A DNA stretch of 64,000 bases from Prolixibacteraceae bacterium (lineage in GTDB: Bacteria; Bacteroidota; Bacteroidia; Bacteroidales; Prolixibacteraceae): positions 1 to 64,000 of the forward strand of contig CANJNY010000002.1 of the NCBI GenBank assembly GCA_947475715.1, in the 5' to 3' direction. Both the position numbers and the translations under genes were made by a program. The notes beneath the pieces were generated by a model that saw nothing but the letters and a program-made list of their open reading frames with translations, was not told where the DNA came from and searched no databases. Positions 1 through 64,000 of this stretch are shown here, piece after piece (within the stretch, counting starts at the first letter, position 1; every line of letters starts with the position of its first letter).

Positions 1-117
1 GGTGTTGTTGCTCTTATTACATACTTGTTTCGCAATTATCTGATCAAAAAAAGAGTTAGGAACGCTGTTATTAAGACCCTCCTCAAAGATGAGCAATTTC
101 AGGAGAATGAGCAATGA
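1..117 (+). CDS. 3' end of a small membrane-associated protein (partial)
   Basis: Frame 1 is open from the first base and ends at a TGA at 115-117, giving 38 residues of a C-terminus. The visible part starts with a short hydrophobic stretch (VVALITYLF), followed by a lysine/arginine-rich segment and an acidic, glutamine-rich tail ending ENEQ. That pattern fits the last membrane segment and cytoplasmic tail of a small membrane protein. The next gene, also on this strand, is a small conserved-type protein, so the two may form an operon of small stress or holin-like proteins. The family cannot be named from this fragment. Confidence 0.5.
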   Translation, partial: GVVALITYLFRNYLIKKRVRNAVIKTLLKDEQFQENEQ

Positions 118-150
118 AACCCTCATGAGCAGTGCACAACCAAGATTAAG

Positions 151-168
151 CTGTGTCAGCTGACGCAG
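151..168. repeat. Short near-perfect palindrome in the 118-290 gap
   Basis: CTGTGTCAGCTGACGCAG reads almost identically on both strands, with one mismatched pair and no loop. It sits between the end of the partial gene at 117 and the start at 291. It could be a protein-binding site or a weak hairpin. There is no downstream T run, so it is not a convincing terminator. Confidence 0.3.
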
Positions 169-290
169 AGGATTCCCCACGATGGATTGGGGCAAGACAT
201 TGGGAGGCTTAAAACAATTTATTTTCACATTAAATAACTACTTTACTATAAAGTTTAAAGGCTATACTGAGGTTATATTGATTAAACACT

Positions 291-683
291 ATGCAAAAAA
301 TAACAACAGATGAAGCACTGAGAGTTGCGATTATAAAACTAGAAACCAGACAATTAAGCGAGGATAAATTGCTTAAAGATCAGTTTTATATTACCTATGT
401 AAGCCTGAAACCTGTAAACGTATTACGGACAGCCATCAATGAATTTCTCACTCTATCCGATTTAAAAGAGCCTTTGATTGAAACTACTGCAGGTATAATT
501 ACCGGCTATCTCTCGCGAATTCTAATCATAAGAAACTCTAAAAACCCTTTTATTCGTTTGGCCGGAATTTTTGCACAATATGGGATAACTAATCTGATTT
601 CAAAAAATTCATCAAAAATATTGAGGGTAGGTCATCGCTTTATTAAAAGTCTGACCAGCCCTTCAAAACAAGTTCCCCGGTAA
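291..683 (+). CDS. Conserved hypothetical protein, 130 aa, probably membrane-associated
   Basis: The frame runs from an ATG at 291 to a TAA. The N-terminal 35 residues are charged and probably helical. A central segment around residues 66-103 is moderately hydrophobic (GIITGYLSRILII, then FIRLAGIFAQYG), and the C-terminus is basic. This resembles small Bacteroidota proteins often found beside holin-like or YtxH-like membrane proteins, but that is recalled family knowledge and not demonstrated here. There is no signal peptide or catalytic motif. It lies 173 bases downstream of another small membrane-type gene. Function unknown. Confidence 0.6.
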   Translation: MQKITTDEALRVAIIKLETRQLSEDKLLKDQFYITYVSLKPVNVLRTAINEFLTLSDLKEPLIETTAGIITGYLSRILIIRNSKNPFIRLAGIFAQYGITNLISKNSSKILRVGHRFIKSLTSPSKQVPR

Positions 684-822
684 ACTATCTTTACTAGGAA
701 AAATAATTCAATTCCTTGTTTTAAAATGCTGATTTGACAAAATAGTCGCCTTATTCAAAAAAATTAGTAAAAACCTTATATTAGCAATTTAAAAATCAAT
801 TAGTAAAATTAATCAAGTTAAA

Positions 823-1332
823 ATGAAAGAGAGTTCAGTAAAAGTAACCTTTGCAGGAAATCCATTAACACTTCTTGGAAACGAGATTAAGGTTGGAGAT
901 TCCGCACCAGATTTTAATGCCATCGGAGGGGGCTTAGCTCCTGTAAAATTATCCGATTTCAAGGGTAAAACAGTTATAATTGCAGTATACCCATCAGTTG
1001 ATACAAGTGTCTGCGCGTTACAAAACCGAAGATTTAATGATGAAGTAAATAATCTTAATGAAGTCGTTGTGCTATCGATATCGTGTGATCTCCCATTTGC
1101 ACAAAGCAGGTTCTGTGCCGCAGAAGGTCTGGAAAATATCATAACAATCTCAGATCATAAGGACCTGGATTTTGGTGAGAAATACGGCTTTGTAATTAAA
1201 GAGCTTCGTTTACTCACACGCGGAACAGTTGTGATTGATAAAGCAGGAATTGTACGTCATATTGAATATGTTCCGGAAGTAACCAATGAACCTGATTATG
1301 ATGCGACCCTTAAAATAGTCAAAGCATTATAA
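823..1332 (+). CDS. tpx: Thiol peroxidase (Tpx-type peroxiredoxin)
   Basis: Reduces hydrogen peroxide and organic hydroperoxides using thioredoxin, in the cytoplasm or periplasm depending on species; no signal peptide is present here. The 169-residue length is normal for Tpx. The peroxidatic cysteine is Cys64 in PSVDTSVC, and the resolving cysteine is Cys98 in FAQSRFC, the spacing typical of atypical 2-Cys Tpx. Arg133 in LLTRGTVVID matches the conserved active-site arginine. The N-terminus (VTFAGNPLTLLG) is the usual Tpx beta-hairpin. The start is the ATG at 823. A strong hairpin follows the stop, so the gene is probably monocistronic. The reverse-strand frame at 813-1142 is its shadow. Confidence 0.95.
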   Translation: MKESSVKVTFAGNPLTLLGNEIKVGDSAPDFNAIGGGLAPVKLSDFKGKTVIIAVYPSVDTSVCALQNRRFNDEVNNLNEVVVLSISCDLPFAQSRFCAAEGLENIITISDHKDLDFGEKYGFVIKELRLLTRGTVVIDKAGIVRHIEYVPEVTNEPDYDATLKIVKAL

Positions 1333-1342
1333 TATGTCGTTT

Positions 1343-1388
1343 AAGAGCGCAAAGATCAATAAATGGGGCTTGGTTCTTTGCGCTCTTT
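1343..1388. terminator. Hairpin terminator after tpx
   Basis: A perfect 13-base inverted repeat, AAGAGCGCAAAGA at 1343-1355 and its complement at 1375-1387, encloses a 19-base loop. It begins 10 bases after the tpx stop and lies before the convergent rubrerythrin-like gene. The T content after the right arm is modest, so it may act on both strands. Confidence 0.7.
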
Positions 1389-1439
1389 CTCTACTTAAAA
1401 TACATATTGTAGAATAAACTCTAACTTGCCTTGACTATA

Positions 1440-2078
1440 TTATTCGGTTTGTTTTGAAAATCCGATAAAATTATCTTGTTTTGTGAGGCAAAATTCGCAT
1501 TTCATGGGAACATCACTTTTGTTATAAATATTGCCGCAACCTGAACATACATACCAGATAAACGGAATTCCGGTTTCATTCCCCTTATCAAGAATTGAAG
1601 CAGCTGTTCGAAGATTCAGTAAGTATCTTTTCTGACAATTATTTACCCATGAAAATGACCTTGCTATCTCTGACGACTTCTCCCTTTCTGCAGTTCTGAT
1701 AAAACCCGGATATATCGATAACATCTCAAAAGTTTCAGTTTTTATTGCCGATTTAAGATTCTCCTTCGTAGATTTTACTTCGAAATTGCCAGTTTCAGGG
1801 GTTGCAGAGTCCTGGCCGTAAAGTTCTATAATTTTACCAAAATTCGTTGAATGAATACGTTCGGATTTAGAAGCCGCAATAAATAACTGAGCCAGCGTAT
1901 CATAACCTTCATTTAGAGCTGCCTGTGAGAACTTTTCGTATTTTTCAGCCGCTATAGATTTATTAGTATAGGCAAGACGAAGATCTTCCAAAGATTTTTT
2001 CTTGGGTTTCAGAGATCCACAATACGAAAAAAGGACCGAAAATATGACTAGAATAACCAATCGAAAAATATGGTTCAT
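1440..2078 (-). CDS. Rubrerythrin-like lipoprotein with degenerate diiron site
   Basis: I choose the ATG at 2078 because it gives a clean lipoprotein signal (MNHIFRLVILVIFSVLFSYCG). The longer frame to 2186 adds 36 residues overlapping the upstream TolC gene. The mature part has a ferritin-like helical domain and a C-terminal rubredoxin-type domain with CSGC and CEFC motifs, the rubrerythrin layout. Retained metal-ligand candidates are the Glu/His of SERIH and the two Glu of ETFEMLSIYPGF. By memory alignment, the first-helix GES glutamate is replaced by Lys (NKS) and the last-helix Glu/His pair before KRY is replaced (VNNCQKRY). The enzyme may be a non-canonical or inactive peroxidase exported to the envelope. 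It follows the tolC/hlyD genes on the same strand. Confidence 0.7.
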   Translation of the reverse strand: MNHIFRLVILVIFSVLFSYCGSLKPKKKSLEDLRLAYTNKSIAAEKYEKFSQAALNEGYDTLAQLFIAASKSERIHSTNFGKIIELYGQDSATPETGNFEVKSTKENLKSAIKTETFEMLSIYPGFIRTAEREKSSEIARSFSWVNNCQKRYLLNLRTAASILDKGNETGIPFIWYVCSGCGNIYNKSDVPMKCEFCLTKQDNFIGFSKQTE

Positions 2079-2148
2079 TTGCGATATGATTGTAATAACT
2101 TCTTTTAAGATAACCAAAAGCTGTAATAATAGTTCACGATGATCCAAA

Positions 2149-3672
2149 TTATTTGCCGGATGCTTTTGCCAGCATAGGATTGTCATATTTTATTTTCTGA
2201 TCGGTTTCAAAGTCGTAAAGAGTCAGAATCCGCAGATTATAATATGCTAACCAATAAGTTGAAAGTGAGCCTATATAGTCACGCTTTGCACTTTCACGCT
2301 CAGCCAATGCAATATTCAGGTCGGTTATACTAATCTCTCCGTTCTGAAATCTTTTTAAGGCAATTTTATACCCATTTTCGGCAACACGATCAGCCTCCTT
2401 TGCGGTTACTAGCTGCCCTTTCAAAAGACTAAATTGTTCAACCTGAACAATAACACTCCTGTCAAAATCTTCCTTTGCCTTTTGTACATCAAAATGGGCA
2501 AGGTCGCGTTGCGATTCGGCCATTTTCACTGCTGAAGCTGCTCGCCCCCAATCCAATATTGGAACACTAACTGTTAATTGCAATACCTGTGAACGGTTGG
2601 GTGACTGATAGATATTAGCCATATATTCGGCACTGTTCGATAATCCATAACTGCCTGAAAGTGTTGCAGCCAAACCCGTAGCACGTTTAGCGGCTGTCAG
2701 GTCTCTATCCGCATTAATCAGTCTTCTCTCAAAATTTACCGCTTCAGGCCGATTGGTTTTGGCCTCTGCAAGAGCCTTTTTTGAATCGATATCAAAAAGT
2801 GTAATATTCAATGGCATTTGTAACTCGATATCCTGATTCTGATCAATTCCCACGTACGATTTAAGCTCAAAATCAGAATTCTTTAATGCCATCCCTGCTG
2901 AATTCAAAGCCTTTTGAGCATTCAGCACAGAGAGTTCTATACGCGAAAAATCATTTTCTGAGATTTGACCTAGTTTCTGCTTTGTTTTGGCTATCCGAAG
3001 ATTGTCATTGCTGTTTTTTAACGCACTCTCAGCAAGTTTATAATCTGTTTGGATCCGAAGATAATTGAAAAAGCGCAACGTAGCGGTATATGCAATACCT
3101 TCAATGGATTGAATAAAATTCTTCTGAGATTCATTATAAACCATCGGCTCAGTCTTTTTTGACCACTTCATCCAGTTATATGCAAAAATAGGCTGATAGA
3201 AACCAAAAGAGATTGGATTGCCGGAGAAGTTCGTCTGCTTTTTATAGTAATCCTGAACCCTGCTGGCTGACGTAGAAGCATAAATATAGGTGCCTGTAAT
3301 CGGAATAGCCTGATTTAAAGAGAGATTAGCGGAGGCCATCAGATTAGAAACCTCTTTAAACTCAATACTTCCATCAGGTTGGGTAACTGGTATGGTAGAT
3401 TGATTAAAATTGGGTAAGGTTCCAGATACAACAAGGTTAGGAAGAAATGTTTTCTGAAAATTCTTCCATCTCCAGAAATAATTTACATTCGTATTTTGAA
3501 CATACTTTACTGCAGAAGACTGCCCAATTGCTAGCTCTACAACATTATTAAGACTTAGTGTAATCTTCAACTTCACCTCATCACCCGATTTATCATCCTG
3601 AGCAAAGAGATCACTGAAAGTACAGAAAGGATTTAGAATGATTAAAATAAAGAATATTATTTGCTTCACCAT
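2149..3672 (-). CDS. TolC family outer-membrane efflux protein
   Basis: Outer-membrane channel of a tripartite export system. The N-terminus is a signal peptide ending near FSDLFAQ. The rest, to 507 residues, shows the two repeated helical-hairpin halves of the TolC (OEP) family. Typical features are the strand-forming segments near residues 100-150 and long amphipathic helices rich in Ala, Asn and Lys (AKTKQKLGQISENDFSRIELS and, in the second half, ALKRFQNGEISITDLN). Only 4 bases separate its start from the stop of the adaptor gene at 3677, so both are surely co-transcribed. No inner-membrane pump is encoded next to them. Confidence 0.9.
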   Translation of the reverse strand: MVKQIIFFILIILNPFCTFSDLFAQDDKSGDEVKLKITLSLNNVVELAIGQSSAVKYVQNTNVNYFWRWKNFQKTFLPNLVVSGTLPNFNQSTIPVTQPDGSIEFKEVSNLMASANLSLNQAIPITGTYIYASTSASRVQDYYKKQTNFSGNPISFGFYQPIFAYNWMKWSKKTEPMVYNESQKNFIQSIEGIAYTATLRFFNYLRIQTDYKLAESALKNSNDNLRIAKTKQKLGQISENDFSRIELSVLNAQKALNSAGMALKNSDFELKSYVGIDQNQDIELQMPLNITLFDIDSKKALAEAKTNRPEAVNFERRLINADRDLTAAKRATGLAATLSGSYGLSNSAEYMANIYQSPNRSQVLQLTVSVPILDWGRAASAVKMAESQRDLAHFDVQKAKEDFDRSVIVQVEQFSLLKGQLVTAKEADRVAENGYKIALKRFQNGEISITDLNIALAERESAKRDYIGSLSTYWLAYYNLRILTLYDFETDQKIKYDNPMLAKASGK

Positions 3673-3676
3673 TACT

Positions 3677-4906
3677 TTAATTATTTATTACCACACTGGC
3701 TGCATTATGGAAAACAGAAATTCCCCTCTTCGGAATCACAATTGTATCTCCTGCCTCAACCCCTGTCAATACCTGAATATGATCGGTATTCTTTATCCCG
3801 GTGGTTAATTCATGACGTGCAGCCACTCCACTTTTTAACACATAAACCACATTTGGAATCTCCTTTTCAAATAGGTTTAAATTATTAATCATCATCGTAT
3901 TGTCAGCCTGATCCTTAATAACCCATAAGGTTATCCGTTGATTTTGAATCAGCTTTGGATGATTCTTTTGTTCAAGATGAACATTAAAAAGCATTTTATT
4001 ATTCTCAATTACCGGATTAACATTTCCAATTTGACCAGGTAAACGTTCGTTATCAATAATAGCTATAACTTTTCGACCGGTTTTAACAAAATCTGCTACC
4101 TTATCTTCGACAGAACCCACGATTTTAAATGTAGATAAATCAGACATCCGAACCAGCACATTATCCGTATTAACTTTCTCACCCAGTTTATAGGCGATAG
4201 ATAGAATAATTCCATCGGAAGGGGCCAAAACACGCATCTGATTTAAAGTATTCATTTTATCGGCAAGCTCCTTTTCCTGAATTTTAATCCCAAGGTTCAA
4301 CCCTTGTTCTTCGGCATACAATTGTTTCAAACGAATCCCATTTTTCTGTTTAAGCATCGTCAGATCCTTTTCCGCGAGGGCGATCTCCTCCTTAGTCTTT
4401 TCAATTTTGGCAGGAGAGATTCCTCCAACATCCAGAAGTTGTTTTTCGTCCGAAAGCTGAGTCTTCAAAGAATTAATATTCATCTTTTTAACCTCTTCAC
4501 TATAATTCAGGTCAACGGTGGTGCTATATTCACTCAATTTATTTTTTTCAAGCGTATTACGTTTCAAATCAAGCTGATCGGTTATTTTTTCAATCTCATC
4601 CTTAATAAGCTCATCTTCCATCATCAGTATAGCCTCACCTTTATTAACATGACTTCCGGGTTCCTTATAAATCTTCTTCAGAATACTGGTATAAGGGCAA
4701 CGAATCAATACTTCATTCTCTGATTCTACTGTTCCTATAGCCAAAATAGGTTCATAAACATCTCCTTTTTCGACTGTTAAAAGAATGCAATCATCCAACT
4801 TAACAGCCTTTGGCATAAGCCTACACGAGAAAAAAATTACGGTGACTACCATGATAATCCCAAGTTGGGTTAAAGTTGCCAATCGATCTCTTTTATTGAA
4901 TATCAT
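3677..4906 (-). CDS. HlyD/RND-type periplasmic adaptor (membrane fusion protein)
   Basis: Bridges an inner-membrane transporter and the TolC-type channel. A single N-terminal membrane or lipoprotein-like segment (LTQLGIIMVVTVIFFSCRL) is followed by a beta-barrel/lipoyl half (VEKGDVYEPILAIGTVES), a long coiled-coil hairpin around residues 105-215 with many Lys, Glu and Leu, the second lipoyl half (MRVLAPSDGIILSIAYKLGEKV is recognisable) and a C-terminal membrane-proximal domain ending at a conserved-type GVEAGDTIVI motif. The 409-residue length is typical. It is the first gene of the operon. Whether it serves an ABC (MacB-like) or other pump cannot be told from this window. Confidence 0.88.
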   Translation of the reverse strand: MIFNKRDRLATLTQLGIIMVVTVIFFSCRLMPKAVKLDDCILLTVEKGDVYEPILAIGTVESENEVLIRCPYTSILKKIYKEPGSHVNKGEAILMMEDELIKDEIEKITDQLDLKRNTLEKNKLSEYSTTVDLNYSEEVKKMNINSLKTQLSDEKQLLDVGGISPAKIEKTKEEIALAEKDLTMLKQKNGIRLKQLYAEEQGLNLGIKIQEKELADKMNTLNQMRVLAPSDGIILSIAYKLGEKVNTDNVLVRMSDLSTFKIVGSVEDKVADFVKTGRKVIAIIDNERLPGQIGNVNPVIENNKMLFNVHLEQKNHPKLIQNQRITLWVIKDQADNTMMINNLNLFEKEIPNVVYVLKSGVAARHELTTGIKNTDHIQVLTGVEAGDTIVIPKRGISVFHNAASVVINN

Positions 4907-5096
4907 TGATTTAAAAAATTAAAATAGACTGAGTATCTAAACAATCCCTACCACTCATGAATTGAGATATTTATAAACAGTAGAGGGGTTAAAGTTAACA
5001 AATTTTGAGTAGATGCCCACTTCTCACCATGAACAAATTGTTATCGAAAATCTTAAGCTTAACAATTCCAATAATATAAAGATTTAAAAAATATCA

Positions 5097-5855
5097 TTAA
5101 ATGAGGATAAGAAAAGCAGATAATACCGTGATTACAAGAACCAACCACTTATAAGTCAATTCCGGAATTCGTTTTATGACAACAATTCCGAACCAGGCGC
5201 CCAGAGCTATGGCCGGAAAAACCACAAAATCGATCGCAAGGGTATGAAGGTTAATGTTTTTCCATACCAGTGCCTGAAGCGGAAATTTCGACATGTTGAT
5301 AATAAAGAAAAACCATGCCGTTGTTCCGATATAACTTTTTTTATCCAGATGCATCGCCAGAAGATAAATCGCGAAAATAGGACCGGCCACATTCCCGATC
5401 ATTGTTGCAAAACCGCCTGCCACACCGAGCAAAGCGGCAAACAACCAGTGATCAGGTGTAAATTCTTTTTTAGTTCCATAATCCTTCCAGATCATTATAG
5501 CTATGCTTAGAAAAACAATGATTGCTATCAACCGCTTAAATTGAACATCATTTACCTGATTACCAATCCATAAAGCTAATATAAGTCCCACAACCGCCCA
5601 GGGAAGTGCCCGAAGCAGATGACTCCAGTTCGCATGCCGATGATAATAAATTACTGCAAACACATCTGCCATTATTAGAATCGGGAGAAGAATTCCTGTA
5701 GACTGCTTCCCTCCAAAAATCAAGGCAAGCGTAGGTACTACAATCATCGAAACCCCGGGAACACCCGTTTTAGACATACCAATAAGCATAGCACAAACCA
5801 CTATTAGCATCCAGTCAAGAGATGAAAGTGAAAACGAGGAAAAAGATTCTGCCAT
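5097..5855 (-). CDS. TauE/SafE (TSUP) family membrane transporter
   Basis: Predicted export or uptake of sulfur-containing or organic anions across the inner membrane; the substrate is not predictable. About eight hydrophobic segments and the family-typical Gly/Pro-rich stretches are present (MLIGMSKTGVPGVSM and GVAGGFATMIGNVAGP). I choose the ATG at 5855 (MAESFSSFS). The longer frame begins with TTG at 5882, and that TTG lies within a TAttTTTG promoter motif at 5880-5887, so it is unlikely to be translated. The protein is then 252 residues. It stands alone, divergent from efp. Confidence 0.88.
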   Translation of the reverse strand: MAESFSSFSLSSLDWMLIVVCAMLIGMSKTGVPGVSMIVVPTLALIFGGKQSTGILLPILIMADVFAVIYYHRHANWSHLLRALPWAVVGLILALWIGNQVNDVQFKRLIAIIVFLSIAIMIWKDYGTKKEFTPDHWLFAALLGVAGGFATMIGNVAGPIFAIYLLAMHLDKKSYIGTTAWFFFIINMSKFPLQALVWKNINLHTLAIDFVVFPAIALGAWFGIVVIKRIPELTYKWLVLVITVLSAFLILI

Positions 5856-5879
5856 TCTGTTACTTGTAAATAATGACGC

Positions 5880-5887
5880 CAAAAATA
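5880..5887 (-). promoter_or_regulatory. Bacteroidota -7 element for the TauE/SafE gene
   Basis: CAAAAATA on the plus strand is TAttTTTG on the coding strand, matching the Bacteroidota -7 consensus TAnnTTTG. It lies 25 bases upstream of the proposed ATG at 5855. No TTTG -33 element is visible at the expected spacing. Confidence 0.45.
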
Positions 5888-6119
5888 GAATAAAAATGGT
5901 TATCCTCCCGTTTAAAATCTCTTCTGAAAAGTGGAAAAAATAAACCTCATACGATACTAAAAGGACCTGTTATGAATTTTTCAGGGGTAGATTCTAAATT
6001 TTTAAATTACCCAAATCAGAAGGAATAATTTATCTTCTATTTAAAAATCAAATCATTAATGCCCATATTTACAAAATATTTAGCGTTAAATATTATTTCC
6101 TAGTTGTCGCTGATTTGTC

Positions 6120-6127
6120 TAAATTTG
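6120..6127 (+). promoter_or_regulatory. Bacteroidota -7 element for efp
   Basis: TAaaTTTG matches the -7 consensus 58 bases upstream of the efp ATG. I found no good -33 element at 19-21 bases. The rest of the 5888-6185 gap is AT-rich and holds nothing else that I recognise. Confidence 0.45.
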
Positions 6128-6185
6128 CAAAAATTTCCCCGAAGGGTTTTTAATCAGTTTATTAATATCATAAATACAAAAGCCA

Positions 6186-6755
6186 ATGGCAACTACAGCA
6201 GAAATTCGAAACGGGCTGTGTATTGAGTTTAACGAACAATTATTTCAGGTTGTATCGTTTCAACATGTTAAACCTGGGAAAGGTCCTGCCTTTGTCCGGA
6301 CAAAACTTAAGAATCTGAAAACCGGAAAGGTGATTGACAATACCTTTTCTGTAGGGACAAAAATTAATACGGTCAGAATAGAGCGCAGACCATATCAGTT
6401 CCTCTACAAAGATGAGATGGGATTCAATTTTATGAATTCGGAATCATTTGAGCAAGTTTCAATCGGAACAGAACTTGTTGACAATGCTGATCTCATGAAA
6501 GAGGGAATGACTCTTGAGATTATGTATCATGCAGATACAGAAACTCCTCTGACAGTTGAATTCCCCCCATTTATTGAGCTTGAAATTACTTACACCGAAT
6601 CTGGTGACCGCGGAAATACGGCATCCTCTACAGCTCTAAAACAGGCTACCGTTGAGACTGGTGCAATCATAATGGTTCCACTTTTCATCAATCAGGGTGA
6701 TCTAATCCGTGTAGATACACGCGACAAATCATACTATGAAAGAGTAAAGAGATAA
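6186..6755 (+). CDS. efp: Elongation factor P
   Basis: Binds the ribosome between the P and E sites and relieves stalling at consecutive prolines. The 189-residue length is standard for EF-P. Domain I is a KOW-like fold, with the tip loop VKPGKGPAF carrying Lys32 in the position that is modified in many bacteria. Domain II (residues about 66-125) and the OB-like domain III (from about 130) follow, ending with the family signature region IRVDTRDKSYYERV. No lysyl-modification genes are nearby. The next gene is the convergent queA, separated by a strong inverted repeat. Confidence 0.97.
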   Translation: MATTAEIRNGLCIEFNEQLFQVVSFQHVKPGKGPAFVRTKLKNLKTGKVIDNTFSVGTKINTVRIERRPYQFLYKDEMGFNFMNSESFEQVSIGTELVDNADLMKEGMTLEIMYHADTETPLTVEFPPFIELEITYTESGDRGNTASSTALKQATVETGAIIMVPLFINQGDLIRVDTRDKSYYERVKR

Positions 6756-6761
6756 TCTTCT

Positions 6762-6816
6762 TTCATCTACTCATGACAAAGGCCGGAAATTCCGGCCTTT
6801 GTCATGAGTAGATGAA
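6762..6816. terminator. Perfect 27-bp inverted repeat between efp and queA
   Basis: The arms at 6762-6788 and 6790-6816 are perfect complements around a single central base, with a GGCCGGAA...TTCCGGCC core. Both genes converge on it (efp stop at 6755, queA stop at 6825). It most likely is a bidirectional terminator. It is unusually long and perfect for one. Confidence 0.8.
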
Positions 6817-6824
6817 GTTTCTGG

Positions 6825-7877
6825 TTAATCAACGATCAACATTGCATCACCATAGGTTCCAAAACGATACTTCTCTTTTATGGCAACTTTGTATGCATTC
6901 ATAAGTTTATCGTATCCGGCAAAAGCCGCAACCATCATTAACAATGTAGAGAGTGGAAGGTGGAAATTTGAGATCATGCTATCAGCAACGGTAAAATCAT
7001 AGGGAGGAAAAATAAATTTATTTGTCCACCCCTCATAAGGCTTTAACATACCGTTAGTTGAAACAGAACTTTCAAGTGTACGCATAACCGTCGTTCCTAC
7101 TGCACAAATATGTTGTTTACTAAGTTTGGCATTGTTAACAATTTCAACAGCTTCATCCCGGATCCAGATTTGTTCAGAATCCATCTTGTGTTTTGTAAGA
7201 TCCTCAACATCTACACTTCTAAAATTACCTAGTCCCACATGCAGGGTAATATCAGCAAAATTCACACCTTTAATTTCAAGCCTTTTTAACAACTCGCGAC
7301 TAAAGTGCAGACCGGCAGTAGGGGCTGCAACTGCACCTTCATGCTTGGCATAAACAGTCTGATAGCGCAGTGCATCTTCTTCCTCAACAGGACGATTTAT
7401 AAATTTGGGAAGAGGAGTTTCACCCAGGTTATAAAGGGTGTCCTTAAATTCTTCGTAAGTACCGTCGAAAAGGAACCGCAATGTACGTCCGCGTGAAGTG
7501 GTATTATCAATAACTTCAGCAACCAGAAGATCATCTTCCCCAAAGTAAAGTTTATTCCCAATCCTGATCTTACGGGCAGGATCTACCAATACATCCCAAA
7601 GTCGTTGTTCCCGGTTTAATTCCCGAAGTAAAAAAACCTCAATCTGGGCTCCTGTTTTCTCTTTATTTCCGTAAAGTCGGGCAGGAAAAACCTTTGTGTT
7701 ATTAAACACCATTATATCGTTATTGCTGAAGTAGTCAACTACATCTTTAAATATCTTGTGTTCAATTTCTCCGGTACTCCGGTGCAATACCATCATTCGG
7801 GATTCATCTCTGTTCTGAGTAGGATGGAGGGCAATCAGTTCCTCCGGCAAATTGTACTTAAATTTTGAAAGCTTCAT
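6825..7877 (-). CDS. queA: tRNA preQ1(34) S-adenosylmethionine ribosyltransferase-isomerase
   Basis: Transfers and isomerises the ribose of S-adenosylmethionine onto preQ1 in the tRNA wobble position, forming epoxyqueuosine. The 350-residue protein has the family N-terminus ([19 protein letters not shown]), the motif [13 protein letters not shown], the central [10 protein letters not shown] signature and the C-terminal [20 protein letters not shown]. All are typical of QueA. It is last in a leftward run ftsX-DUF3098-truB-queA, an order common in Bacteroidota. The truB-queA gap is 66 bases. Other queuosine genes are not in the window. Confidence 0.97.
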
Positions 7878-7943
7878 AGATGATAACTTTTTATGCAGAA
7901 ATAATTATGTATAACTAAAATAGAGCCTGATACCCGTATTTGT

Positions 7944-8642
7944 TTATTCTTTTCTTAAAAAAAGATCCAGCCCAATAGCCTGGCTCAGATCAAAATCACC
8001 AACTCTGGTACGGCGTAACCCGGTGAGATAAGCCCCGCTGTTGACGGCCACGCCAATATCGCGTGCCAGAGCCCGGATATAAGTCCCTTTCCCACAAACG
8101 ACTCTGAGTTTTACTTCAGGCAGGTCGAAACTAAGGACCTCTATTTCTTTTATCTCCAGAACCTTTGATTTTATTTCGACAGCAATACCTTTACGGGCAT
8201 AGTCGTAAGCACGCTTCCCATTAATTTTCACAGCTGAATATTCGGGTGGAACCTGCATAATTGTACCTATAAAATTTTTCAACACTTCAACTAAAAGATC
8301 CTTTGATATATGAGCAGTTTCATACTGTGCATCTTCGGAACTTTCAAGATCAAATGAGGGCGTAGTTGCCCCAAATTTTAATGTAGCGATATACTCCTTT
8401 TCATCAGCTTGTAGAGTTTCAATTTTAGAAGTGGCTTTTCCTGTGCACAGAACTAATATTCCGGTAGCCCTGGGATCCAGAGTTCCGGCATGTCCCACCT
8501 TTAACTTCTTAATATTTAAATTCTTGCAGATAATAAGTCGTACTTTATGGACGAGATCAAATGAAGTCCAGTTGAGGGGTTTGTCAAAAACCAGCACCTC
8601 CCCTTTTTCAAAATCATACTCTGAAATTTCTGATGGCATCAT
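7944..8642 (-). CDS. truB: tRNA pseudouridine(55) synthase
   Basis: Isomerises U55 of the T loop in nearly all tRNAs. The catalytic motif HAGTLDPRATG places Asp56 as the nucleophile. Further family features are LVFDKPLNWTSFD near the N-terminus, EYSAVKINGKRAYDYARKG around residues 135-155, and the CGKGTYIRALARDIG motif near residue 195. At 232 residues it is a short TruB, missing the long C-terminal PUA extension, as in many Bacteroidota. The stop-to-start gap from DUF3098 is 14 bases, which indicates an operon. Two ATG codons start the frame (MMPSE). Confidence 0.96.
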   Translation of the reverse strand: MMPSEISEYDFEKGEVLVFDKPLNWTSFDLVHKVRLIICKNLNIKKLKVGHAGTLDPRATGILVLCTGKATSKIETLQADEKEYIATLKFGATTPSFDLESSEDAQYETAHISKDLLVEVLKNFIGTIMQVPPEYSAVKINGKRAYDYARKGIAVEIKSKVLEIKEIEVLSFDLPEVKLRVVCGKGTYIRALARDIGVAVNSGAYLTGLRRTRVGDFDLSQAIGLDLFLRKE

Positions 8643-8656
8643 AAATAATCCGAACT

Positions 8657-8911
8657 TTATTTTCCTGATTCGGGTTTCTTCATAATTGCATAGATCTCAA
8701 AAACAAACCCAACCATCACAACAATCGGAGCCAGAGTAACGCGCTGAAAATTAAATATCTCTTTATTAAATACAGCAGGATTCGAAGATCCTCCTCCTAT
8801 CATCAAAATGAATCCAATAATAATTATCAGAAATCCAATCATTAGAAGCCGAAGGTTTTCTTTCCCTAAGGCAAACCTTTGCTCCCCTTTATTTTCAATT
8901 TTTATGGCCAT
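8657..8911 (-). CDS. DUF3098 small membrane protein
   Basis: An 84-residue protein with two hydrophobic segments, LRLLMIGFLIIIIGFILMIGG and VTLAPIVVMVGFVFEIYAIM, separated by a short polar loop (GGSSNPAVFNKEIFNFQR). This is the usual DUF3098 layout, and the position between ftsX and truB is its usual neighbourhood in Bacteroidota. The function is unknown; its genomic link to FtsX suggests a role in the division or wall apparatus. In many relatives uppP lies between this gene and truB, but here only 14 bases are present. Confidence 0.85.
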   Translation of the reverse strand: MAIKIENKGEQRFALGKENLRLLMIGFLIIIIGFILMIGGGSSNPAVFNKEIFNFQRVTLAPIVVMVGFVFEIYAIMKKPESGK

Positions 8912-8946
8912 TCAAAAAAATATTATTTCTAACCTACGAAGATAGT

Positions 8947-9825
8947 TCAATAAAAGAGCTGATCAAACCTCATTCGTAAAAATTTATTTACAGCTAAATA
9001 AGTGGATAACAATGTAATAAAAATTCCCATTAAGAATATGCACCCGCCAAGTACCACAAGGGAAGTCGGATTTTGGAAATCAATAAACGATTTTAACTCA
9101 TTTTGATAACTAAAAAAGAGGATAAGAAACATAAAGCAAGCGATTAATCCCCCATAGATACCCTGTAAAGCACTTCTCGCCATAAAAGGTTGGCGGATAA
9201 ATGATCTTGTTGCACCTACCAGTTGCATGGTATTAATTAAGAATCGCTTCGAATAAATCGACAAACGTATGGTATTATTAATTAACGCTGCAAAAATAAC
9301 AAACATCAATAAATTCAAAACTAACAGGATAAGACTTATTTTTTTCACATTCGAATTCAATTGTTTAACCAGATTACGCTGATAATAAACCTCCTGAATT
9401 TCAGGATGACTGAGAAATTTCCGCTCGAGCATTGCCAGGCTATCCGGATTTGCAAATCCGGCATAAACCGTAACATCAATAGAAGAAAGAAGGGGGTTAA
9501 AACCTAGAAAATCGACAAAATCTTCACCCAGTTCCCTTTTCAGTTCAATAGCTGCACGTTCCTTACCCACAAATTTAGTCGATTTGATATAATCATTACC
9601 TTCAAGCGATTTCTGAAGTTTCATTACATCAACCTCCTTTGCCCCTTCCTTTAAAATCAACGTTACACCAATATTCTCTTTCATAAAATCAGAAAGCCGT
9701 TGCCCATTAATGAGCAATAAACCCATCAAACCAAACAGAAAGAGAATCAAGGAAATACTCAACGTTGTAGAAAAATAGGAATTAAACAAACTATTCCTCA
9801 CATTTAAGGGCCTTATGTTTACCAT
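8947..9825 (-). CDS. ftsX: Cell-division permease FtsX
   Basis: Inner-membrane partner of the ATPase FtsE; in other bacteria the pair controls peptidoglycan hydrolases at the septum. The 292-residue protein has the FtsX layout: a cytoplasmic N-terminus, one membrane segment near residues 17-42, an extracytoplasmic domain to about residue 165, then three more membrane segments. The motif TMQLVGATRSFIRQPF after the second segment is a good FtsX signature. ftsE is not adjacent, which is common in Bacteroidota. An EnvC-like LytM protein, the usual FtsX-controlled activator, is encoded at 45.9 kb. Confidence 0.93.
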   Translation of the reverse strand: MVNIRPLNVRNSLFNSYFSTTLSISLILFLFGLMGLLLINGQRLSDFMKENIGVTLILKEGAKEVDVMKLQKSLEGNDYIKSTKFVGKERAAIELKRELGEDFVDFLGFNPLLSSIDVTVYAGFANPDSLAMLERKFLSHPEIQEVYYQRNLVKQLNSNVKKISLILLVLNLLMFVIFAALINNTIRLSIYSKRFLINTMQLVGATRSFIRQPFMARSALQGIYGGLIACFMFLILFFSYQNELKSFIDFQNPTSLVVLGGCIFLMGIFITLLSTYLAVNKFLRMRFDQLFY

Positions 9826-9855
9826 TGCAATGGATTATTAAAAAAACTTTCGAAT

Positions 9856-12321
9856 TTAATTCTTGGCTGGAAGAAAATATTTTTTCAAAAAAAGTGCAGC
9901 AACAAGTAAGAGTAGCAAGATTGAACTCCAGAATGAAATTACTGACCCTGTTTTATAAGAGTCCGGCTCAAATTTAAAAACGATATCATAATCTCCTTTT
10001 GACAAAAGCATACTTCTTAAAACAAAATCAGCCTGAAAATGAGGAGTAATTTTCCCATCAATATAAACATTCCATCCTTTTGGATAATAAATGGCCGAAA
10101 AAACAGCCAGTTGATTTCCATTTCCCTGATAATGATAGATCATCTTATTGAGAGACTTTTCTTTTAAAGTAATACTCGCCCGCGGATCATTACTTAAAGT
10201 TACACCCGAAAGCAGTGATTGAAATTTTTTGTCAATTACGGCCTCTTTAGCCGGATCAATCAATTTTATTGCTGCCACCTCCTGATCAGCATTTTCAACA
10301 ACTTTGTATTTATCCACCAGCCAGACGCTACCCAATGCATGCTTATTCAGGATTGGTGCTGCCTGAGGACTATAAATCAAATATTTGGTATTCAACATAT
10401 TTAAGGAATTCAATCCAATAAAGAGTGAATCCATACCCGATTCGCTCTTTATTTTTTCGAGGCGTTTACCAATTAGGGCCATCTCGTTTGCGATATGAAA
10501 ATCGATGAGTTCCTGATAACGACGCATCTTAGCCCCATGATAACCTCCGATCGACTGATGAAAATAGGAGGTAGTAACATCATTAAATGTGCTAACTGCC
10601 ATATTTAATACCCGATAATCAGCGGTTTTATCCTTTAATATTTCAAGATCAGCTGCTGTAGCTTTAATCGGATTTTTAGCTTCCCTGGCAGATACAAAAT
10701 TTCCATCATTTAGATAGCGTTTATCAACTCCCCACATATCCACGATAATCAAAGCCCCTAAAACCAGCAGGCCCGTGGTTATTTTCAACTTCTCTTCAAC
10801 TAGCGCCCAGATCACCCCTGCCCCAAGCAAAATAAATATTACAGATCGAATCGCATCATTTTGCAACATTGACTGTCTGTCAGCAATGACAGTACTTTGA
10901 AGCCAATCAGGTAACTGGGAGTCTATTGGTGAAACAAAGGAGCCGGCCATTCCCGGAAGCAGAGCAAAAATAAGGGAAATTCCTGCGGTTAGTCCAATAC
11001 TCCATGCCAAAGGCTTAAGCCATGATTTACGATCAATATCGCGGTTTAAAATCTTTTGTAACGTTAGGATGGCAAAAAGTGGAAAGGTAAATCCGGCAAT
11101 AACCAGAATCATCGTTACAGTCCTGAACTTATTATAACCCGGAAAATAGTCAAGAAAAAGATTTGTAAGTGGCATAAAATTGTGCCCCCAGGCCAGAGCC
11201 ACAGATAAAACAGTGGCAATGACCACCCAAATCCGAATTGGTCCCTTCAAAAGGAAAAGACCCAGAACAAAAATAAAGCAAATTATCGATCCAAAATAAA
11301 CAGGACCTGAAGTCTGAGGTTGCCCCCCCCAATAGCCGGGAAGCGTCTTTACAACTGAACTTACATTGGGAACATTATTGCTTTTCAACGCCTTTCCGGA
11401 CTCAGAATCTTCGCCAAATCCCACAGCTGATGACCCACCGTTGAAATTAGGAATAAGAAATGTTAAGGTCTCCCCTATTCCATAACTGTAGCTTGTGGCA
11501 TAATCCCGATCAAGTCCGCTGGTTTTATTGGCCTGATTATTGGTAAGATCGGACTTCCCCCGCATCGAATAATTACCATACTCCATGGTTGTCCAAAGCC
11601 TACCCGCATTGGTTGCCACAGCGAGAAATGAAAAAATAACAATTATTGCGGTCCTTTTAAGCAATTCAGGTACCGACTTATTTTTAATTGCAAACACAAA
11701 CTCTGTGATTCCGATAATTAAGAGAATCAACAACGTATAATAGGTAATCTGGGGGTGACCTGAATAGATATCAAGAGCAAGAAAAATACCAAAAAGAGCC
11801 CCTCCGATCCACTTATCTTTTTTAAGGGTATAGTAAAACGAAGCGATAACAGGTGCCATATAACCAATGGCAATTGCTTTGGAGGCGTGACCGGCGGCAA
11901 TGATTATAAAGTTATATGAACTAAATCCAAAACCAAGTGCTCCCGCAAGAGCCAGCCAGGGAGAGACACCAAAGAGCAACAAGGCTAAATAAAACCCGGC
12001 GAAATAGAGAAATATAAAACTGATTGGTCGCCAGTTGTATAAATTCGTAAGATTATAAAGCTCCGAAAATAATGTATTAATCGGAAGAGCCACCAAATAG
12101 GTAGGCATCCCTCCAAACATCGAATTTGACCACAAAGCAATATCGTCACTCTTCTTATTGTAATCCGAAACCTCTTTCGACATTCCGATATAGGTCTGAG
12201 CATCGTGTTGACTCAACTGTTTATCCTCTAAAACAGGAGAAAAGTAGATAATTGGCAATACCAGGAATAGGATAATAGCAATAATATGAGGGACGCACTT
12301 GTTCAACGAAAACTTCTCCAT
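9856..12321 (-). CDS. YfhO family membrane protein
   Basis: A very large (821 aa) polytopic protein with about 12 hydrophobic segments in its first 530 residues and one near the C-terminus (SVISFWSSILLLLLVAALFL), with a soluble domain between them. The extracytoplasmic motif HDAQTYIGMSKE following the first membrane segment and the polar region near SMFGGMPTY resemble GT-C glycosyltransferases, and YfhO proteins act in glycosylation of wall polymers in Gram-positives. In Bacteroidota the substrate is unknown. It lies 30 bases upstream of ftsX on the same strand and probably heads the ftsX transcription unit. Confidence 0.85.
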   Translation of the reverse strand: MEKFSLNKCVPHIIAIILFLVLPIIYFSPVLEDKQLSQHDAQTYIGMSKEVSDYNKKSDDIALWSNSMFGGMPTYLVALPINTLFSELYNLTNLYNWRPISFIFLYFAGFYLALLLFGVSPWLALAGALGFGFSSYNFIIIAAGHASKAIAIGYMAPVIASFYYTLKKDKWIGGALFGIFLALDIYSGHPQITYYTLLILLIIGITEFVFAIKNKSVPELLKRTAIIVIFSFLAVATNAGRLWTTMEYGNYSMRGKSDLTNNQANKTSGLDRDYATSYSYGIGETLTFLIPNFNGGSSAVGFGEDSESGKALKSNNVPNVSSVVKTLPGYWGGQPQTSGPVYFGSIICFIFVLGLFLLKGPIRIWVVIATVLSVALAWGHNFMPLTNLFLDYFPGYNKFRTVTMILVIAGFTFPLFAILTLQKILNRDIDRKSWLKPLAWSIGLTAGISLIFALLPGMAGSFVSPIDSQLPDWLQSTVIADRQSMLQNDAIRSVIFILLGAGVIWALVEEKLKITTGLLVLGALIIVDMWGVDKRYLNDGNFVSAREAKNPIKATAADLEILKDKTADYRVLNMAVSTFNDVTTSYFHQSIGGYHGAKMRRYQELIDFHIANEMALIGKRLEKIKSESGMDSLFIGLNSLNMLNTKYLIYSPQAAPILNKHALGSVWLVDKYKVVENADQEVAAIKLIDPAKEAVIDKKFQSLLSGVTLSNDPRASITLKEKSLNKMIYHYQGNGNQLAVFSAIYYPKGWNVYIDGKITPHFQADFVLRSMLLSKGDYDIVFKFEPDSYKTGSVISFWSSILLLLLVAALFLKKYFLPAKN

Positions 12322-12347
12322 AATATAAACTTTTACAATTTTAAGGA

Positions 12348-12355
12348 CAAAAATA
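12348..12355 (-). promoter_or_regulatory. Bacteroidota -7 element for the YfhO gene
   Basis: CAAAAATA on the plus strand reads TAttTTTG toward the YfhO start at 12321, 26 bases away. A TTG lies about 22 bases further upstream, slightly wider than the usual 19-21. Confidence 0.45.
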
Positions 12356-12452
12356 CTTTTTTTGAAATACTATCTTACAATTGAAACAATTGAAAACGAT
12401 TACAGACTAAAAAGAGGCCTATTTTCCCAAATCTTACCTATAGTTGAACTGA

Positions 12453-13826
12453 CTATAACTTGATATTTTTAAATAATTTAAAATTAGAAATATAATATCC
12501 TGAAAACATTAAATAAAATGGTGAAATGGGTAGCTTATACCTGGCAAGTCCTACAATACCTATCAAAATTGTAAAAAAAGCAATAACACTGATTAGAAAT
12601 AATACTAACACAAACCGTTTCTGCTTAAGCAATAAAATAATTCCCAATAGAGCTGTAATATAGCTGAATAATAAATATATAACGAAAATTATTCGGGTGA
12701 GAATTACCCCAGGTGAAAGTGAATTTAATCGGTGAGAAGTTGTTGAAAATTTATAGAAACCTCCTGTATCCATCGTAGGTGAATAATCCAAAGTCCTAAA
12801 AAATCGATGTGAAAATTCTTTATATCCCAGAGACGAATAAATATTAATCATTCCCAATAAGCTGGATCTCAAATATTCAACCTTATGTTTCTGAATATAA
12901 TCTAAAGCTAAATCTCCTTGAACTTTTGATTTATAAAATGGATTATCAAGATTCTCTTTTGTTTCGTTTTTTATTGCAAGCGAATTTAATTCGTTTCGGA
13001 TCTCCGACATTGGGCGTTTTTCACTATTTTGTATTGTGATTGCAGCATTCCAGTTTAAAAGTGAAATTCCCGTGATTGTGGATAACCTGAAATAATCATA
13101 AAGGGAATAATTTCGAACAAGCCAGGGTGAAATTGTTAAACAAAAGAGTACTAAAATAACTGTAAAGTTTTTAATTATATATGAAAAACTCCTTTTCTTG
13201 TTTCTGACAGTATAAATTACTAAGATAAATAGCAAAACAGATGGATAAAACATCCCAATAGGCTTTACTAATGTTGCGATGCCGATAATAAAGGTAGATA
13301 ATATCAAATATTTAGGTTTCTCATTCTTTAAAAAATAAGTCAGGTAAAGCGTGGATAATAAAAGTAAAAATACAAATAAAGTATCTGTTAGTAAGGAATA
13401 AATAAAGTACAAATGATCTAATTCTAAACTAAGTAAAAGCGCAGCAAGAAACCCTATTTTTTTATTGAAGAGATTTCCACATATTAAAAACAAAATGTAC
13501 ACTGAAGCCAGATTCAGAAATATTTGTGCAAATAAAACCAGGTGAACCTTAATACCAAATAGTACAAAAATCACCCAAATAAACAGGGGGTAACCCGGTG
13601 TTCTCAGTGTGTCAATTGTGGAATTATTTATAATGAAATTACCACTTTTAAAAAATTGTAATGCTAATTGATGATATTCTTTTGAATCCTGAAAAATAAC
13701 TTCATCTAAATGATTGTATGGCTGAAACAAGAAATACAGAATGATTCTCAATATAAATCCAGCAATCAATAAAATTCCAATTGGACTTTGAATAATCGAG
13801 ATTATTTCACTGTGTGTTTTTTTCAT
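12453..13826 (-). CDS. GT39-like membrane glycosyltransferase
   Basis: Predicted polytopic GT-C fold enzyme that would transfer a sugar from a lipid-linked donor to an extracytoplasmic acceptor. The N-terminus has one membrane segment followed by the acidic loop HLDEVIFQDSKEYHQLALQF, comparable to the catalytic first loop of ArnT/PMT-type enzymes, then TLRTPGYPLFIWVIF, a recognisable GT39/dolichyl-P-mannose transferase pattern. About ten hydrophobic segments follow, with a soluble region around residues 250-345. It sits 134 bases from the divergent flippase gene, at the edge of the surface-glycan locus. Acceptor and donor are unknown. Confidence 0.75.
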   Translation of the reverse strand: MKKTHSEIISIIQSPIGILLIAGFILRIILYFLFQPYNHLDEVIFQDSKEYHQLALQFFKSGNFIINNSTIDTLRTPGYPLFIWVIFVLFGIKVHLVLFAQIFLNLASVYILFLICGNLFNKKIGFLAALLLSLELDHLYFIYSLLTDTLFVFLLLLSTLYLTYFLKNEKPKYLILSTFIIGIATLVKPIGMFYPSVLLFILVIYTVRNKKRSFSYIIKNFTVILVLFCLTISPWLVRNYSLYDYFRLSTITGISLLNWNAAITIQNSEKRPMSEIRNELNSLAIKNETKENLDNPFYKSKVQGDLALDYIQKHKVEYLRSSLLGMINIYSSLGYKEFSHRFFRTLDYSPTMDTGGFYKFSTTSHRLNSLSPGVILTRIIFVIYLLFSYITALLGIILLLKQKRFVLVLFLISVIAFFTILIGIVGLARYKLPISPFYLMFSGYYISNFKLFKNIKL

Positions 13827-13928
13827 AAGTGAAGTTTTAGCAATAAATAGTCTTTAAACATTAAATAATTAGAAACTAAGCAATAGCTCTCTTAGAGTTT
13901 AATATACAAGTATTTGCATAATTTTCCC

Positions 13929-13936
13929 TATTTTTG
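13929..13936 (+). promoter_or_regulatory. Bacteroidota -7 element for the flippase gene
   Basis: TAttTTTG matches the -7 consensus, 24 bases before the proposed TTG start at 13960. No clear -33 TTTG is seen at the expected distance. It supports the short leader and the TTG start. Confidence 0.4.
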
Positions 13937-13959
13937 TCAAAAATAGTAATTTAAATCCA

Positions 13960-15444
13960 TTGGGAATAATTGTAAATCAGTCTGTAAAAGGGACTATATA
14001 TACCTATGCCGGAGTTATCCTTGGTTTTGTGACTACCGGAATTTTGTTGCCTAGAATTTATTCCACCGAACAAGTGGGATTGCTGAAAATTTTAGTTGCC
14101 TATTCATCACTTGTTGCACAATTTGGAACATTAGGATTTAATGGTGTTACGATCAGGTTATTCCCATTTTTCAAAGATGCTAAAAGCGGTCATCATGGAT
14201 TTCTGCCCCTTGCAATCTTAACCGGCATTGTGGGCTTCCTGCTTACTTTGGGTTTATATTTAATCTTCAAAAACTGGTTTTTCGAATTCTGTAGTCAAAA
14301 ATCGCCGCTTTTGGTTGAATATCTTGACCCCTTGATCATTCTAATCTTCTTTCAGATCTTTTTCATTCTTTTAGATGGGTATTATACTGCACTTTTAAAC
14401 AGTATTCATGGAACTTTTCTGCGCGAAGTTTTTCAAAGAGTCCTGATTGTAATTGGCATAGCACTATTTTATTTTGATTTAATAGATTTTCATCAATTTG
14501 TTTTCGGGTATATCGGTGCGATGTCAGTTCCTACAATTTTTATTGCATTTACATTAATAAAAGAGAAGCAATTTACCCTGAAAGCAGACTTTTCATATTT
14601 AAAAAAACCTCTTCTAAATTCGATTGGATTGATGGCTCTCTTTAGCATCATCAATGGGCTTTCTGTTCTTATCATTCAAACCGTTGACACAATTATGGTC
14701 AATGGGATGATCGGACTTAGTGCGACAGGTGTCTATTCGGTGTGTTTCTTTTTTGGTTTATTTGTAAGCTTACCTGCACGTGCAATATTAAAGATCGCTA
14801 ATATTGTTTCAGCTGTTGCATGGAAGAACAATGATCTGAATATGATTCGGAATATTTATGAAAAAAGCTGTATAACCCTGTTCATAATAGGCGTTTTTAT
14901 GTTTCTTGGGCTGTGGGTTAACATCGATAATATATTTAAAATATTAGGTCCGGATTATATCGCAGGGAAATGGGTCATCTTTTTTATAGGTCTTGGAAAT
15001 CTTATTGATATGACGACCGGAGCTAATAGTTCGATTCTGGGGGCATCACCCAATTATAAAGTTCAAACACTATTTTTAATCGTACTTGTTATCTCCCTAA
15101 TCTCCACAAATCTCTTGTTAATTCCCTCAATCGGAATTACCGGGGCAGCAATTGGCGGGGCTATCTCACTTACTGTTTTAAACTTACTTCGTTTTTTATA
15201 TCTATGGTATAAATTTAAACTTCAGCCATTTAACTCCAAATTTATACTAATTGCAGCTATTGGAATAATGGCCTATTATATCACAACATTCATACCAATT
15301 CTGCCGGAATTCATCCTGGATATTCTGATCAGAAGTTCAGTCTTAACAATCCTATTTGCACTACCGATATACTTTTTGAAGATATCACCTGATATTAATG
15401 ATAAAGCGAATGATTTTCTGATAATGTTGAAGATCATAAAATGA
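13960..15444 (+). CDS. Polysaccharide flippase (Wzx/MATE-like)
   Basis: Predicted to move lipid-linked oligosaccharide units from the inner to the outer face of the inner membrane. The 494-residue protein has about 12-14 hydrophobic segments and a family N-terminus (SVKGTIYTYAGVILGFVTTGILLPRIYSTEQVGLL). The first in-frame start available is TTG at 13960; no ATG precedes the conserved start. It is followed after 7 bases by a glycosyltransferase gene, so the two form an operon. It faces away from the GT39-like gene and converges on the leftward biosynthesis genes. Confidence 0.88.
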   Translation: MGIIVNQSVKGTIYTYAGVILGFVTTGILLPRIYSTEQVGLLKILVAYSSLVAQFGTLGFNGVTIRLFPFFKDAKSGHHGFLPLAILTGIVGFLLTLGLYLIFKNWFFEFCSQKSPLLVEYLDPLIILIFFQIFFILLDGYYTALLNSIHGTFLREVFQRVLIVIGIALFYFDLIDFHQFVFGYIGAMSVPTIFIAFTLIKEKQFTLKADFSYLKKPLLNSIGLMALFSIINGLSVLIIQTVDTIMVNGMIGLSATGVYSVCFFFGLFVSLPARAILKIANIVSAVAWKNNDLNMIRNIYEKSCITLFIIGVFMFLGLWVNIDNIFKILGPDYIAGKWVIFFIGLGNLIDMTTGANSSILGASPNYKVQTLFLIVLVISLISTNLLLIPSIGITGAAIGGAISLTVLNLLRFLYLWYKFKLQPFNSKFILIAAIGIMAYYITTFIPILPEFILDILIRSSVLTILFALPIYFLKISPDINDKANDFLIMLKIIK

Positions 15445-15451
15445 GTAGTAA

Positions 15452-16504
15452 ATGACTATATATAAGAAAAATCCTAAAAAGCTGAAGCTCTTAATGCTGA
15501 CGGATGGAAATTTAGATCAGGCGAGTGCAAGAATAAGGGCGATTCAATACATCCCGATGCTGGAAGAATCAGGTTATTCAGTCAAATTAATCCCCAGAAT
15601 TGGGTTACTCCCGCATAATCTGATCAGAAAATATATCTGCTCACCAGTAATAAAAAGAGTTCTGTGGATGAAAAGATATTTTGCTATCTGGTTTGTCCGA
15701 TGGGACATTGTTTTCGTTCAACGATCCTTTATTGATCAATTGTCATTGCGAAGGATAACCTCCAAAAGTAAACTAATATTCGACTTTGACGATGCAATTT
15801 ACATTGGTGAAAAAAGCCCTCTCCCCTTCAGAAGTGCCGCAAACATGGTGCGATTCGCCCATAAAGTGATTATTAGTACACCACTGCTAAATGAGTTTTG
15901 CAATAAATGCGGTAAAAACGGCATTGTTATCCCTACTCCAATAGAATCTGATCTAATTATTCCATCACCCAAAATGAAAGAATTTGCGCCTGTCATTGGA
16001 TGGATTGGATCTTCCTGGACTACCCCTTACCTGGACCTACTCACTCCGGTTTTGCAAAATCTTAGTGAAAAAATTGAATTTGAATTTATTACTGTTGGAG
16101 TAAATCCGAAATATTTGATTCCCGGAGTAAATCATAAGAATTTTACGTGGGAATTTGGAATTGAATCTATCGCTCTCTCTAAAATGGATATTGGAATAAT
16201 GCCTCTTCCGGATAACGAATATGCCACTGCAAAAGGCGGATATAAACTATACCTTTATATGGCAGCAGGAATTCCATGCGTGGCAAGCCCTGTTGGTATT
16301 AATAGTCAGATTATCGAACATGGAGAGAATGGATTCCTTGCCAACACCCCATCCGAATGGTCCGACAGCTTAAAAATCTTATTGGAAGATAAGGCGCTAA
16401 GAATGAAAATGGGAATTAATGGCAGGAACCAAGCTGTAACACTTTATGACCGCAAAATTTGTTTTTCCAAATTGATTAAAATAATCGAAGAAAATAATAT
16501 TTAA
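15452..16504 (+). CDS. Glycosyltransferase family 4-like (GT-B)
   Basis: Cytoplasmic sugar transferase, 350 residues. The N-terminal Rossmann half begins LKLLMLTDGNLDQASARIRA. It contains LIFDFDDAIYIGEKS, a pattern seen in GT1/GT4 proteins of glycan clusters. The C-terminal half contains PVIGWIGSSWTTPYLDLL, DIGIMPLPDNEYATAKGGYKLYLYMAAGIPCVASPVG and the final IIEHGENGFLA, which is the nucleotide-sugar binding region with the conserved Lys and Gly. Donor and acceptor cannot be deduced. It overlaps no gene and ends 5 bases from the convergent methyltransferase at 16510. Confidence 0.88.
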   Translation: MTIYKKNPKKLKLLMLTDGNLDQASARIRAIQYIPMLEESGYSVKLIPRIGLLPHNLIRKYICSPVIKRVLWMKRYFAIWFVRWDIVFVQRSFIDQLSLRRITSKSKLIFDFDDAIYIGEKSPLPFRSAANMVRFAHKVIISTPLLNEFCNKCGKNGIVIPTPIESDLIIPSPKMKEFAPVIGWIGSSWTTPYLDLLTPVLQNLSEKIEFEFITVGVNPKYLIPGVNHKNFTWEFGIESIALSKMDIGIMPLPDNEYATAKGGYKLYLYMAAGIPCVASPVGINSQIIEHGENGFLANTPSEWSDSLKILLEDKALRMKMGINGRNQAVTLYDRKICFSKLIKIIEENNI

Positions 16505-16509
16505 AAAAC

Positions 16510-17112
16510 CTAAAGTTTCTTCATTTCAAAATGAATTTCCTGACAAGGATGGCGATAACAACCTGACTCCTCATAACGTTCCTGTGCATCTGAACTGCGG
16601 TTAACCCATAATGAATAAAGACGCCTTCTAAAATTCAGTAACCTTCTCAAAGAATAAAATCTTAGATATCTCCTGTTGATATGAAATTTTAGATCATTAT
16701 AAAAATTAGGCACTTTTCTTTTCAACTTTGAAGCATCATCCGCAAAATAATCAAAAGTATACAACCCAAAAAACCTTCGATGTGTATAATCAGAATAAAA
16801 ATGGGGATTGCTGAAATGAGGGACGATAACTCTATGAATTCCACCCGGTTTTAAAACTCTGTAAATCTCCTTAATAAGCAGCTCGAGATTTTCGATATGC
16901 TCCAGGACATGTCTTGAGAATAGCTCATCCACCGAATTATCGGGAAGAAATGGAAGTCCATTTTCAAAATCAGCTACAATATCCACATTTTCATCCCAGA
17001 ATTTATCCACTCCAATCACACCGTCCACTTTATTGGGACCACACCCTAATTCAATAACAATCCGCTCGTTAGAATCCGATTTCCTGGTAATTATATCTGG
17101 TACATTCATCAA
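16510..17112 (-). CDS. Class I SAM-dependent methyltransferase
   Basis: A 200-residue protein with motif I as VIELGCGPNKVDGVIGVD (residues about 20-37), the acidic motif II region, and the post-I motif ELFSRHVLEHIENLELLIKE, then VLKPGGIHRVIVPHFSNP. This is the Methyltransf_11 pattern seen in glycan clusters, where members methylate a terminal sugar or a lipid carrier intermediate. It is the last leftward gene of the locus, 34 bases after the glycosyltransferase at 17147. The substrate is unknown. The C-terminus ends in a basic patch and ECH-type residues not matching a metal site. Confidence 0.8.
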   Translation of the reverse strand: MMNVPDIITRKSDSNERIVIELGCGPNKVDGVIGVDKFWDENVDIVADFENGLPFLPDNSVDELFSRHVLEHIENLELLIKEIYRVLKPGGIHRVIVPHFSNPHFYSDYTHRRFFGLYTFDYFADDASKLKRKVPNFYNDLKFHINRRYLRFYSLRRLLNFRRRLYSLWVNRSSDAQERYEESGCYRHPCQEIHFEMKKL

Positions 17113-17146
17113 ATTATTATTTTTCTAAGTTCTAAAAAACTATTTA

Positions 17147-18160
17147 CTACAAATTCACCGGTTTAAGGATTAAACTTCTAAACCGGTCAGCCCTTTTGCC
17201 ATTATCATAAAGTTTAACAATCTGGTCTCTTGACAGGTTACGAAGGTGGGTTTTATTATGATTCTGCCGTATATATTCCGCAACTATTTCAGGATTCCAA
17301 TTATCCAGCGTTAAGCCCGATTCTCCAATTGTAATCCGGATATCTCCAACATCGGTTCCAACCGGAATACATCCGCATAACATTGCTTCACACAAGGCAT
17401 TGGGAAGTCCCTCTGAACGGGATAATTGAGCATAAAACGAGGCTTGCTGGTAATTGGGCACCAATTTTTCAAATTCCGTTGGCGGGACTAAAATTAGATT
17501 TTCAGGAACAGTTTCAAAATATTTTTTAGCACCTTCGGTTATGCCAATTATAATAAATTCAAATTCAGGTAAATAAGTTGCCAGCTCTCGGAATCGATCG
17601 AGACCTTTTACCATCAGTCGCTGATAATTTGCCGTACCGGATACCGTTATTATCCTTTGGGCCCTCTGATATTCACTAAAACTGAACTTTACAGAATCAG
17701 TGACTGTTGCCAGAGTTTCGGCTCTGACATGAGGGTTTATTTCCAATAGTTTTTTGCGTAATGCATCAGCTACAGGGAAACAAAAATCAACATATTTGAA
17801 TGTATTGCGGGTAAAAAATGCCCTTAAAGGCTGGCTAAATGCTCCATATCCATACTCCTCCAAAGTAGAGACATCGTAACCACCAATTACAACATATGAT
17901 TTTTTCTTAAATAGCTTGGCATACAAAACTGGAAGCAGCGAATGATAATCACTAAACCAAATAAATATCCCTTCGTATTTATGCCCTTTAAAGATCAGGA
18001 ATAATAACTCCTTTAACAATTCCACCCCAGTATGGAGAATCCCCTTTACAGGTTTAAATTGATATTTTGTAACATTAGTGAATGAGGACAAAATTTCAAA
18101 ATCAGCTTTAACAAACGAAGAGAAATTAACATAAACAAGCAGGATCGACTTTTTCTCCAT
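17147..18160 (-). CDS. Glycosyltransferase family 4
   Basis: A 337-residue GT-B enzyme. The N-terminal half has ILLVYVNFSSFVKADFEILSS and the segment YKFEG-like IFIWFSDYHSLLPVLYAKLF, with KKSYVVIGGYDVSTLEEYGYG, a pattern recalled from WsaF/GT4 enzymes. The C-terminal half has FIIIGITEGAKKYFE, then FYAQLSRSEGLPNALCEAMLCGCIPVGTDVGDI, containing the E-x7-E motif (Glu in SEG and in CEA) of retaining GT4 enzymes. It probably adds one sugar to the glycan unit. It is 13 bases from the wbpB-like gene and part of the same leftward operon. Confidence 0.88.
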   Translation of the reverse strand: MEKKSILLVYVNFSSFVKADFEILSSFTNVTKYQFKPVKGILHTGVELLKELLFLIFKGHKYEGIFIWFSDYHSLLPVLYAKLFKKKSYVVIGGYDVSTLEEYGYGAFSQPLRAFFTRNTFKYVDFCFPVADALRKKLLEINPHVRAETLATVTDSVKFSFSEYQRAQRIITVSGTANYQRLMVKGLDRFRELATYLPEFEFIIIGITEGAKKYFETVPENLILVPPTEFEKLVPNYQQASFYAQLSRSEGLPNALCEAMLCGCIPVGTDVGDIRITIGESGLTLDNWNPEIVAEYIRQNHNKTHLRNLSRDQIVKLYDNGKRADRFRSLILKPVNL

Positions 18161-18173
18161 ATCGAATTAACTA

Positions 18174-19148
18174 TTAATCGAGATGAACAAATGGGTGCAA
18201 TGATAACGGTTTGCCTGCAAAAGGATGAAAATCATCTTTTAATCCAACCGGTTTCTGGTTCCGAATACTATAAACAATTTCGATTGACTTACGTGCCTGA
18301 TCAATCTCAAACCCATTCCCATTGAGAATCTCCTCGTAACTCCGGGTATGGAGATCAGTAAAACCTTCGCTAAACTCAATCTCCTCACCCTCAACTGTGA
18401 TTGAACGGAAGGTAGTCTTTCCTTTTTCTTTAACTTCAGGGGGTAATGTTTCACTATTGATACTCAAAAACCATCTGACCCTGGCTTTTTCCAGCAAAAG
18501 AATTCCGGAAGCCCTGTCGTGGGTGTGAATATTGACAATGTTCTCTTTAACATCACCAAAAATCCAGGTCAGCATATCAAAAAAATGGATCCCTATATTG
18601 GTGGCGATCCCCCCAGATTTCGAAATATCACCCTTCCAGGAGGTATAGTACCAATTTCCTCTGGATGTAATATAGGTTAGATCGATATCATAAATTTTAT
18701 CGGTAGGGGATGCCTTTATTTTATCTTTCAATGCGATGATTACGGGATGAAGGCGTAACTGCAAAATCGTGTAGATTTTTCTCCCGGTATCCATCGCTAC
18801 CCTCTGCAATGGCTCAATATTCCATGGGTTTAGCACCAATGGTTTTTCACATATCGCATGAGCTCCGCGTCTAAGCGCCACCCTGATATGGGCATCATGA
18901 AGATAATTAGGTGAAGTGATACTCATATAGTCGATCTCCAACCCATTATCATATTTTAGTTTTTCGAGGTAGCGATCAAACCTTTCAAATTCCACAAAAA
19001 ACTTTGTATCCGGAGAAAAACTGTCAATAACACCAACTCCATCGTACGGGTCGTATGCCGCAACAAGCTTATTTCCTGTATCCCTGATGGCTTTCATATG
19101 CCTTGGAGCGATGTATCCGGCTGCTCCGATCAATGCAAAATTTTTCAT
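18174..19148 (-). CDS. wbpB: UDP-N-acetylglucosaminuronate 3-dehydrogenase (WbpB/WlbA-like)
   Basis: Predicted to oxidise C3 of UDP-GlcNAcA using NAD, the first of three steps adding a 3-acetamido group. The 324 residues closely follow the WbpB/WlbA pattern I recall: NAD motif FALIGAAGYIAPRHMKAI at the N-terminus, the SITSPNYLHDAHI segment, catalytic Lys102 in CEKPLVLNP, and the diagnostic DLTYITSRGNWYYTSWKGD and GIATNIGIHFFDML. The C-terminal SITVEGEEIEFSEGFTDLHT also matches. Together with the acetyltransferase, aminotransferase and epimerase just upstream in the same operon, this assignment is more specific than Gfo/Idh/MocA family. Confidence 0.88.
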   Translation of the reverse strand: MKNFALIGAAGYIAPRHMKAIRDTGNKLVAAYDPYDGVGVIDSFSPDTKFFVEFERFDRYLEKLKYDNGLEIDYMSITSPNYLHDAHIRVALRRGAHAICEKPLVLNPWNIEPLQRVAMDTGRKIYTILQLRLHPVIIALKDKIKASPTDKIYDIDLTYITSRGNWYYTSWKGDISKSGGIATNIGIHFFDMLTWIFGDVKENIVNIHTHDRASGILLLEKARVRWFLSINSETLPPEVKEKGKTTFRSITVEGEEIEFSEGFTDLHTRSYEEILNGNGFEIDQARKSIEIVYSIRNQKPVGLKDDFHPFAGKPLSLHPFVHLD

Positions 19149-19149
19149 A

Positions 19150-19929
19150 TCAATTATTTAATTTAGCAATATAGGGTTCCGCAAGTATCATCTTACTTAG
19201 CGGGATAAAAAAGAGATCACCTTCAATCTCATTAAGGTTTGCTCCTGCAGGATAGAGGATTTCACCGGTAAGATAAAAACCCCTGTAGGTATATTTTGAA
19301 AGAAATTCACTGATCTCTTGTCTGTTAAGCGGCTCAATCTCAATCTGAATAATTGGTTGAAATGGCTTTATCAAAAATTCAATCTGAGGAATAATATGAA
19401 TCTCATAACCCTCTACATCACATTTAATGTAATCGCAGCGCTCCATGTTTGCAAAGATAGTTTCAGGTGTAAACATTCGCTCGGAAAATGTAAATTCCAA
19501 CGGTTCATTCTCATCCTTCTCCAGCACCCTAGTCAAACCATGACGAAGATATTTGTTACTCCTGGGAATTCCCATCGTAATGGGAACATCATCCTTTTCA
19601 CCTAGCGCAAAAGGTATTATTGTCGTATTTTTGAATCCTGAAGTATTGATATCCAATACCTTTCTAAAAAGAGTAACAGGTTCTACGCTAAACACCCTCC
19701 CATGTGGCCCAACTAATTGTGCAAAAAGGCGGGAGTAGTAACCCAAATTTGCCCCAATGTCGATCACATGATCACCCTTCGTGACGATTTTTTTTATAAA
19801 ATAATGACAATCGAAGTTTTTATTTGTTTTTAACCAACCCAAAGTGTAAGAAACGAAGAATAGTTTGCTCACAACAATCAGATAATTCCTGACCCCTAGA
19901 ATTTTATATAGTGCTTGCTTAATCAACAT
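19150..19929 (-). CDS. FkbM family methyltransferase
   Basis: A 259-residue SAM-dependent O-methyltransferase. Motif I is HVIDIGANLGYYSRLFAQLV (residues about 55-74), followed by the FSVEPVTLFRKVLD motif, and the C-terminal half has the family pattern CDYIKCDVEGYEIHIIPQ with the conserved Asp and Glu. Such enzymes methylate sugars or other glycan groups. It sits between wbpB-like and wbpD-like genes, with only 1 base to wbpB and 106 bases to the acetyltransferase, which suggests that a methylated version of the uronic-acid sugar or a neighbour sugar is made. Acceptor unknown. Confidence 0.82.
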   Translation of the reverse strand: MLIKQALYKILGVRNYLIVVSKLFFVSYTLGWLKTNKNFDCHYFIKKIVTKGDHVIDIGANLGYYSRLFAQLVGPHGRVFSVEPVTLFRKVLDINTSGFKNTTIIPFALGEKDDVPITMGIPRSNKYLRHGLTRVLEKDENEPLEFTFSERMFTPETIFANMERCDYIKCDVEGYEIHIIPQIEFLIKPFQPIIQIEIEPLNRQEISEFLSKYTYRGFYLTGEILYPAGANLNEIEGDLFFIPLSKMILAEPYIAKLNN

Positions 19930-20035
19930 CCTGTAATTATTTAACTGACATAATCTTTATACGTGAATTTTTAATGTTTTTATCGTCCTTTTTATTAAGC
20001 ATAAAATACTCCTGAACTTCTAATTTCAGATTATT

Positions 20036-20611
20036 TTACTCAATCTTCTCCACAATATTGTCAAATAACCTGTATTTTTCCTTGCTTTCAGGACATTCAG
20101 CTATTCCATCTTCATCAAATAGAAGTTTATGACCATATTCACTCACCCATCCCTTCTGCCGAGCGGGATTGCCGTAAAAGAGTGCATATGCAGGAACCTG
20201 CCTGGTGATCACAGCTCCAGCGCCTATCATAGCATAGTTTCCGATTTCGTTGCCGCAAACAATGGTTGCGTTGGCACCAATCGAAGCACCCTTGCGAACT
20301 ACTGTCTTCAGGTAGGCATCCTTACGGATAATCGCACTGCGAGGATTTATCACATTTGTAAAAACCATTGAAGGTCCGAGGAAAACATCGTCTTCGCAGA
20401 TCACCCCCGTATAAATTGAAACATTATTCTGAACTTTTACATTATCGCCAAGTATAACCTGCCGAGATATGACTACATTTTGTCCGATATTGCATCCTCT
20501 ACCTATCCTGCACCCTGACATAATATGACTAAAATGCCATATCCTAGTTCCTTCTCCAATTTCACAATCATCATCAATCACCGCAGATGGATGTGCAAAA
20601 TATTGTATCAT
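20036..20611 (-). CDS. wbpD: UDP-2-acetamido-3-amino-2,3-dideoxy-glucuronate N-acetyltransferase (WbpD/WlbB-like)
   Basis: Acetylates the 3-amino group with acetyl-CoA. The 191 residues are dominated by left-handed beta-helix hexapeptide repeats (for example [42 protein letters not shown]), as in the trimeric LbH acetyltransferases. [19 protein letters not shown] at the N-terminus, [21 protein letters not shown] and [19 protein letters not shown] are characteristic of WbpD/WlbB. Its start codon overlaps the end of the aminotransferase frame (ATGA at 20608-20611), so the two are translationally coupled. Confidence 0.88.
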
Positions 20612-21738
20612 AATGTGTTAATTGATTTAATAAGAGAACTGAATACGTATTCCTGTTCAGCGCGGACCAATTCAGTGTGAATAGGCAGAGCCAGAACTTC
20701 ATTACACAACTTTTCAGAAACTGGAAAATCCCCTTGCTTATATCCCAGATAAGCATAGGCTTTTTGCAAATGAAGCGGCGAGGGGTAATAAATCATTGTA
20801 GGTACCCCCAGATTCTTAAGCTCTTCTTTTACCTTATCCCGCTCATTTAATCGAATAACATATTGATTATACGTATGATATGCTCCAATACCTTCCACAG
20901 GAGGAAAAACGGCAGAAAGATTTTGAAGAAGTTCTCCATAAATCATGCCCGCCTCCCTACGATGTTGGATGTAACTATCAAGACTATTAAGCTTTACGCT
21001 TAATATGGCAGCTTGCAGAGTATCTAACCTTGAATTACACCCAATCATCTCATAGCTATACTTTTGTCCCTGTCCATGACGTGAAATCATCAACGCTTTT
21101 TTTGCAAGATCCTCATCATTTGTGGAAAGCGCCCCTCCATCACCAAAACATCCGAGGTTCTTTGTAGGAAAAAATGAGTGGATGCTGATATCACCAATTG
21201 TTCCGGTCAATTTTCTTACCCCATTTGAAAATTTGTAAGCCGAACCAAGTGATTGCGCATTATCTTCGATCACTTTCAGACCATGGCGGCGGGCTATTTC
21301 AAGGATAGGTTCCATATTCGCCGGTTGACCGAACAAATGTACCACAACAATCGCCTTAGTTGCTGGGGTTATAACCTCTTCGATTAAATTCTCATTAATG
21401 TTGAAGGAATCTTCCCAAACATCTGCAAACACAGGCTTAATTCCAAGTAAGGCGGCTGCCTCGGCTGCTGCAACATAATTAAAGGTCGGCATAATCACTT
21501 CATCACCTGGATTGAAGCCAAGCGATTGGTAGGAAATTTGCAGGGCATCTGTTCCATTCGCACATGTAACTACATGTTTTGCCCCCAGATAACCGGCCAA
21601 TTGAAGACTAAACGCTTGAACAGGTTTTCCGTTTATAAAAGCTGAACTATCGATCACCTCCTGCATTGCCTGATCAACCTCCCCTTTTATTTTAAGATAT
21701 TGACCATGAAGGTCAACCATTTTTATTGAATTCACCAT
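20608..21738 (-). CDS. wbpE: UDP-3-keto-sugar aminotransferase (WbpE/DegT family)
   Basis: PLP-dependent transfer of the amino group from glutamate to the 3-keto sugar. The 376-residue protein is a DegT/DnrJ/EryC1 member. PLP contacts are the Gly-Thr-Asp of CANGTDALQ (residues 60-67), Asp159 in [10 protein letters not shown] and the Schiff-base Lys193 in [15 protein letters not shown]. The segment [12 protein letters not shown] is also typical. It lies between the epimerase gene (18 bases from its stop) and the acetyltransferase, giving a transaminase-acetyltransferase pair as in the wbp and wlb clusters. Confidence 0.9.
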
Positions 21739-21756
21739 AATGCAGTTTTATCGCGT

Positions 21757-22833
21757 TTACAAATTTGCTAATAATTTTGCGATTGTTTCGGATGCATGTC
21801 CATTCCCGTAAAGATTCCTTGAAAAATCAGACGATTTTAACCTCATTTGCTCATATGCGGCAAGTATTTTTGGTTTATCACTCCCTGCAAGGATATTATA
21901 TCCAAAATCGACGAGTTCAGTCCATTCGGTCTCTACCCGCAAGGTTATGCAATGCTTTTGAAAGAAAAAAGCCTCCTTTTGTAATCCACCACTATCGGTA
22001 AAAACCAGGGAACAGTTCTTAATTAACTGAATCATGTCAAGATATCCAACGGGATCGATGGTATCAAACATAGGTGTTATATCGTTTTGCGCAAGAATAT
22101 TCCTTGTACGGGGGTGAAGTGGGAGAACAACAGGTATATTCAGGCTGATTTCATTCAATGCATCGATAATATTCCGGAGGTTTTGCGGATCAATTGTATT
22201 TTCCTGCCTGTGGATGGTTGCCAGAATAAAAGGTTTCTGAATCAATTTCAATTCTTTGAGCAGTGTTGAACTTTCATCCGACCGTTCACTATAAAACATA
22301 GCGGCATCCTGCATAACATCCCCGCTGTTTATAATCTGACAATCAAAATTGGCAAATCCTTCATTCGCAAGATTCTCAATGGCAGTAAGAGTTGGACAAA
22401 ACAGAATAGAGGAAATCCGGTCTGTGAGGATTCTGTTGATCTCTTCGGGCATCTTATTATTAAATGACCGGAGACCAGCCTCAATATGGGCGACACGAAT
22501 ATTCAACTTAGCAGCAGCCAGTGCACCGGCAAGGGTTGAGTTCGTATCTCCGTAAACGAGCAAAACATCCGGTTTTTCGGGAATAAGGATCTCTTCGATC
22601 TTCTCCAGCATCCTCCCGGTCATTGCACCGTGAGATAAATTACTGATTTCCAAATTGTATTTGGGTTTGGGAATTTGCATCTCCTGAAAAAACACCTCCG
22701 ACATATTGTTGTCAAAATGTTGTCCGGTGTGAATAATCACCTCCTCAATCCCTTCCTTCCCCAATGCACGGCTTACCACAGCCGCTTTTACAAATTGGGG
22801 ACGTGCTCCGACAATTGTAACAATTTTTATCAT
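21757..22833 (-). CDS. wbpI: UDP-N-acetylglucosamine-type 2-epimerase (WecB/WbpI family)
   Basis: Inverts C2 of a UDP-2-acetamido sugar. The protein has 358 residues and all main motifs: VGARPQFVKAAVVSRAL at the N-terminus, IIHTGQHFDNNMSEVFF, DTNSTLAGALAAAK and AHIEAGLRSFNNKMPEEINR (residues about 115-135), LFTDSGGLQKEAFFF near the C-terminus. In the wbp cluster this is WbpI, converting the GlcNAc(3NAc)A to the ManNAc(3NAc)A form. Ordinary WecB activity on UDP-GlcNAc is the alternative and is not excluded. The start ATG overlaps the stop of the glycosyltransferase upstream at 22830-22833. Confidence 0.85.
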   Translation of the reverse strand: MIKIVTIVGARPQFVKAAVVSRALGKEGIEEVIIHTGQHFDNNMSEVFFQEMQIPKPKYNLEISNLSHGAMTGRMLEKIEEILIPEKPDVLLVYGDTNSTLAGALAAAKLNIRVAHIEAGLRSFNNKMPEEINRILTDRISSILFCPTLTAIENLANEGFANFDCQIINSGDVMQDAAMFYSERSDESSTLLKELKLIQKPFILATIHRQENTIDPQNLRNIIDALNEISLNIPVVLPLHPRTRNILAQNDITPMFDTIDPVGYLDMIQLIKNCSLVFTDSGGLQKEAFFFQKHCITLRVETEWTELVDFGYNILAGSDKPKILAAYEQMRLKSSDFSRNLYGNGHASETIAKLLANL

Positions 22834-24128
22834 GATGTTATCGTATTCAAAATTGCGGCTATTTCTGCTGTAAGATTTTTCCGTGAATATTTTTCAATTC
22901 CTTTAGCGCTATTATTCAGCTCATTTCGCAGATATTTTTCATACATCGCTTTGACACCGTCCTCGATCCTTATGTTTTCGTCATAATCAAAAATGTCACC
23001 TGCGGCAGAATCTTTTAGTATCCGGGCCACATCACCTGATTTTGGGCCAATGGCTAAAACTGGCCTTCCTGATGCCAGGTATTCAAAAAATTTCCCTGTC
23101 AGAATTCCTTTGGCATTGGAGCTGTTATTTATGGCCAGTAGTAATATTGCCGATTCCTTCATCAGTTTTGAAACCTGATTATGTGGAACATAACTAATAT
23201 GATACACCTGTCCTGCCAGATTAAACCGCGCGAGATCTGCAAAAATTGTTTCGTCTACCTGGCCTACCAGTTTAATTTCAAGATCGTTCCTAAAGGTAGG
23301 AATAGATTCACACAACCTGGAGAGAGCTATCCAGAGTAACTTTGGATTACGATTGGGGGGCAAAGAACCTATATGTGCGATGGAAAATTTCGTATCCCGT
23401 TCCACTATGCCTGGGTCAATATCATCCGAATCATATCCGTTAGTGACCAGGTTGACATTGTGACCACCCATATTTTTATAGTTTATCTGCATATCACGGC
23501 TTACGACAACAACCGCATTTGAACCCTTTATAATCTTCAATTCCAGTTTTTTATGTTTTCTGTCAGCCCATGCAGAGATCTTCATATCTTTATAAAAATC
23601 AAAATCAGTCCATGGATCGCGGAAATCTGCAAGCCATGGAATATTAAGTCGCTCTGTGACTTTTAATGCAATCATGTGCATTGAATGTGGAGGCCCCGTA
23701 GAAACAATAGCATCAACCGGACTACTGTTCAAATAGTTAATAAGAAACTTAGCTGATGGTTTTATCCAGAATTTCCGGGCATCCGGAATAAAGAGATTTC
23801 CCCTGATCCAGATTGATAATCGCTCAATAAAACCGACAGTTTCTTTATGGGTCAAAAAGCCAGTATTGATTGTGGAGGTACTCTTTTGACCTGTGATTTT
23901 TTTATAGAGCCCATAAGGCTCCCAAATAGATGTTTTAATAACCTCAATGCCTTCAGGGATATCAGCCTGCAAAGTTTCATCAATCAACGAAAATCCTGGG
24001 TCTGACGGCGTATAAATAACCGGTTCCCACCCAAATTGGCGCAGGTACTTCGCAAACTTGAGCCACCGCTGAACTCCGGCTCCGCCACTAGGGGGCCAGT
24101 AATAAGTAATTATAAGTACTTTTTTCAT
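22830..24128 (-). CDS. Glycosyltransferase family 4
   Basis: A 432-residue GT-B glycosyltransferase. The N-terminal half starts KKVLIITYYWPPSGGAGVQRWLKFAKYLRQFGWEPVIYTP, a typical GT4 opening, with VDAIVSTGPPHSMHMIAL and WLADFRDPWTDFDFYK. The C-terminal half has FSIAHIGSLPPNRNPKLLW, EIKLVGQVDETIF, then GKFFEYLASGRPVLAIGPKSGDVA with the conserved Glu and Gly-Pro. It is the first leftward gene of the uronic-acid operon, whose ATGA overlap joins it to the epimerase. Donor sugar unknown. A 57-base gap separates it from the tsaB gene. Confidence 0.9.
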   Translation of the reverse strand: MKKVLIITYYWPPSGGAGVQRWLKFAKYLRQFGWEPVIYTPSDPGFSLIDETLQADIPEGIEVIKTSIWEPYGLYKKITGQKSTSTINTGFLTHKETVGFIERLSIWIRGNLFIPDARKFWIKPSAKFLINYLNSSPVDAIVSTGPPHSMHMIALKVTERLNIPWLADFRDPWTDFDFYKDMKISAWADRKHKKLELKIIKGSNAVVVVSRDMQINYKNMGGHNVNLVTNGYDSDDIDPGIVERDTKFSIAHIGSLPPNRNPKLLWIALSRLCESIPTFRNDLEIKLVGQVDETIFADLARFNLAGQVYHISYVPHNQVSKLMKESAILLLAINNSSNAKGILTGKFFEYLASGRPVLAIGPKSGDVARILKDSAAGDIFDYDENIRIEDGVKAMYEKYLRNELNNSAKGIEKYSRKNLTAEIAAILNTITS

Positions 24129-24185
24129 TTCTTAGGGTATATTTTATCAACCTAAAGATATTTTGTAAAAGCCAAGTACCCATAA

Positions 24186-24911
24186 TTAAGCGGGAGTACC
24201 AGATTTAAAAATATTTTTTACAGGTACGGTTGCCACAAAATCTTTTAGATAAAAAGGCTCATAATAGGCCACATCTGAAAATTGACCAGCCTGAAAGTAC
24301 TTCTCAGCAATTGGAACCATGTTGATCGCGGAGGTATAAATATCCGGAACAAAAACCGCATTAGGATGAATTATAGCTTCACGACATTTAGAAGCCCCAT
24401 TTCCAAAGAAGAAGACTTGATTACTTTGAAGCATATTAAAATAAGACTCATGATCAATAATATCTGCCTGAATTTCCCGATATAATCTGCCATTAATATC
24501 ATAAAAGGCAGTATAAACTTCCATCCGACGGGCATCGATCATTGGACAAAAAAGGAGCTTATCCGGGTTATCCAAATAGATTTTTTCAAGATTTTGAGCC
24601 ACATGTAAAGCCATCGCTTCAAGTGATGTAATGGTAATAAGGGGTAATTGCAATGCGTAACAAATACCTTTTGCAACTGATACACCGATACGCAGCCCGG
24701 TATACGAACCGGGTCCTCCTGAGACTGCCACAGCTTCAATCTTTGCCTTGCCCAGATTTGGATCATTGAGTAATTCATTAATAAACAACGTTAATAGACC
24801 AGCATGATTTTGCCCTGCCAGATTCTCACGATGATTTATAACCCTCCCATCCCTTGCCAGAGCTACAGAACATACCTCTGTGGAAGTTTCTATATTTAGA
24901 ATCAGAGCCAT
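24186..24911 (-). CDS. tsaB: tRNA threonylcarbamoyladenosine biosynthesis protein TsaB
   Basis: Universal partner of TsaD and TsaE in making t6A37 on ANN-decoding tRNAs. The 241-residue protein has the ASKHA fold N-terminal half beginning LILNIETSTEVCSVAL (phosphate-1 loop) and the diagnostic GGPGSYTGLRIGVSVAKGICYAL near residues 65-90, followed by ITSLEAMAL. Lack of the metal-binding His motifs of TsaD identifies TsaB rather than TsaD. It is not in an operon with the glycan genes as far as the 57-base gap and the change in function suggest. Confidence 0.95.
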   Translation of the reverse strand: MALILNIETSTEVCSVALARDGRVINHRENLAGQNHAGLLTLFINELLNDPNLGKAKIEAVAVSGGPGSYTGLRIGVSVAKGICYALQLPLITITSLEAMALHVAQNLEKIYLDNPDKLLFCPMIDARRMEVYTAFYDINGRLYREIQADIIDHESYFNMLQSNQVFFFGNGASKCREAIIHPNAVFVPDIYTSAINMVPIAEKYFQAGQFSDVAYYEPFYLKDFVATVPVKNIFKSGTPA

Positions 24912-25065
24912 TAACTTTTTTTACAAAGATGAGAAATATTTAAAAAATTATAATCATTTTCGAACCTTGTTTGTTAAACTATAACTTACGGGTGGAATTT
25001 AGATCACTTTTTTCATTGGATTATAATTTTAAGCCACCTTGGATAACCAGATTTAACAAACAACT

Positions 25066-25821
25066 ATGCTAAAAACAGTTATTATTGATGATGATTATGT
25101 ATCAAGATTAATTTTGAGAGAAATGCTCGGGAAATTTCTTGATAACATTGAAATTATTGGAGAAGCAGGCACAGTTGCAGAAGGAGTTCAATTAATTGAA
25201 AAGACAAATCCAGATTTAGTTTTATTAGATATCAGTATGTCCGATGGAACTGGCTTTGATCTGTTGGATAAATTAAAGCTTATCAACTTTAAACTTATAT
25301 TTATTACTGCTTACAGCGAATATGCCGTTAAAGCGTTCAAATATTCGGCATTTGATTATATCATTAAGCCGATTAATGTTGACGAGTTGACTATGGCGAT
25401 TAAACGTATTCCACATATTAATCAAGTTGATAATAAAGCAAGCGTTGATTCTTTGAAAGAAAATTTACTTTCAGTAGATGAAAACGGCTCTAAAACTGTC
25501 GCATTGCCAGAAATAAATGGATTTGCTATAATAACTGTTGGAGATATTATCCGATGTGAAGGTAAAAGAAACTATACACGGATTATTTTTAAAGATAATA
25601 CTGAAAAAGTAGTCAGTCGTACCTTGCTTGAATTTGAACATCTGCTAGCTCCGCTTGGATTTATCCGGATTCACAGGAGCCATTTAGTAAATTTTCCGAA
25701 TGTTGTCAGATATTTAAAATCTGATGGTGGAATGGTGGAACTTAAAAGTGGTGAACTTTTAAAAGTTTCTCCGAAACACAAGGAAAATTTACTAAATAAA
25801 CTGCTCTGCAATAAGCTCTAA
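25066..25821 (+). CDS. LytTR-type response regulator
   Basis: A 251-residue two-domain regulator. The receiver domain has acidic pocket Asp8-Asp10, phosphoacceptor Asp55 in LVLLDISMSDG, and Lys101 in FDYIIKPI. A linker of about 30 residues follows, then a LytTR DNA-binding domain (residues about 140-250) with FIRIHRSHLVNFPNV and LKSGELLKVSPKHKENL, the usual LytTR core. No sensor kinase lies nearby, so it is an orphan regulator. It converges with the phosphorylase gene, and the two stop codons overlap by 4 bases. Targets unknown. Confidence 0.93.
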   Translation: MLKTVIIDDDYVSRLILREMLGKFLDNIEIIGEAGTVAEGVQLIEKTNPDLVLLDISMSDGTGFDLLDKLKLINFKLIFITAYSEYAVKAFKYSAFDYIIKPINVDELTMAIKRIPHINQVDNKASVDSLKENLLSVDENGSKTVALPEINGFAIITVGDIIRCEGKRNYTRIIFKDNTEKVVSRTLLEFEHLLAPLGFIRIHRSHLVNFPNVVRYLKSDGGMVELKSGELLKVSPKHKENLLNKLLCNKL

Positions 25822-28409
25822 ATCCATTTTAATATTCTGAAATCCTGACGGTTAGGAAGATCTCCATTTTTTGGATAAATCCTGATTCCATAATTATATG
25901 AACCTGGTTTTGTCAGTGTAAGATTCAGCGAATAATGAGTTAATCCATTTTCTGTTTTCCCGGCAGTAAACTCATGTTTTTCAACATATTCCTGGCGATC
26001 AGAACCGGTTGCGATAATCACTTCAATTCCAATTTCATCAGCGGACAACCCTTTATTATCGATTACGATATGGGCATCATAAGTCTGTCCCATTTTATAG
26101 GTATTGGTAATTCCATCGGCAAACTGAACACTAACCACCTCAATCTGGTCCCAGACGTCAAGTACGCGTTGTTTCCATGCGGCAATTTCTCTGGCTTTTG
26201 AAAAACTATTCGCTTTTAGCAATTCCAGCCTGTTTGCTAGTGGGATGTAAAACCGGTTAAAATAGTCCTTCATCATCCTTCGTGTAGTAAAGTGAGGCAC
26301 CACCTCTGCAAAGGTATTTTTAATGAAATCAACCCAAAGGATAGGAATACCTTTTTCATTCCTGTAATAATAAGCAGGGACGATCTCATTTTCAAATATT
26401 CCGTAAATTGCTTCAGCATCAAGATCATCCTGTAACTCTTGATTATCAAAAGTCCTTTCCAGTGGCAGAGACCATCCGGCATCTTTTTTATACCCTTCGA
26501 CCCACCAACCGTCAAGAACAGAAAAGTGAAGTGTACCATTCATAACCCCTTTTTCGCCGGATGTTCCTGAGGCTTCCAGCGGACGGGTAGGAGTATTCAT
26601 CCAGATATCACAACCCTGAACCAGCATTTTTGCCAGATTCATATCGTAATTTTGAATAAAAAGAATTTTTCCTATGAACTGAGGACGCTTCGAAATATCA
26701 AAGATATATTTAATCAGATCCTGACCTGCCTTATCAGCCGGATGGGCCTTACCGGCAAAAAGAAACTGAACCGGTCGATCGGGATTATTCACAATTCGCT
26801 CTAAACGATCGAGGTTACGGAAAAGCAGATGGGCTCTCTTATAGGTTGCGAAACGACGTGCAAAGCCAATAGTGAGCGCCTTTGGATTCAATTTTGAAAC
26901 TGCTTCTGCAATGTATTTAGGATTCTCATTGCGTTGAACATGAATATCAGAAAAGCGTTGTTTGACGTAATTTACCAATTTTTCACGCAGTTTCGATTTG
27001 GTCTCCCAAATTTGATCATCCTGAACCTTATAGATATTTCTCCATGCCCTCGACTCCTCATCTTCCTCGTATTCATGGATATCTTCAGCGAGTTCTTCGG
27101 GTTTTAAAAATTTTTCATGAATTATCTTCCACTCGGGAGCTGCCCATGTCGGGTAATGGACTCCATTAGTGACGTATCCAATATTTTCAAGTTCATCGGG
27201 TAAAAAGCCTTTATATAACTCCGCAAGCACCTCTTTACTTATCTTTCCGTGCAACATACTTACTCCGTTAATCTCCTGAGAAAGATTAGAGGCAAGATAG
27301 CTCATATTAAAATGGTCATCCTGTGCTGAGGCTTTGCCAAGAAAAAGAAAATCATCAAGTGATATCTTCATTTTCTGCGCCATCCCACCCATATAAGGTT
27401 TGAAAAGGTCAACGTGAAAAGAATCGTGTCCGGCTGGAACAGGTGTATGAGTTGTGAAAAGAGTAGAGACCCGGATCATCTCCTGAGCTTCAGCGAAATT
27501 TAATCCTGAATTCTCCATGAGATTTTTAATTCTTTCGAGTCCAATGAATGCAGCATGGCCTTCATTACAATGGTATATATCAGAGTTAATGCCCAGTTTC
27601 TCAAGCAACTTAATCCCGCCCAGGCCGAGTACCATTTCTTGTTTTAACCGGTTTTCATTATCCCCTCCATAAAGGTGATGGGTTATAAACCGATCGAAAT
27701 CCTGATTTGCATCAAAATCAGTATCAAGCAGATATAAAACTATATTTCCAATCTTTACTGACCAGGCATGCGCATAAACCGTTCTTCCTGGCATGTCGAT
27801 ACCAATAGTGATCCATGTACCTGATTCATCCATTACTGGCTGAATGGGAATCTTGGAAAAATGTTCGGCATCATATTGAGCAATCTGCTCCCCTTGTCCG
27901 GAAATAATCTGCTTGAAATATCCAAACCGGTAAAGAAGACCCACACCGGTCATATCGACTTTCGAATCGCTTGCCTCTTTAAGAAAATCGCCTGCAAGGA
28001 TTCCAAGTCCACCGGAATAAATCTTAAGGGTTGAATGAAGACCAAATTCCATACTGAAATAGGCAATTTTTGGACCTCTTAATTCCTTCCTTTCAGCAAG
28101 ATATTTCTTAAGCATTTGATCCGTCGATTTCATTCTAAGGATAAAAGACTGATCCGATTTTAATGCTTCAAAACGTTCCAGACTGGTTTCTTCAAGCAAC
28201 ACAATTGGATTATGTTGACATGATTCCCAAATTAGAGGATCTATTTCATTAAACAGTGCACGTGCAGGATCACTCCACACCCACCACAGATTTCGCGACA
28301 AATCGCGTAAAGGCTGAAGCTCCTCAGGAACATTTGATTCTACAATAATTTTCTTCCAGGTGGGCCCTGAATTCTCTGATTGCCTTATTTTATATCCTTT
28401 ATTTTCCAT
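25818..28409 (-). CDS. glgP: Alpha-glucan phosphorylase (GT35)
   Basis: Phosphorolysis of alpha-1,4-glucans to glucose-1-phosphate, used for glycogen or maltodextrin mobilisation. The 863 residues begin with a DUF3417-type N-terminal domain (LRDLSRNLWWVWSDPARALF), as in the shorter glucan phosphorylases of Thermus and mycobacteria rather than E. coli GlgP. The catalytic core has YFSMEFGLHSTLKIYSGGLGILAGDFL (split across residues about 110-140), HCNEGHAAFIGLERI, and the PLP region EASGTSGEKGVMNGTLH near residue 612. A C-terminal extension of about 130 residues probably is a beta-sandwich (HYSLNLTLTKPGSYNYGIRI). No other glg gene is nearby. Confidence 0.93.
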   Translation of the reverse strand: MENKGYKIRQSENSGPTWKKIIVESNVPEELQPLRDLSRNLWWVWSDPARALFNEIDPLIWESCQHNPIVLLEETSLERFEALKSDQSFILRMKSTDQMLKKYLAERKELRGPKIAYFSMEFGLHSTLKIYSGGLGILAGDFLKEASDSKVDMTGVGLLYRFGYFKQIISGQGEQIAQYDAEHFSKIPIQPVMDESGTWITIGIDMPGRTVYAHAWSVKIGNIVLYLLDTDFDANQDFDRFITHHLYGGDNENRLKQEMVLGLGGIKLLEKLGINSDIYHCNEGHAAFIGLERIKNLMENSGLNFAEAQEMIRVSTLFTTHTPVPAGHDSFHVDLFKPYMGGMAQKMKISLDDFLFLGKASAQDDHFNMSYLASNLSQEINGVSMLHGKISKEVLAELYKGFLPDELENIGYVTNGVHYPTWAAPEWKIIHEKFLKPEELAEDIHEYEEDEESRAWRNIYKVQDDQIWETKSKLREKLVNYVKQRFSDIHVQRNENPKYIAEAVSKLNPKALTIGFARRFATYKRAHLLFRNLDRLERIVNNPDRPVQFLFAGKAHPADKAGQDLIKYIFDISKRPQFIGKILFIQNYDMNLAKMLVQGCDIWMNTPTRPLEASGTSGEKGVMNGTLHFSVLDGWWVEGYKKDAGWSLPLERTFDNQELQDDLDAEAIYGIFENEIVPAYYYRNEKGIPILWVDFIKNTFAEVVPHFTTRRMMKDYFNRFYIPLANRLELLKANSFSKAREIAAWKQRVLDVWDQIEVVSVQFADGITNTYKMGQTYDAHIVIDNKGLSADEIGIEVIIATGSDRQEYVEKHEFTAGKTENGLTHYSLNLTLTKPGSYNYGIRIYPKNGDLPNRQDFRILKWI

Positions 28410-28443
28410 TCTGTTAAAGTATAAGGGGGGTTAAAGTAAAAAT

Positions 28444-28843
28444 TACTAAAAACCTTTTAAAAATTAAACGGCAAATTTAACTTATTCTCATTTAACCTTG
28501 AAATCATTAAAGTAATGTTAATAATTTAATAAACTTAACAATATTATACAAGAAATAAATTAAAATTAAACGATTAAAAAATGATAAATTAGAATCATTA
28601 AAAGATGTTTTAAAAATTTTCGCTTCCTTGATGATTATTTCAATATCTCAAAATTACCAATAAATAGTGATTTTGTAGAGGAATTTTATTTTTTATTCTA
28701 AATCAAATGCAATTTAATCAATTTATAGTCAGACTTTTATCAGATTAAACCATTTTCTTGATATTTTTCTTTGATTTTCCGGTTTTTGTCCCTATCTTTG
28801 CAATCTGTTAAAAAACAAAGACGTTCTTAAATAAACGATATAT
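28444..28843. other. 400-base AT-rich gap before the tRNA
   Basis: I see no open reading frame, hairpin or repeat of note in this AT-rich stretch apart from the promoter at 28770-28800. Part of it presumably is the upstream region of the phosphorylase gene, but no TAnnTTTG motif is visible close to that start. Confidence 0.6.
28770..28800 (+). promoter_or_regulatory. Full Bacteroidota promoter for initiator tRNA
   Basis: TTTG at 28770-28773, a 19-base spacer and TAtcTTTG at 28793-28800 match both parts of the Bacteroidota consensus (-33 TTTG, 19-21 bases, -7 TAnnTTTG). Transcription would start about 7 bases further on, giving a 5' leader of roughly 37 bases before the tRNA at 28844. This is one of the two best complete promoter matches that I found in the window. 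Confidence 0.75.
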
Positions 28844-28916
<73 letters not shown>

Positions 28917-28931
28917 CATAAAAGAATGTTT

Positions 28932-28965
28932 AAAGCCTGTAAGATTAATTCTTACAGGCTTTTTT
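28932..28965 (+). terminator. Rho-independent terminator after tRNA-fMet
   Basis: AAAGCCTGTAAG at 28932-28943 and its complement at 28951-28962 form a 12-bp stem with a 7-base loop, followed by a T run. It begins 15 bases after the tRNA. The next gene converges from the right, so it could serve that gene too. Confidence 0.85.
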
Positions 28966-28987
28966 ATTGGATCTTGTATCAGCATAT

Positions 28988-30565
28988 TTATCTCTTAATA
29001 AATGTTTGAAACATTAACATTTTATTTTTTTCAGGAATAAATATCTTTCCACAGTCGGAGCTGAAATGAGCCACTCCACCACTAACTAAATTTGAAGCTG
29101 TGTATTCGAATCCAAAACATCCAACCGAAGCAGTGGATTTTAGAACAATGGCGTACCTTTTACCTGCAGTTACATAAATTACAGGTGAAATAAAGATGCT
29201 TTTAGGTGCCCAGCCCATAGAATCAGCAGGTATTAAATCCGAAAATAATGGTTTACCTGTGGGTTGATTCAAATCATTTGCTTTATAAATAGATATATTC
29301 AGACCTGAATCAGGATATCCGCTTTTAAAAGTGGTAAAAGATACTTGAGTTAAAATTCCAGAGGATGTAGCTACAAAAGATTGAGATCGCTGAAGTGAAT
29401 CACGTATATCACAAGATGTTACAAAACCATCTAATCTTGTTGGGTTTATTGAAACCGATGAGTTAACTTTTGATTTTAGGGTAAAGTGTTCTGATATATT
29501 TAGCGTATCCTGGCAAATAATTGGGTTAATCGATCCATCACCAGAAAATGAAAGTGGCGCCCAAAAATAGTTTGCCAATGCTTCGTTCTTAGCCCCATGA
29601 TTCCATAAGTCACTCCCGTATAAAAATAAAATGTCTGATCCATTTTTTATCACGGACACAAATGAAGGTTGTCCTCCGCATGAATTAGAGCTTATCTTTA
29701 TCTCTTCAGACCATGGTCCAAGTGGCGACATTGCACTCCGGTATGAGGTTCCTGTCCCTGCACAGTAACCACAATTTGGATCAGAATAGAGAAGGTAATA
29801 AATTCCATTTCGTTTAAATAATGAAGGGGCCTCTGTATTTCCCTTTGAAATATCTTTAACATATTTTCCTGTACCTGTTAAATAATCTGGAGTTAATTTT
29901 TCAATTACGATTGTACCTTTTGTTCTCCAATCAGTAAATGCCAGATAAGCAGTGCCGTCATCATCCACGAAGGTATCATGATCACCATTATTTAAACCGG
30001 CAACAGGAGCATCATTATTGACGACAAGCTTCGGATTGGCTTGTTCCAAAAAAGGACCTGCCGGATATTTACTGGTAAAGACCCGATAACCAACCACATT
30101 ATCATAGACATTTATCCACAGGACATATAACTTACTAGATTGATTATAAATAACATGCGGACGATAACAACCATAGGTGCTGCCATTACACCGAGTTTGC
30201 CATAGCGTGGTTTTGGCATCAAATAAAAATCCTTTATCACTCCAATTTATTAAATCTTCGGAAGAATAAACCTTAAATCCACAAAAGGAAGAAGACTTAT
30301 TTCCCCACTCATACCCACAATCATAACTTGTACCATAAAGGTAGTAAACACCATCAAATACAGCTATTTCACCGTCATGAGCATCCAGTGCCGCAGCTAA
30401 AGAATCAAATCGGGTGATTTGATTCCCCATGTTGTTAAAATTTACAATTGTAGTACTATGCACCTCTTTATTACCCACGTTTACATTAGATTGAGCCTCA
30501 ACTATTTGACTTAACAAATTCTGAAATACGAATAAGGTTAAGCATATTGCGGTTGTTATTTTCAT
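28988..30565 (-). CDS. Secreted glycoside hydrolase family 43-like enzyme
   Basis: The frame opens at 30577, but MKITTAICLTLF at 30565 gives a better signal peptide start; cleavage is likely near VEAQ. The five-bladed propeller catalytic domain covers residues about 60-340 (numbered from the 30577 start). GH43-type active-site acids are seen: Asp68 in DAHDGEIAVFDG, Asp201 in GDHDTFVDDDGTAYLAF and Glu249 in GNTEAPSLFKRNGIYYLLYS. Six cysteines (residues 87, 99, 130, 137, 269, 272) could make disulfides. The final 160 residues look like a beta-rich carbohydrate-binding or sorting region. Substrate is probably arabinan, xylan or a related sugar polymer, unproven. No SusC/SusD genes are near. Confidence 0.85.
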   Translation of the reverse strand: MKITTAICLTLFVFQNLLSQIVEAQSNVNVGNKEVHSTTIVNFNNMGNQITRFDSLAAALDAHDGEIAVFDGVYYLYGTSYDCGYEWGNKSSSFCGFKVYSSEDLINWSDKGFLFDAKTTLWQTRCNGSTYGCYRPHVIYNQSSKLYVLWINVYDNVVGYRVFTSKYPAGPFLEQANPKLVVNNDAPVAGLNNGDHDTFVDDDGTAYLAFTDWRTKGTIVIEKLTPDYLTGTGKYVKDISKGNTEAPSLFKRNGIYYLLYSDPNCGYCAGTGTSYRSAMSPLGPWSEEIKISSNSCGGQPSFVSVIKNGSDILFLYGSDLWNHGAKNEALANYFWAPLSFSGDGSINPIICQDTLNISEHFTLKSKVNSSVSINPTRLDGFVTSCDIRDSLQRSQSFVATSSGILTQVSFTTFKSGYPDSGLNISIYKANDLNQPTGKPLFSDLIPADSMGWAPKSIFISPVIYVTAGKRYAIVLKSTASVGCFGFEYTASNLVSGGVAHFSSDCGKIFIPEKNKMLMFQTFIKR

Positions 30566-30936
30566 ATTTATTATCATAATTATATTTATTAAACGTGCAG
30601 TGATTATATTAATTAATAGACTTTAAAAGATTCATGTTTAAATTAATTATTAAGAGTTAAAAGCGGTTTGTTGTACAGGATCCAAATAAACCTGATCAAC
30701 AATAACTTAACATAAGCTTTAAGTTACTTGTCAGAACTATATTCTCTTCCATAAAAAAGACCTAAAAAAGGGGATCAAATAAAATATCTGACTATTATTC
30801 CAAAAATAGTTCTTTAACCAAATTATTCGATACAACATCCATTACCTACCTGAAAAATTTGAGTGCGATTACACTTATACACTTGCAATAAACTAATCAA
30901 ATTGAAATTTATAAATGGTACCTGCAATAAAAGATA

Positions 30937-30967
30937 CAAAGCTAAAATTACCTAAACAATATTCAAA
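30937..30967 (-). promoter_or_regulatory. Full Bacteroidota promoter upstream of the GH43-like gene
   Basis: Reading leftward, CAAA at 30964-30967 gives a -33 TTTG. The motif at 30937-30944 reads TAgcTTTG, with 19 bases between them. Transcription would begin near 30930, leaving an unusually long leader of about 360 bases before the gene. A second -7 match (TAttTTTG) is at 30801-30808, also leftward but without a good -33. In the leader I see only a 15-residue open frame starting near 30840. Confidence 0.5.
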
Positions 30968-31021
30968 TATTCAGGATCTAAAGAATCACATAAACCGATG
31001 ATCTTATTAAAACGATATAGG

Positions 31022-31029
31022 TATCTTTG
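31022..31029 (+). promoter_or_regulatory. Bacteroidota -7 element for lplA
   Basis: TAtcTTTG lies 40 bases upstream of the lplA ATG. No TTTG -33 is present at the expected spacing. Together with the leftward promoter it accounts for most of the regulatory content of the 30566-31069 gap; I see no other gene there. Confidence 0.45.
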
Positions 31030-31069
31030 TAACCACAAAAAAATTTAAAACAAATACAATCTCCATTTC

Positions 31070-32050
31070 ATGCGCTGCATAATATCAAATAGTTCAGATC
31101 CCTATTATAATCTGGCTGCTGAGGAATTCTTCCTTAAAAACAGTATGGAAGAATTCTTCATGTTATATATCAATACGCCCTGCATTGTTGTTGGAAAGCA
31201 TCAGAATTTACTCTCAGAGATCAATCTTGATTTTTCACGGAAGCATAATATAAAGCTGGCAAGAAGGATCTCAGGAGGGGGTACTGTTTACCAGGATGCA
31301 AATAATTTAAATTTTAGCTTTATCCATAATTGCATAAACCGTGAGTTAATAAATTTTACCCGGTTTACTGTTCCAATACTTGAAGCGTTAAAAGAATTAG
31401 GTCTCAAAGCTGAATTTTCAAGCCGAAATGATATTCTTATCGAAGAGAAAAAGATTTCAGGGAATGCGATGCACATTTATAAAAACAGGGTTTTGTCCCA
31501 TGGCACTCTCCTATTCGATAGCGATTTAAATTCATTATCGAATGCTTTAAAAAGTAACTACGACAGATATACCGATAAATCTATTAAGTCAGTTAAATCA
31601 AGCGTTACAAACATTTCCAATTATCTTGATCCTCCCGTTTCTATTATAGATTTCACCAATAATATATTTGCCTGCATTACAAAAAACGAACCTGATACGA
31701 GAGTTGAAACGATAAGTGATTTGGAGGCCATACAAATTTCCAGGATTTCCCAGGAAAAATATAAAACGTGGAACTGGATTTATGGATACTCTCCAAAATA
31801 TAAATTTCGCAATTCCATAAATGTTTTAGATTACGCAATAGCATATGAGCTGGAGGTAGAGCGAGGATTAATAAAAGGCATAGAACTAACAATTACGCCA
31901 TCCAATTGGGAATTGGAACAATTTATTCTTAATAATCTCATAAATTCCCAACACGATTACGATATAATTGAAGAAAAACTAAAGCAGATATCCATAAAAA
32001 ATTCAGATATAACCTTCATGTTATCTGAATTTTGCAAACAATTATTTTAA
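31070..32050 (+). CDS. lplA: Lipoate-protein ligase A
   Basis: Activates lipoate with ATP and attaches it to lysine in the E2 subunits of 2-oxoacid dehydrogenases and the glycine-cleavage H protein. The 326-residue protein has the N-terminal SSDPYYNLAAEEFF, the motif ARRISGGGTVYQDANNLNFSF (RRxSGGG binding loop) and the catalytic-lysine motif KKISGNAMHIYKNRVLSHGTLLFD, all characteristic of LplA. A C-terminal extension domain from about residue 225 is present, as in complete LplA, so a separate partner is not needed. It stands alone, convergent with uvrC. Confidence 0.95.
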   Translation: MRCIISNSSDPYYNLAAEEFFLKNSMEEFFMLYINTPCIVVGKHQNLLSEINLDFSRKHNIKLARRISGGGTVYQDANNLNFSFIHNCINRELINFTRFTVPILEALKELGLKAEFSSRNDILIEEKKISGNAMHIYKNRVLSHGTLLFDSDLNSLSNALKSNYDRYTDKSIKSVKSSVTNISNYLDPPVSIIDFTNNIFACITKNEPDTRVETISDLEAIQISRISQEKYKTWNWIYGYSPKYKFRNSINVLDYAIAYELEVERGLIKGIELTITPSNWELEQFILNNLINSQHDYDIIEEKLKQISIKNSDITFMLSEFCKQLF

Positions 32051-32119
32051 GCTATTAATTAAATTTTGGCAGAATATTATGAACTAGCATAAAGATTAAA
32101 GAATCTGAATAGTTCCCAA

Positions 32120-33937
32120 TTAATTAATTTTCAAATTTAAATATTTACATATTTTTCTTGCTCTAATATTCCCTACTTCCTCTGCTATTTCAGAAAATGA
32201 TGCCGACCTCAGTCGAATAACAGATTTAAATTTAACCATTAATAATTCCACACTTTTCTCACCGATGCCTGGAATTTGGGTAAGTTCATTTGTTATAAAC
32301 TCATTCGATCTTCTATTCCTATGAAATGTTATTCCAAAGCGATGGGCTTCATTTCTTAAATGCTGAATAATACGCAAAGTTTCAGAATTTTTGTCTAAAT
32401 ACATTGGAACAGGATCCTCCGGATAAATTATCTCTTCTAATCTTTTAGCAATCCCAATAACAGCGACTTTATTACGGATCTGAAGCTTCTCGAGAGTTAA
32501 AATAGCAGAACTTAGCTGGCCTTTTCCGCCGTCAATTATTATTAATTGAGGTAGTTTCCCATTTTCATTAATAACACGTTGATATCTCCTAAAAATAATT
32601 TCTTCCATAGAAGCAAAATCATTGGGACCCTCCACTGTTTTTACATTAAAATGACGGTACTCTTTTTTAGCCGGCTTACCATCAATAAATACAACACAGG
32701 CTGCCACAGGTTGCGCCCCTTGAATGTTAGAATTATCAAAACATTCTATACGATGTGGGAGTTCGGTTAACCTTAAATCTTTCTGCATTTGTTCCATAAC
32801 ACGATCAACCCTAGTTTGTGGTGTGCGGAGTGATAATTGTTTATTTTTTTCCAGCTTATAAAACTTAACATTACGTTCAGATAAATCGAGAAGTTTACGC
32901 TTATCCCCTATTAAAGGGACTACCATTTTTACATCTTTAAGTTGAAAATCTATAGAGAAAGGTAATATAATTTCTTTGGAATTCAGGAAAAACTTTTGTC
33001 GTATTTCAATAATTCCAAGTGACAAAAGGTATTCTTTTGATTCCTCGAGTCTTTTTTTAATTTCCAGCGTATGGGCTTGAATTATCGCTCCATCGACTAC
33101 TCTCAGGAAATTAACATAGGCATAGTTCTCATCCTGATCCAAAGAAAACACATCTACATTAGAAATGGATGAGCTGACAATTGTCGATTTGCTTTTATAA
33201 TGCTCCAATATCGAAATCTTATTTTTAAATAAATCAGCTTCTTCAAACTTATATTCCGATGCCAGGTTATTCATTTTATCTTTAAGATGAGATAAAACAG
33301 AAGTTAAATTACCCTTTAAAATATCCTTTATTTGACTAATTCCTTCATTGTAATCAGCTTCTGTCTGCAGTAATTCACAAGGTCCTTTACAATTTCCAAT
33401 TTGATATTCAAGACATACCTGATACTTTGCCTTCCCTAAATTTGATGAGGATAGATTCAAATTGCAATTTCTAATAGGGTATAAGCGTTTAGTTACCTCG
33501 AGAAGTGTGCGAACCATCGGGACTGAGGTGTATGGACCAAAATACTGGGATCCATCACGTATGATATTCCTGGTAAAAAAAACACGCGGGAACGGTTCAT
33601 TTTTAATACAAATCCAAGGAAAAGTTTTATCATCCTTTAATAAAACATTATATCGGGGTTGATATTTTTTGATCAGGTTATTCTCCAGTAGCAATGCATC
33701 CTCTTCTGAATCCACAACTATGAATTTAATATCTGCAATTTTTCTTACAAGAATTTCCGTTTTTCTATTGTCATGAACTTTTGAAAAATAAGAAGAAACT
33801 CTTTTGCGCAGATTTTTTGCTTTCCCAACATAGATGATATTACTTTCAGAGTTATAGTATTGATAAACACCCGGCAATTCGGGCAAACTTGAAATAATAT
33901 CCTTTAATTTATCCAAAAATAAATTAGATTTTTCCAT
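32120..33937 (-). CDS. uvrC: Excinuclease ABC subunit C
   Basis: Makes the two incisions flanking DNA lesions in nucleotide excision repair, recruited by UvrB. The 605-residue protein has the GIY-YIG domain (PGVYQYYNSESNIIYVGKAKNLRKRVSSYF, residues about 18-50), then YQPRYNVLLKDDKTFPWI, a UVR motif (residues about 205-240, KDKMNNLASEYKFEEADLFKN), the RNase H-like endonuclease region with IECFDNSNIQGAQPVAACVVF and LIIIDGGKGQLS, and the C-terminal helix-hairpin-helix LTQIPGIGEKSVELLMVKFKS. The start is ATG at 33937. It is separated from apt by 10 bases and part of the leftward run that reaches mnmG. Confidence 0.97.
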   Translation of the reverse strand: MEKSNLFLDKLKDIISSLPELPGVYQYYNSESNIIYVGKAKNLRKRVSSYFSKVHDNRKTEILVRKIADIKFIVVDSEEDALLLENNLIKKYQPRYNVLLKDDKTFPWICIKNEPFPRVFFTRNIIRDGSQYFGPYTSVPMVRTLLEVTKRLYPIRNCNLNLSSSNLGKAKYQVCLEYQIGNCKGPCELLQTEADYNEGISQIKDILKGNLTSVLSHLKDKMNNLASEYKFEEADLFKNKISILEHYKSKSTIVSSSISNVDVFSLDQDENYAYVNFLRVVDGAIIQAHTLEIKKRLEESKEYLLSLGIIEIRQKFFLNSKEIILPFSIDFQLKDVKMVVPLIGDKRKLLDLSERNVKFYKLEKNKQLSLRTPQTRVDRVMEQMQKDLRLTELPHRIECFDNSNIQGAQPVAACVVFIDGKPAKKEYRHFNVKTVEGPNDFASMEEIIFRRYQRVINENGKLPQLIIIDGGKGQLSSAILTLEKLQIRNKVAVIGIAKRLEEIIYPEDPVPMYLDKNSETLRIIQHLRNEAHRFGITFHRNRRSNEFITNELTQIPGIGEKSVELLMVKFKSVIRLRSASFSEIAEEVGNIRARKICKYLNLKIN

Positions 33938-33947
33938 TTCTTAAACT

Positions 33948-34472
33948 TCAAAAATGGATTAAAGACCAAACCGGAACAGAGTTATTAATTTTATTGATGC
34001 CATTTAAAAAATCCAACTCAATAAAAAAATTTGCATAAATTTGAGAAACACCAAATCGTCTGACCAGGTCTATAGCCGCTGATGCAGTTCCTCCTGTTGC
34101 CAAAAGGTCATCATGAATTAATACTATATCATTTGAATTGAGAGCATCCTGATGTATTTCCAACGTATCTGAACCATACTCCAAATCATAGGATTGGGAA
34201 TAAATTTTTGCAGGAAGTTTTCCAGGTTTTCGAATTGGAATAAACCCGGCATTAAGTTTTTCGGCTAAAACTCCACCCAGAATAAAACCGCGTGATTCGA
34301 TCCCTACCACTTTGGTAATTCCAAGGTTTTTATAATTTTCATAGATAGCCTGTGAAATAAAATTAAAAATTTCACCATTTTGATAAGCTGTAGACACATC
34401 TTTAAAGTGAATACCAGGTTTAGGGTAATCCGGTATATTTCTTACTGATTTTCTTACTTGTTCGAGATCCAT
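33948..34472 (-). CDS. apt: Adenine phosphoribosyltransferase
   Basis: Salvages adenine with PRPP to AMP. The 174 residues contain FKDVSTAYQNG, VVGIESRGFILGGVLAEKLNAGFIPIRKPGKLPA, and the PRPP-binding motif VLIHDDLLATGGTASAAIDLV, a near-perfect Apt signature. The start is ATG at 34472. A palindrome resembling parS lies in the 39-base gap between this start and the end of mnmG. It is followed after 10 bases by uvrC, and both seem to be in one operon. Confidence 0.96.
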   Translation of the reverse strand: MDLEQVRKSVRNIPDYPKPGIHFKDVSTAYQNGEIFNFISQAIYENYKNLGITKVVGIESRGFILGGVLAEKLNAGFIPIRKPGKLPAKIYSQSYDLEYGSDTLEIHQDALNSNDIVLIHDDLLATGGTASAAIDLVRRFGVSQIYANFFIELDFLNGINKINNSVPVWSLIHF

Positions 34473-34495
34473 CTTTTTTTAATCAAAATTAAAAA

Positions 34496-34511
34496 TGTTC
34501 CACGTGGAACG
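34496..34511. promoter_or_regulatory. parS-like palindrome, site 1
   Basis: TGTTCCACGTGGAACG contains the perfect 14-base palindrome GTTCCACGTGGAAC at 34497-34510. Compared with the broad bacterial parS consensus (TGTTNCACGTGAAACA) it has the core CACGTG and differs at two bases. It lies in the gap between apt and mnmG. A second site is at 40979. Confidence 0.5.
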
Positions 34512-36395
34512 TCACCTGCCTAACAAAACAAGAAGAACATTAATATCGCTCGGAGAAACACCTGGAATTCTAGCAGCCTGACCAATTGTTTTAGGTTTAA
34601 CTCTATCCAGCTTTTGTCTTGCTTCGGTAGATAACGATTCTATTAATTCATAATTGAATTTATCACTGATGAGAACATTTTCTAACCGTGATAACTTCTC
34701 GGCCACAATTGATTCTCTATCAATATAACCGGCATACTTAAGCAGAATTTCTGCTGATTCAAAAACTTCCTGACGCAGAGATATATTAATTTCACCAAAT
34801 AATTTGTTAAGAGATGGGAGAAGATCCACAAAATCAAATATCGATAATTGAGGCCTTCGTATTAAGGCATCGAGTTTAATATTTTGTCGCAAACCTGTAG
34901 TCCCTTTTGAAATAAGTAAAGTATCTACATCTGAGGGTCTTACACTGAAATTTTTACAAAAATTGATAACCTTATATTTATATTCGATCTTATCCAGTAG
35001 TCTGTCATGCCGATCTTGATCAGCTAACCCCAGTTTAAAACCTAAAGGAGTTAATCTCTCATCCGCATTATCCTGCCGTAATAAGAGCCTGTATTCTGCT
35101 CGCGAAGTAAACATGCGATAAGGTTCATCCACCCCTTTAGTAACTAAGTCGTCAATTAGAACTCCAATATAGGCATCACTACGAGTTAGAACAAATGGAT
35201 CAGCACCAACAACTTTTAAATGCGCATTAATACCCGCGATCAAGCCCTGCGAACCCGCTTCTTCATACCCCGTAGTCCCATTAATTTGACCCGCAAAAAA
35301 CAGGTTTCCAACTAACTTAGTCTCTAAAGTATGATTTAATTGAGTTGGTAAGAAATAATCATATTCAATCGCATACCCGGGTTTAAGAATCTTAGCGTTT
35401 TCCAGGCCAGGGATACAGCGCATAGCATCATTTTGTACTCTCCAGCTCAATGAAGAAGAAAATCCATTCAAATAATACTCCAATGAATCGACACCTTCAG
35501 GCTCTAAAAACAGTTGATGCTTATCTTTATCCGCAAAAGTGATAAGCTTAGTTTCAATACTAGGACAATATCTGGGCCCTAAACCTTGAATAGTGCCATC
35601 AAACAGAGGACTTTCCTTAAATCCTGATTCTATGATACGATGAACCTGCTGATTTGTGTATGTAATATAACAAGGCAAGTCCGGCAAATTATTATTCAGA
35701 AAAGGTTTAAAACTAAAATGGGATTCACTACTATCACCATCTTGTCTAATTAGCTTAGAAAAGTCGATCGTCCTTTTATCAATACGAACAGGAGTTCCGG
35801 TCTTCATTCTTCCAGCGCTAAAACCACAGGATATTAATTGCTCCGTGATTCCAACAGAAGATGGCTCAGAAATTCTTCCTCCTGAAATTTTAGATGATCC
35901 AAAATGCATTAATCCATTTAAGAAAGTACCACTGGTAATTATAACACATTTACTCCTAAAGCCAACTCCGATATCGGTATTGACACCAACCACAATATTT
36001 TCCTCAAAAACTAAAGAAATAACGGTTCCCTGCCAAAAATCGATGTTATTTGTGTTCTCCAAATAGTATTTCCAAGTAGCTGAGAATTTATTCTTATCAC
36101 ATTGAGCCCGCGGACTCCACATTGCCGGCCCCTTAGAGAGGTTTAACATTCTGAACTGAATTGATGACAAATCAGTAACGATTCCCATCATACCACCCAG
36201 TGCATCAATTTCTCTAACTATTTGACCTTTAGCTATTCCGCCTACTGCAGGATTGCAACTCATTTGAGCCATCCGTGACAGATCCATAGTAATCAATAAA
36301 ACTTTTGATCCTAACTTAGCTGCTGAGGAAGCAGCTTCACAACCTGCATGTCCTCCACCAACAACAATGATATCATATTCATTCAATACATCCAT
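34512..36395 (-). CDS. mnmG: tRNA uridine 5-carboxymethylaminomethyl modification enzyme MnmG (GidA)
   Basis: With MnmE it installs the cmnm5 group at U34 of several tRNAs. The FAD-binding N-terminus is IIVVGGGHAGCEAASSAAKLG, followed by the conserved SCNPAVGGIAKGQIVREIDALGG, TGTPVRIDKRTIDF and, at the C-terminal half, the signature LFFAGQINGTTGYEEAGSQGLIAGINA and MFTSRAEYRLLLRQDNADERLTPLG. The 627-residue length is normal. Its start overlaps the end of ybeY by 17 bases, so they share an operon. MnmG is often close to the origin of replication in bacteria. Confidence 0.97.
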   Translation of the reverse strand: MDVLNEYDIIVVGGGHAGCEAASSAAKLGSKVLLITMDLSRMAQMSCNPAVGGIAKGQIVREIDALGGMMGIVTDLSSIQFRMLNLSKGPAMWSPRAQCDKNKFSATWKYYLENTNNIDFWQGTVISLVFEENIVVGVNTDIGVGFRSKCVIITSGTFLNGLMHFGSSKISGGRISEPSSVGITEQLISCGFSAGRMKTGTPVRIDKRTIDFSKLIRQDGDSSESHFSFKPFLNNNLPDLPCYITYTNQQVHRIIESGFKESPLFDGTIQGLGPRYCPSIETKLITFADKDKHQLFLEPEGVDSLEYYLNGFSSSLSWRVQNDAMRCIPGLENAKILKPGYAIEYDYFLPTQLNHTLETKLVGNLFFAGQINGTTGYEEAGSQGLIAGINAHLKVVGADPFVLTRSDAYIGVLIDDLVTKGVDEPYRMFTSRAEYRLLLRQDNADERLTPLGFKLGLADQDRHDRLLDKIEYKYKVINFCKNFSVRPSDVDTLLISKGTTGLRQNIKLDALIRRPQLSIFDFVDLLPSLNKLFGEINISLRQEVFESAEILLKYAGYIDRESIVAEKLSRLENVLISDKFNYELIESLSTEARQKLDRVKPKTIGQAARIPGVSPSDINVLLVLLGR

Positions 36396-36819
36396 TTTCT
36401 AAAAACTTAAACATCAAAATAAATTTAGTTTCCTGTTCACTCATAATCTGCTTCTCCATATCAGTAGCATCAGTATAACCCAATAAATGAAGAACCCCGT
36501 GAATAATAACTCTTAATAATTCATCATTAAATAACACATCAAACAATTCTGAATTTTCTAATACACGATCTAAACTTATAAAAATATCTCCTGAGATAAT
36601 ATTCCTATCACAATAATCAAATGTAATTATATCTGTAAAATAGTCATGATTAAGAAACTTCTTATTTATATCAATCAAATATGAATCCTTACAAAAAATA
36701 AACGTAATATCACCTGTAATTTTACCAAAATCCTTAATTACCAATTTCAACCATTTCTTAACTATAGAATAGGAAAGAGGAGGTTTTTTAAGTTTTTCTG
36801 TATTAAAAGAAATAGCCAT
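36379..36819 (-). CDS. ybeY: Endoribonuclease YbeY (rRNA maturation factor)
   Basis: A zinc-dependent RNase for 16S rRNA 3'-end maturation. The 146-residue protein has the motif VIHGVLHLLGYTDATDMEKQIM, comparable to the HGxLHLxGYDH zinc motif; as in Bacteroidota homologues, the third ligand appears to be an Asp after GY rather than His. The strand and helix before it (FITFDYCDRNIISGDIFISLDRVLEN) are typical. It is coupled to the upstream RsbW-like gene (TAATG overlap at 36817-36821) and to mnmG (17-base overlap). Confidence 0.93.
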   Translation of the reverse strand: MAISFNTEKLKKPPLSYSIVKKWLKLVIKDFGKITGDITFIFCKDSYLIDINKKFLNHDYFTDIITFDYCDRNIISGDIFISLDRVLENSELFDVLFNDELLRVIIHGVLHLLGYTDATDMEKQIMSEQETKFILMFKFLENGCIE

Positions 36820-37229
36820 TATCTATTAATTTTCATAATTAAGATATTTCCTGAACCTAATGTATAACAGCTGGAACTTAAATTTTTAATGAAAAAAATT
36901 CCTCTTCCTGACTCTTTTTTTATATTAGCTTGCAACAAAGGAGATGGAACCATCTCTATATCAAAACCCATACCTTGATCCTCCACTTTAATAATAATTT
37001 GAAATTCAGTAACTTCAAAACTTACATATACCAATAAATCTCTATTACCCTTATTACCGTGATATATTGCGTTCTCTACAGATTCTAAAATAAGAGTTTG
37101 TAAAGAAAATAAAAGTTCCAGATCGAGTTTAAATAAAATACTTATCTGATTGACTAAAACTAAACAAGAGTCCACACCTTCTATTGTAGAAGGAATAATT
37201 AATTCCTTATAAAACAATGGAACATTCAT
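36819..37229 (-). CDS. RsbW/SpoIIAB-type ATP-binding regulator (HATPase_c_2)
   Basis: A 136-residue GHKL ATPase domain with no kinase input domain. The N box is ESVENAIYHGNKGNRD (Glu and Asn present), the G1 box EDQGMGFD, and the G2 box ESGRGIFFIKNLS, as in RsbW and SpoIIAB anti-sigma serine kinases. In Bacteroidota such proteins commonly occur without an adjacent sigma factor and anti-sigma antagonist, and none is visible here. The role is therefore uncertain. It is in operon with ybeY. Confidence 0.85.
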   Translation of the reverse strand: MNVPLFYKELIIPSTIEGVDSCLVLVNQISILFKLDLELLFSLQTLILESVENAIYHGNKGNRDLLVYVSFEVTEFQIIIKVEDQGMGFDIEMVPSPLLQANIKKESGRGIFFIKNLSSSCYTLGSGNILIMKINR

Positions 37230-37371
37230 AAAATTAAGTGTACCTAATTAAATAAAATACTCCTAATAATAATAAAGGAAACTTCAATCAAGTATAGATT
37301 AAAGAAGCCACATCATTATTAATAAATCAGATTTGTTTATAATTTATATTATCAAAAATTCAAATTCTATG

Positions 37372-37809
37372 TTAAATTATAACGGGAATTTTTTGAACTC
37401 TCAATAAATGCCTACCACCATCAAAATCTTCATTAAGAAATACATCAATAATATCGATAGCTTCCGAAACAGAGACAAATCTGGCCGGCAAAGAACAAAC
37501 ATTCGCATCATTGTGATGTCTGGCCAAAGATGAAACAGTTGAGTTCCAACATAAAGCTGATCTAACACTTTGATGTTTATTAATAGTCATATTAATACCA
37601 TTGCCACTTCCGCAGAAAACCAATCCCAATGTAATATCTTGATTATCAATTGATTTACCTAATAAATGAGCGAAATCGCTGTAATCACAACTTTCCTCAG
37701 AATTACAGCCGTAATCAATAATTTCATAATCTTTATTTGACAAATAATCAATAATTTCACATTTTAACTGATAACCCGCATGGTCGGAGGCTAAACCTAT
37801 TTTTTTCAT
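37372..37809 (-). CDS. rpiB: Ribose-5-phosphate isomerase B
   Basis: Interconverts ribose-5-phosphate and ribulose-5-phosphate in the pentose phosphate pathway. The 145-residue protein has the RpiB/LacA N-terminus KKIGLASDHAGYQLKCEIIDYL, YSDFAHLLG, the active-site Cys in VFCGSGNGINMTINK and the RHHNDANVCSLPARF motif with the catalytic His. The phosphate-binding arginine RVQKI is near the C-terminus. The gap to the RsbW-like gene is 142 bases. It is the last leftward gene before the very AT-rich region at 37.8-38.3 kb. Confidence 0.95.
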   Translation of the reverse strand: MKKIGLASDHAGYQLKCEIIDYLSNKDYEIIDYGCNSEESCDYSDFAHLLGKSIDNQDITLGLVFCGSGNGINMTINKHQSVRSALCWNSTVSSLARHHNDANVCSLPARFVSVSEAIDIIDVFLNEDFDGGRHLLRVQKIPVII

Positions 37810-38329
37810 TATACAAAAGATAAAAATTTATAATACCTTCATAATAAACTATTTAAATAAAATAAAAGGATATTAACAAATGATGTTAATTAAGAGTTGA
37901 AAGAAAGTATTAATAAAAAATAATCAAAACAATTGAAGCCCTTCATAACAATTAAAAGATAAAAAGAAATAATAAATTAAAACTAATTACCAAAATTTAA
38001 TTGACAAAATAAAACAATCAAATAGTAGTCCTTTTACGAGGTCACAAAGATATGAACAACTCGTTAATATAACACTAAAAAGCGTTAAACTAATACGATA
38101 TAGTGTTAATACGGGAAAATAACAGGTTGAGAACTATACAAAACAGAAAAACCAAAAATAAAACGAATAATTTTTAACCATATAAACCGCACATAAACAT
38201 TAAAATAATTTATAGATTTAATAAAAATTAATAATAATATTAGTTTGTAACCTTTATTGGATTAAATTGCAGAATGATAGAATAGGTTTAAATTTGCATG
38301 GATTTAATAAAATATAAACTGATTTAGGG
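37810..38329. other. Very AT-rich divergent intergenic region, candidate replication origin
   Basis: No gene of reasonable length is present in these 520 bases. Three 60-base rows counted by eye (starting 37861, 37921 and 38161) hold only 10, 11 and 11 G+C. It contains the inverted repeats ATTAACA/TGTTAAT (37872-37890) and TAACACTA/TAGTGTTA (38070-38108), and the heptamer TAATACG twice (38091 and 38107). Genes to the left run leftward and those to the right mainly rightward. I find no TTATCCACA DnaA box in it, so the origin call is only a suggestion. Confidence 0.35.
38266..38296 (+). promoter_or_regulatory. Bacteroidota promoter for the CheY-like gene
   Basis: ATTG at 38266-38269, 19 bases and TAaaTTTG at 38289-38296 match the consensus except for the first base of the -33 element. 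The gene starts 34 bases beyond the -7 element. Confidence 0.55.
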
Positions 38330-38716
38330 ATGAATTTAGAGGATAGATTATCAATTCTTTTAGTTGAAGACAATGAACTCAATCAAAGACTTATGAAAAT
38401 AAGTTTAGCTAGATTTAATTATAAAGTAACTATAGCAATAAATGGATTAGAGGGAGTTAGTATGTTTAGTAAGGAAAAATTTGACTTAATATTGATGGAT
38501 ATAATGATGCCAATTATGGATGGTTATGAATCAACTCAAAATATAAGAAAAATTGAGGCGACGAATCCAGAATTAGGGCACATACCAATTATTGCATTTA
38601 CTGCTAATACGATAAACAATGACCGTGAAAAATGTATTAAAGGAGGGATGGATGATATACTTGAAAAACCTTTTGATATAATTAAGTTTCGTAAGATTCT
38701 ACTTTCGTTACCTTAA
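38330..38716 (+). CDS. CheY-like single-domain response regulator
   Basis: A 128-residue receiver domain without an output domain. The acidic pocket is in LLVEDNELNQ (Glu13, Asp14), the phosphoacceptor is Asp57 in LILMDIMMPIMDG, and Lys113 in ILEKPF is conserved. The Thr/Ser switch is Thr91 in FTANT. The N-terminal motif resembles receiver domains of hybrid kinases. It is 45 bases before ruvB and may be transcribed with it. No kinase is encoded nearby, so its signal source is unknown. Confidence 0.92.
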   Translation: MNLEDRLSILLVEDNELNQRLMKISLARFNYKVTIAINGLEGVSMFSKEKFDLILMDIMMPIMDGYESTQNIRKIEATNPELGHIPIIAFTANTINNDREKCIKGGMDDILEKPFDIIKFRKILLSLP

Positions 38717-38761
38717 AAGAATAAAGTTTTTTGGATATTTTGTAATACATATTTTAGTTTT

Positions 38762-39796
38762 ATGAATGATATGGAAGATTTCATTGATTTACGGGGAGGA
38801 AACACGGATAGTGCAGATTTTGAGTCTGATAACAAGCTAAGACCTCTTAAATTCAGTGATTTCAGTGGTCAAAATAAAATTGTAGAGAATCTTAAAATAT
38901 TTGTCAAGGCCGCTGTAATGAGAGGAGAAAGTCTTGATCATGTACTGTTACATGGGCCGCCAGGATTGGGTAAAACGACTTTATCGAATATAATATCAAA
39001 CGAATTAGGGGTAAATTTAAAACTGACTTCTGGTCCTGTACTTGATAAGCCAGGTGACCTAGCCGGAGTATTAACAAATCTTGAGAATAATGATGTATTG
39101 TTTATTGACGAGATTCATCGGTTAAGTCCGGTTGTAGAGGAGTATTTGTACTCAGCAATGGAAGATTATCGAATTGATATTATGATCGATAAGGGACCCA
39201 GCGCTAGATCAATTCAGCTTGATCTTAATCATTTTACCTTAATAGGGGCCACAACAAGAAGTGGCTTACTTACAGCGCCTTTAAGAGCCAGATTTGGAAT
39301 TAATTGTCATTTGGAATACTACGATATTGATGTTTTAACCAATATTGTAAAGCGTTCTGCCAAAATTCTGGATATTCAAACTTATGAGGATGCAGCAATA
39401 GAAATTGCAAGACGAAGTCGTGGTACGCCTAGGATTGTTAATGCATTACTACGCAGGGTGCGTGATTTTGCTATGGTGAAAGGGAATGGAATCATAGACC
39501 TTGAAATTACAAAGTATGCACTTGAGGCTTTAAATATTGATAAATATGGACTTGATCAAATGGATAATAAGATTTTAAGTACTATAATTGATAAATTTAA
39601 AGGTGGCCCTATAGGATTAACTACTATTGCTACGGCAGTGGGAGAGGATGCGGGAACCATTGAAGAGGTATATGAACCATTTTTAATTAAAGAGGGTTTT
39701 TTAAAGCGCACTCCAAGGGGCAGGGAAGCGACAGAACTGGCATTTTCACATTTGGGAAGGTTGAATTTAAAATCAAATCAACAGACGTTATTTTAG
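38762..39796 (+). CDS. ruvB: Holliday junction branch migration ATPase RuvB
   Basis: Hexameric AAA+ motor that with RuvA migrates Holliday junctions. The 344 residues contain [22 protein letters not shown], the Walker A motif [12 protein letters not shown], Walker [11 protein letters not shown], the sensor I region [20 protein letters not shown], the arginine finger in this region, and the winged-helix C-terminus ([28 protein letters not shown]). All are diagnostic. ruvA and ruvC are not in the window. It converges with the next gene, only 6 bases from its stop. Confidence 0.97.
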
Positions 39797-39802
39797 AGTA
39801 AT

Positions 39803-40879
39803 TTATTTTTTAACCAGCTCTATTTCAAATATTTTAGGCCAGAGTTTTCCCGTTACATAAATTTTGTTTTTATCTGGGTCGAATGCAATTCCATTTAAAA
39901 CATCAACTGGTTTATTTCCATTCAAAAAATTAGGATTCAGTAGTCCTGATAAATCTATTTCTGATACTATTTTACCTGTCTTAGGATCAATTTGTACTAT
40001 TTTATCAGTAGTCCAAATATTGGCCCAAATTTCACCATTAATGTATTCCAGTTCGTTTAAATTTCGGACAACTCCGATCTGGTTACAAACCTGTATTTTT
40101 TTTATTTCTAAAAATGTTTCAGGATTGATATAGGTTATAAACTCAGTTCCGTCACTCATAATTAGTGATTTTCCGTCATTAGTCAGGCCCCATCCTTGTT
40201 CATTTTTAAAGTACCATGTATTTAGTAAATCCAAAGTGGTTATATTTCGAACAAATCCAATTTGAGTTTTGTAAGTTAGCTGGTATAGTTTTTCATTTAA
40301 TATTGTTATTCCTTCTCCGAAATATTGGTCATCAAGTTTAGATTCTTTTATAGTCTTCCATGATGAAAGATCAATTTTATAAATAGCAGAGCTACCCTCC
40401 TGTCCGGTTCCTTCATAAAGAAAGCCATTTTTTATTTCTAATCCTTCGGTGAAGTGTTCAATATTATGTGGGTATGATTTAATTATTTTGTAGCTGAATT
40501 TATTAGGAGATAGATCTGATAAAAGGAGGAATTCATTAAAATTTTCACCATTTGGGCCTTCATTTAACGATGCAATAGCTTTTATATAATGTGTACCGAC
40601 GTTAAGATTTTTTGTTTCCAAATCATAGGAGAATTCCAGTTTATCACTAATAATTAGTGACTTTCCATCCAGAAACAGTTCTGTATTACGAAAAGAACCA
40701 TCTTTAATTTTTGTTTTTAGTGTGAATGATAATTTATCTCCGATTCTAAAGTTTGTATTTTTTGAGGTTATTTTAATTGAAGTAACCGGTGGTCTTATTC
40801 TTTTAGAGGAGTTGGCACAGTTTACCAGGACAAAAGTGGTGAAAAGAATAAAAACGATAAATAAGCTTAGTTTTCTCAT
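39803..40879 (-). CDS. Glutaminyl-peptide cyclotransferase (lipoprotein)
   Basis: Converts N-terminal glutamine to pyroglutamate; this is the bacterial/plant-type beta-propeller family, unrelated to the animal enzyme. The longer frame starts at 40885 (MIM), but MRKLSLFIVFILFTTFVLVNCANSS from 40879 gives the same lipoprotein signal with Cys in the VNCA lipobox. The catalytic domain begins near residue 125 and includes GFLYEGTGQEGSS, GEGITILNEKLYQLTYK, GWGLTNDGKSLIMSDGTEFI, LNELEYINGEIWANIW and VLNGIAFDPDKNKIYVTGK, the family signature set. Residues 30-115 form an extra N-terminal domain. Probably anchored in the envelope. Confidence 0.88.
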   Translation of the reverse strand: MRKLSLFIVFILFTTFVLVNCANSSKRIRPPVTSIKITSKNTNFRIGDKLSFTLKTKIKDGSFRNTELFLDGKSLIISDKLEFSYDLETKNLNVGTHYIKAIASLNEGPNGENFNEFLLLSDLSPNKFSYKIIKSYPHNIEHFTEGLEIKNGFLYEGTGQEGSSAIYKIDLSSWKTIKESKLDDQYFGEGITILNEKLYQLTYKTQIGFVRNITTLDLLNTWYFKNEQGWGLTNDGKSLIMSDGTEFITYINPETFLEIKKIQVCNQIGVVRNLNELEYINGEIWANIWTTDKIVQIDPKTGKIVSEIDLSGLLNPNFLNGNKPVDVLNGIAFDPDKNKIYVTGKLWPKIFEIELVKK

Positions 40880-40978
40880 AATCAAATTTAAAGTGAACCA
40901 TATTGGGTCACATTTATAATTTCGAAAATTATATAAAAATCAGTTGATATTAACAAAACATACTGATTTTATTAACAT

Positions 40979-40994
40979 TGCTTCACGTGGAACA
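40979..40994. promoter_or_regulatory. parS-like palindrome, site 2
   Basis: TGCTTCACGTGGAACA, read in reverse complement, is TGTTCCACGTGAAGCA, differing from the Bacillus-type parS TGTTCCACGTGAAACA at a single base. It lies in the gap between the glutaminyl cyclase and the flippase gene, upstream of that gene's promoter motif. The partner site is at 34496. Confidence 0.55.
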
Positions 40995-41017
40995 ATCTGT
41001 TCATAATGAATGTAATA

Positions 41018-41050
41018 TTGTTCCCGGAACAAGCTAAAGCATTATCTTTG
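41018..41050 (+). promoter_or_regulatory. Bacteroidota promoter for the second flippase
   Basis: TTG at 41018-41020 is 22 bases from TAtcTTTG at 41043-41050, close to the consensus spacing of 19-21. The predicted transcription start, near 41057, lies downstream of the ATG at 41006 and favours the TTG at 41075 as the start codon. Confidence 0.5.
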
Positions 41051-41074
41051 TGTTTTACTAAAATAAAAAATATT

Positions 41075-42565
41075 TTGAGTGCATTAAAAAAGCTTGCCGG
41101 AGAAACAGTGATCTATGGTGTACCAAGTATAATTGGTAGATTTTTAAATTGGTGGCTTACTCCATTGTATGCATGGATGTTTTTGCCGGACGAGTTTGGT
41201 ATTTTAAGTAATATTCTTGCTTATGTAGCATTTCTTCAGGTTGTTCTTACCTATGGTATGGAAACATCATATTTCAGATTTGCAGGTAGGAGTGATCATC
41301 CCGAAAAGGTATTTACAACTACGATGATTTCTTTGATTATTACTTCATTAATATTTGTAGGCTTAGTTTTGGGTTTTTCATCCACTATTTCTCATTGGAT
41401 CAGCTATGAAGGACATCGCAATTATATTATATGGATGGGATTAACTGTTGCTCTTGATGCATTGTGTTCGATTCCTTTTGCGAAACTTAGGTTAAGGAGC
41501 GAGCCCATCAGGTTTGCACTATTTAAAAGTATTAACATAGCACTAAGTATTTCTTTAAATGTGTTTTGGATATATTTATGTCCTAAGATAATACAATCAA
41601 ATCCTCATTCTTTATTCAGATATTTTTATAATCAGGATATTGGAATTGGGTATGCGTTTCTTTCTTATTTAGTGGCATCTGCAATAACCTTAATCTTATT
41701 TTTGCCTGAATTTAAATTTAAAGTGTCAAATTTTGAATGGAATTTATTAAAAAAAATGCTAAGATATGGGTGGCCAATTCTGGTCATTGGAGTTGCAGGT
41801 ATGGTGAATTTGAATATTGATAAAATTTTGTTACCCAAGTTACTTACCGGATCATCCAATCCAATTTTTGAACTGGGTATATATTCAGCATGCGGAAAGC
41901 TGGCCATTCTTATGGCTCTGTTTATTCAGGCTTTCCGGTTTTCCTTTGAACCTTTTTTATTCTCACACTATAAAAATGAAGATTCAAAAACAGTATATGC
42001 AGTTATCATGAAGTATTTTGTGATTCTTGGATTAATAATTTTTCTGGGAGTAATGTTCTATATGGACATTCTGAAGTTTTTCATTGGTTCTTCTAAATCA
42101 GGATATCATGAAGGAATTAAAGTAGTACCATGGTTGTTGATGGGTAATTTGTTTCTGGGTATATTCTATACTCAATCGTTGTGGTACAAGCTTACTGATC
42201 AGACTCACTTTGGTGCCAGATTTGCTATTGTTGGAGCCCTTATAACTATTGTTTTGAATATTTTATTTATCCCGATATGGGGATTTATGGCATGTGGATA
42301 TGCATTTTTTGCTGCATCGTTGGTTATGACGGTAACTTCATATTTGGTAGGACAAAAATATTTTCCTGTTAAGTATGATTTAAAAAGGATCTTATCTTAT
42401 CTTTTTGTTGCTCTTATATTGTACCTAACAGAGACAACTGTTAAAATAGAGTCTACAATTTTGAAATTGATTTTTAATACCTTTTTATTTATGGTCTTCT
42501 TTTTATTTATCTGGAAGAAGGAGAAATCTGATTTAAGAGGTTTATTTATTTTCAGTGGAAGGTGA
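41075..42565 (+). CDS. Lipopolysaccharide/oligosaccharide flippase (Wzx-like)
   Basis: A polytopic protein with about 14 hydrophobic segments, starting with the common family opening KKLAGETVIYGVPSIIGRFLNW. The frame opens at ATG 41006, but the 23 extra residues overlap a promoter, so I prefer the TTG at 41075 (LSALKKLAGE), giving 496 residues. Such flippases translocate undecaprenyl-linked glycans. It is not in a glycan cluster but precedes dut, a TPR protein, DUF4292 and an EnvC-like gene, an arrangement I recall from other Bacteroidota. The cargo is unknown. Confidence 0.85.
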   Translation: MSALKKLAGETVIYGVPSIIGRFLNWWLTPLYAWMFLPDEFGILSNILAYVAFLQVVLTYGMETSYFRFAGRSDHPEKVFTTTMISLIITSLIFVGLVLGFSSTISHWISYEGHRNYIIWMGLTVALDALCSIPFAKLRLRSEPIRFALFKSINIALSISLNVFWIYLCPKIIQSNPHSLFRYFYNQDIGIGYAFLSYLVASAITLILFLPEFKFKVSNFEWNLLKKMLRYGWPILVIGVAGMVNLNIDKILLPKLLTGSSNPIFELGIYSACGKLAILMALFIQAFRFSFEPFLFSHYKNEDSKTVYAVIMKYFVILGLIIFLGVMFYMDILKFFIGSSKSGYHEGIKVVPWLLMGNLFLGIFYTQSLWYKLTDQTHFGARFAIVGALITIVLNILFIPIWGFMACGYAFFAASLVMTVTSYLVGQKYFPVKYDLKRILSYLFVALILYLTETTVKIESTILKLIFNTFLFMVFFLFIWKKEKSDLRGLFIFSGR

Positions 42566-42718
42566 AAACTTTGAAGGAACATGAAGTGAAATTGTTTACT
42601 ATCTTAGCAGATTGAAAATAAGTGAGTGATTTATCTGTAATATACAGCAGTGTAGTAAGGTTTTTAAATATGTCAACGTTTATTCTTTAGGATTGAATTG
42701 ACAATAAAATATTTTTAG

Positions 42719-43153
42719 ATGAGAGTAAAAATTGTTAATAAATCGTCGAACGAGCTACCACAATATAGTACTCAACATGCAGCTGGAATGGATTTAAGAG
42801 CAAACCTGGCGGAGGAGGTAATACTTGAGCCATTGGAGCGGAAACTTATTCCAACTGGATTGTTTATTGAATTGCCTATTGGTTATGAGGCTCAGGTAAG
42901 ACCAAGAAGTGGCCTTGCAATAAAAAAGGGAGTAACAGTTTTAAATTCTCCGGGAACCATTGATGCAGATTATCGAGGTGAAATTATGGTAATTCTCATT
43001 AATCTTTCTGCTGAAAGATTTGTTATTCAGCATGGTGAACGAATTGCTCAAATGGTTGTGGCAGCGCACAACATTGTTAACTGGGAAAAAGTTGAATTTC
43101 TTGAAGATACGATCAGAGGTGAGGGTGGATTTGGACATACCGGCAAGCATTAA
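42719..43153 (+). CDS. dut: Deoxyuridine triphosphatase
   Basis: Hydrolyses dUTP to dUMP, keeping uracil out of DNA. The 144-residue trimeric-type protein shows motif 1 [10 protein letters not shown], motif 2 [12 protein letters not shown], motif 3 [19 protein letters not shown], motif 4 RIAQMVVA and motif 5 [12 protein letters not shown] at the C-terminus. All five motifs are intact. The start is ATG at 42719. It is followed by the TPR lipoprotein, 35 bases later. Confidence 0.97.
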
Positions 43154-43187
43154 GAGTGTTTTGGACGGTGTTGAATTTAAATTTATA

Positions 43188-44966
43188 ATGATGACCGGAA
43201 AAGTACGTTTATTGAATTTTTTGTGGATAATAATTTTTTTGAGCACTCTTTTATCCTGCAAGGTAGCAAAAAATGTTTCTACAACAGCAGTGGTTAATTC
43301 ATCGGCTGATACAACAGAAATTCAACTTAGCGAGGAGGAGCGTAAAGAATTTGAATATCTTTTTATTGAAGGGTTAAAGCAAAAGAGTTTAGGAAATTTT
43401 GATGATGCTATTAAATTGTTTTCGCGTTGCTTGGAAATTGATAATCATTCATCAGCTACCTTATATGAGATAGCCAATATTCATGTATCTAAAGGTGATT
43501 ATCAAAGTTCGATGTTTTTGCTGGAGAAGGCGGTATCATTGAATCCTGATAACCAGTATTACAGACTGTTATTGGTTAAGGTTTATCAGCAAAATAAGTT
43601 ATTTGAAAAAGCAGCAACGCAGTATGGTTCACTATCAGCATTAGTGCCGGAAAATCCTGATTTCCCATTTTATCAGGCTACGATGCTCGCAATGTCAGGT
43701 AAGAAAGAGGAGGCATTGGCCTTTTACAACCTCCTGGAACAAAAGAATGGTTTTTCAGAGCCAATAGCCCTTGGTAGACAGCAAATTTATATTCAACTTG
43801 GGAATAAACCAGCTGCGTATGGGGAAATTGCAAAGCTCATACAAATATATCCTTCAGAATCCAGGTATTATGGATTGCTTGCAGATATGTATCTTGAAGA
43901 TAAGAACAGGGAAAAAGCTCTGGAAAATTACAGGAAGATTCTCCAGATAGATCCTAATGATGGATTTGTACACCTCTCAATTGCTGATTATTATCTTGAA
44001 GGGAACGATTCAGTAAAGGCATTTGAACATATCAAATTGGCTTTTAAAAATACAGCGTTGGAATTTGAGACAAAAGCTCAATTGTATTTGATGCTTGCAA
44101 AACCAGGGCCAAATAGAATTTCCGATGAGCGGCAATACGAATTACTTCATATCCTCATTGATGCCCATGTTGATGATGAGCGACCCCGAGCATTTTTAGT
44201 TGACTACTTTCAATCCACGATGCAAATGGAAGAGGCGCGTAAACAGATCAGGATAGTAATCGATATGAAGAAAGATAATTATCAGTATTGGGAGCGTCTT
44301 TTATTATTAAATAATGATTTGCAGGATTGGCCGTCCATGGATAAGGACAGTAAAAAGGCTATGGAATATTTTCCTGATCAGCCATTAATATATATACTAA
44401 AATCTGTTGGATTGTTACAGCAAAAGAGTTACGGGCAACTTCTGGCACTTGTTGATTCCGGACTGGTTCATTTGAAAAATGATCCTAAAATTGTCTCACA
44501 ATTATATACATATCGGGCAGAAGCCTTTTATAATTTAAAACGGTTTAACGAAGCATTTGATGTTTTTGATAAAGTAGTTGAACTTGATCCGGAGAATTAT
44601 ATGGCAATGAATAATTATGCCTATTATCTTTCGGTCAGAGGCGAACGATTGGGTACAGCGGAGAAGCTTAGCGCCAAAGTTATACAGTCTAATCCTGAAA
44701 ATGCAACCTATCTTGATACCTATGCGTGGGTATTTTTCAAGAAAAAAGATTATCAACTTGCCAGGTTTTATATGGAGATTGCATTGTCAAAAGCCTCAGA
44801 AGAGAGTGCGGTATTGATTGAGCATTACGGGGATATTTTATTTTATATTAATGATAAGGAGAATGCAATTATTCAATGGAAGAAATCACTTGAAAAGGGT
44901 AATCCTTCTAAAATTCTCAAGCGGAAAATAGCGGAAAAAAGATACATTGAAACAAAGGAAAATTAA
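43188..44966 (+). CDS. TPR-repeat lipoprotein
   Basis: The open frame begins inside dut, but the ATG pair at 43188 and 43191 is the first that gives a lipoprotein signal (LLNFLWIIIFLSTLLSCK). The protein of 592 residues has at least seven degenerate TPR units, for example the regions EYLFIEGLKQKSLGNFDDAI, SATLYEIANIHVSKGDYQSS, ENYRKILQIDPNDGFVHLSI and AFDVFDKVVELDPENYMAMN. TPR proteins scaffold protein complexes. Its place between dut and DUF4292 is conserved in Bacteroidota as I recall. It may act in outer-membrane assembly; no direct evidence. Confidence 0.85.
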   Translation: MMTGKVRLLNFLWIIIFLSTLLSCKVAKNVSTTAVVNSSADTTEIQLSEEERKEFEYLFIEGLKQKSLGNFDDAIKLFSRCLEIDNHSSATLYEIANIHVSKGDYQSSMFLLEKAVSLNPDNQYYRLLLVKVYQQNKLFEKAATQYGSLSALVPENPDFPFYQATMLAMSGKKEEALAFYNLLEQKNGFSEPIALGRQQIYIQLGNKPAAYGEIAKLIQIYPSESRYYGLLADMYLEDKNREKALENYRKILQIDPNDGFVHLSIADYYLEGNDSVKAFEHIKLAFKNTALEFETKAQLYLMLAKPGPNRISDERQYELLHILIDAHVDDERPRAFLVDYFQSTMQMEEARKQIRIVIDMKKDNYQYWERLLLLNNDLQDWPSMDKDSKKAMEYFPDQPLIYILKSVGLLQQKSYGQLLALVDSGLVHLKNDPKIVSQLYTYRAEAFYNLKRFNEAFDVFDKVVELDPENYMAMNNYAYYLSVRGERLGTAEKLSAKVIQSNPENATYLDTYAWVFFKKKDYQLARFYMEIALSKASEESAVLIEHYGDILFYINDKENAIIQWKKSLEKGNPSKILKRKIAEKRYIETKEN

Positions 44967-44970
44967 TTTT

Positions 44971-45849
44971 ATGTGCGCTTCTGGAAAGTTTATCAACTAT
45001 TTTTTATTTGTTATTATCCTGGCATTATTACTTTCAGGGTGTAAGCATGTGGAAAAAGTAGCTCAATCCAAGAGAATAAAACATTACAGTGTTGGAAAGG
45101 TTATTAAAATAGTCAATGATAAATCTTTAAAATTTGAAACGCTCTCAGTTAAAAAGGCGTCAATTACTTTTTCAAATGAGGGTAAGGTAACTTCAGTTCG
45201 GGGATCGTATAAAATAAAGCGTGATAGTGTTATTCAGGTATATGCTCAAAAGCTTGCTATACCGATAGGGAAGCTTGAGGTTAATGCAGATTCGTTTAGG
45301 GTTGTTTATTTTATAGATCAACAATTATTTATTGGGAAAAATAATTATTTGAGTAAATTACTGGGTATTGAAGTTGATTATGGTATTTTACAGGCGTTAT
45401 TAAGCAATAAACTTTTTTCATTCCGGCAGGATTCGAAGGATAAAGATTTTAAAGATTTTGTATGTGAGATTGAGGATAATATGTATAAGATCACTTCAAT
45501 TCGTGACCGGAAATTAAAGCGGTTTAATAAGAATGAAGAGAAGCTTGAAAGATACCGTAATCGGTTGGATATTGGGCATTTGATCAAACAAGACATTTAT
45601 ATTGATCCTGATTCTTTTGTTGTGAGGAAAATGATTTTTAACGACCTTGATACCAATAATGGGGTTAAGCTGGAGTTTTCGAAATATGATAAAGTAATGG
45701 ATCAATGGTTTCCGGGGCTGATGGAGATTTCCTTAACTGGACAAAAGAAGGTAGAATTGTCGATTGAATTATCTAAAGTAAGTTTGGATGATGAAAAGAA
45801 CTTTGGATTTTCTGTTTCTCCAAAATACAAGAAGCAATTGTTTGAATAA
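44971..45849 (+). CDS. DUF4292 lipoprotein
   Basis: The frame opens at 44947, overlapping the TPR gene, but ATG 44971 gives a good lipoprotein signal (FINYFLFVIILALLLSGCKHV, Cys after LSG). The 292-residue protein has the DUF4292 features: SVKKASITFSNEGKVTSVRGSYKIKRDSVIQV, the DSFRVVYFIDQQLFIG segment and a C-terminal beta-rich domain (IDPDSFVVRKMIFNDL). Family members resemble outer-membrane lipoprotein localisation folds of the LolA/LppX type. Function unknown. It shares an operon with the TPR and EnvC-like genes. Confidence 0.85.
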   Translation: MCASGKFINYFLFVIILALLLSGCKHVEKVAQSKRIKHYSVGKVIKIVNDKSLKFETLSVKKASITFSNEGKVTSVRGSYKIKRDSVIQVYAQKLAIPIGKLEVNADSFRVVYFIDQQLFIGKNNYLSKLLGIEVDYGILQALLSNKLFSFRQDSKDKDFKDFVCEIEDNMYKITSIRDRKLKRFNKNEEKLERYRNRLDIGHLIKQDIYIDPDSFVVRKMIFNDLDTNNGVKLEFSKYDKVMDQWFPGLMEISLTGQKKVELSIELSKVSLDDEKNFGFSVSPKYKKQLFE

Positions 45850-45878
45850 CCAGGAGTCATTAGAGTAATATTTTATTG

Positions 45879-47099
45879 ATGGAGTATTCTATTTCGCGGC
45901 ATTTAAAATTAATCATAGTGATGTTTTATGTGTGCAGTTCGGTGAGCACTTATGGACAGTCACTTGAAGATCTCAGGCGTCGTAAGGAGAAAACTGCGTC
46001 AGAAATTGAGTACATTAATAATTTGCTTAAGGAGACCAATACCAATGCAAAAGCTTCATTAAACAGGCTCTCTGTTCTTGAGAGGCAAATAAGGTTACAG
46101 GATATTCTGATTAATAATATTACCGGCGAGATTGGTTATCTTGATTTGTCAATTGAGCAAAATTTGAAGCGCATTGATTCGTTGAGTTTGGCTCTTCAGA
46201 CTGTAAAAATTAAATATGCGGCGATGATCAGGTATGCTGAAAGGAATCAGGATAATAGTAATCAATTGTTGTTTATTTTGTCGGCTCAGGATTTCAATCA
46301 AGCTTATAAACGTTTTATTTATCTCAAGGAATATGCCGATTATCGGCGCAAGCAGGCTGAGAAAATTTCAGAGTATAAAAATTCTATTTCGACTCAGTTG
46401 TTAGAGTTCAATAAGCGGAAGGATCAGAAACAGCATCTGTTGGTTTCGAAGGTTAATCAGACTCAAATTATTGAGAATCAAAAAAAGGAGCAAAAGGGTG
46501 TTTATTCTGAGTTGCATCAAAAAGAGAAAGAGTTAAATAAAAAGCTCGAGAGTCAAAGAAAGGCAGAGCTTCGGTTAGAGCAGGAAATTGAAAGGGTGAT
46601 TGCAGAGGAAGCAAAAAAAGTAAATCGGAACTCTTCAAATGAGAAAGGATTTGCCTTGACTTCAGAGGAGAAAGTATTATCCGGAGATTTTTCGAATAAC
46701 CGGGGGAAGTTTCCATGGCCGGTACAGCGAGGGTTGATAACCGATCATTTTGGAGAGCATCCGCATGCAGTTCTAAAGTATGTTGTTGTGCGCAATGCAG
46801 GAGTAGATATTACGACCCAGGCCAATGCAAAGGCACGTGCAATATTTAAAGGGGAGGTAACCAAAGTTATTGCAATACCTGGTGGGAATCTCGCTGTTAT
46901 TATACGGCATGGGAATTACCTGACTGTTTATTCAAACTTAAGAGAGGTATTTGTTAAAGCGGGTCAGCAAGTTGATGGTAAAGAAGATATAGGTAGTATA
47001 TTTACGGATCAGAGTGATGATAATAAGACTGTGCTCAAATTCCAGTTATGGCGTGAGAATACCAAACTTGATCCGGAAGAGTGGCTCAGGCAGATTTAG
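45879..47099 (+). CDS. EnvC-like murein hydrolase activator with degenerate LytM domain
   Basis: The frame starts TTG-ATG at 45876; I use the ATG at 45879. A signal peptide ends near VSTYGQS. A long coiled coil (residues about 20-250) is followed by a LytM/M23-type domain from about 285 (FPWPVQRGLITDHFGEHPHA). Key zinc ligands are missing: the HxxxD motif is replaced by NAGVD, and the second His of the HxH motif by Ser in LTVYSNL. Such degenerate LytM proteins activate amidases at the septum under FtsX control. ftsX is at 8.9 kb. The gene lies 29 bases after DUF4292. Confidence 0.9.
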   Translation: MEYSISRHLKLIIVMFYVCSSVSTYGQSLEDLRRRKEKTASEIEYINNLLKETNTNAKASLNRLSVLERQIRLQDILINNITGEIGYLDLSIEQNLKRIDSLSLALQTVKIKYAAMIRYAERNQDNSNQLLFILSAQDFNQAYKRFIYLKEYADYRRKQAEKISEYKNSISTQLLEFNKRKDQKQHLLVSKVNQTQIIENQKKEQKGVYSELHQKEKELNKKLESQRKAELRLEQEIERVIAEEAKKVNRNSSNEKGFALTSEEKVLSGDFSNNRGKFPWPVQRGLITDHFGEHPHAVLKYVVVRNAGVDITTQANAKARAIFKGEVTKVIAIPGGNLAVIIRHGNYLTVYSNLREVFVKAGQQVDGKEDIGSIFTDQSDDNKTVLKFQLWRENTKLDPEEWLRQI

Positions 47100-47130
47100 A
47101 ACTATCAGAACTGTTGACCGTGATTAATCC

Positions 47131-47841
47131 TTAACTTCTGTTATTAGTCAGGTTTGCAACTTTAATAAGTCCGGCAAGATTGATAATCTTGATTTTTCGT
47201 CCCTGAAGATCAATGAGTTTATCCTGTTTAAATTCAGACAAAAGTCGTATAATTGATTCGGTGGCCGTACCGACCGTATTGGCTAATTCTTCTCTGGTTA
47301 AAGAAATTTGTAGGGTTTGATCGGCATCCAGGTCGAAACTATCTTTAAGCAGTAGCAAGATCTCAGCCAGCCTTTCGCGGACTGTTTTCTGTGCAATATC
47401 AGTAATGTATTCATTAGCCTCTTTCAGTTCAGCACAAACAATTCGAAGCATTGCCAAAGCAAATGAGGAGTTCTTCTCAATGAGGTTAAGAAGCGTTTTA
47501 TAAGGGACGTGGCACAAAATGGCATCTTCAATAATTTTTGATGTTGTGCAGGCTGATTCCTGACTTAGCAGAGAACGATATGCAATAATATCCCCTTTTC
47601 TGGCGAACCGGATTATCTGCTCCTTACCATCAATACCTGTTTTGTAAACTTTTACGATTCCCCGAACTATACAGTAGAATCCGGTTAATCGACTCCCTTC
47701 CTTATAAATAATGCTCCCTTTTTTGAGAGAAGAACAAGTTTTTTCGTAGTTTAAACTTTTAAGTTCTTCGTCGCTTAAAGACTTAAAAAAGCGGAAACCG
47801 GATAAGGTAATATCATCCAATGGTTCAATTAGGTTTTTCAT
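47131..47841 (-). CDS. Crp/Fnr family transcription regulator
   Basis: A 236-residue regulator. The cyclic-nucleotide-like domain covers residues about 15-120 (FKSLSDEELKSL to VPYKTLLNLIEK). The C-terminal HTH_Crp domain contains LQISLTREELANTVGTATESIIRLLSEFKQDKLIDLQG, with the recognition helix ATESIIRLL. No Cys cluster for an Fnr-type iron-sulfur centre is evident; a single pair of cysteines is too far apart. The effector is unknown. It is divergent from the YceI gene, so it may control it. Confidence 0.93.
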   Translation of the reverse strand: MKNLIEPLDDITLSGFRFFKSLSDEELKSLNYEKTCSSLKKGSIIYKEGSRLTGFYCIVRGIVKVYKTGIDGKEQIIRFARKGDIIAYRSLLSQESACTTSKIIEDAILCHVPYKTLLNLIEKNSSFALAMLRIVCAELKEANEYITDIAQKTVRERLAEILLLLKDSFDLDADQTLQISLTREELANTVGTATESIIRLLSEFKQDKLIDLQGRKIKIINLAGLIKVANLTNNRS

Positions 47842-47862
47842 AATTTTTAGGAATTATGCGGT

Positions 47863-47870
47863 TATTTTTG
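47863..47870 (+). promoter_or_regulatory. Bacteroidota -7 element for the YceI gene
   Basis: TAttTTTG matches the -7 consensus. It lies 133 bases before the YceI ATG at 48004 and 22 bases from the divergent Crp/Fnr start. No -33 match was found. Confidence 0.4.
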
Positions 47871-48003
47871 TGCCATAAATATACGACTTAAATTTAATAG
47901 ATAAATCGTGTTAGTTTTAAAACAAATTGATATATGTCATTGTTATAAGCTTAAGCAAAAAACTATTAGTATTAATAATTATCTAAGATTAAAATCAGTA
48001 AAA

Positions 48004-48621
48004 ATGAGAAGTAAACTTACAATTTTGGGAAGAATTAGAGTATCTTTAGTCGTAATGACAGTGATACTGGCTGGCTTTAGTATGAAGGCTAATGCAATAG
48101 ATTATGTTGTTGATAAGGGAGTTAGCACAGTAAAGTGGGAAGCAAAAAAGGTAACAGGACAACACAATGGAACGATTTCGTTTGCCAATGGATCACTTTC
48201 TGCCACTAAAGCTGCTATAACTGGTGGAACTCTTGTTATTGATATGAAATCAATTGTTAATGTAGATCTTACCGATGCCGGATATAACAAAAAGCTTATT
48301 GGGCATCTATCTTCAGACGATTTTTTCGGAGTAGACAAATTTCCTGAAGCAACTTTGGTTGTTAAAAAAGCCACTTTAGTTTCGGGTGATGATTTTAAAA
48401 TTTCGGGTGACCTTACCATCAAAGGAGTTACTAATCCAATCGAGTTTAGTGCAAAGGTTAAGCAAAATGGTGACAAGTTGAATGCTGAAGGTGTTATGAC
48501 TGTAAACCGTGCAAAGTATGGTGTTAAATATGGTTCAAGTAGTTTTTTTCAGGGATTGGGTGACAAGGTAATTTATGATGATTTTACTTTGGCATTTAGT
48601 ATTGTTGCTCAAACGAAGTAA
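48004..48621 (+). CDS. YceI-like family protein (lipocalin-fold)
   Basis: The longer frame from 47908 lacks a signal, while ATG 48004 gives a good signal peptide (MRSKLTILGRIRVSLVVMTVILAGF, cleavage near KANA). The mature 180 residues are a YceI domain: YVVDKGVSTVKWEAKKVTGQHNGTI, LTDAGYNKKLIGHLSSDDFFGVDKFPEATLV, and DDFKISGDLTIKGVTNPIEFSAKV are the family marks. Members bind polyisoprenoid-type lipids in the periplasm or are stress proteins. It is followed by a strong terminator. Confidence 0.93.
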   Translation: MRSKLTILGRIRVSLVVMTVILAGFSMKANAIDYVVDKGVSTVKWEAKKVTGQHNGTISFANGSLSATKAAITGGTLVIDMKSIVNVDLTDAGYNKKLIGHLSSDDFFGVDKFPEATLVVKKATLVSGDDFKISGDLTIKGVTNPIEFSAKVKQNGDKLNAEGVMTVNRAKYGVKYGSSSFFQGLGDKVIYDDFTLAFSIVAQTK

Positions 48622-48644
48622 TAATTTTATTTTGTTTTTTTAAG

Positions 48645-48670
48645 GGATGCTCTAAGGAGCATCCTTTTTT
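48645..48670 (+). terminator. Rho-independent terminator after the YceI gene
   Basis: GGATGCTC/GAGCATCC form an 8-bp stem around a 4-base loop, immediately followed by six T bases. It ends 24 bases after the gene stop and isolates this transcript from the folM-like gene. Confidence 0.9.
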
Positions 48671-48718
48671 CATTGTATAAATTGAAATATTCCTTTAAAT
48701 TTAACCAAAAGTTGGAGT

Positions 48719-49438
48719 ATGTCTAAAGTAGCCTTGGTGTCAGGAAGTGCCGTGAGAATAGGTCGTGAAATTGCAAGTCATCTTGCTGAAATGGGGTGGG
48801 ATCTGGCCCTTCATTTCAACGCTTCATCGAAAGAAATTCATCGTTCTTCCAGTGAACTGAAACTAAGATTTCCAAATTTGCGTTTTGAGATTTTTCAAGC
48901 CAATTTAGGAGAGATTGATCAGGCAGAAAATCTTATTCGTGATGTTATAGCGCGGTTAGGATCTCTTGATCTTTTGATTAATAATGCATCCATTTTTGAA
49001 CCTTCATCATTAAAAGATACCACGAGCAGCCTGTTTTTAAAGCACACCATGGTTAATTATATTGCCCCTTTTATACTTATGCGTGATTTTGCAAAAAATC
49101 AAGATAAAGGTCAGATAATTAATATATTGGATACTCGAATAGCGACAAATGATAGCAACTATCTGGCATATTCACTTTCGAAAAAGTCGCTTTTTGAGCT
49201 GACCAAAATGGCTGCTCTTGAATTGGCTCCCAATTTTCGGGTTAATGCGATTGCTCCGGGGGCTGTTTTACCTCCGCCAGGAAAGGATCACTTGTATCTT
49301 AACCAGGTAGCTGGCAAAACTCCAATGAGAATTCCGTCAGGAATAGATTCTATATTTAAAACGCTTGATTATATTATTGACAATCAAGACATAACAGGCC
49401 AGGTTATTTATTGTGACGGAGGAGGTCATTTATTGTAA
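48719..49438 (+). CDS. folM: Pteridine-reductase-type SDR (FolM-like dihydromonapterin reductase)
   Basis: A 239-residue short-chain dehydrogenase. Two residues set it apart from generic SDRs: the NADP motif is SGSAVRIG with Arg13, and the catalytic centre has Asp138 (NILDTR) with Tyr151 and Lys155 (YSLSK). This Arg/Asp set is the pteridine reductase (PTR1/FolM) pattern, where Asp takes the place of the usual Ser. The neighbours are a FolX-like and a FolK-like gene, so reduction of dihydromonapterin to tetrahydromonapterin is a reasonable inference. Dihydrofolate reductase activity is an alternative. Confidence 0.8.
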   Translation: MSKVALVSGSAVRIGREIASHLAEMGWDLALHFNASSKEIHRSSSELKLRFPNLRFEIFQANLGEIDQAENLIRDVIARLGSLDLLINNASIFEPSSLKDTTSSLFLKHTMVNYIAPFILMRDFAKNQDKGQIINILDTRIATNDSNYLAYSLSKKSLFELTKMAALELAPNFRVNAIAPGAVLPPPGKDHLYLNQVAGKTPMRIPSGIDSIFKTLDYIIDNQDITGQVIYCDGGGHLL

Positions 49439-49467
49439 TTTTTCATTTAAATAGTTCAAATTTTTTT

Positions 49468-49815
49468 ATGGCAGTCATACGAATTAAAAACTTACTTATT
49501 CCTACAATTATAGGATTTAATCCTGAAGAGCGGATCAATCTTCAGGATGTTATTATCAATCTTGAGATTGAGGTTGATATTTCAAAAGCTGTAATTACGG
49601 ATCATCAGGATTCGATTTATAATTATAAGACGATAACCAAATCAATAATTTCCTTTGTATCGGAGAGCAACTATAATTTACTTGAGAAATTGAGTTATGA
49701 GGTATTGCGAATGATTATGGAGGATGAGCGTGTATTAAGGGCCAAAGTAGAAATTGACAAACCGAAGGCACTTAGATTTTCAGATTCAGTTTCGGTTGAA
49801 TTAGAGGCAAAACGG
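49468..49815 (+). CDS. folX: Dihydroneopterin triphosphate 2'-epimerase / dihydroneopterin aldolase family (FolX-like)
   Basis: A 116-residue tunnel-fold protein of the FolB/FolX family. It is more like E. coli FolX than FolB by memory: IRIKNLLIPTIIGFNPEER, YNYKTITKSIISFV, YNLLEKLSYEVLRMI and VEIDKPKALRFSDSVSVEL all follow the FolX pattern. FolX epimerises dihydroneopterin triphosphate to the monapterin form. If FolB, it would instead cleave dihydroneopterin for folate. The folM-like gene 30 bases upstream favours the monapterin route. It overlaps the next gene's start (TGATG). Confidence 0.82.
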
Positions 49816-49817
49816 TG

Positions 49818-50189
49818 ATGTATCACGAATGTATTATAGGGATCGGATCAAATATTGATGCAGATCAAAACTTTGCAGCGGTACTTTTTTTTCTTCGTCA
49901 GGAGCATCAGCTGATAGCTGTTTCCTCCAGGATAAAAACAGTTCCGATCGGTATTATAGAACAGCCGGATTTTTTAAATGGTGCAGCAAAGGTTTCCACT
50001 CAACTTGAGCAAGCGGCTTTTCAATCTTATTTAAAGAATCTGGAAGATCGGCTTAAACGTGATCGTTCTGCGCCAAAGTTCGGACCCAGGACCATTGATC
50101 TGGACATCGTGGTTTGGGACAGTGAGATTATCGACTTGGATTATTACGAACGTGATTTTTTAAAAGCTGTTGTTGATGAGATATTTTGA
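49818..50189 (+). CDS. Short HPPK-like protein (FolK family)
   Basis: A 123-residue member of the 6-hydroxymethyl-7,8-dihydropterin pyrophosphokinase family, starting at ATG 49818 inside the folX TGATG overlap (a GTG at 49815 is less likely). It has GIGSNID and FLNGAAKVST near the N-terminus and the pyrophosphokinase core RDRSAPKFGPRTIDLDIVVW with the two metal Asp residues. The region that in E. coli FolK holds the PH motif (with the proton-relay His) reads LDYYERDFLKAVVDEI and ends early, about 35 residues short. It may act on a monapterin-type pterin or have lost activity. A full-length folK elsewhere is expected. Confidence 0.72.
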   Translation: MYHECIIGIGSNIDADQNFAAVLFFLRQEHQLIAVSSRIKTVPIGIIEQPDFLNGAAKVSTQLEQAAFQSYLKNLEDRLKRDRSAPKFGPRTIDLDIVVWDSEIIDLDYYERDFLKAVVDEIF

Positions 50190-50224
50190 AATAAATAAAA
50201 ATTGATTTAAATATTGGAAATCGA

Positions 50225-53200
50225 TTATTTATAACTCAGATTAGAAGGGAGAAATTTCTCGATGTATTCAATGGCTACATTCTTCCGTTTAGCAAAGTCT
50301 GCAATCTGATCTTTCTCTACTTTTTCCAATCCAAAATAGACTGCATTTGGATGGGCGAAATACTGGCCGCATACCGAAGCAGTAGGGTACATTGAAAAAT
50401 GTTCTGTAAGGTGGATATCTGCTTTTTCAGAAGCACCCAACATATCGAATAATACTTTCTTTTCAGAGTGTTCCGGGCAAGCAGGGTATCCGGCTGCAGG
50501 TCTGATGCCCTGGTATTTGCAATTAATCAGGTCAAGGGGGGATAAATTTTCATTGGGGGCATAACCCCAGAATTCTTTTCTAACTCTTTCGTGCAGACGT
50601 TCTGCAAATGCTTCTGCAAGACGGTCGGCCAGGGATTCAAGTAAAATGGCCTGATAATCATTCCCCTCCTTTTTGAATTTTTCGACCCATTCAGCTACAC
50701 CAATACCTGCCGTTACTGCGAATCCTCCGCAATAATCGGCGATACCTGAATTTTTAGGAGCGACAAAATCGCTAAGGCAATAGTTTGGCAGATTAGCGGC
50801 TCTTTTTTGCTGTTGGCGCAGGTGATGGAAGGTTCCCGCTATTGCTTGCCGACTTTCGTCAGAATACAGCTCGATATCGTCTCCTAAAGTGTTTGCTGGC
50901 CAGATGCCGACGACCCCTTTTGCGGCAATCATTTTTTTTGCAATGATTTCGTCAAGAAAATGATTTGCCTCGTCGTATAGCTTTCGTACTTCAGCACCCT
51001 GTTTCGGATCATCAAAAATGGCAGGAAATTTTCCCCTGAATTCCCAGGCAATAAAGAAGAATGTCCAATCGATATAATGTCTTAATTCTTCGAGTGGGTA
51101 GTTGTCAAAAACCTGAATTCCTGTTTTCACAGGAGGATAGACCATTGAATCGTTCCAGCCGGGATTAAAGGCATTTTTACGTGCATTTGCAAGCGATAAA
51201 TATTCCTTTGGTTTCTTTGCGCTGTGAGTCGCGCGCAATTCCTTATATTCGGTTTTTATGGACTCGAGGTAATCTTTATCTTTTGCTAAAAGGCTCGAGA
51301 CAACCTGGACAGCACGGGATGCATCTTTAACATATACAACTGTTTGGCTATATTGGGGGGCAATTTTTACTGCGGTATGGATCTTTGAAGTGGTGGCACC
51401 TCCGATCATCAGGGGAACTTTAAAACCTCGGCGCTCCATTTCGTGAGCTACGTGTGCCATCTCTTCGAGCGAAGGGGTTATCAGGCCACTTAGACCTATA
51501 ATATCAGCATTTTCTTCAATGGCTTTATCCAGAATTTTTTCAGCCGGGACCATTACTCCAAGGTCAATAACGTCGTAATTATTGCATGCGAGCACGACTC
51601 CGACGATGTTTTTCCCGATATCGTGAACGTCGCCCTTTACGGTAGCCATCAGGATTTTCTTTTTCTCGGTGGGTGCCTGTTTCAGATCGAGTTTATCCTG
51701 TTCAATATAAGGTTGTAAAAAAGCAACGGCTTTTTTCATTACCCGGGCTGATTTAATTACCTGTGGAAGAAACATTTTACCGCTTCCAAACAGATCACCA
51801 ACCCGATTCATTCCGTCCATTAAGGGTTCTTCAATTACCCTGATTGCGCTGTTATATTCCGGAAGTAATTCAGCAATATCTTCTTCGATAAATTCAGTAA
51901 TTCCTTTAATAAGAGCATGTTGTATTCTTTCTTTCACATCTTGCAGGCGCCACTCCTCGGTTTTCTCCTCTTTTTTGCCACGGGCAGCGATATTTTCGGA
52001 GAAGGCAAGGATTCGTTCAGTCGAATCTGCTCTGCGGTTTAGTATTACATCCTCGACATATTCGAGCAAGTCTTTTGGAATCTCGTCGTAAATTTGCAAC
52101 ATTCCTGGATTTACGATTCCCATATCCAGTCCTGCAGCAATTGCATGATAAAGAAATACGGAATGAAATGCTTCGCGGATTGTGTTATTGCCACGGAACG
52201 AGAATGATACGTTAGAAATTCCGCCGCTTACTTTGGCATATGGCAGATTTTCCTTGATCCATTTGGTGGCTTTGATAAAATCGAGGGCGTAGTTATTGTG
52301 TTCCTCAATTCCGGTACCCACTGTTAAAACGTTTGGATCAAAGATTATATCTTGTGGTGGAAAGTGAACCTCATTAACCAGGATGTCGTAAGCACGTTTA
52401 CAAATCCGAATCCGATCTTCCAAAGTCGAAGCTTGTCCCTTTTCGTCGAATGCCATAATGACGGCTGCTGCACCATATTTCTTTATTTTGCGGGCGCACT
52501 CCTTAAAAAGCTCTTCCCCTTCTTTAAGGCTAATTGAATTTACAATTGCTTTACCTTGAAGGCATTGTAAACCAGCTTCAATGACCGACCACTTTGATGA
52601 ATCGACCATTACAGGAAGTTTGGCCATATCGGGTTCTGACATTAACAGGTGCAGAAAGCGGACCATTTCTTTTTCAGCGTCAAGCATTGCGTCGTCCATA
52701 TTGACATCGATTACCTGTGCACCTCCATCGACCATTTCGCGTGCGATAGCCAGAGCTTCCTCATATTTTTCTTCCCGAATAAGCCTTGCGAATTTAATTG
52801 ATCCTGCTACATTACATCGTTCACCGATATTAATAAAGTTTGTATTTTTGTCAACAGTGAGTGGTTCAAGCCCGCTTAATCGGGTTGCAATTTCAGGTTT
52901 GGTGGGTTTATGAGGCTTTGCTTTGGCTGCCAGAAATGCCAATTCCCGGATGTGCTCGGGGGTCGTTCCACAGCATCCTCCAATAATATTCACCATGCGG
53001 CCTTCGAAGAAATCCTGAACATAAACGCCCATCATTTGAGGAGTTTCGTCATACTCTCCAAATTGGTTCGGCAATCCTGCATTTGGGTGAGCACTGATAT
53101 AGAAAGGGGCCTTACGGCTAAGTTCCTCAAGATATGGGCGCAACTCTTTAGCACCTAAGGAGCAGTTTAGTCCTATTGTCAGTAGATTAATATGCGATAA

Positions 53201-53893
53201 TGAGTTAAGAAATGCTTCAACCGTTTGACCGGATAGGGTTCTTCCGCTGGCATCGGTGATGGTTCCGGAGATCATCACATCAACTGTAATTTTTCTGCTT
53301 TCAAGGACTTCCTCAATGGCCATCATGGCTGCTTTTGCATTTAGGGTGTCGAAGATTGTCTCTACCAGTAGGATATCGACACCGCCGTCTAGCAGACCCT
53401 CTACCTGTTCGTGATATGATTCTTTCATTTCAGCGAAGGTGATGGCTCGGTATCCGGCGTCATTTACATCGGGCGACATTGAACACGTTTTGTTCGTTGG
53501 TCCGATAGCACCTGCAACATAGCGAGGTTTATCCGGAGTTGAGTATTTTAGAGCTGCTTCGTGTGCAATTTGTGCTGAGCATTTATTGATCTCATAAACA
53601 TATTCTTCCAAGCCATAATCAGCCTGGGAGACACGAGTGGCATTAAAGGTATTTGTTGCAACGATATCTGCACCTGCTTCAAGGAAGCCTTCATGAATTT
53701 CCCGAATTACTGAAGGTCTGGTGATTGAAAGAAGGTCGTTATCCCCTTTTAGGGGTGAAGGCCATGTTATAAAACGGTCGCCACGAAAATCTTCTTCTGT
53801 TAATTTTACCCGTTGAATCATTGTTCCCATTGCGCCATCCAGCACCAGAATCCGATGTTTCAATTCCTTCCGTATATTGCTTTCTCTAATCAT
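50225..53893 (-). CDS. metH: Cobalamin-dependent methionine synthase
   Basis: Transfers a methyl group from methyltetrahydrofolate to homocysteine using cobalamin. The 1222 residues form all four modules: the homocysteine domain with zinc ligands Cys244 and Cys307/Cys308 ([13 protein letters not shown]), the pterin domain ([15 protein letters not shown] and [13 protein letters not shown]-type segment), the B12 domain with the cobalt-ligand motif [11 protein letters not shown] near residue 760 and the [11 protein letters not shown] region, and the AdoMet activation domain with [15 protein letters not shown]. It is complete. The coding strand is visibly more GC-rich than the preceding genes. 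A long 5' leader runs to a promoter at 54151. Confidence 0.98.
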
Positions 53894-54150
53894 TTTATTT
53901 TTTGTAATCTCTTTTTCGATAATATTTCCGGTTTATACGAAACCGTGACAAGTTTATAACAAGTGAGTGGCGTAAATGATCACTTACAAATGATATTATT
54001 TATTTCTATTACCTGAACTATTGAATTTAGGCTGTATCCATTAACATTCGTGTTATTTCTGCCACTACAATTTTGCCGTCGTAAATCATGCGATTGGAGG
54101 TTGATTTTTATCCTCGGTAGCCTTCCTTTATACTGGTGAAAGAAGTCGGG
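53894..54150 (-). promoter_or_regulatory. Long untranslated leader of metH, possible riboswitch-like RNA
   Basis: About 250 bases lie between the -7 element and the metH ATG. The promoter-proximal 110 bases (about 54035-54145) are GC-richer than the rest and contain possible stems, such as GAGG/CCTC and CTAC/GTAG, and short GC motifs including GGCTACCG. I do not recognise an S-box, SAM-II, SAH or cobalamin riboswitch. No open frame of note is present. Confidence 0.4.
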
Positions 54151-54158
54151 CAAAGGTA
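54151..54158 (-). promoter_or_regulatory. Bacteroidota -7 element for metH
   Basis: CAAAGGTA on the plus strand reads TAccTTTG leftward. A TTG is 17 bases further upstream, somewhat closer than the usual 19-21. It is the best promoter candidate for metH and implies a leader of about 250 bases. Confidence 0.5.
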
Positions 54159-54301
54159 GGAATTTTTTTTGGCAACAATTTTACCTTCTAATGATCTAAA
54201 AATCAGATTTTAAATATATGTTTGTACAAATATTATGTGTGACTTACGATTTGTACAAAATGTGAATAAAAAGGTTTAAAGATTCTGAATTAGTGTTATT
54301 T

Positions 54302-54856
54302 GCATTGCAGTATCCTGTTGTAATGATTACCGGATCTCTTTAGGCCGGGAACACATTCTTGGCGCAAAGGTGTTTTCCTAATAAGCCCTATTTTTCGCAG
54401 GAAAATCCCGATATAAGGTAGCAAATCACAGCTGATCCACGTGCATTTTTTTCAGCTAATCCGGATGGGGCAATTATAGATTAATTTCAGCGTTATCCGG
54501 ATATTCTCTCCTATATTCATGGCATGGTTGATTAAAAAAGACAAAAAGGGCAGTTTATACTTAGGGGCAGTATGAAACTTATGTTGAGCGTGATATTCGT
54601 CAACTTTTCTGAAACCCATCCACTTGGTGGAGTGTTGTTTGAAAATATGGTGATTTTGGAGTTATTGAAGAATCGGTTTAATGCGGGTTTGGCTAATAAT
54701 CTGTAATTCACATCTCTTAAAGGTCTTGATTATTTGAGAAAACTAATACCCGACCCTATTTCAAACTCCAATTTGATTTATGCCGGAGAACAGCAGATGA
54801 CAATTAATGGTCACCGAATTATGAATTACAAAAATCTGAGTTTTATAAAAAGATGA
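54302..54856 (+). pseudogene. Decayed AAA ATPase (DUF4143 family)
   Basis: Plus-strand translation gives recognisable pieces of a DUF4143 ATPase interrupted by stops and losing its middle. The first frame reads ALQYPVVMITG, a stop where a Walker-A residue should be, LAQRCFPNKPYFSQENPDIR, a stop, ADPRAFFSANPDGAIID, a stop, FQRYPDILSYIHGMVD, a stop, and KRQKGQFILRG. After a shift come YETYVERDIRQLF, then ETHPLGGVLFENMVILELL and RFNAGLANNL, a stop, then LKGLDYLRKLIPDPIS and LIYAGEQQMTINGHRIMNY to the natural C-terminus. Intact relatives are near 400 residues; about half remains here. Confidence 0.85.
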
Positions 54857-55530
54857 TTATAAAAGAGATTGGTGAGGTTTTATCTCAGAAAAAAGGTGTC
54901 TTTTTTGATATGGATGGTGTGCTTTACGATTCGATGGGTGCGCATGCGGATGCGTGGAATAAGGCATTTCACCATTTTGGTATAGATTTCCCGCGTGAGA
55001 TGGTCTACCAGAATGAGGGGCGAACAGCGAAATCGACAATAAATCTTGTATTTCAAAAGAACGAAGATCGGTTAGCTACAGATTTTGAGATTGAACAGAT
55101 CTATTCGAAGAAGACTGAGATTATTGCCGCCTATCCTGATGCGGTTCCTTTTGAAGGAGCGCTGATGTTGATGGCTGATCTTAAAAGAGAGGGGAAAGCA
55201 ATCTGGGTTGTTACCGGTTCATCGCAGGATAAATATCTTGAGGCATTGCTTAATGATTTCAAAGATTATATTTCGGCAGATCGGATTATTTCAGGCAAAA
55301 ATGTGAAGCATGGTAAGCCTCATCCTGAACCTTATCTTGCGGCATTGGACAAATCGGGATTTTTGGCTCATGAGGTACTTGTGATTGAAAATGCACCTTT
55401 GGGTGTAGAATCAGCAAAAGCTGCCGGAATATTTACTGTTGCCATTAATACCGGAATATTGGATGACCGGATTTTATGGGAATCAGGTGCGGACTTGCTC
55501 TTTAGTGACTGGCAAAATTTGGTTGAATAG
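54853..55530 (+). CDS. HAD family phosphatase/beta-phosphoglucomutase-like
   Basis: A 225-residue HAD hydrolase of the phosphoglucomutase-like subfamily. Motif I is FFDMDGVLYDSM with nucleophile Asp19 and Asp21, motif II is the Thr/Ser of WVVTGSSQDKYL, motif III Lys in KHGKPHPEPY, and motif IV VLVIENAPLGVESAKAAGI. The cap domain (residues about 25-85) is helical. Substrate is probably a sugar phosphate, not predictable. Its ATG overlaps the last codons of the DUF4143 pseudogene, so translation once may have been coupled to it; now it may rely on another promoter. Confidence 0.9.
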   Translation: MIIKEIGEVLSQKKGVFFDMDGVLYDSMGAHADAWNKAFHHFGIDFPREMVYQNEGRTAKSTINLVFQKNEDRLATDFEIEQIYSKKTEIIAAYPDAVPFEGALMLMADLKREGKAIWVVTGSSQDKYLEALLNDFKDYISADRIISGKNVKHGKPHPEPYLAALDKSGFLAHEVLVIENAPLGVESAKAAGIFTVAINTGILDDRILWESGADLLFSDWQNLVE

Positions 55531-55684
55531 TTTATTTATGGTAAACATTCGGTAAATACTTATGCATATCGATTCCGTACACTAATTTTATCGTATGCTA
55601 AAAACTCAATCCGGATACGAAATGAATTTTCACGCTACTGTATTGGAATTAAATAGAAAGTTCGCTTTTAAAATAAGATTATGT

Positions 55685-55692
55685 TATCTTTG
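55685..55692 (+). promoter_or_regulatory. Bacteroidota -7 element for the DoxX fusion gene
   Basis: TAtcTTTG is located 87 bases before the ATG at 55780. A weak TTCG is near the -33 position (55661-55664). The rest of the 55531-55779 gap shows nothing else. Confidence 0.4.
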
Positions 55693-55779
55693 GTTGACCT
55701 GATTTAGTTTCTGAAATAGTATCTGGTTTAACCCCAGGTTATGTATATTTTGATTGGAAACCTTTAACCAACAGAATAG

Positions 55780-57318
55780 ATGAAGAACATCACCCAAACT
55801 GATCTGAAAAGGGTTCTTCTAACCCTGCTCCGAATGGCCATTGGCTGGCATTTTTTCTATGAAGGAGTTGTGAAACTGTTTGCCGAAAAGTGGAGTGCCT
55901 ATTCATTTCTGGCCAATACCTCCGGTTTTTTATCCGGTTTCTATCATTGGTTATCCTCTTCACAAGTGATGATGAAAGCTATTGATATCCTGAATATTTA
56001 TGGTTTGATAATTATCGGATTGGGGTTATTCATAGGATTGTTAATACGTTTTTCCGCTATTGCCGGTGCCCTTCTACTTACCCTTTATTATTTTGCTTAT
56101 CCTCCTTTTGGTCCATCCTTATTCGGATTGGGTGAAGGTCATCTGTATATTGTTGACAAATTATTTATTGAGGCTACAGCACTTATTTTTCTTGCTTTTA
56201 CAAAGGAGGCTGGATTTGGAATAGACTTGCTTTGGCTTAGGTTGAAAATTTTGAAAAAGTGGGGCACTGTTTCGAAAGATCACTCTGCCGATCTGGATAT
56301 TAAAAGTCGCAGGGAGGCTCTAAAAAATTTGTTTACCATACCGGCACTTGGTTTGATGGGGTGGGGAGCTTTTAATAACAGTAAAAGGTATGATGTTGAT
56401 GTGATGACCGGAGCCACAATCCAGGTAAAATCGACAGCACTCGCTGAACTCAAAGGAGACCTTCCAAAAGGGAAAATTGGCAAACATCAAATCAGCAGGT
56501 TGGTTGCAGGAGGAAATTTAATCGGTGGCTGGGCTCATTCACGCGACCTAATTTATGTCTCTTCTTTATTTAAAGCTTATAATACAGAGAAGAAGGTTTA
56601 TGAAACATTGATGTTAGCGGAAAGTGCCGGTATTGATACTATAAATATTGGGTTTGTTTCCAATCCGTTGATGGCCAAATACAAGAAAGCCACAGGAAGT
56701 AAAATAAAGGTTATATCGCAGGTCGCGCCGAATATGAAGAGTGGGGATATTTTTGAACAGATCAATGGTGCTATGGATAATGGTGCTGATATTCTTCAGA
56801 TACAGGGAAATTGGTGCGACTGGCTTGTTCGTGACCGGAAAACGGAGATCATAGAAAAGATGATGAGCCGGATTCGTGAACATGGCTTAACTGTTGGGTT
56901 AGCTGCTCATAGTGTGGAATCTTTAATTCGGTGTGAAGAATTGGGTATAATACCTGATTACTATATGAAAACGATGCATCACGATAATTACTGGTCGGCA
57001 CATCCGAGGGAAAATCGTGTTATGTTTGAGGTTGACGGGAAGACAAACCTGGATCATAACAAATGGCATGACAACTGTTTTTGTTTGTTTCCTGAAAGGA
57101 CTGTGGATTTTGTTACCAGGACTAAAGTTCCTGTGATGGGGTTTAAGGTTTTGGCGGCGGGAGCGATTGAGCCAGAAGATGGATTCCGCTGGGCATTTGA
57201 GAATGGGGCGGATTTTGTTTGTGTCGGGATGTTTGATTTCCAGATTGTCAATAATGTAAATGTGACGATGGATATTCTTAAGAATTTACCAAACCGCAAG
57301 AGGGAATGGTTTGGGTAG
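55780..57318 (+). CDS. DoxX membrane domain fused to a TIM-barrel-like domain
   Basis: A 512-residue two-part protein. Residues 1-150 are a DoxX-type membrane unit (LLRMAIGWHFFYEGVVKLFAEKWSA, four hydrophobic segments). Residues 177-178 are a twin arginine in SRREALKNLF, followed by the hydrophobic TIPALGLMGWGAF, resembling an internal Tat signal or anchor. Residues about 230-512 resemble the metal-independent aldo/keto-reductase or epimerase-type barrel seen in Bacteroidota and Planctomycetes proteins: GGNLIGGWAHSRDLIYVSSLF, ADILQIQGNWCDW, DYYMKTMHHDNYWSAH and VPVMGFKVLAAGAIEPEDGF. The domain would face the periplasm. Function unknown. Confidence 0.8.
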   Translation: MKNITQTDLKRVLLTLLRMAIGWHFFYEGVVKLFAEKWSAYSFLANTSGFLSGFYHWLSSSQVMMKAIDILNIYGLIIIGLGLFIGLLIRFSAIAGALLLTLYYFAYPPFGPSLFGLGEGHLYIVDKLFIEATALIFLAFTKEAGFGIDLLWLRLKILKKWGTVSKDHSADLDIKSRREALKNLFTIPALGLMGWGAFNNSKRYDVDVMTGATIQVKSTALAELKGDLPKGKIGKHQISRLVAGGNLIGGWAHSRDLIYVSSLFKAYNTEKKVYETLMLAESAGIDTINIGFVSNPLMAKYKKATGSKIKVISQVAPNMKSGDIFEQINGAMDNGADILQIQGNWCDWLVRDRKTEIIEKMMSRIREHGLTVGLAAHSVESLIRCEELGIIPDYYMKTMHHDNYWSAHPRENRVMFEVDGKTNLDHNKWHDNCFCLFPERTVDFVTRTKVPVMGFKVLAAGAIEPEDGFRWAFENGADFVCVGMFDFQIVNNVNVTMDILKNLPNRKREWFG

Positions 57319-57335
57319 GTCGATAAATTGTTTTC

Positions 57336-57435
57336 GCCACCAAAGCACCATCCCGCACTTGCGGGACCAAAAAGGCACCAAAGAAATTCGTAGATATAAT
57401 TTTGGTGGAATTATGAGTGTTGGTGACTTGGTGGC
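57336..57435. repeat. About 100-base element with imperfect terminal inverted repeats and internal hairpin
   Basis: GCCACCAAAGCACC at 57336-57349 and the complement of GGTGACTTGGTGGC at 57422-57435 agree at 12 of 14 positions. A perfect 7-bp hairpin TCCCGCA/TGCGGGA lies at 57351-57366, and the sequence GGCACCAAAG recurs at 57374. This resembles palindromic intergenic repeats of Bacteroidota genomes. It lies between the DoxX fusion gene and the converging NmrA-like gene. Confidence 0.45.
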
Positions 57436-57479
57436 CTTGTTATTATTTGGGATTTTTAATACTGCAGGCTATTTGGGAA

Positions 57480-58370
57480 CTACGCTTGAGCATATATGGC
57501 TGCAAAAACAGGTGCAAAAGCTTCGAATTTGGTTTTGCCAAACTCTGCCGGTGAATTGTTAATGTAATCTGATGCCATCTCACCGCTGCGCATGGCGGCG
57601 CCCATTTCGGCATAGTTTTCGGCAACTTCGAGTGGAAGACCAGCCTGGGTCATACCTGCGATGGTTTCATCATCCTTGAAATTTATCCATTTAAGATCAG
57701 GTTTTCCAATTGCATATCCTAAAATTGCAGCCACTTCATCGGTAGTTTTTTCATCACTTGTTACATAACGAACACTTTTTCCTGAGAAAGAGAGTCCAAG
57801 CAACTCCTCTGCCGCAGCTTCGGCAATATCATTCGGATGAACTAATACAAGCAAAGCGCTTTCGCCATAGTTTCCTCCGATGATTCCCATGTGTTTAATC
57901 ATTCCGATATTGCCCAGAAAATTGGTATAGAAAAATCCAGGGCGGAGGTGTTTTACATTTACACCTACGAGCCCGTCAAGAGCTTTTTCAACGAAAAACA
58001 ATCCGCTAACCGGACCGCAACCTTCGCGCATGTGAGCGCCAATGCTGCTTAAGTTAACGACATTTTTAACGTCGGAGACCTGAATGGCGGAGGCGTAATT
58101 TTCACCGATTCCGGCGATATATTTTTTCCAGTTACTGCTGCCAAAGTTTGGTGGAACCATGGTGTAAACAGCATCAGCACCTCTGAATGTTTCTGTTAAA
58201 AAAGCAACATCTTCGACAGAACCAATAGCTGCCTTAGCACCAATGGCTTCAATCTGTTCTGTTTTATCGGCCTTGCTACTGATAACTGTAACGTTGTGTC
58301 CGGCTGCGATCAACTGCTCAGCAAGGGGTTTGCTGATATTTCCCAATGAACCTGTTATTACGTAATTCAT
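57480..58370 (-). CDS. NmrA-like NAD(P)-binding protein (atypical SDR)
   Basis: A 296-residue Rossmann-fold protein with the N-terminal motif MNYVITGSLGNISKPLAEQL, where the Gly pattern departs from the strict GxxGxxG. It has ADAVYTMVPPNFGSSNWKKY and KNVVNLSSIGAHMREGCGPVSGLFFVEKALDG, typical of NmrA/atypical SDR proteins that sense redox state or act as quinone oxidoreductases. The C-terminal half (VRYVTSDEKTTDEVAAILGYAIGKPDLKW) also fits. It lacks the YxxxK catalytic pair. It converges with the DoxX fusion gene. Function not deducible. Confidence 0.85.
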   Translation of the reverse strand: MNYVITGSLGNISKPLAEQLIAAGHNVTVISSKADKTEQIEAIGAKAAIGSVEDVAFLTETFRGADAVYTMVPPNFGSSNWKKYIAGIGENYASAIQVSDVKNVVNLSSIGAHMREGCGPVSGLFFVEKALDGLVGVNVKHLRPGFFYTNFLGNIGMIKHMGIIGGNYGESALLVLVHPNDIAEAAAEELLGLSFSGKSVRYVTSDEKTTDEVAAILGYAIGKPDLKWINFKDDETIAGMTQAGLPLEVAENYAEMGAAMRSGEMASDYINNSPAEFGKTKFEAFAPVFAAIYAQA

Positions 58371-58476
58371 AGTTTTGAATATTAAATGTGTTGAAATAGA
58401 ACATGTAAGATACGAAAAAGTTTGGGTTAAATAAGTATTATTTTTATTTACCTTTCGGAATATTTAATCATAAGCT

Positions 58477-59868
58477 ATGCGTTTAAAACTACACTTACTT
58501 ATTTGTTTATCTGTTTGCACGTTTGCTGTTGTAAGGCTTTCGGCACAGGTACCTTACAAAGCGACCTGGGAATCACTCGACACCCATAAAATGCCGTCCT
58601 GGTATGATGATGCCAAAATCGGACTCAGCATGCACTGGGGTGTTTACGCTGTTCCGGCCTGGGCGCCTCGTGAGAATGGACTTTCGTATGCCGAATGGTA
58701 CGGAAACCGCATGCACGAGAAGGGGAGTCCTGCTGTTGATTACCATCGTGATAATTATGGGGCAAATTTTACCTATGATGATTTTATACCGCAATGGAGA
58801 GCTGAAAACTATAACCCCTCTGAATGGGCAAAGTTTGCCAAAAACATGGGGGCAAATTATATGTTTATCACCTCCAAGCATCATGACGGTTTCTGTTTAT
58901 GGCCTTCAAAATATACGGACCGTAATGCGATGAAGATGGGTCCGCACAAAGATTTGCTGGGTCAGTTTGTTGAGGCTGGACGTAAAGAGAACCTTAAAGT
59001 TGGATTTTATTACTCACTTTACGAATGGTATAATCCACTTTATACAGGTAAAGATATTCCTTATGCCGGTTTGAAGAAGGTAAATAACTATGTTGATGAT
59101 TTTATGGTTCTGCAGATCAAGGAGCTTATAGATCTTTATCATCCTGACTTCATGTATTTTGATGGCGAGTGGGACCACCCCGAATCGTTCTGGAAGATGA
59201 AGCAGGTAGTTGCATGGTATTACAATGAGGCTGCAAAAAGGAATCAGGAGGTTTTTGTGAATGACCGGTTTGGAAAAGATGAGCGGGGGAAACATGGAGA
59301 TTTGTATAATGTTGAATATGACGGAGAGAAAGGTAGCGAAGGTTTACTTTCCCACAATTGGTCGTACTGGCAGGGGATTGCCAAGACATTTGGGTATAAT
59401 CAGGACACTGATCCGCAAGACTGTCTGTCGCCGAAGCAGTTTATTGATAAGGTGATTAAGGGGGTGAGTCACAACGGCAATTTCGATATCAACGTTGGGC
59501 CGACAGCTGCCGGACAGATTCCGGAATACGAGCAATATCCTCTTTTAAAACTGGGGGAATGGTTAAAAACTAATGGTGAAGCTATTTATGGCACCCGTTA
59601 CTGGAAGGTTAAACAGCTGGAGGGGGATGCCTGTTTTACCTCAAAGGGAGATTATGTTTATGCTATTTTTCTTAAATGGCAGGGTGAGGAGTTTAAACTG
59701 AAATCGGTGAAGCCGGTTGAGGGTTCGAAAATCACGATGCTTGGTGTTCCCGGAGACCTTAATTGGAAATGGGATGCCACAAATGGTTTAACAATTACTT
59801 ATCCACGGCAGAAGGCGCGTCCGACTTCATGCAGTTATGCGTGGGCGTTTAAGATTAAGGTGAAATAA
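58477..59868 (+). CDS. Alpha-L-fucosidase (GH29)
   Basis: Releases terminal alpha-L-fucose from glycans. The 463-residue protein has a signal peptide (LHLLICLSVCTFAVVRLSAQ) and the GH29 barrel: YDDAKIGLSMHWGVYAVPAW, FAKNMGANYMFITSKHHDGFCLW, GFYYSLYEWYNP and the nucleophile motif DFMYFDGEW with Asp229. It ends with a beta-sandwich domain (VYAIFLKWQGEEFKLKSVKPVEGSKI). The acid/base residue cannot be assigned by eye. No SusC/D pair is adjacent, so it may act on host or self glycans. Confidence 0.95.
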   Translation: MRLKLHLLICLSVCTFAVVRLSAQVPYKATWESLDTHKMPSWYDDAKIGLSMHWGVYAVPAWAPRENGLSYAEWYGNRMHEKGSPAVDYHRDNYGANFTYDDFIPQWRAENYNPSEWAKFAKNMGANYMFITSKHHDGFCLWPSKYTDRNAMKMGPHKDLLGQFVEAGRKENLKVGFYYSLYEWYNPLYTGKDIPYAGLKKVNNYVDDFMVLQIKELIDLYHPDFMYFDGEWDHPESFWKMKQVVAWYYNEAAKRNQEVFVNDRFGKDERGKHGDLYNVEYDGEKGSEGLLSHNWSYWQGIAKTFGYNQDTDPQDCLSPKQFIDKVIKGVSHNGNFDINVGPTAAGQIPEYEQYPLLKLGEWLKTNGEAIYGTRYWKVKQLEGDACFTSKGDYVYAIFLKWQGEEFKLKSVKPVEGSKITMLGVPGDLNWKWDATNGLTITYPRQKARPTSCSYAWAFKIKVK

Positions 59869-59877
59869 ATGATTCAG

Positions 59878-59906
59878 ACCTGACAGGTTTTTAAAACCTG
59901 TCAGGT
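59878..59906. terminator. 14-bp perfect inverted repeat after the fucosidase gene
   Basis: ACCTGACAGGTTTT at 59878-59891 pairs exactly with AAAACCTGTCAGGT at 59893-59906 around one base, followed by TT. It is 9 bases after the stop and 14 before the next gene. It can act as a terminator, but its exact symmetry also resembles palindromic repeats common in Bacteroidota genomes. Confidence 0.6.
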
Positions 59907-59919
59907 TTATAAAATATAA

Positions 59920-61116
59920 TTGATGCAAGTAAGAGTCCCCTTAAAAGAGTTGAATTCGCGGATAGCCCGTTTTAGAAAACAGATGGATCACGATTATCCC
60001 TCCTGGGAGATTACTGCTGTATTTAGCAAGATCAATGTTTATTATTTTACAGGAACCATGCAGGAGGGGGTATTATTTATCCCACGAAATGACGATGCCG
60101 TCTATTGGGTACGCAGAAGTTATGAGCGGGCTGCGGAGGAGTCGTTGTTTCCCGTTATCAAACCTATGGAGAGCTACCGCGATGCCGCCGTTACGATGAA
60201 AAATCTTCCCGATACGGTTTATTTGGAGAAGGAGATTGTTCCGATAGCCATGTTACAGCGGTTTCAGAAATATTTTCCATTTTCGATAGTTGAATCGGCA
60301 GATTTACAGATTAGTAAGATCCGGTCGATCAAGAGTAACTATGAACTGGCGTTGATGGAAGAGTCGGGAAAGATCCATCAGCGGGTTACCGAGGAGCTGG
60401 TACCTGGTCTTTTGAGGGAGGGGATGAGTGAATTGGAGTTCTTCAGCGATCTCTATTCTACTTTAATTCATGAGGGGCATCATGGGGTTGCCCGTTTTGG
60501 GATGTTTGATACGGAATCAATTCTTGGACAGATCGCCTTTGGGGAGAGTTCCATTTTTCCCACTTCCTTTAATGGTCCGGGTGGAAATTACGGGATGTCA
60601 CCGGCTGTTCCGATTCATGGGAGCCGCGACCGGAAATTGCTTAAAGGCGACCTGGTTTTTGTGGATGTGGCTTGCGGAATCGAAGGGTATCATACCGACA
60701 AAACAATGACCTATATGTTTGGAAAGTCGTTACCCGATGAGGCGATTCAGATTCATTTACAATGTGTTGATATTCAGAATAAAATAGCATCGATGCTAAA
60801 ACCGGGTTCAATCCCCTCGGTGATCTATAATGAGATTTTAGGAGAATTAAGCCCTGTGTTTCTCGAAAACTTTATGGGATTTGGGACACGTAAAGTGAAG
60901 TTTCTTGGTCATGGGATCGGTCTTACAATCGATGAAATGCCTGTGATAGCCAATGGTTTTGATGAGCCGATTCAGCAAGGGATGGTTTTTGCCGTTGAGC
61001 CGAAGAAGGGGATTCACCGAATCGGGATGGTTGGGATTGAGAATTCATTTGTAGTAACTCCGCACGGTGGACGGAGTATCACCGGAAATCATCCGGGGTT
61101 GTTGAAGGTGTATTAA
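59920..61116 (+). CDS. M24 family metallopeptidase (Xaa-Pro aminopeptidase-like)
   Basis: A 398-residue pita-bread metallopeptidase. The N-terminal creatinase-type domain (residues 1-140) is followed by the catalytic domain. The five metal ligands are recognisable: Asp in LVFVDVACGIEGYHTDKTMT (two Asp), His in LGHGIGLTIDEMP, Glu in VFAVEPKKG and Glu in GMVGIENSFVVTPHG. Length and layout fit prolidase or Xaa-Pro aminopeptidase. It has no signal peptide, so is cytoplasmic. The fucosidase gene upstream is on the same strand, with the palindrome between. A cluster of hairpins follows the stop. Confidence 0.92.
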   Translation: MMQVRVPLKELNSRIARFRKQMDHDYPSWEITAVFSKINVYYFTGTMQEGVLFIPRNDDAVYWVRRSYERAAEESLFPVIKPMESYRDAAVTMKNLPDTVYLEKEIVPIAMLQRFQKYFPFSIVESADLQISKIRSIKSNYELALMEESGKIHQRVTEELVPGLLREGMSELEFFSDLYSTLIHEGHHGVARFGMFDTESILGQIAFGESSIFPTSFNGPGGNYGMSPAVPIHGSRDRKLLKGDLVFVDVACGIEGYHTDKTMTYMFGKSLPDEAIQIHLQCVDIQNKIASMLKPGSIPSVIYNEILGELSPVFLENFMGFGTRKVKFLGHGIGLTIDEMPVIANGFDEPIQQGMVFAVEPKKGIHRIGMVGIENSFVVTPHGGRSITGNHPGLLKVY

Positions 61117-61125
61117 TTGGGTGCT

Positions 61126-61258
61126 GCGATTTTCAATCGCGTAAATAATAATTCATCATTTACCAAAAAGGCGAATACAATTCGCCTGACCCAGGTCCCG
61201 CGATTTTCAATCGCGAATAAAAACAACAGGCGATTTTTAATCGCCTGTTGTTTTTATT
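61126..61258. repeat. Cluster of four hairpins, the last a 20-bp terminator
   Basis: Four hairpins in 133 bases: GCGATT-type at 61126-61140, AGGCGAAT/ATTCGCCT at 61169-61187, CGCGATT/AATCGCG at 61199-61215, and a 20-bp perfect stem at 61216-61235 with 61239-61258. The first, third and last share the GCGATT...AATCGC core. The final stem reaches into the stop codon of the leftward gene at 61257 and, with its flanking T and A runs, is probably a bidirectional terminator for the two convergent genes. The earlier copies look like repeated palindromic elements. Confidence 0.75.
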
Positions 61259-61514
61259 ATTTCTTTTTCTTTGTCAGAAAATAGGCAGCGCCTCCAAGGA
61301 CAACTACTGCACCTCCAACCAATAGCCAGGTTGTAGTGCAGCATCCTTTTGAAGTTTCTTCTTCGGCAGCTGCATTATAGAATACAGGTTTTGCTGCTTT
61401 ATCCGCATTTACTGAATCTTTTTTTGCAGCAGGTGTAGTTTGTGCCAAAGCAACACCTAAGCCGCTCAGGAATAAGATTCCTGCCATCATGAACATTAAA
61501 ATTGTTTTTTTCAT
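61257..61514 (-). CDS. Small secreted or membrane-anchored protein, hypothetical
   Basis: I choose ATG 61514 (MKKTILMFMMAGILFL) because the longer frame to 61607 overlaps the next gene and lacks a signal. The 85-residue protein has an N-terminal signal peptide (cleavage near ALAQ), a polar middle rich in Ala and Lys (TTPAAKKDSVNADKAAK), CCTT-type residues, and a C-terminal membrane segment (WLLVGGAVVVLGGAAYFLT) followed by KKKK. Architecture resembles small surface or OM-associated proteins. No family recognised. It is 19 bases after the GT39-like gene. Confidence 0.75.
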   Translation of the reverse strand: MKKTILMFMMAGILFLSGLGVALAQTTPAAKKDSVNADKAAKPVFYNAAAEEETSKGCCTTTWLLVGGAVVVLGGAAYFLTKKKK

Positions 61515-61533
61515 ACTTTCATTATTAAATTTA

Positions 61534-63600
61534 CTATTTATACTTGTTTGCGAGTTCATCATATTTTTTTGCAATCTCAGGATTTGACTTCCGATACGAA
61601 TCTGCAAGTGATATTATTGCAGGTTTATAACCAGGATTCATTGTTAAACAGGTTTTTAGCAAACCTCTTGCTTTTGCCATATCACTATCCATCAGTAATT
61701 TTGAAAGAGCGACATAGGCCTCATTATATTTTCGGTTACAGCCCAAAAGGGTTTCATAATACCCAATCGCTTTCCTGGGATTATTCTGCGTTAGCGCAAT
61801 ATTACCCAGGTACATCAAAACCGGTTCATATCCGGGATTGATTTTTAAGGCTGATTCCAGCACCACTCTTGCACTGTCAATTTTTCCCTCTTTTACAAGT
61901 GCAGTGGCAAAATTATAAAAGATTAATTCATCCTGTGCATTAATTTTCAGTGCATCATTAAATAATTTTGTTGATTTTGGGATTTCCCCCTTTAATAGGG
62001 CCTCATATCCCAACAGGTCAAGTTTTGTCTCGCGTTTAAGAACGGCCCCAACCGGAACTTTATCTGCATAAATAACATGAATGGCCTTTTTTGGAGGCCA
62101 GTTTTTATTTTGCAGCAGTTCTGCCGGAATATAACTGTTGGATACGATCATATAATCCCAGTCGATTTGACTGCGTTGATCATATTGGCAGTAACTGGTC
62201 TGAACATTATTCTGATTACGGAAGTACCAGTTGGCTGAGAAGTTAGTTGCAATTTTAACAGCTCCTTCCTGTTTATTTAATTCCAGATATTTTGTAAGCC
62301 AATCAGAACCATCGCGGATGGTGTTGTAGTAATAGTCAGTTTCGTATTTTCCATAAGCTCCGTTGAGGCCACCCACCAATTGATTGTAATACATATAGTA
62401 ATATGGGTGATTCAGAAGCATAAATTTTAACGGATGGATTACCAAGCCCAGGGAGAATATGAGTAGTATAATCTTTACATATTTACTATTTAGATATTTA
62501 AATAAATAGAAAAGACCGATAGCTGAAAGGAGGATTATCGACGGATAGACAAACAGGAAGTGTCTCCATGCGCCGTAGAGATTCGATTTCTCATAAATCA
62601 CAAAGATAATCGGGAACAGAACAGAGAAGATCAAGAATCCGTATTTCAATAAATTTTCGTGGCTAATGATTTTTTTTGTTAGTGCAACAAATGCCACAAC
62701 TCCGGAAAAAACAATCAATGGAATAGTAATTACCATATATTTAGGTAAATAGTACCATGGCATGAGATCAGACCATTCTGTTTTTCCTTCGAACACCTGC
62801 CTTATTGTTGTCGGAAATTGTGACATTACCTCATACGATTTGAGGACATTATGAATTGGATTCTGCAAGGCATAAGGCCATAAGATCAGACTCAGCATTA
62901 AAGCCGTAATTGAAATAATTACAATTGTCGCTAATTGTCTTAGGGATAAAATCCAGTTGAAATTGTTGTTTTTCTGATATATGTAATAATTAAAAAGTAT
63001 TAGAAAGAGAAAAAGATAGCAGATCAGGATTAAACCTCCTGATCGGATGCTTATTGAAAGGGCAATACTTAGCGTCAGTAAGATTGCGGTATACGTTTTA
63101 GGTTTGTTATTATGGAAGAAGAGTTTTAGGGTAAAGAATAGTGCTGCTATATAGCTTAGCGCAAAGGGGATATCTTTGAGATTATTTTGTGCATGACCCA
63201 GGAAAGTGGGGGAGAGGGCGAACAGCAGAAGTACGAGGATTCCGGCGATATATCCTTCGAGCCAGATTGCAAAGAAGGCTGTAACCACGATTGCAACCCA
63301 TCCTGCTAAAGAGCAAGATAAATGACGAAAAAGAAAGATATCATCAATACTAAACCACCTGATTAATATGGTAGTCAGGTTATCGTAGGACTGGCCGTAA
63401 TATTTGAGATGGGTATTGGGGGTATTAAGGGCAGCGGTGTCCTTACCCAATGAAGCGAAATAGTTATAGACCGATACCGATTGATTGTAATGCAGGTATT
63501 CGTCCCCTGAAATTCCGGCATCCCTGCCACCTTTGAGCATAATTAGCAGGAGCAGGGTGGCAATTCCAATAAATAGATATTTTAAGCGGCTACTATTCAT
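61534..63600 (-). CDS. Membrane glycosyltransferase (GT39-like) with C-terminal TPR domain
   Basis: A 688-residue protein with about 10 hydrophobic segments in the first 420 residues. The first extracytoplasmic loop contains GGRDAGISGDEYLHYNQSVSV, similar to the acidic loop of GT39/PMT-family enzymes. Residues about 520-688 form three or more TPR units (KSTKLFNDALKINAQDELIFY, VLESALKINPGYEPVLMYL, KAIGYYETLLGCNRKYNEA), an unusual addition for a GT-C enzyme. It lies 20 bases from a GT2 gene, probably a polyprenyl-phosphate sugar donor enzyme, which gives a possible donor-acceptor pair. Confidence 0.82.
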   Translation of the reverse strand: MNSSRLKYLFIGIATLLLLIMLKGGRDAGISGDEYLHYNQSVSVYNYFASLGKDTAALNTPNTHLKYYGQSYDNLTTILIRWFSIDDIFLFRHLSCSLAGWVAIVVTAFFAIWLEGYIAGILVLLLFALSPTFLGHAQNNLKDIPFALSYIAALFFTLKLFFHNNKPKTYTAILLTLSIALSISIRSGGLILICYLFLFLILFNYYIYQKNNNFNWILSLRQLATIVIISITALMLSLILWPYALQNPIHNVLKSYEVMSQFPTTIRQVFEGKTEWSDLMPWYYLPKYMVITIPLIVFSGVVAFVALTKKIISHENLLKYGFLIFSVLFPIIFVIYEKSNLYGAWRHFLFVYPSIILLSAIGLFYLFKYLNSKYVKIILLIFSLGLVIHPLKFMLLNHPYYYMYYNQLVGGLNGAYGKYETDYYYNTIRDGSDWLTKYLELNKQEGAVKIATNFSANWYFRNQNNVQTSYCQYDQRSQIDWDYMIVSNSYIPAELLQNKNWPPKKAIHVIYADKVPVGAVLKRETKLDLLGYEALLKGEIPKSTKLFNDALKINAQDELIFYNFATALVKEGKIDSARVVLESALKINPGYEPVLMYLGNIALTQNNPRKAIGYYETLLGCNRKYNEAYVALSKLLMDSDMAKARGLLKTCLTMNPGYKPAIISLADSYRKSNPEIAKKYDELANKYK

Positions 63601-63620
63601 TTATTTAAATCAAATGATTC

Positions 63621-64000
63621 TTATATTGTATCATTTGCTTTATAGAATTTCTGAACGAAATAGAGGGGTCTGTCTTGTGATTCCTTATAAATCCGGTATA
63701 CATATTCGCCCACTATGCCGAGTGAAACCAATTGGATCGAACCCAGAAAATAGATACTCAATAGTGTAGAGGACCAGCCACTTATTGCAAAGCCAAATAT
63801 TTTTGCAATAAGCACATAGATACCGGCGCACATAAATACGATGGTGCCGATCAGTCCCAGGGTTAAGGTCAACCGGATAGGTAATCTCGAGAAGGAGAAA
63901 ATGGCATCGGCAGCAAGAATGAACAATTTGGCCAGGCTCATTTTAGGTTCACCTTCCATCCGTTCTTCCCTGATATATTCTACATATCCTTGTTTGAATC
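63621..64000 (-). CDS. Glycosyltransferase family 2 with C-terminal membrane domain (partial)
   Basis: The frame continues to the right window edge: bases 63960-64000 read, on the coding strand, FKQGYVEYIREERMEG in frame with the rest. The visible C-terminal part has the region KMSLAKLFILAADAIFSFS and two membrane segments (LTLTLGLIGTIVFMCAGIYVLI and LLSIYFLGSIQLVSLGIVGEYVYRIY), ending RPLYFVQKFYKA. This is the membrane portion of ArnC/DPM1-type GT2 enzymes that load undecaprenyl or similar phosphate with a sugar. The catalytic domain lies outside the window. It precedes the GT39-like TPR protein in the operon. Confidence 0.88.
   Translation of the reverse strand, partial: FKQGYVEYIREERMEGEPKMSLAKLFILAADAIFSFSRLPIRLTLTLGLIGTIVFMCAGIYVLIAKIFGFAISGWSSTLLSIYFLGSIQLVSLGIVGEYVYRIYKESQDRPLYFVQKFYKANDTI

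Follow-up and report, generated by a model that had tools for sequence, protein, structure and literature searches.

In this uncultured Prolixibacteraceae bacterium, which its RuvB relatives assign to the Bacteroidales, chromosome replication very probably starts in the 520-base intergenic gap at positions 37810–38329, the proposed oriC, as judged by sequence comparison. The window, i.e. the whole stretch of 64,000 nucleotides analyzed here, comprises bases 1–64000 of a 115,532-bp contig (C2) in a draft genome (G000) of 5.77 Mb; with that genome in 315 contigs, skew over contig C2 took the place of whole-genome skew. An origin at this gap had been suggested in a preliminary description of the window, and this reading is supported by the skew minimum of the contig, the synteny and sequence of the gap in relatives, skew minima on the scale of whole chromosomes and an enrichment of parS sites. 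The proposed origin is an ordinary kind of site, the less ordinary sides of which are a variant of the DnaA box and an adjoining response regulator. Our literature search found no described Prolixibacteraceae oriC; DoriC lay outside its scope, and absence from print is not claimed. Table 1 lists the features of the locus.

The preliminary description had placed the gap at a strand switch, and the gene orientations agree: 17 of 19 genes between 16.5 and 37.8 kb lie on the minus strand, and 11 of 13 between 38.3 and 50.2 kb on the plus strand. The AT-richness and the nearby mnmG that it reported were also confirmed. The G+C content of the gap is 20.8%, compared with 36.9% for the window, and the lowest-G+C stretch of 520 bases in all 64 kb begins at 37798. 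The heptamer TAATACG does occur twice (38091 and 38107), but in full it is not conserved in the alignment of relatives; inverted repeats are likewise present, but the long ones are imperfect (75–80%). Both were dropped as key features. Sigma-70 promoters were in no excess (9, compared with a shuffle mean of 13.7), and an Rfam search of the gap matched no family. A second very AT-rich stretch, with 11% G+C over 100 bases, lies at 28501–28620 near tRNA-Met and carries no skew change.

Table 1. Features of the proposed origin and its surroundings (window coordinates)
Feature	Position	Strand	Basis or remark
parS-like site TGTTCCACGTGGAACG, between apt and mnmG	34496–34511	.	1 mismatch to TGTTYCACGTGRAACA
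mnmG	34512–36395	–	TIGR00136, 792 bits
ybeY	36379–36819	–	TIGR00043
rpiB, left neighbor of gap	37372–37809	–	NF004051 and synteny
Proposed oriC, intergenic	37810–38329	.	Between rpiB (–) and response-regulator gene (+)
TATNAAC, DnaA-box-like	37871–37877	+	Core of TTATNAACA
TATNAAC, DnaA-box-like	38051–38057	+	
TATNAAC, DnaA-box-like	38063–38069	–	
TATNAAC, DnaA-box-like	38105–38111	–	
BUS-like block	38172–38203	+	Degenerate tandem DnaA-box-like sites, GC spacer (38189–38192), AT-rich repeat
TATNAAC	38181–38187	+	Within BUS-like block
Proposed DNA unwinding element	38193–38242	.	Lowest duplex stability of any 50 bp on the 115.5-kb contig (nearest-neighbor energies)
Candidate Bacteroidetes-type promoter of response regulator	38267–38296	+	TTG 38267–38269, TAAATTTG 38289–38296; read from sequence
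TATNAAC	38313–38319	+	Close to response-regulator start codon
Stand-alone response-regulator receiver gene, right neighbor of gap	38330–38716	+	PF00072
ruvB	38762–39796	+	NF000868
parS-like site TGCTTCACGTGGAACA, right of ruvB	40979–40994	.	1 mismatch to TGTTYCACGTGRAACA

We computed the cumulative G–C skew, for which a minimum within the gap had been proposed as a check, and found the minimum of the window at 38198, a position that remains the minimum over the whole of contig C2. We then compared 23 loci of the family, each about 17–40 kb long and oriented on ruvB, several of which share one genus and are thus non-independent. A locus from another family of the order (G051) had been excluded ahead of this count, as its rpiB lies far from ruvB and the 40 kb around rpiB contained no ruvB. 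The genus labels of loci L093, L095 and L100 are assumed. In the comparison with related genomes suggested in the preliminary description, the position, synteny and sequence of the gap proved to be conserved. For 21 of the 23 loci, the local skew minimum was in the orthologous gap, directly upstream of the response regulator or, where the regulator is absent (G028 and G082), of ruvB; it fell outside the gap in L113 (+4127 from ruvB) and L100 (–19). The gap is flanked by the response regulator and ruvB on one side and by ybeY and mnmG on the other, the latter 1.9–9.3 kb from ruvB. The gene rpiB adjoins the gap in the genus of the window, G028 and G082; most other genera have it on the far side of ruvB. 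The gap of G003 (L011:1933–3112) measures 1180 bp, compared with the usual ~505–575 bp, probably owing to an insertion on the rpiB side, and its motif block (described below) is kept 167 nt before the response regulator.

To place the gap on whole chromosomes, twenty evenly spaced 20-kb samples, the first of them at the gap, were taken from each of three closed genomes. The skew was positive in nine samples and then negative in 11 for G078, and positive in eight and then negative in 11 of 12 for G067, with one clean minimum at the gap in each case. G119 is a weaker case, with 11 positive samples followed by eight negative out of nine and smaller values. The detrended cumulative minimum fell in bins 0, 0 and 1 of 20 (G078, G067 and G119, respectively) and the maximum in bins 9, 8 and 10. 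Samples taken on an even grid from a fourth closed genome (G028) gave a disordered profile, in which the sampled minimum was at ~2.97–3.18 Mb and the maximum at ~1.8 Mb, with the gap at 3.99 Mb. Inversions would explain this disorder, and the point opposite the maximum would lie at ~4.0 Mb; we counted this profile as equivocal.

The parS-like palindromes reported on either side of the gap were both verified, at 34496 and 40979 with one mismatch each, and contig C2 has no other match when up to two mismatches are allowed. Contig C20 encodes ParB. The most constant of the sites is that next to mnmG, found in the same location in most relatives; the site to the right of ruvB has an equivalent in G001, G002, G004, G078 and G067. 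At least one match was present in 22 of the 23 loci, and none in the 20 kb examined of G020. At the same threshold, the origin loci (805,034 bp) gave 59 matches and the chromosome-sample controls (1.6 Mb) gave 3, although the 59 are not independent events, as related genomes share sites. A parS-like site beside mnmG was also seen in the outgroup loci L098, L104, L105 and L147, which have no skew minimum just upstream of ruvB; on this sequence pattern, the link between parS and mnmG may be older than the present address of the origin.

These data bear on two other readings of the locus. The gap might be no more than an extended AT-rich promoter region shared by divergent genes where the strands switch, with the skew arising from the direction of transcription. 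It does part two such genes and contains a sequence that could plausibly serve as the promoter of the response regulator, and gene strand does contribute to the skew: at third codon positions (plus strand), values left of the gap were –0.189 for minus-strand genes and –0.05 for plus-strand genes, and those to the right +0.377 for plus-strand and +0.191 for minus-strand genes. The sign, however, tracks the side of the gap even in genes on the wrong strand, and intergenic DNA gave –0.065 on the left and +0.065 on the right. Because the sign is kept at third positions whichever strand the gene is on, and between genes as well, gene direction is not the explanation of the skew. Moreover, in G078 and G067 the skew change spans the whole chromosome, and parS sites are enriched at the locus. 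A promoter region and nothing else is thus largely refuted already, and we regard it as very improbable.

Alternatively, the true origin might lie elsewhere, for instance at dnaA, the gap being the edge of a rearrangement or an origin no longer in use. The sampled minimum of G028, which is off the gap and some 100–300 kb from the dnaA of that genome, is in keeping with this idea. However, the G028 samples flanking dnaA are both negative (–0.20 and –0.16), so that there is no change of skew at dnaA, and the single clean minima of G078 and G067 are at the gap. In several genera the minimum also stays with this gap, and in some outgroups it goes with the sequence motif and not with ruvB. An origin at another site is therefore extremely unlikely. 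In the window's own genome, dnaA is on a contig other than C2; the cited passages of PMC4755523 describe oriC in Bacteroidetes as commonly far from dnaA.

For the gap as origin, we searched for the elements through which it would be opened. The unwinding module termed BUS consists of DnaA-boxes, a spacer and DnaA-trios in Bacillus subtilis and others (PMC6669920, PMC8287927, in the portions consulted), and candidates were reported in 1755 of 2070 origins (PMC8287927). Relatives share a block of this appearance ~70–180 nt before the first rightward gene, e.g. TTTACACCCTATCAACAGCCTATTATTATTTA in G033 and ATTAACAGTTATCAACAGCACATAATAACCAA in L093. With a matrix built from 12 sites of other genera, picked by eye near gaps, the top match on both strands of contig C2 was 38172–38203 (19.0 bits, followed by 12.9 bits), which none of 5000 gap shuffles equaled. 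The best plus-strand match was 147–167 nt before the response regulator in all 12 genus gaps examined; it was matched by none of 1000 shuffles in eight of them and by 2–10 in G001, G014, G005 and G008. When one genus at a time was left out, the best match of the locus was in the gap for 21 of 23 loci, the exceptions being G001 and G067, and the G067 gap contained no motif match. In a whole-genome search with the 12-sequence model, the best match was in the gap for 10 of 20 genomes (G117, G082, G028, G126, G070, G120, G004, G016, G007 and G119); three of these, G004, G016 and G007, belong to the window's genus and had been held out of the model, out of 11 genus members searched. For G000 itself, the gap site was not among the matches listed (150 of 6924 candidates scored).

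Among outgroups, 11 of 80 named RuvB loci scored at least 17 bits. In seven of these 11, no more than 130 nt separate the block from the skew minimum of its locus, and in two more no more than 550 nt, the exceptions being L113 and L165; L093 and L113 had been used to build the matrix. Block and minimum lie together at 2.5–3.3 kb from ruvB in L110, L111 and L143, which indicates that the block tracks the skew change and not ruvB. In L110 and L143, rpiB is also near the block. Most of the Bacteroidaceae and Prevotellaceae loci among the 80 have neither the block nor a skew minimum at ruvB; accordingly, this origin address is confined to part of the order.

The strict BUS rule, as stated in the part of PMC8287927 consulted, calls for a box that departs at up to two positions from TTATCCACA or from the box of the species itself, no more than 16 bp from at least three DnaA-trios. 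On the plus strand of the 420 nt before the G000 response regulator, it gave no match with the E. coli box, and with TTATNAACA as box its matches in G000 were at background. The boxes of the G000 block carry several mismatches, and a run of three trios is absent where the published rule requires it. With the E. coli box, the rule was matched in 13 of 23 loci, compared with 0.83 matches expected per 520 bp, and therefore discriminates poorly here. In several relatives, the block reads TATNAACAG-GC-CTATTATTA, the complement of 3΄-GATAATAAT-5΄. Immediately past the GC spacer of the block begins the 50-bp stretch with the lowest stability on the contig, and the 60-base windows poorest in G+C (8.3%) begin at 38191 and 38199.

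The preliminary description was correct that the gap has no cluster of canonical DnaA boxes: the exact canonical box is absent from it. The search with one mismatch recommended there yielded 102 matches in the window, compared with a shuffle mean of 85, and the sole match to touch the gap was at its left edge (37809–37817); we set these sites aside as uninformative. In the 12 genus gaps, k-mer counts gave GTTAATA 26 times (4.8 expected; 11 of 12 gaps), ATTAACA 22 times (6.2 expected), GTTCATA 11 times (1.1 expected) and GTTGATA seven times (1.2 expected), all of which are forms of TATNAAC(A). TATNAAC itself, a pattern selected after inspecting these gaps, that of G000 included, occurs 58 times in them, compared with a mean of 12.9 and a maximum of 24 in 1000 shuffles. 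The gap of the window contains six copies, a number reached in 2 of 1000 shuffles and unsurpassed by any 520-base stretch in the window (11.5 per kb, compared with 1.06 per kb in the window). Outside the genus, the pattern was enriched in most loci; it was unenriched in the G028 gap (one site, 658 of 1000 shuffles) and before ruvB in G067 and G082. The form TATNAACA differs from TTATCCACA in having A instead of C at position 6 and a free position 5. From these counts, the origin appears to use altered DnaA docking sequences, and such a variant could explain the failure of standard box searches here. The DnaA of G000 (477 aa, contig C54) has the domain IV sequence GGKDHATVLHA, which we take to be close to that of E. 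coli DnaA.

We infer the following course of initiation. DnaA, encoded elsewhere in the genome, would bind the cluster of non-canonical boxes with the core TATNAAC and the tandem block at 38172–38188. A DnaA-ATP filament would then grow rightward over the short GC spacer onto the AT-rich strand at ~38193–38242 and open it, after which helicase would be loaded and two forks would depart in opposite directions. The new origin copies would be segregated by ParB acting at the parS sites that flank the gap at ~3.5 kb (left) and 2.7 kb (right).

The locus can be set beside known systems, compared here as the cited passages describe them. The oriC predicted for Prevotella intermedia OMA14 (PMC4755523), compared for position and boxes (predictions of the DoriC/Ori-Finder type), is like the gap at a GC-skew transition and not beside dnaA. 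However, it is reported to have multiple E. coli-type boxes with one mismatch allowed, whereas the gap lacks them and is enriched in TATNAAC. The B. subtilis-type BUS likewise has tandem box-like sites, a short GC spacer and an AT-rich repeat, but boxes and trios are degenerate in G000 and fail its published search rule (PMC8287927). In the gidA(mnmG)–mioC oriC of E. coli and Yersinia (PMC10225481), mnmG is near the origin as it is here; in our locus, ybeY, an RsbW-like gene and rpiB separate it from the gap, and the other side is occupied by the response regulator and ruvB instead of mioC. As in the origin-proximal ParB–parS centromere (PMC7333895), parS lies within a few kb of the origin and ParB is encoded, whereas contig C2 has just two near-consensus sites. 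Judging by its cited description, Ori-Finder 2022 (PMC10225481) would score most features of this origin.

The gap gives an uncultured genus an oriC that can be tested and, through the synteny of the response regulator–ruvB and ybeY–mnmG sides, does the same for most Prolixibacteraceae examined, in which dnaA is no origin marker. Growth-rate estimation from metagenome read depth and origin-based shuttle plasmids both require a known origin position.

In 21 of the 23 loci of the family, the stand-alone response regulator separates the gap from ruvB; it could be a regulator of initiation. Its probable promoter, assigned by what we take to be the Bacteroidetes consensus, is 25 bp to the right of the least stable 50 bp, and most relatives retain its AAATTTG part. 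That this branch of Bacteroidales combines a shifted DnaA box (TTATNAACA for TTATCCACA), a matching unwinding block and firing coupled to a phosphorelay through a dedicated regulator, the promoter of which lies beside the melting element, is a doubtful proposal. Among genus members, the response regulator is 45–86% identical, compared with 87–92% for RuvB. On the far side of ruvB, a glutamine cyclotransferase-like gene (PF05096; 39803–40885) opposes the local direction, as it does in most of the family.

Follow-up and report, generated by a model that had tools for sequence, protein, structure and literature searches.

The pterin gene trio and its surroundings

Three adjacent genes in a Prolixibacteraceae genome encode relatives of FolM, FolX and HPPK, which raises the question of whether they serve folate synthesis or a separate tetrahydropterin pathway, and of what a short HPPK would do in it. 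They lie within the window, the whole 64,000-nucleotide stretch of DNA analysed here. An initial annotation, made from the letters alone, had placed three open reading frames at 48719–50189, and all three are present:

47131..47841, minus strand: CRP/FNR-family regulator, divergent, upstream of the YceI gene
48642..48667, plus strand: hairpin resembling a terminator, with an 11-pair stem, lying after the YceI gene and ahead of the trio (match to the consensus only)
48719..49438, plus strand: FolM/PTR/PruA-like pteridine reductase (SDR), 239 aa, motif SGSAVRIG, catalytic D138/Y151/K155
49468..49818, plus strand: FolX-like protein (dihydroneopterin triphosphate 2'-epimerase family), 116 aa, assigned by profile, PDB and tree
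49818..50189, plus strand: short HPPK, 123 aa from the ATG at 49818 (124 aa from an alternative GTG at 49815), translationally coupled to folX

The order and strand of the trio are kept in the relatives examined, and the trio is therefore not a chance reading. The stop codon of folX overlaps the start of the short HPPK gene (TGATG with the ATG at 49818, or with the GTG at 49815), and a 4-base overlap of this kind is the commonest arrangement among relatives. The hairpin suggests that the trio may form its own transcription unit, and no Rfam match to a riboswitch was found ahead of it. Judged from the neighbourhood, the CRP/FNR-family regulator is a possible regulator of the trio.

Together with the YceI gene, this regulator occupies 47131-48621, a position upstream of the trio that is kept in close relatives. 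A CRP homologue also lies divergently beside the trio in two more distant family members belonging to further genera, there without YceI. Directly downstream, metH (50225-53893), encoding a pterin-binding enzyme, is convergent with the trio and keeps its place across the genus.

A FolM-like SDR and a FolX-like protein

The residues that the initial annotation picked out in the SDR (Arg13, Asp138, Tyr151 and Lys155) are present as written. In an alignment of homologues including E. coli FolM, R13, Y151 and K155 occur in 76/76 proteins and D138 in 75/76. The SDR carries a TGX3RXG-type Arg motif, in which Ser replaces the motif Thr, along with the Asp/Tyr/Lys catalytic residues. Its best PDB match is the Brucella FolM/PruA-type structure 5TGD (8e-32), and 5TGD/5BT9 are its nearest solved relatives. 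The best NCBIfam matches, PRK09134 and pteridine reductase, fall under strict cut-offs; the equivalog models for pteridine/dihydromonapterin reductase score 167.5 bits against a cut-off of 288, and 99.5 against 249.

The middle protein had been called FolX rather than FolB, a call borne out by profile scores, PDB matches and phylogeny. It scores 129.9 bits with the NCBIfam FolX model, compared with 62.3 and 40.2 for two FolB models, although this best match lies under the FolX equivalog cut-off of 152 bits. Matches to FolX structures (4AEY/1B9L) reach 1e-23 to 1e-25, as against about 1e-6 for FolB. The phylogeny proposed as a check on the initial annotation was built from PF02152, the family that the middle protein shares with FolB dihydroneopterin aldolase, and took in the separate FolBs of the same genomes. 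In this unrooted tree the trio proteins group with E. coli and P. aeruginosa FolX, outside two clades of FolB, one from Bacteroidota (branch 2.2, 100/100) and one proteobacterial (100/99). The middle protein thus does not cluster with FolB aldolases, the genome owns a folB besides, and identification as FolB was rejected on profile, PDB and tree evidence.

Folate genes and aromatic amino acid hydroxylase

A search of the assembly (5.77 Mb, 98.9% complete), also proposed with the initial annotation, found folE, folB, full-length folK and folP. All are away from the trio, with folB on contig C11, a 166-aa folK on C20, folE on C34 and folP on C100. As these genes sit on other contigs, the trio is not this genome's folate operon, and an ordinary folate operon was rejected here. 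With a separate folB and folK in the genome, the trio does not hold its sole aldolase and pyrophosphokinase, so the earlier non-folate reading stands. The folP gene occurs twice, at the contig ends of C100 and C113 (a partial copy). The two copies are 95% identical in DNA, as a strain or assembly duplicate would be, and suggest strain mixture in the assembly.

The initial annotation had also suggested a cofactor for aromatic amino acid hydroxylase, a role that the genomes do not support. The hydroxylase family PF00351 was absent from this genome and from 60/60 family genomes, and carbinolamine dehydratase (PF01329) was missing both here and in the four further members of the genus that were sampled. 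Among 25 genomes carrying the module across phyla, PF00351 was detected in two, both Colwelliaceae. The absence of PF00351 and PF01329 led us to reject a phenylalanine hydroxylase cofactor for the family.

A short HPPK branch without the adenine-contact segment

The third open reading frame had been described as a short HPPK-like protein coupled to FolX, and this is supported by the stop/start overlap and by profile matches to PF01288 (78.2 bits, cut-off 25.7) and TIGR01498 folK (73.7 bits, cut-off 54.1). When 44 short HPPKs were placed in a tree with 29 long ones, the latter mostly taken from the same genomes, the proteins separated into a short and a long group (support 98/97). The segment equivalent to E. 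coli 110-117 is missing in 44/44 short HPPKs and present in 29/29 long ones. This region holds the adenine-contact segment and the PHP/PHY motif; in S. aureus HPPK, the adenine H2/H8 protons show NOEs to amides 98, 111 and 112, in agreement with the E. coli ternary complex (PMC3261883).

The catalytic residues R82, R92, D95 and D97, the pterin residues T42 and N55, and E77 (E. coli numbering) are all present in 44/44 short HPPKs, and the further pterin position 123 holds F or Y. Basic residues (K/R) are gained at E. coli-equivalent positions 70 (at least 28 proteins), 74 (41) and 125 (36). An AlphaFold2 model of the short HPPK (mean pLDDT 96.2) can be overlaid along its whole length of 123 residues on E. 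coli HPPK up to position 132 (Z 18.6, rmsd 1.6–1.7). From this superposition and the alignment gap, the modelled protein is the HPPK catalytic core minus the adenine segment and the C-terminal tail (after about 132). A truncated or degenerate FolK was rejected, since none of the catalytic residues varies and short proteins from different phyla fall into one group. The short HPPKs are thus a distinct and apparently undescribed branch of the family.

FolK itself and its known duplicates share the fold and catalytic residues, and second folK copies have been described before (PMC4814558). The short HPPK differs in forming a separate clade without E. coli 110-117 and the C-terminal tail. It differs also in its linkage, which is to folM, folX and folE, whereas the duplicates adjoin panB or folB, as described in surveys of 2007 and 2016 (PMC1971073, PMC4814558). 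The 2007 survey also notes that folM clusters with genes of the pterin branch and that Xylella, whose genome contains folM, has a folK1/folK2 pair (PMC1971073). No description of the short-HPPK branch or of the folM–folX–short folK module was found in the open-access literature, which does not prove that none exists.

Further HPPKs outside the module were also observed. Other Bacteroidales families carry an orphan HPPK of ~125 aa with no SDR or FolX adjoining:

L037:6255-6662, plus strand: orphan HPPK
L038:6591-6962, minus strand: orphan HPPK
L039:5628-6026, minus strand: orphan HPPK
L040:6483-6863, minus strand: orphan HPPK
L041:1-402, plus strand: orphan HPPK
L042:6019-6405, minus strand: orphan HPPK

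The GPR motif (E. coli R92) has been lost from these orphans, and four of them, when placed in the tree, cluster together on the side of the short HPPKs. From their sequences the orphans are possibly inactive or repurposed. In four gammaproteobacterial loci (L163, L166, L167 and L168), an additional long HPPK with PR instead of PH lies directly 3' of folB, and these proteins make up a separate long-branch group in the HPPK tree.

Distribution and neighbourhood of the module

Of 49 genomes in the same GTDB family, 37 (this one included) encode a short HPPK scoring at least 114 bits, and the SDR and FolX adjoin it in 30/30 family loci fetched. A clear match was present in 2/32 genomes from the rest of the order. 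Across 198 evenly sampled Bacteroidota genomes, this genome alone had a full-length match (E up to 1e-18); the other matches ran from the start to about position 106, scored 69–92 bits and almost always lay in long, FolK-sized frames. The trio is therefore rare across the phylum but the norm within the family, and its description as unusual in Bacteroidota is right for the former and wrong for the latter.

The module extends well beyond this family. A named scan with the family alignment, counted over the best 80 of 541 matches, placed the short HPPK in about ten phyla, and the module is therefore not a Bacteroidota oddity. Taxa in these matches were Halomonadaceae, Nitrosomonas, Colwelliaceae, Porticoccus, Thiotrichaceae, Ectothiorhodospiraceae, Omnitrophota, Glassbacteria, Dadabacteria, Binatota, an anammox planctomycete, Verrucomicrobiota, Manganitrophaceae and Chitinivibrionales. 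Among the same best 80 of 541 matches, a FolM-like SDR lies within 3 kb of the short HPPK in 74/80 loci and FolX within 2.5 kb in 64/80 (59 loci have both, 15 the SDR only, five FolX only and one neither). The short HPPK is the one extra gene recurring with FolE, FolX and FolM among these best 80 of 541. A long FolK is also carried by 24/25 module genomes across phyla, the exception being a MAG.

The gene content of the module varies. Directly upstream lies folE in Omnitrophota, Colwelliaceae, Verrucomicrobiota and Ectothiorhodospiraceae. One ectothiorhodospiraceal locus (L118) has the order folE-folM-short HPPK without folX, where the chemistry from GTP to a tetrahydropterin would be complete bar dephosphorylation. 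Halomonadaceae, Porticoccus and others have the SDR and short HPPK in a neighbourhood that contains no FolX; in each of the three genomes checked (two Halomonadaceae, one Porticoccus), the only PF02152 protein falls with FolB. The product therefore need not be monapterin everywhere. In many module genomes outside Bacteroidota (Omnitrophota, Dadabacteria, Binatota and others), the trio's FolX-like protein is the sole PF02152 member, and there it may also act as the aldolase of folate synthesis, or a different aldolase family may do so.

Branching inside the short-HPPK set follows phyla poorly, and Nitrosomonas is nested within Bacteroidota, indicating that transfer of the short HPPK has occurred. 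The Nitrosomonas copies (L063, N. marina; L077, N. aestuarii), where FolX and the short HPPK occur without an adjacent SDR, were likely acquired horizontally, judging from the tree. In four Omnitrophota loci (L105, L111, L114 and L138), fatty-acid synthesis genes come after the pterin operon: a second SDR gene and one resembling 3-oxoacyl-ACP synthase II, L105 having an ACP-like gene in between.

Proposed pathway and alternative explanations

What this analysis established, namely gene content, conservation, family assignments, the deletion and the separate folate genes, is the starting point for a proposed route. FolE, encoded elsewhere in this genome and by the first gene of the same operon in several phyla, would make 7,8-dihydroneopterin triphosphate, which FolX would epimerise to 7,8-dihydromonapterin triphosphate. 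The short HPPK keeps the pterin site and the Mg2+/arginine centre and has lost the part that holds the nucleotide base, and for this reason we propose that it could act on the pterin's own triphosphate, removing or transferring phosphates rather than taking pyrophosphate from ATP. It would thereby supply the dephosphorylation step between FolX and FolM. The FolM-like SDR would act last, converting the dihydropterin with NADPH to a tetrahydropterin, most likely tetrahydromonapterin.

Parts of this route have precedent. It is established that FolX acts on the triphosphate as an epimerase and that FolM and PruA convert dihydropterins into tetrahydropterins (PMC1971073, PMC13259868). The gene for dephosphorylation of the pterin triphosphate is reported as unknown in most genomes (PMC1971073); in E. 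coli a Nudix enzyme is reported to act on neopterin triphosphate (PMC5526541). The FolX-FolM tetrahydromonapterin pathway of E. coli and P. aeruginosa uses the same two enzyme families, sometimes with FolE and in one operon; a folM-folE-folX operon is known in Pseudomonas (P. mendocina; PMC9758184). Those operons are without an HPPK, whereas the trio here adds the short HPPK as its third gene and the genome has no phenylalanine hydroxylase. Agrobacterium PruA, which acts in pterin signalling, is likewise a FolM-like SDR with an Arg-containing motif, turns dihydropterins into tetrahydropterins and has no known hydroxylase role (PMC13259868). Its described partners are PruR and DcpA, however, and linkage to FolX and a short HPPK is no part of the PruA system.

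We consider it likely that the trio is a dedicated tetrahydropterin module outside folate synthesis, with tetrahydromonapterin as its probable product. Against this, the FolX and FolM models score under their strict equivalog cut-offs. A specific phosphate-removal role for the short HPPK, argued from chemistry and gene position, is put forward more tentatively and seems somewhat less probable than its opposite: ATP might bind even without the adenine loop, and the TIGR01498 folK model takes the short HPPK above its cut-off. We know of no phosphohydrolase with the HPPK fold. Taken whole, a separate pterin module with the short HPPK working on a pterin triphosphate is our best explanation, for and against which the balance is even.

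The main rival holds that the short HPPK is still a true pyrophosphokinase but uses a different donor or acceptor. It would pyrophosphorylate a monapterin- or hydroxymethyl-type (tetrahydro)pterin, the activated pterin then being joined to something else to give a modified pterin. This is possible, if rather doubtful: the transfer centre and pterin pocket are wholly conserved, as expected for an active kinase, and the fold superposes on HPPK ternary complexes at 1.5-1.7 Å, but the adenine-holding loop is absent in every member (44/44) and the module loci contain no second DHPS-like transferase. The partial second folP on C113 was rejected as a partner for a pyrophosphorylated pterin because it is a 95%-identical contig-end duplicate of C100. 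An auxiliary folate route, ranked third among the readings and in our judgement unlikely, would cast the FolX-like protein as an aldolase and let the short HPPK serve as an additional FolK, for instance during stress, a role already proposed for other folK duplicates (PMC4814558). In its favour, folK is commonly duplicated, in 14% of genomes (PMC4814558), FolX is a slow aldolase (PMC1971073), and the trio's FolX-like protein is the sole PF02152 protein in several phyla. This route leaves unexplained, however, both the FolM reductase partner (74/80 loci, best 80 of 541) and the universal loss of the adenine segment; described folK duplicates sit with panB or folB and not folM/folX (PMC4814558), and this genome has a complete canonical folate gene set.

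A classic tetrahydromonapterin cofactor for aromatic amino acid hydroxylase, with the short HPPK incidental, follows the precedent of E. coli and P. aeruginosa (Pribat 2010, as described in papers citing it), and the two Colwelliaceae module genomes do carry PF00351. It is very improbable here and largely refuted for this family, given that PF00351 is missing from the genome itself, 60/60 family genomes and 23/25 module genomes, and carbinolamine dehydratase from this genome and the genus members sampled. With PF00351 as the consumer looked for, none was found for the module product. In E. coli, tetrahydromonapterin is listed as a dead-end metabolite (PMC3781023).

Implications

The HPPK branch is the most interesting part of the locus, and its spread was not visible to the initial annotation. 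A conserved operon in about ten phyla which sets FolE, FolX and FolM beside a deviant HPPK offers a candidate for the dephosphorylation step. It also indicates that bacteria without phenylalanine hydroxylase, such as this family, probably invest in a dedicated tetrahydropterin. In its strongest form, which we regard as speculative and on the unlikely side, the proposal is that a widespread and ancient sister family of HPPK gave up ATP to become a pterin-triphosphate phosphohydrolase or phosphotransferase in a GTP-to-tetrahydropterin pathway in about ten phyla. The short HPPK is automatically annotated as FolK, and folate capacity is probably misassigned in many genomes as a result. If the proposal is true, the pathway would consist of FolE, FolX, the short HPPK and FolM, and as most sampled module members have no aromatic amino acid hydroxylase, its product would have some other, possibly non-oxygen-dependent role.
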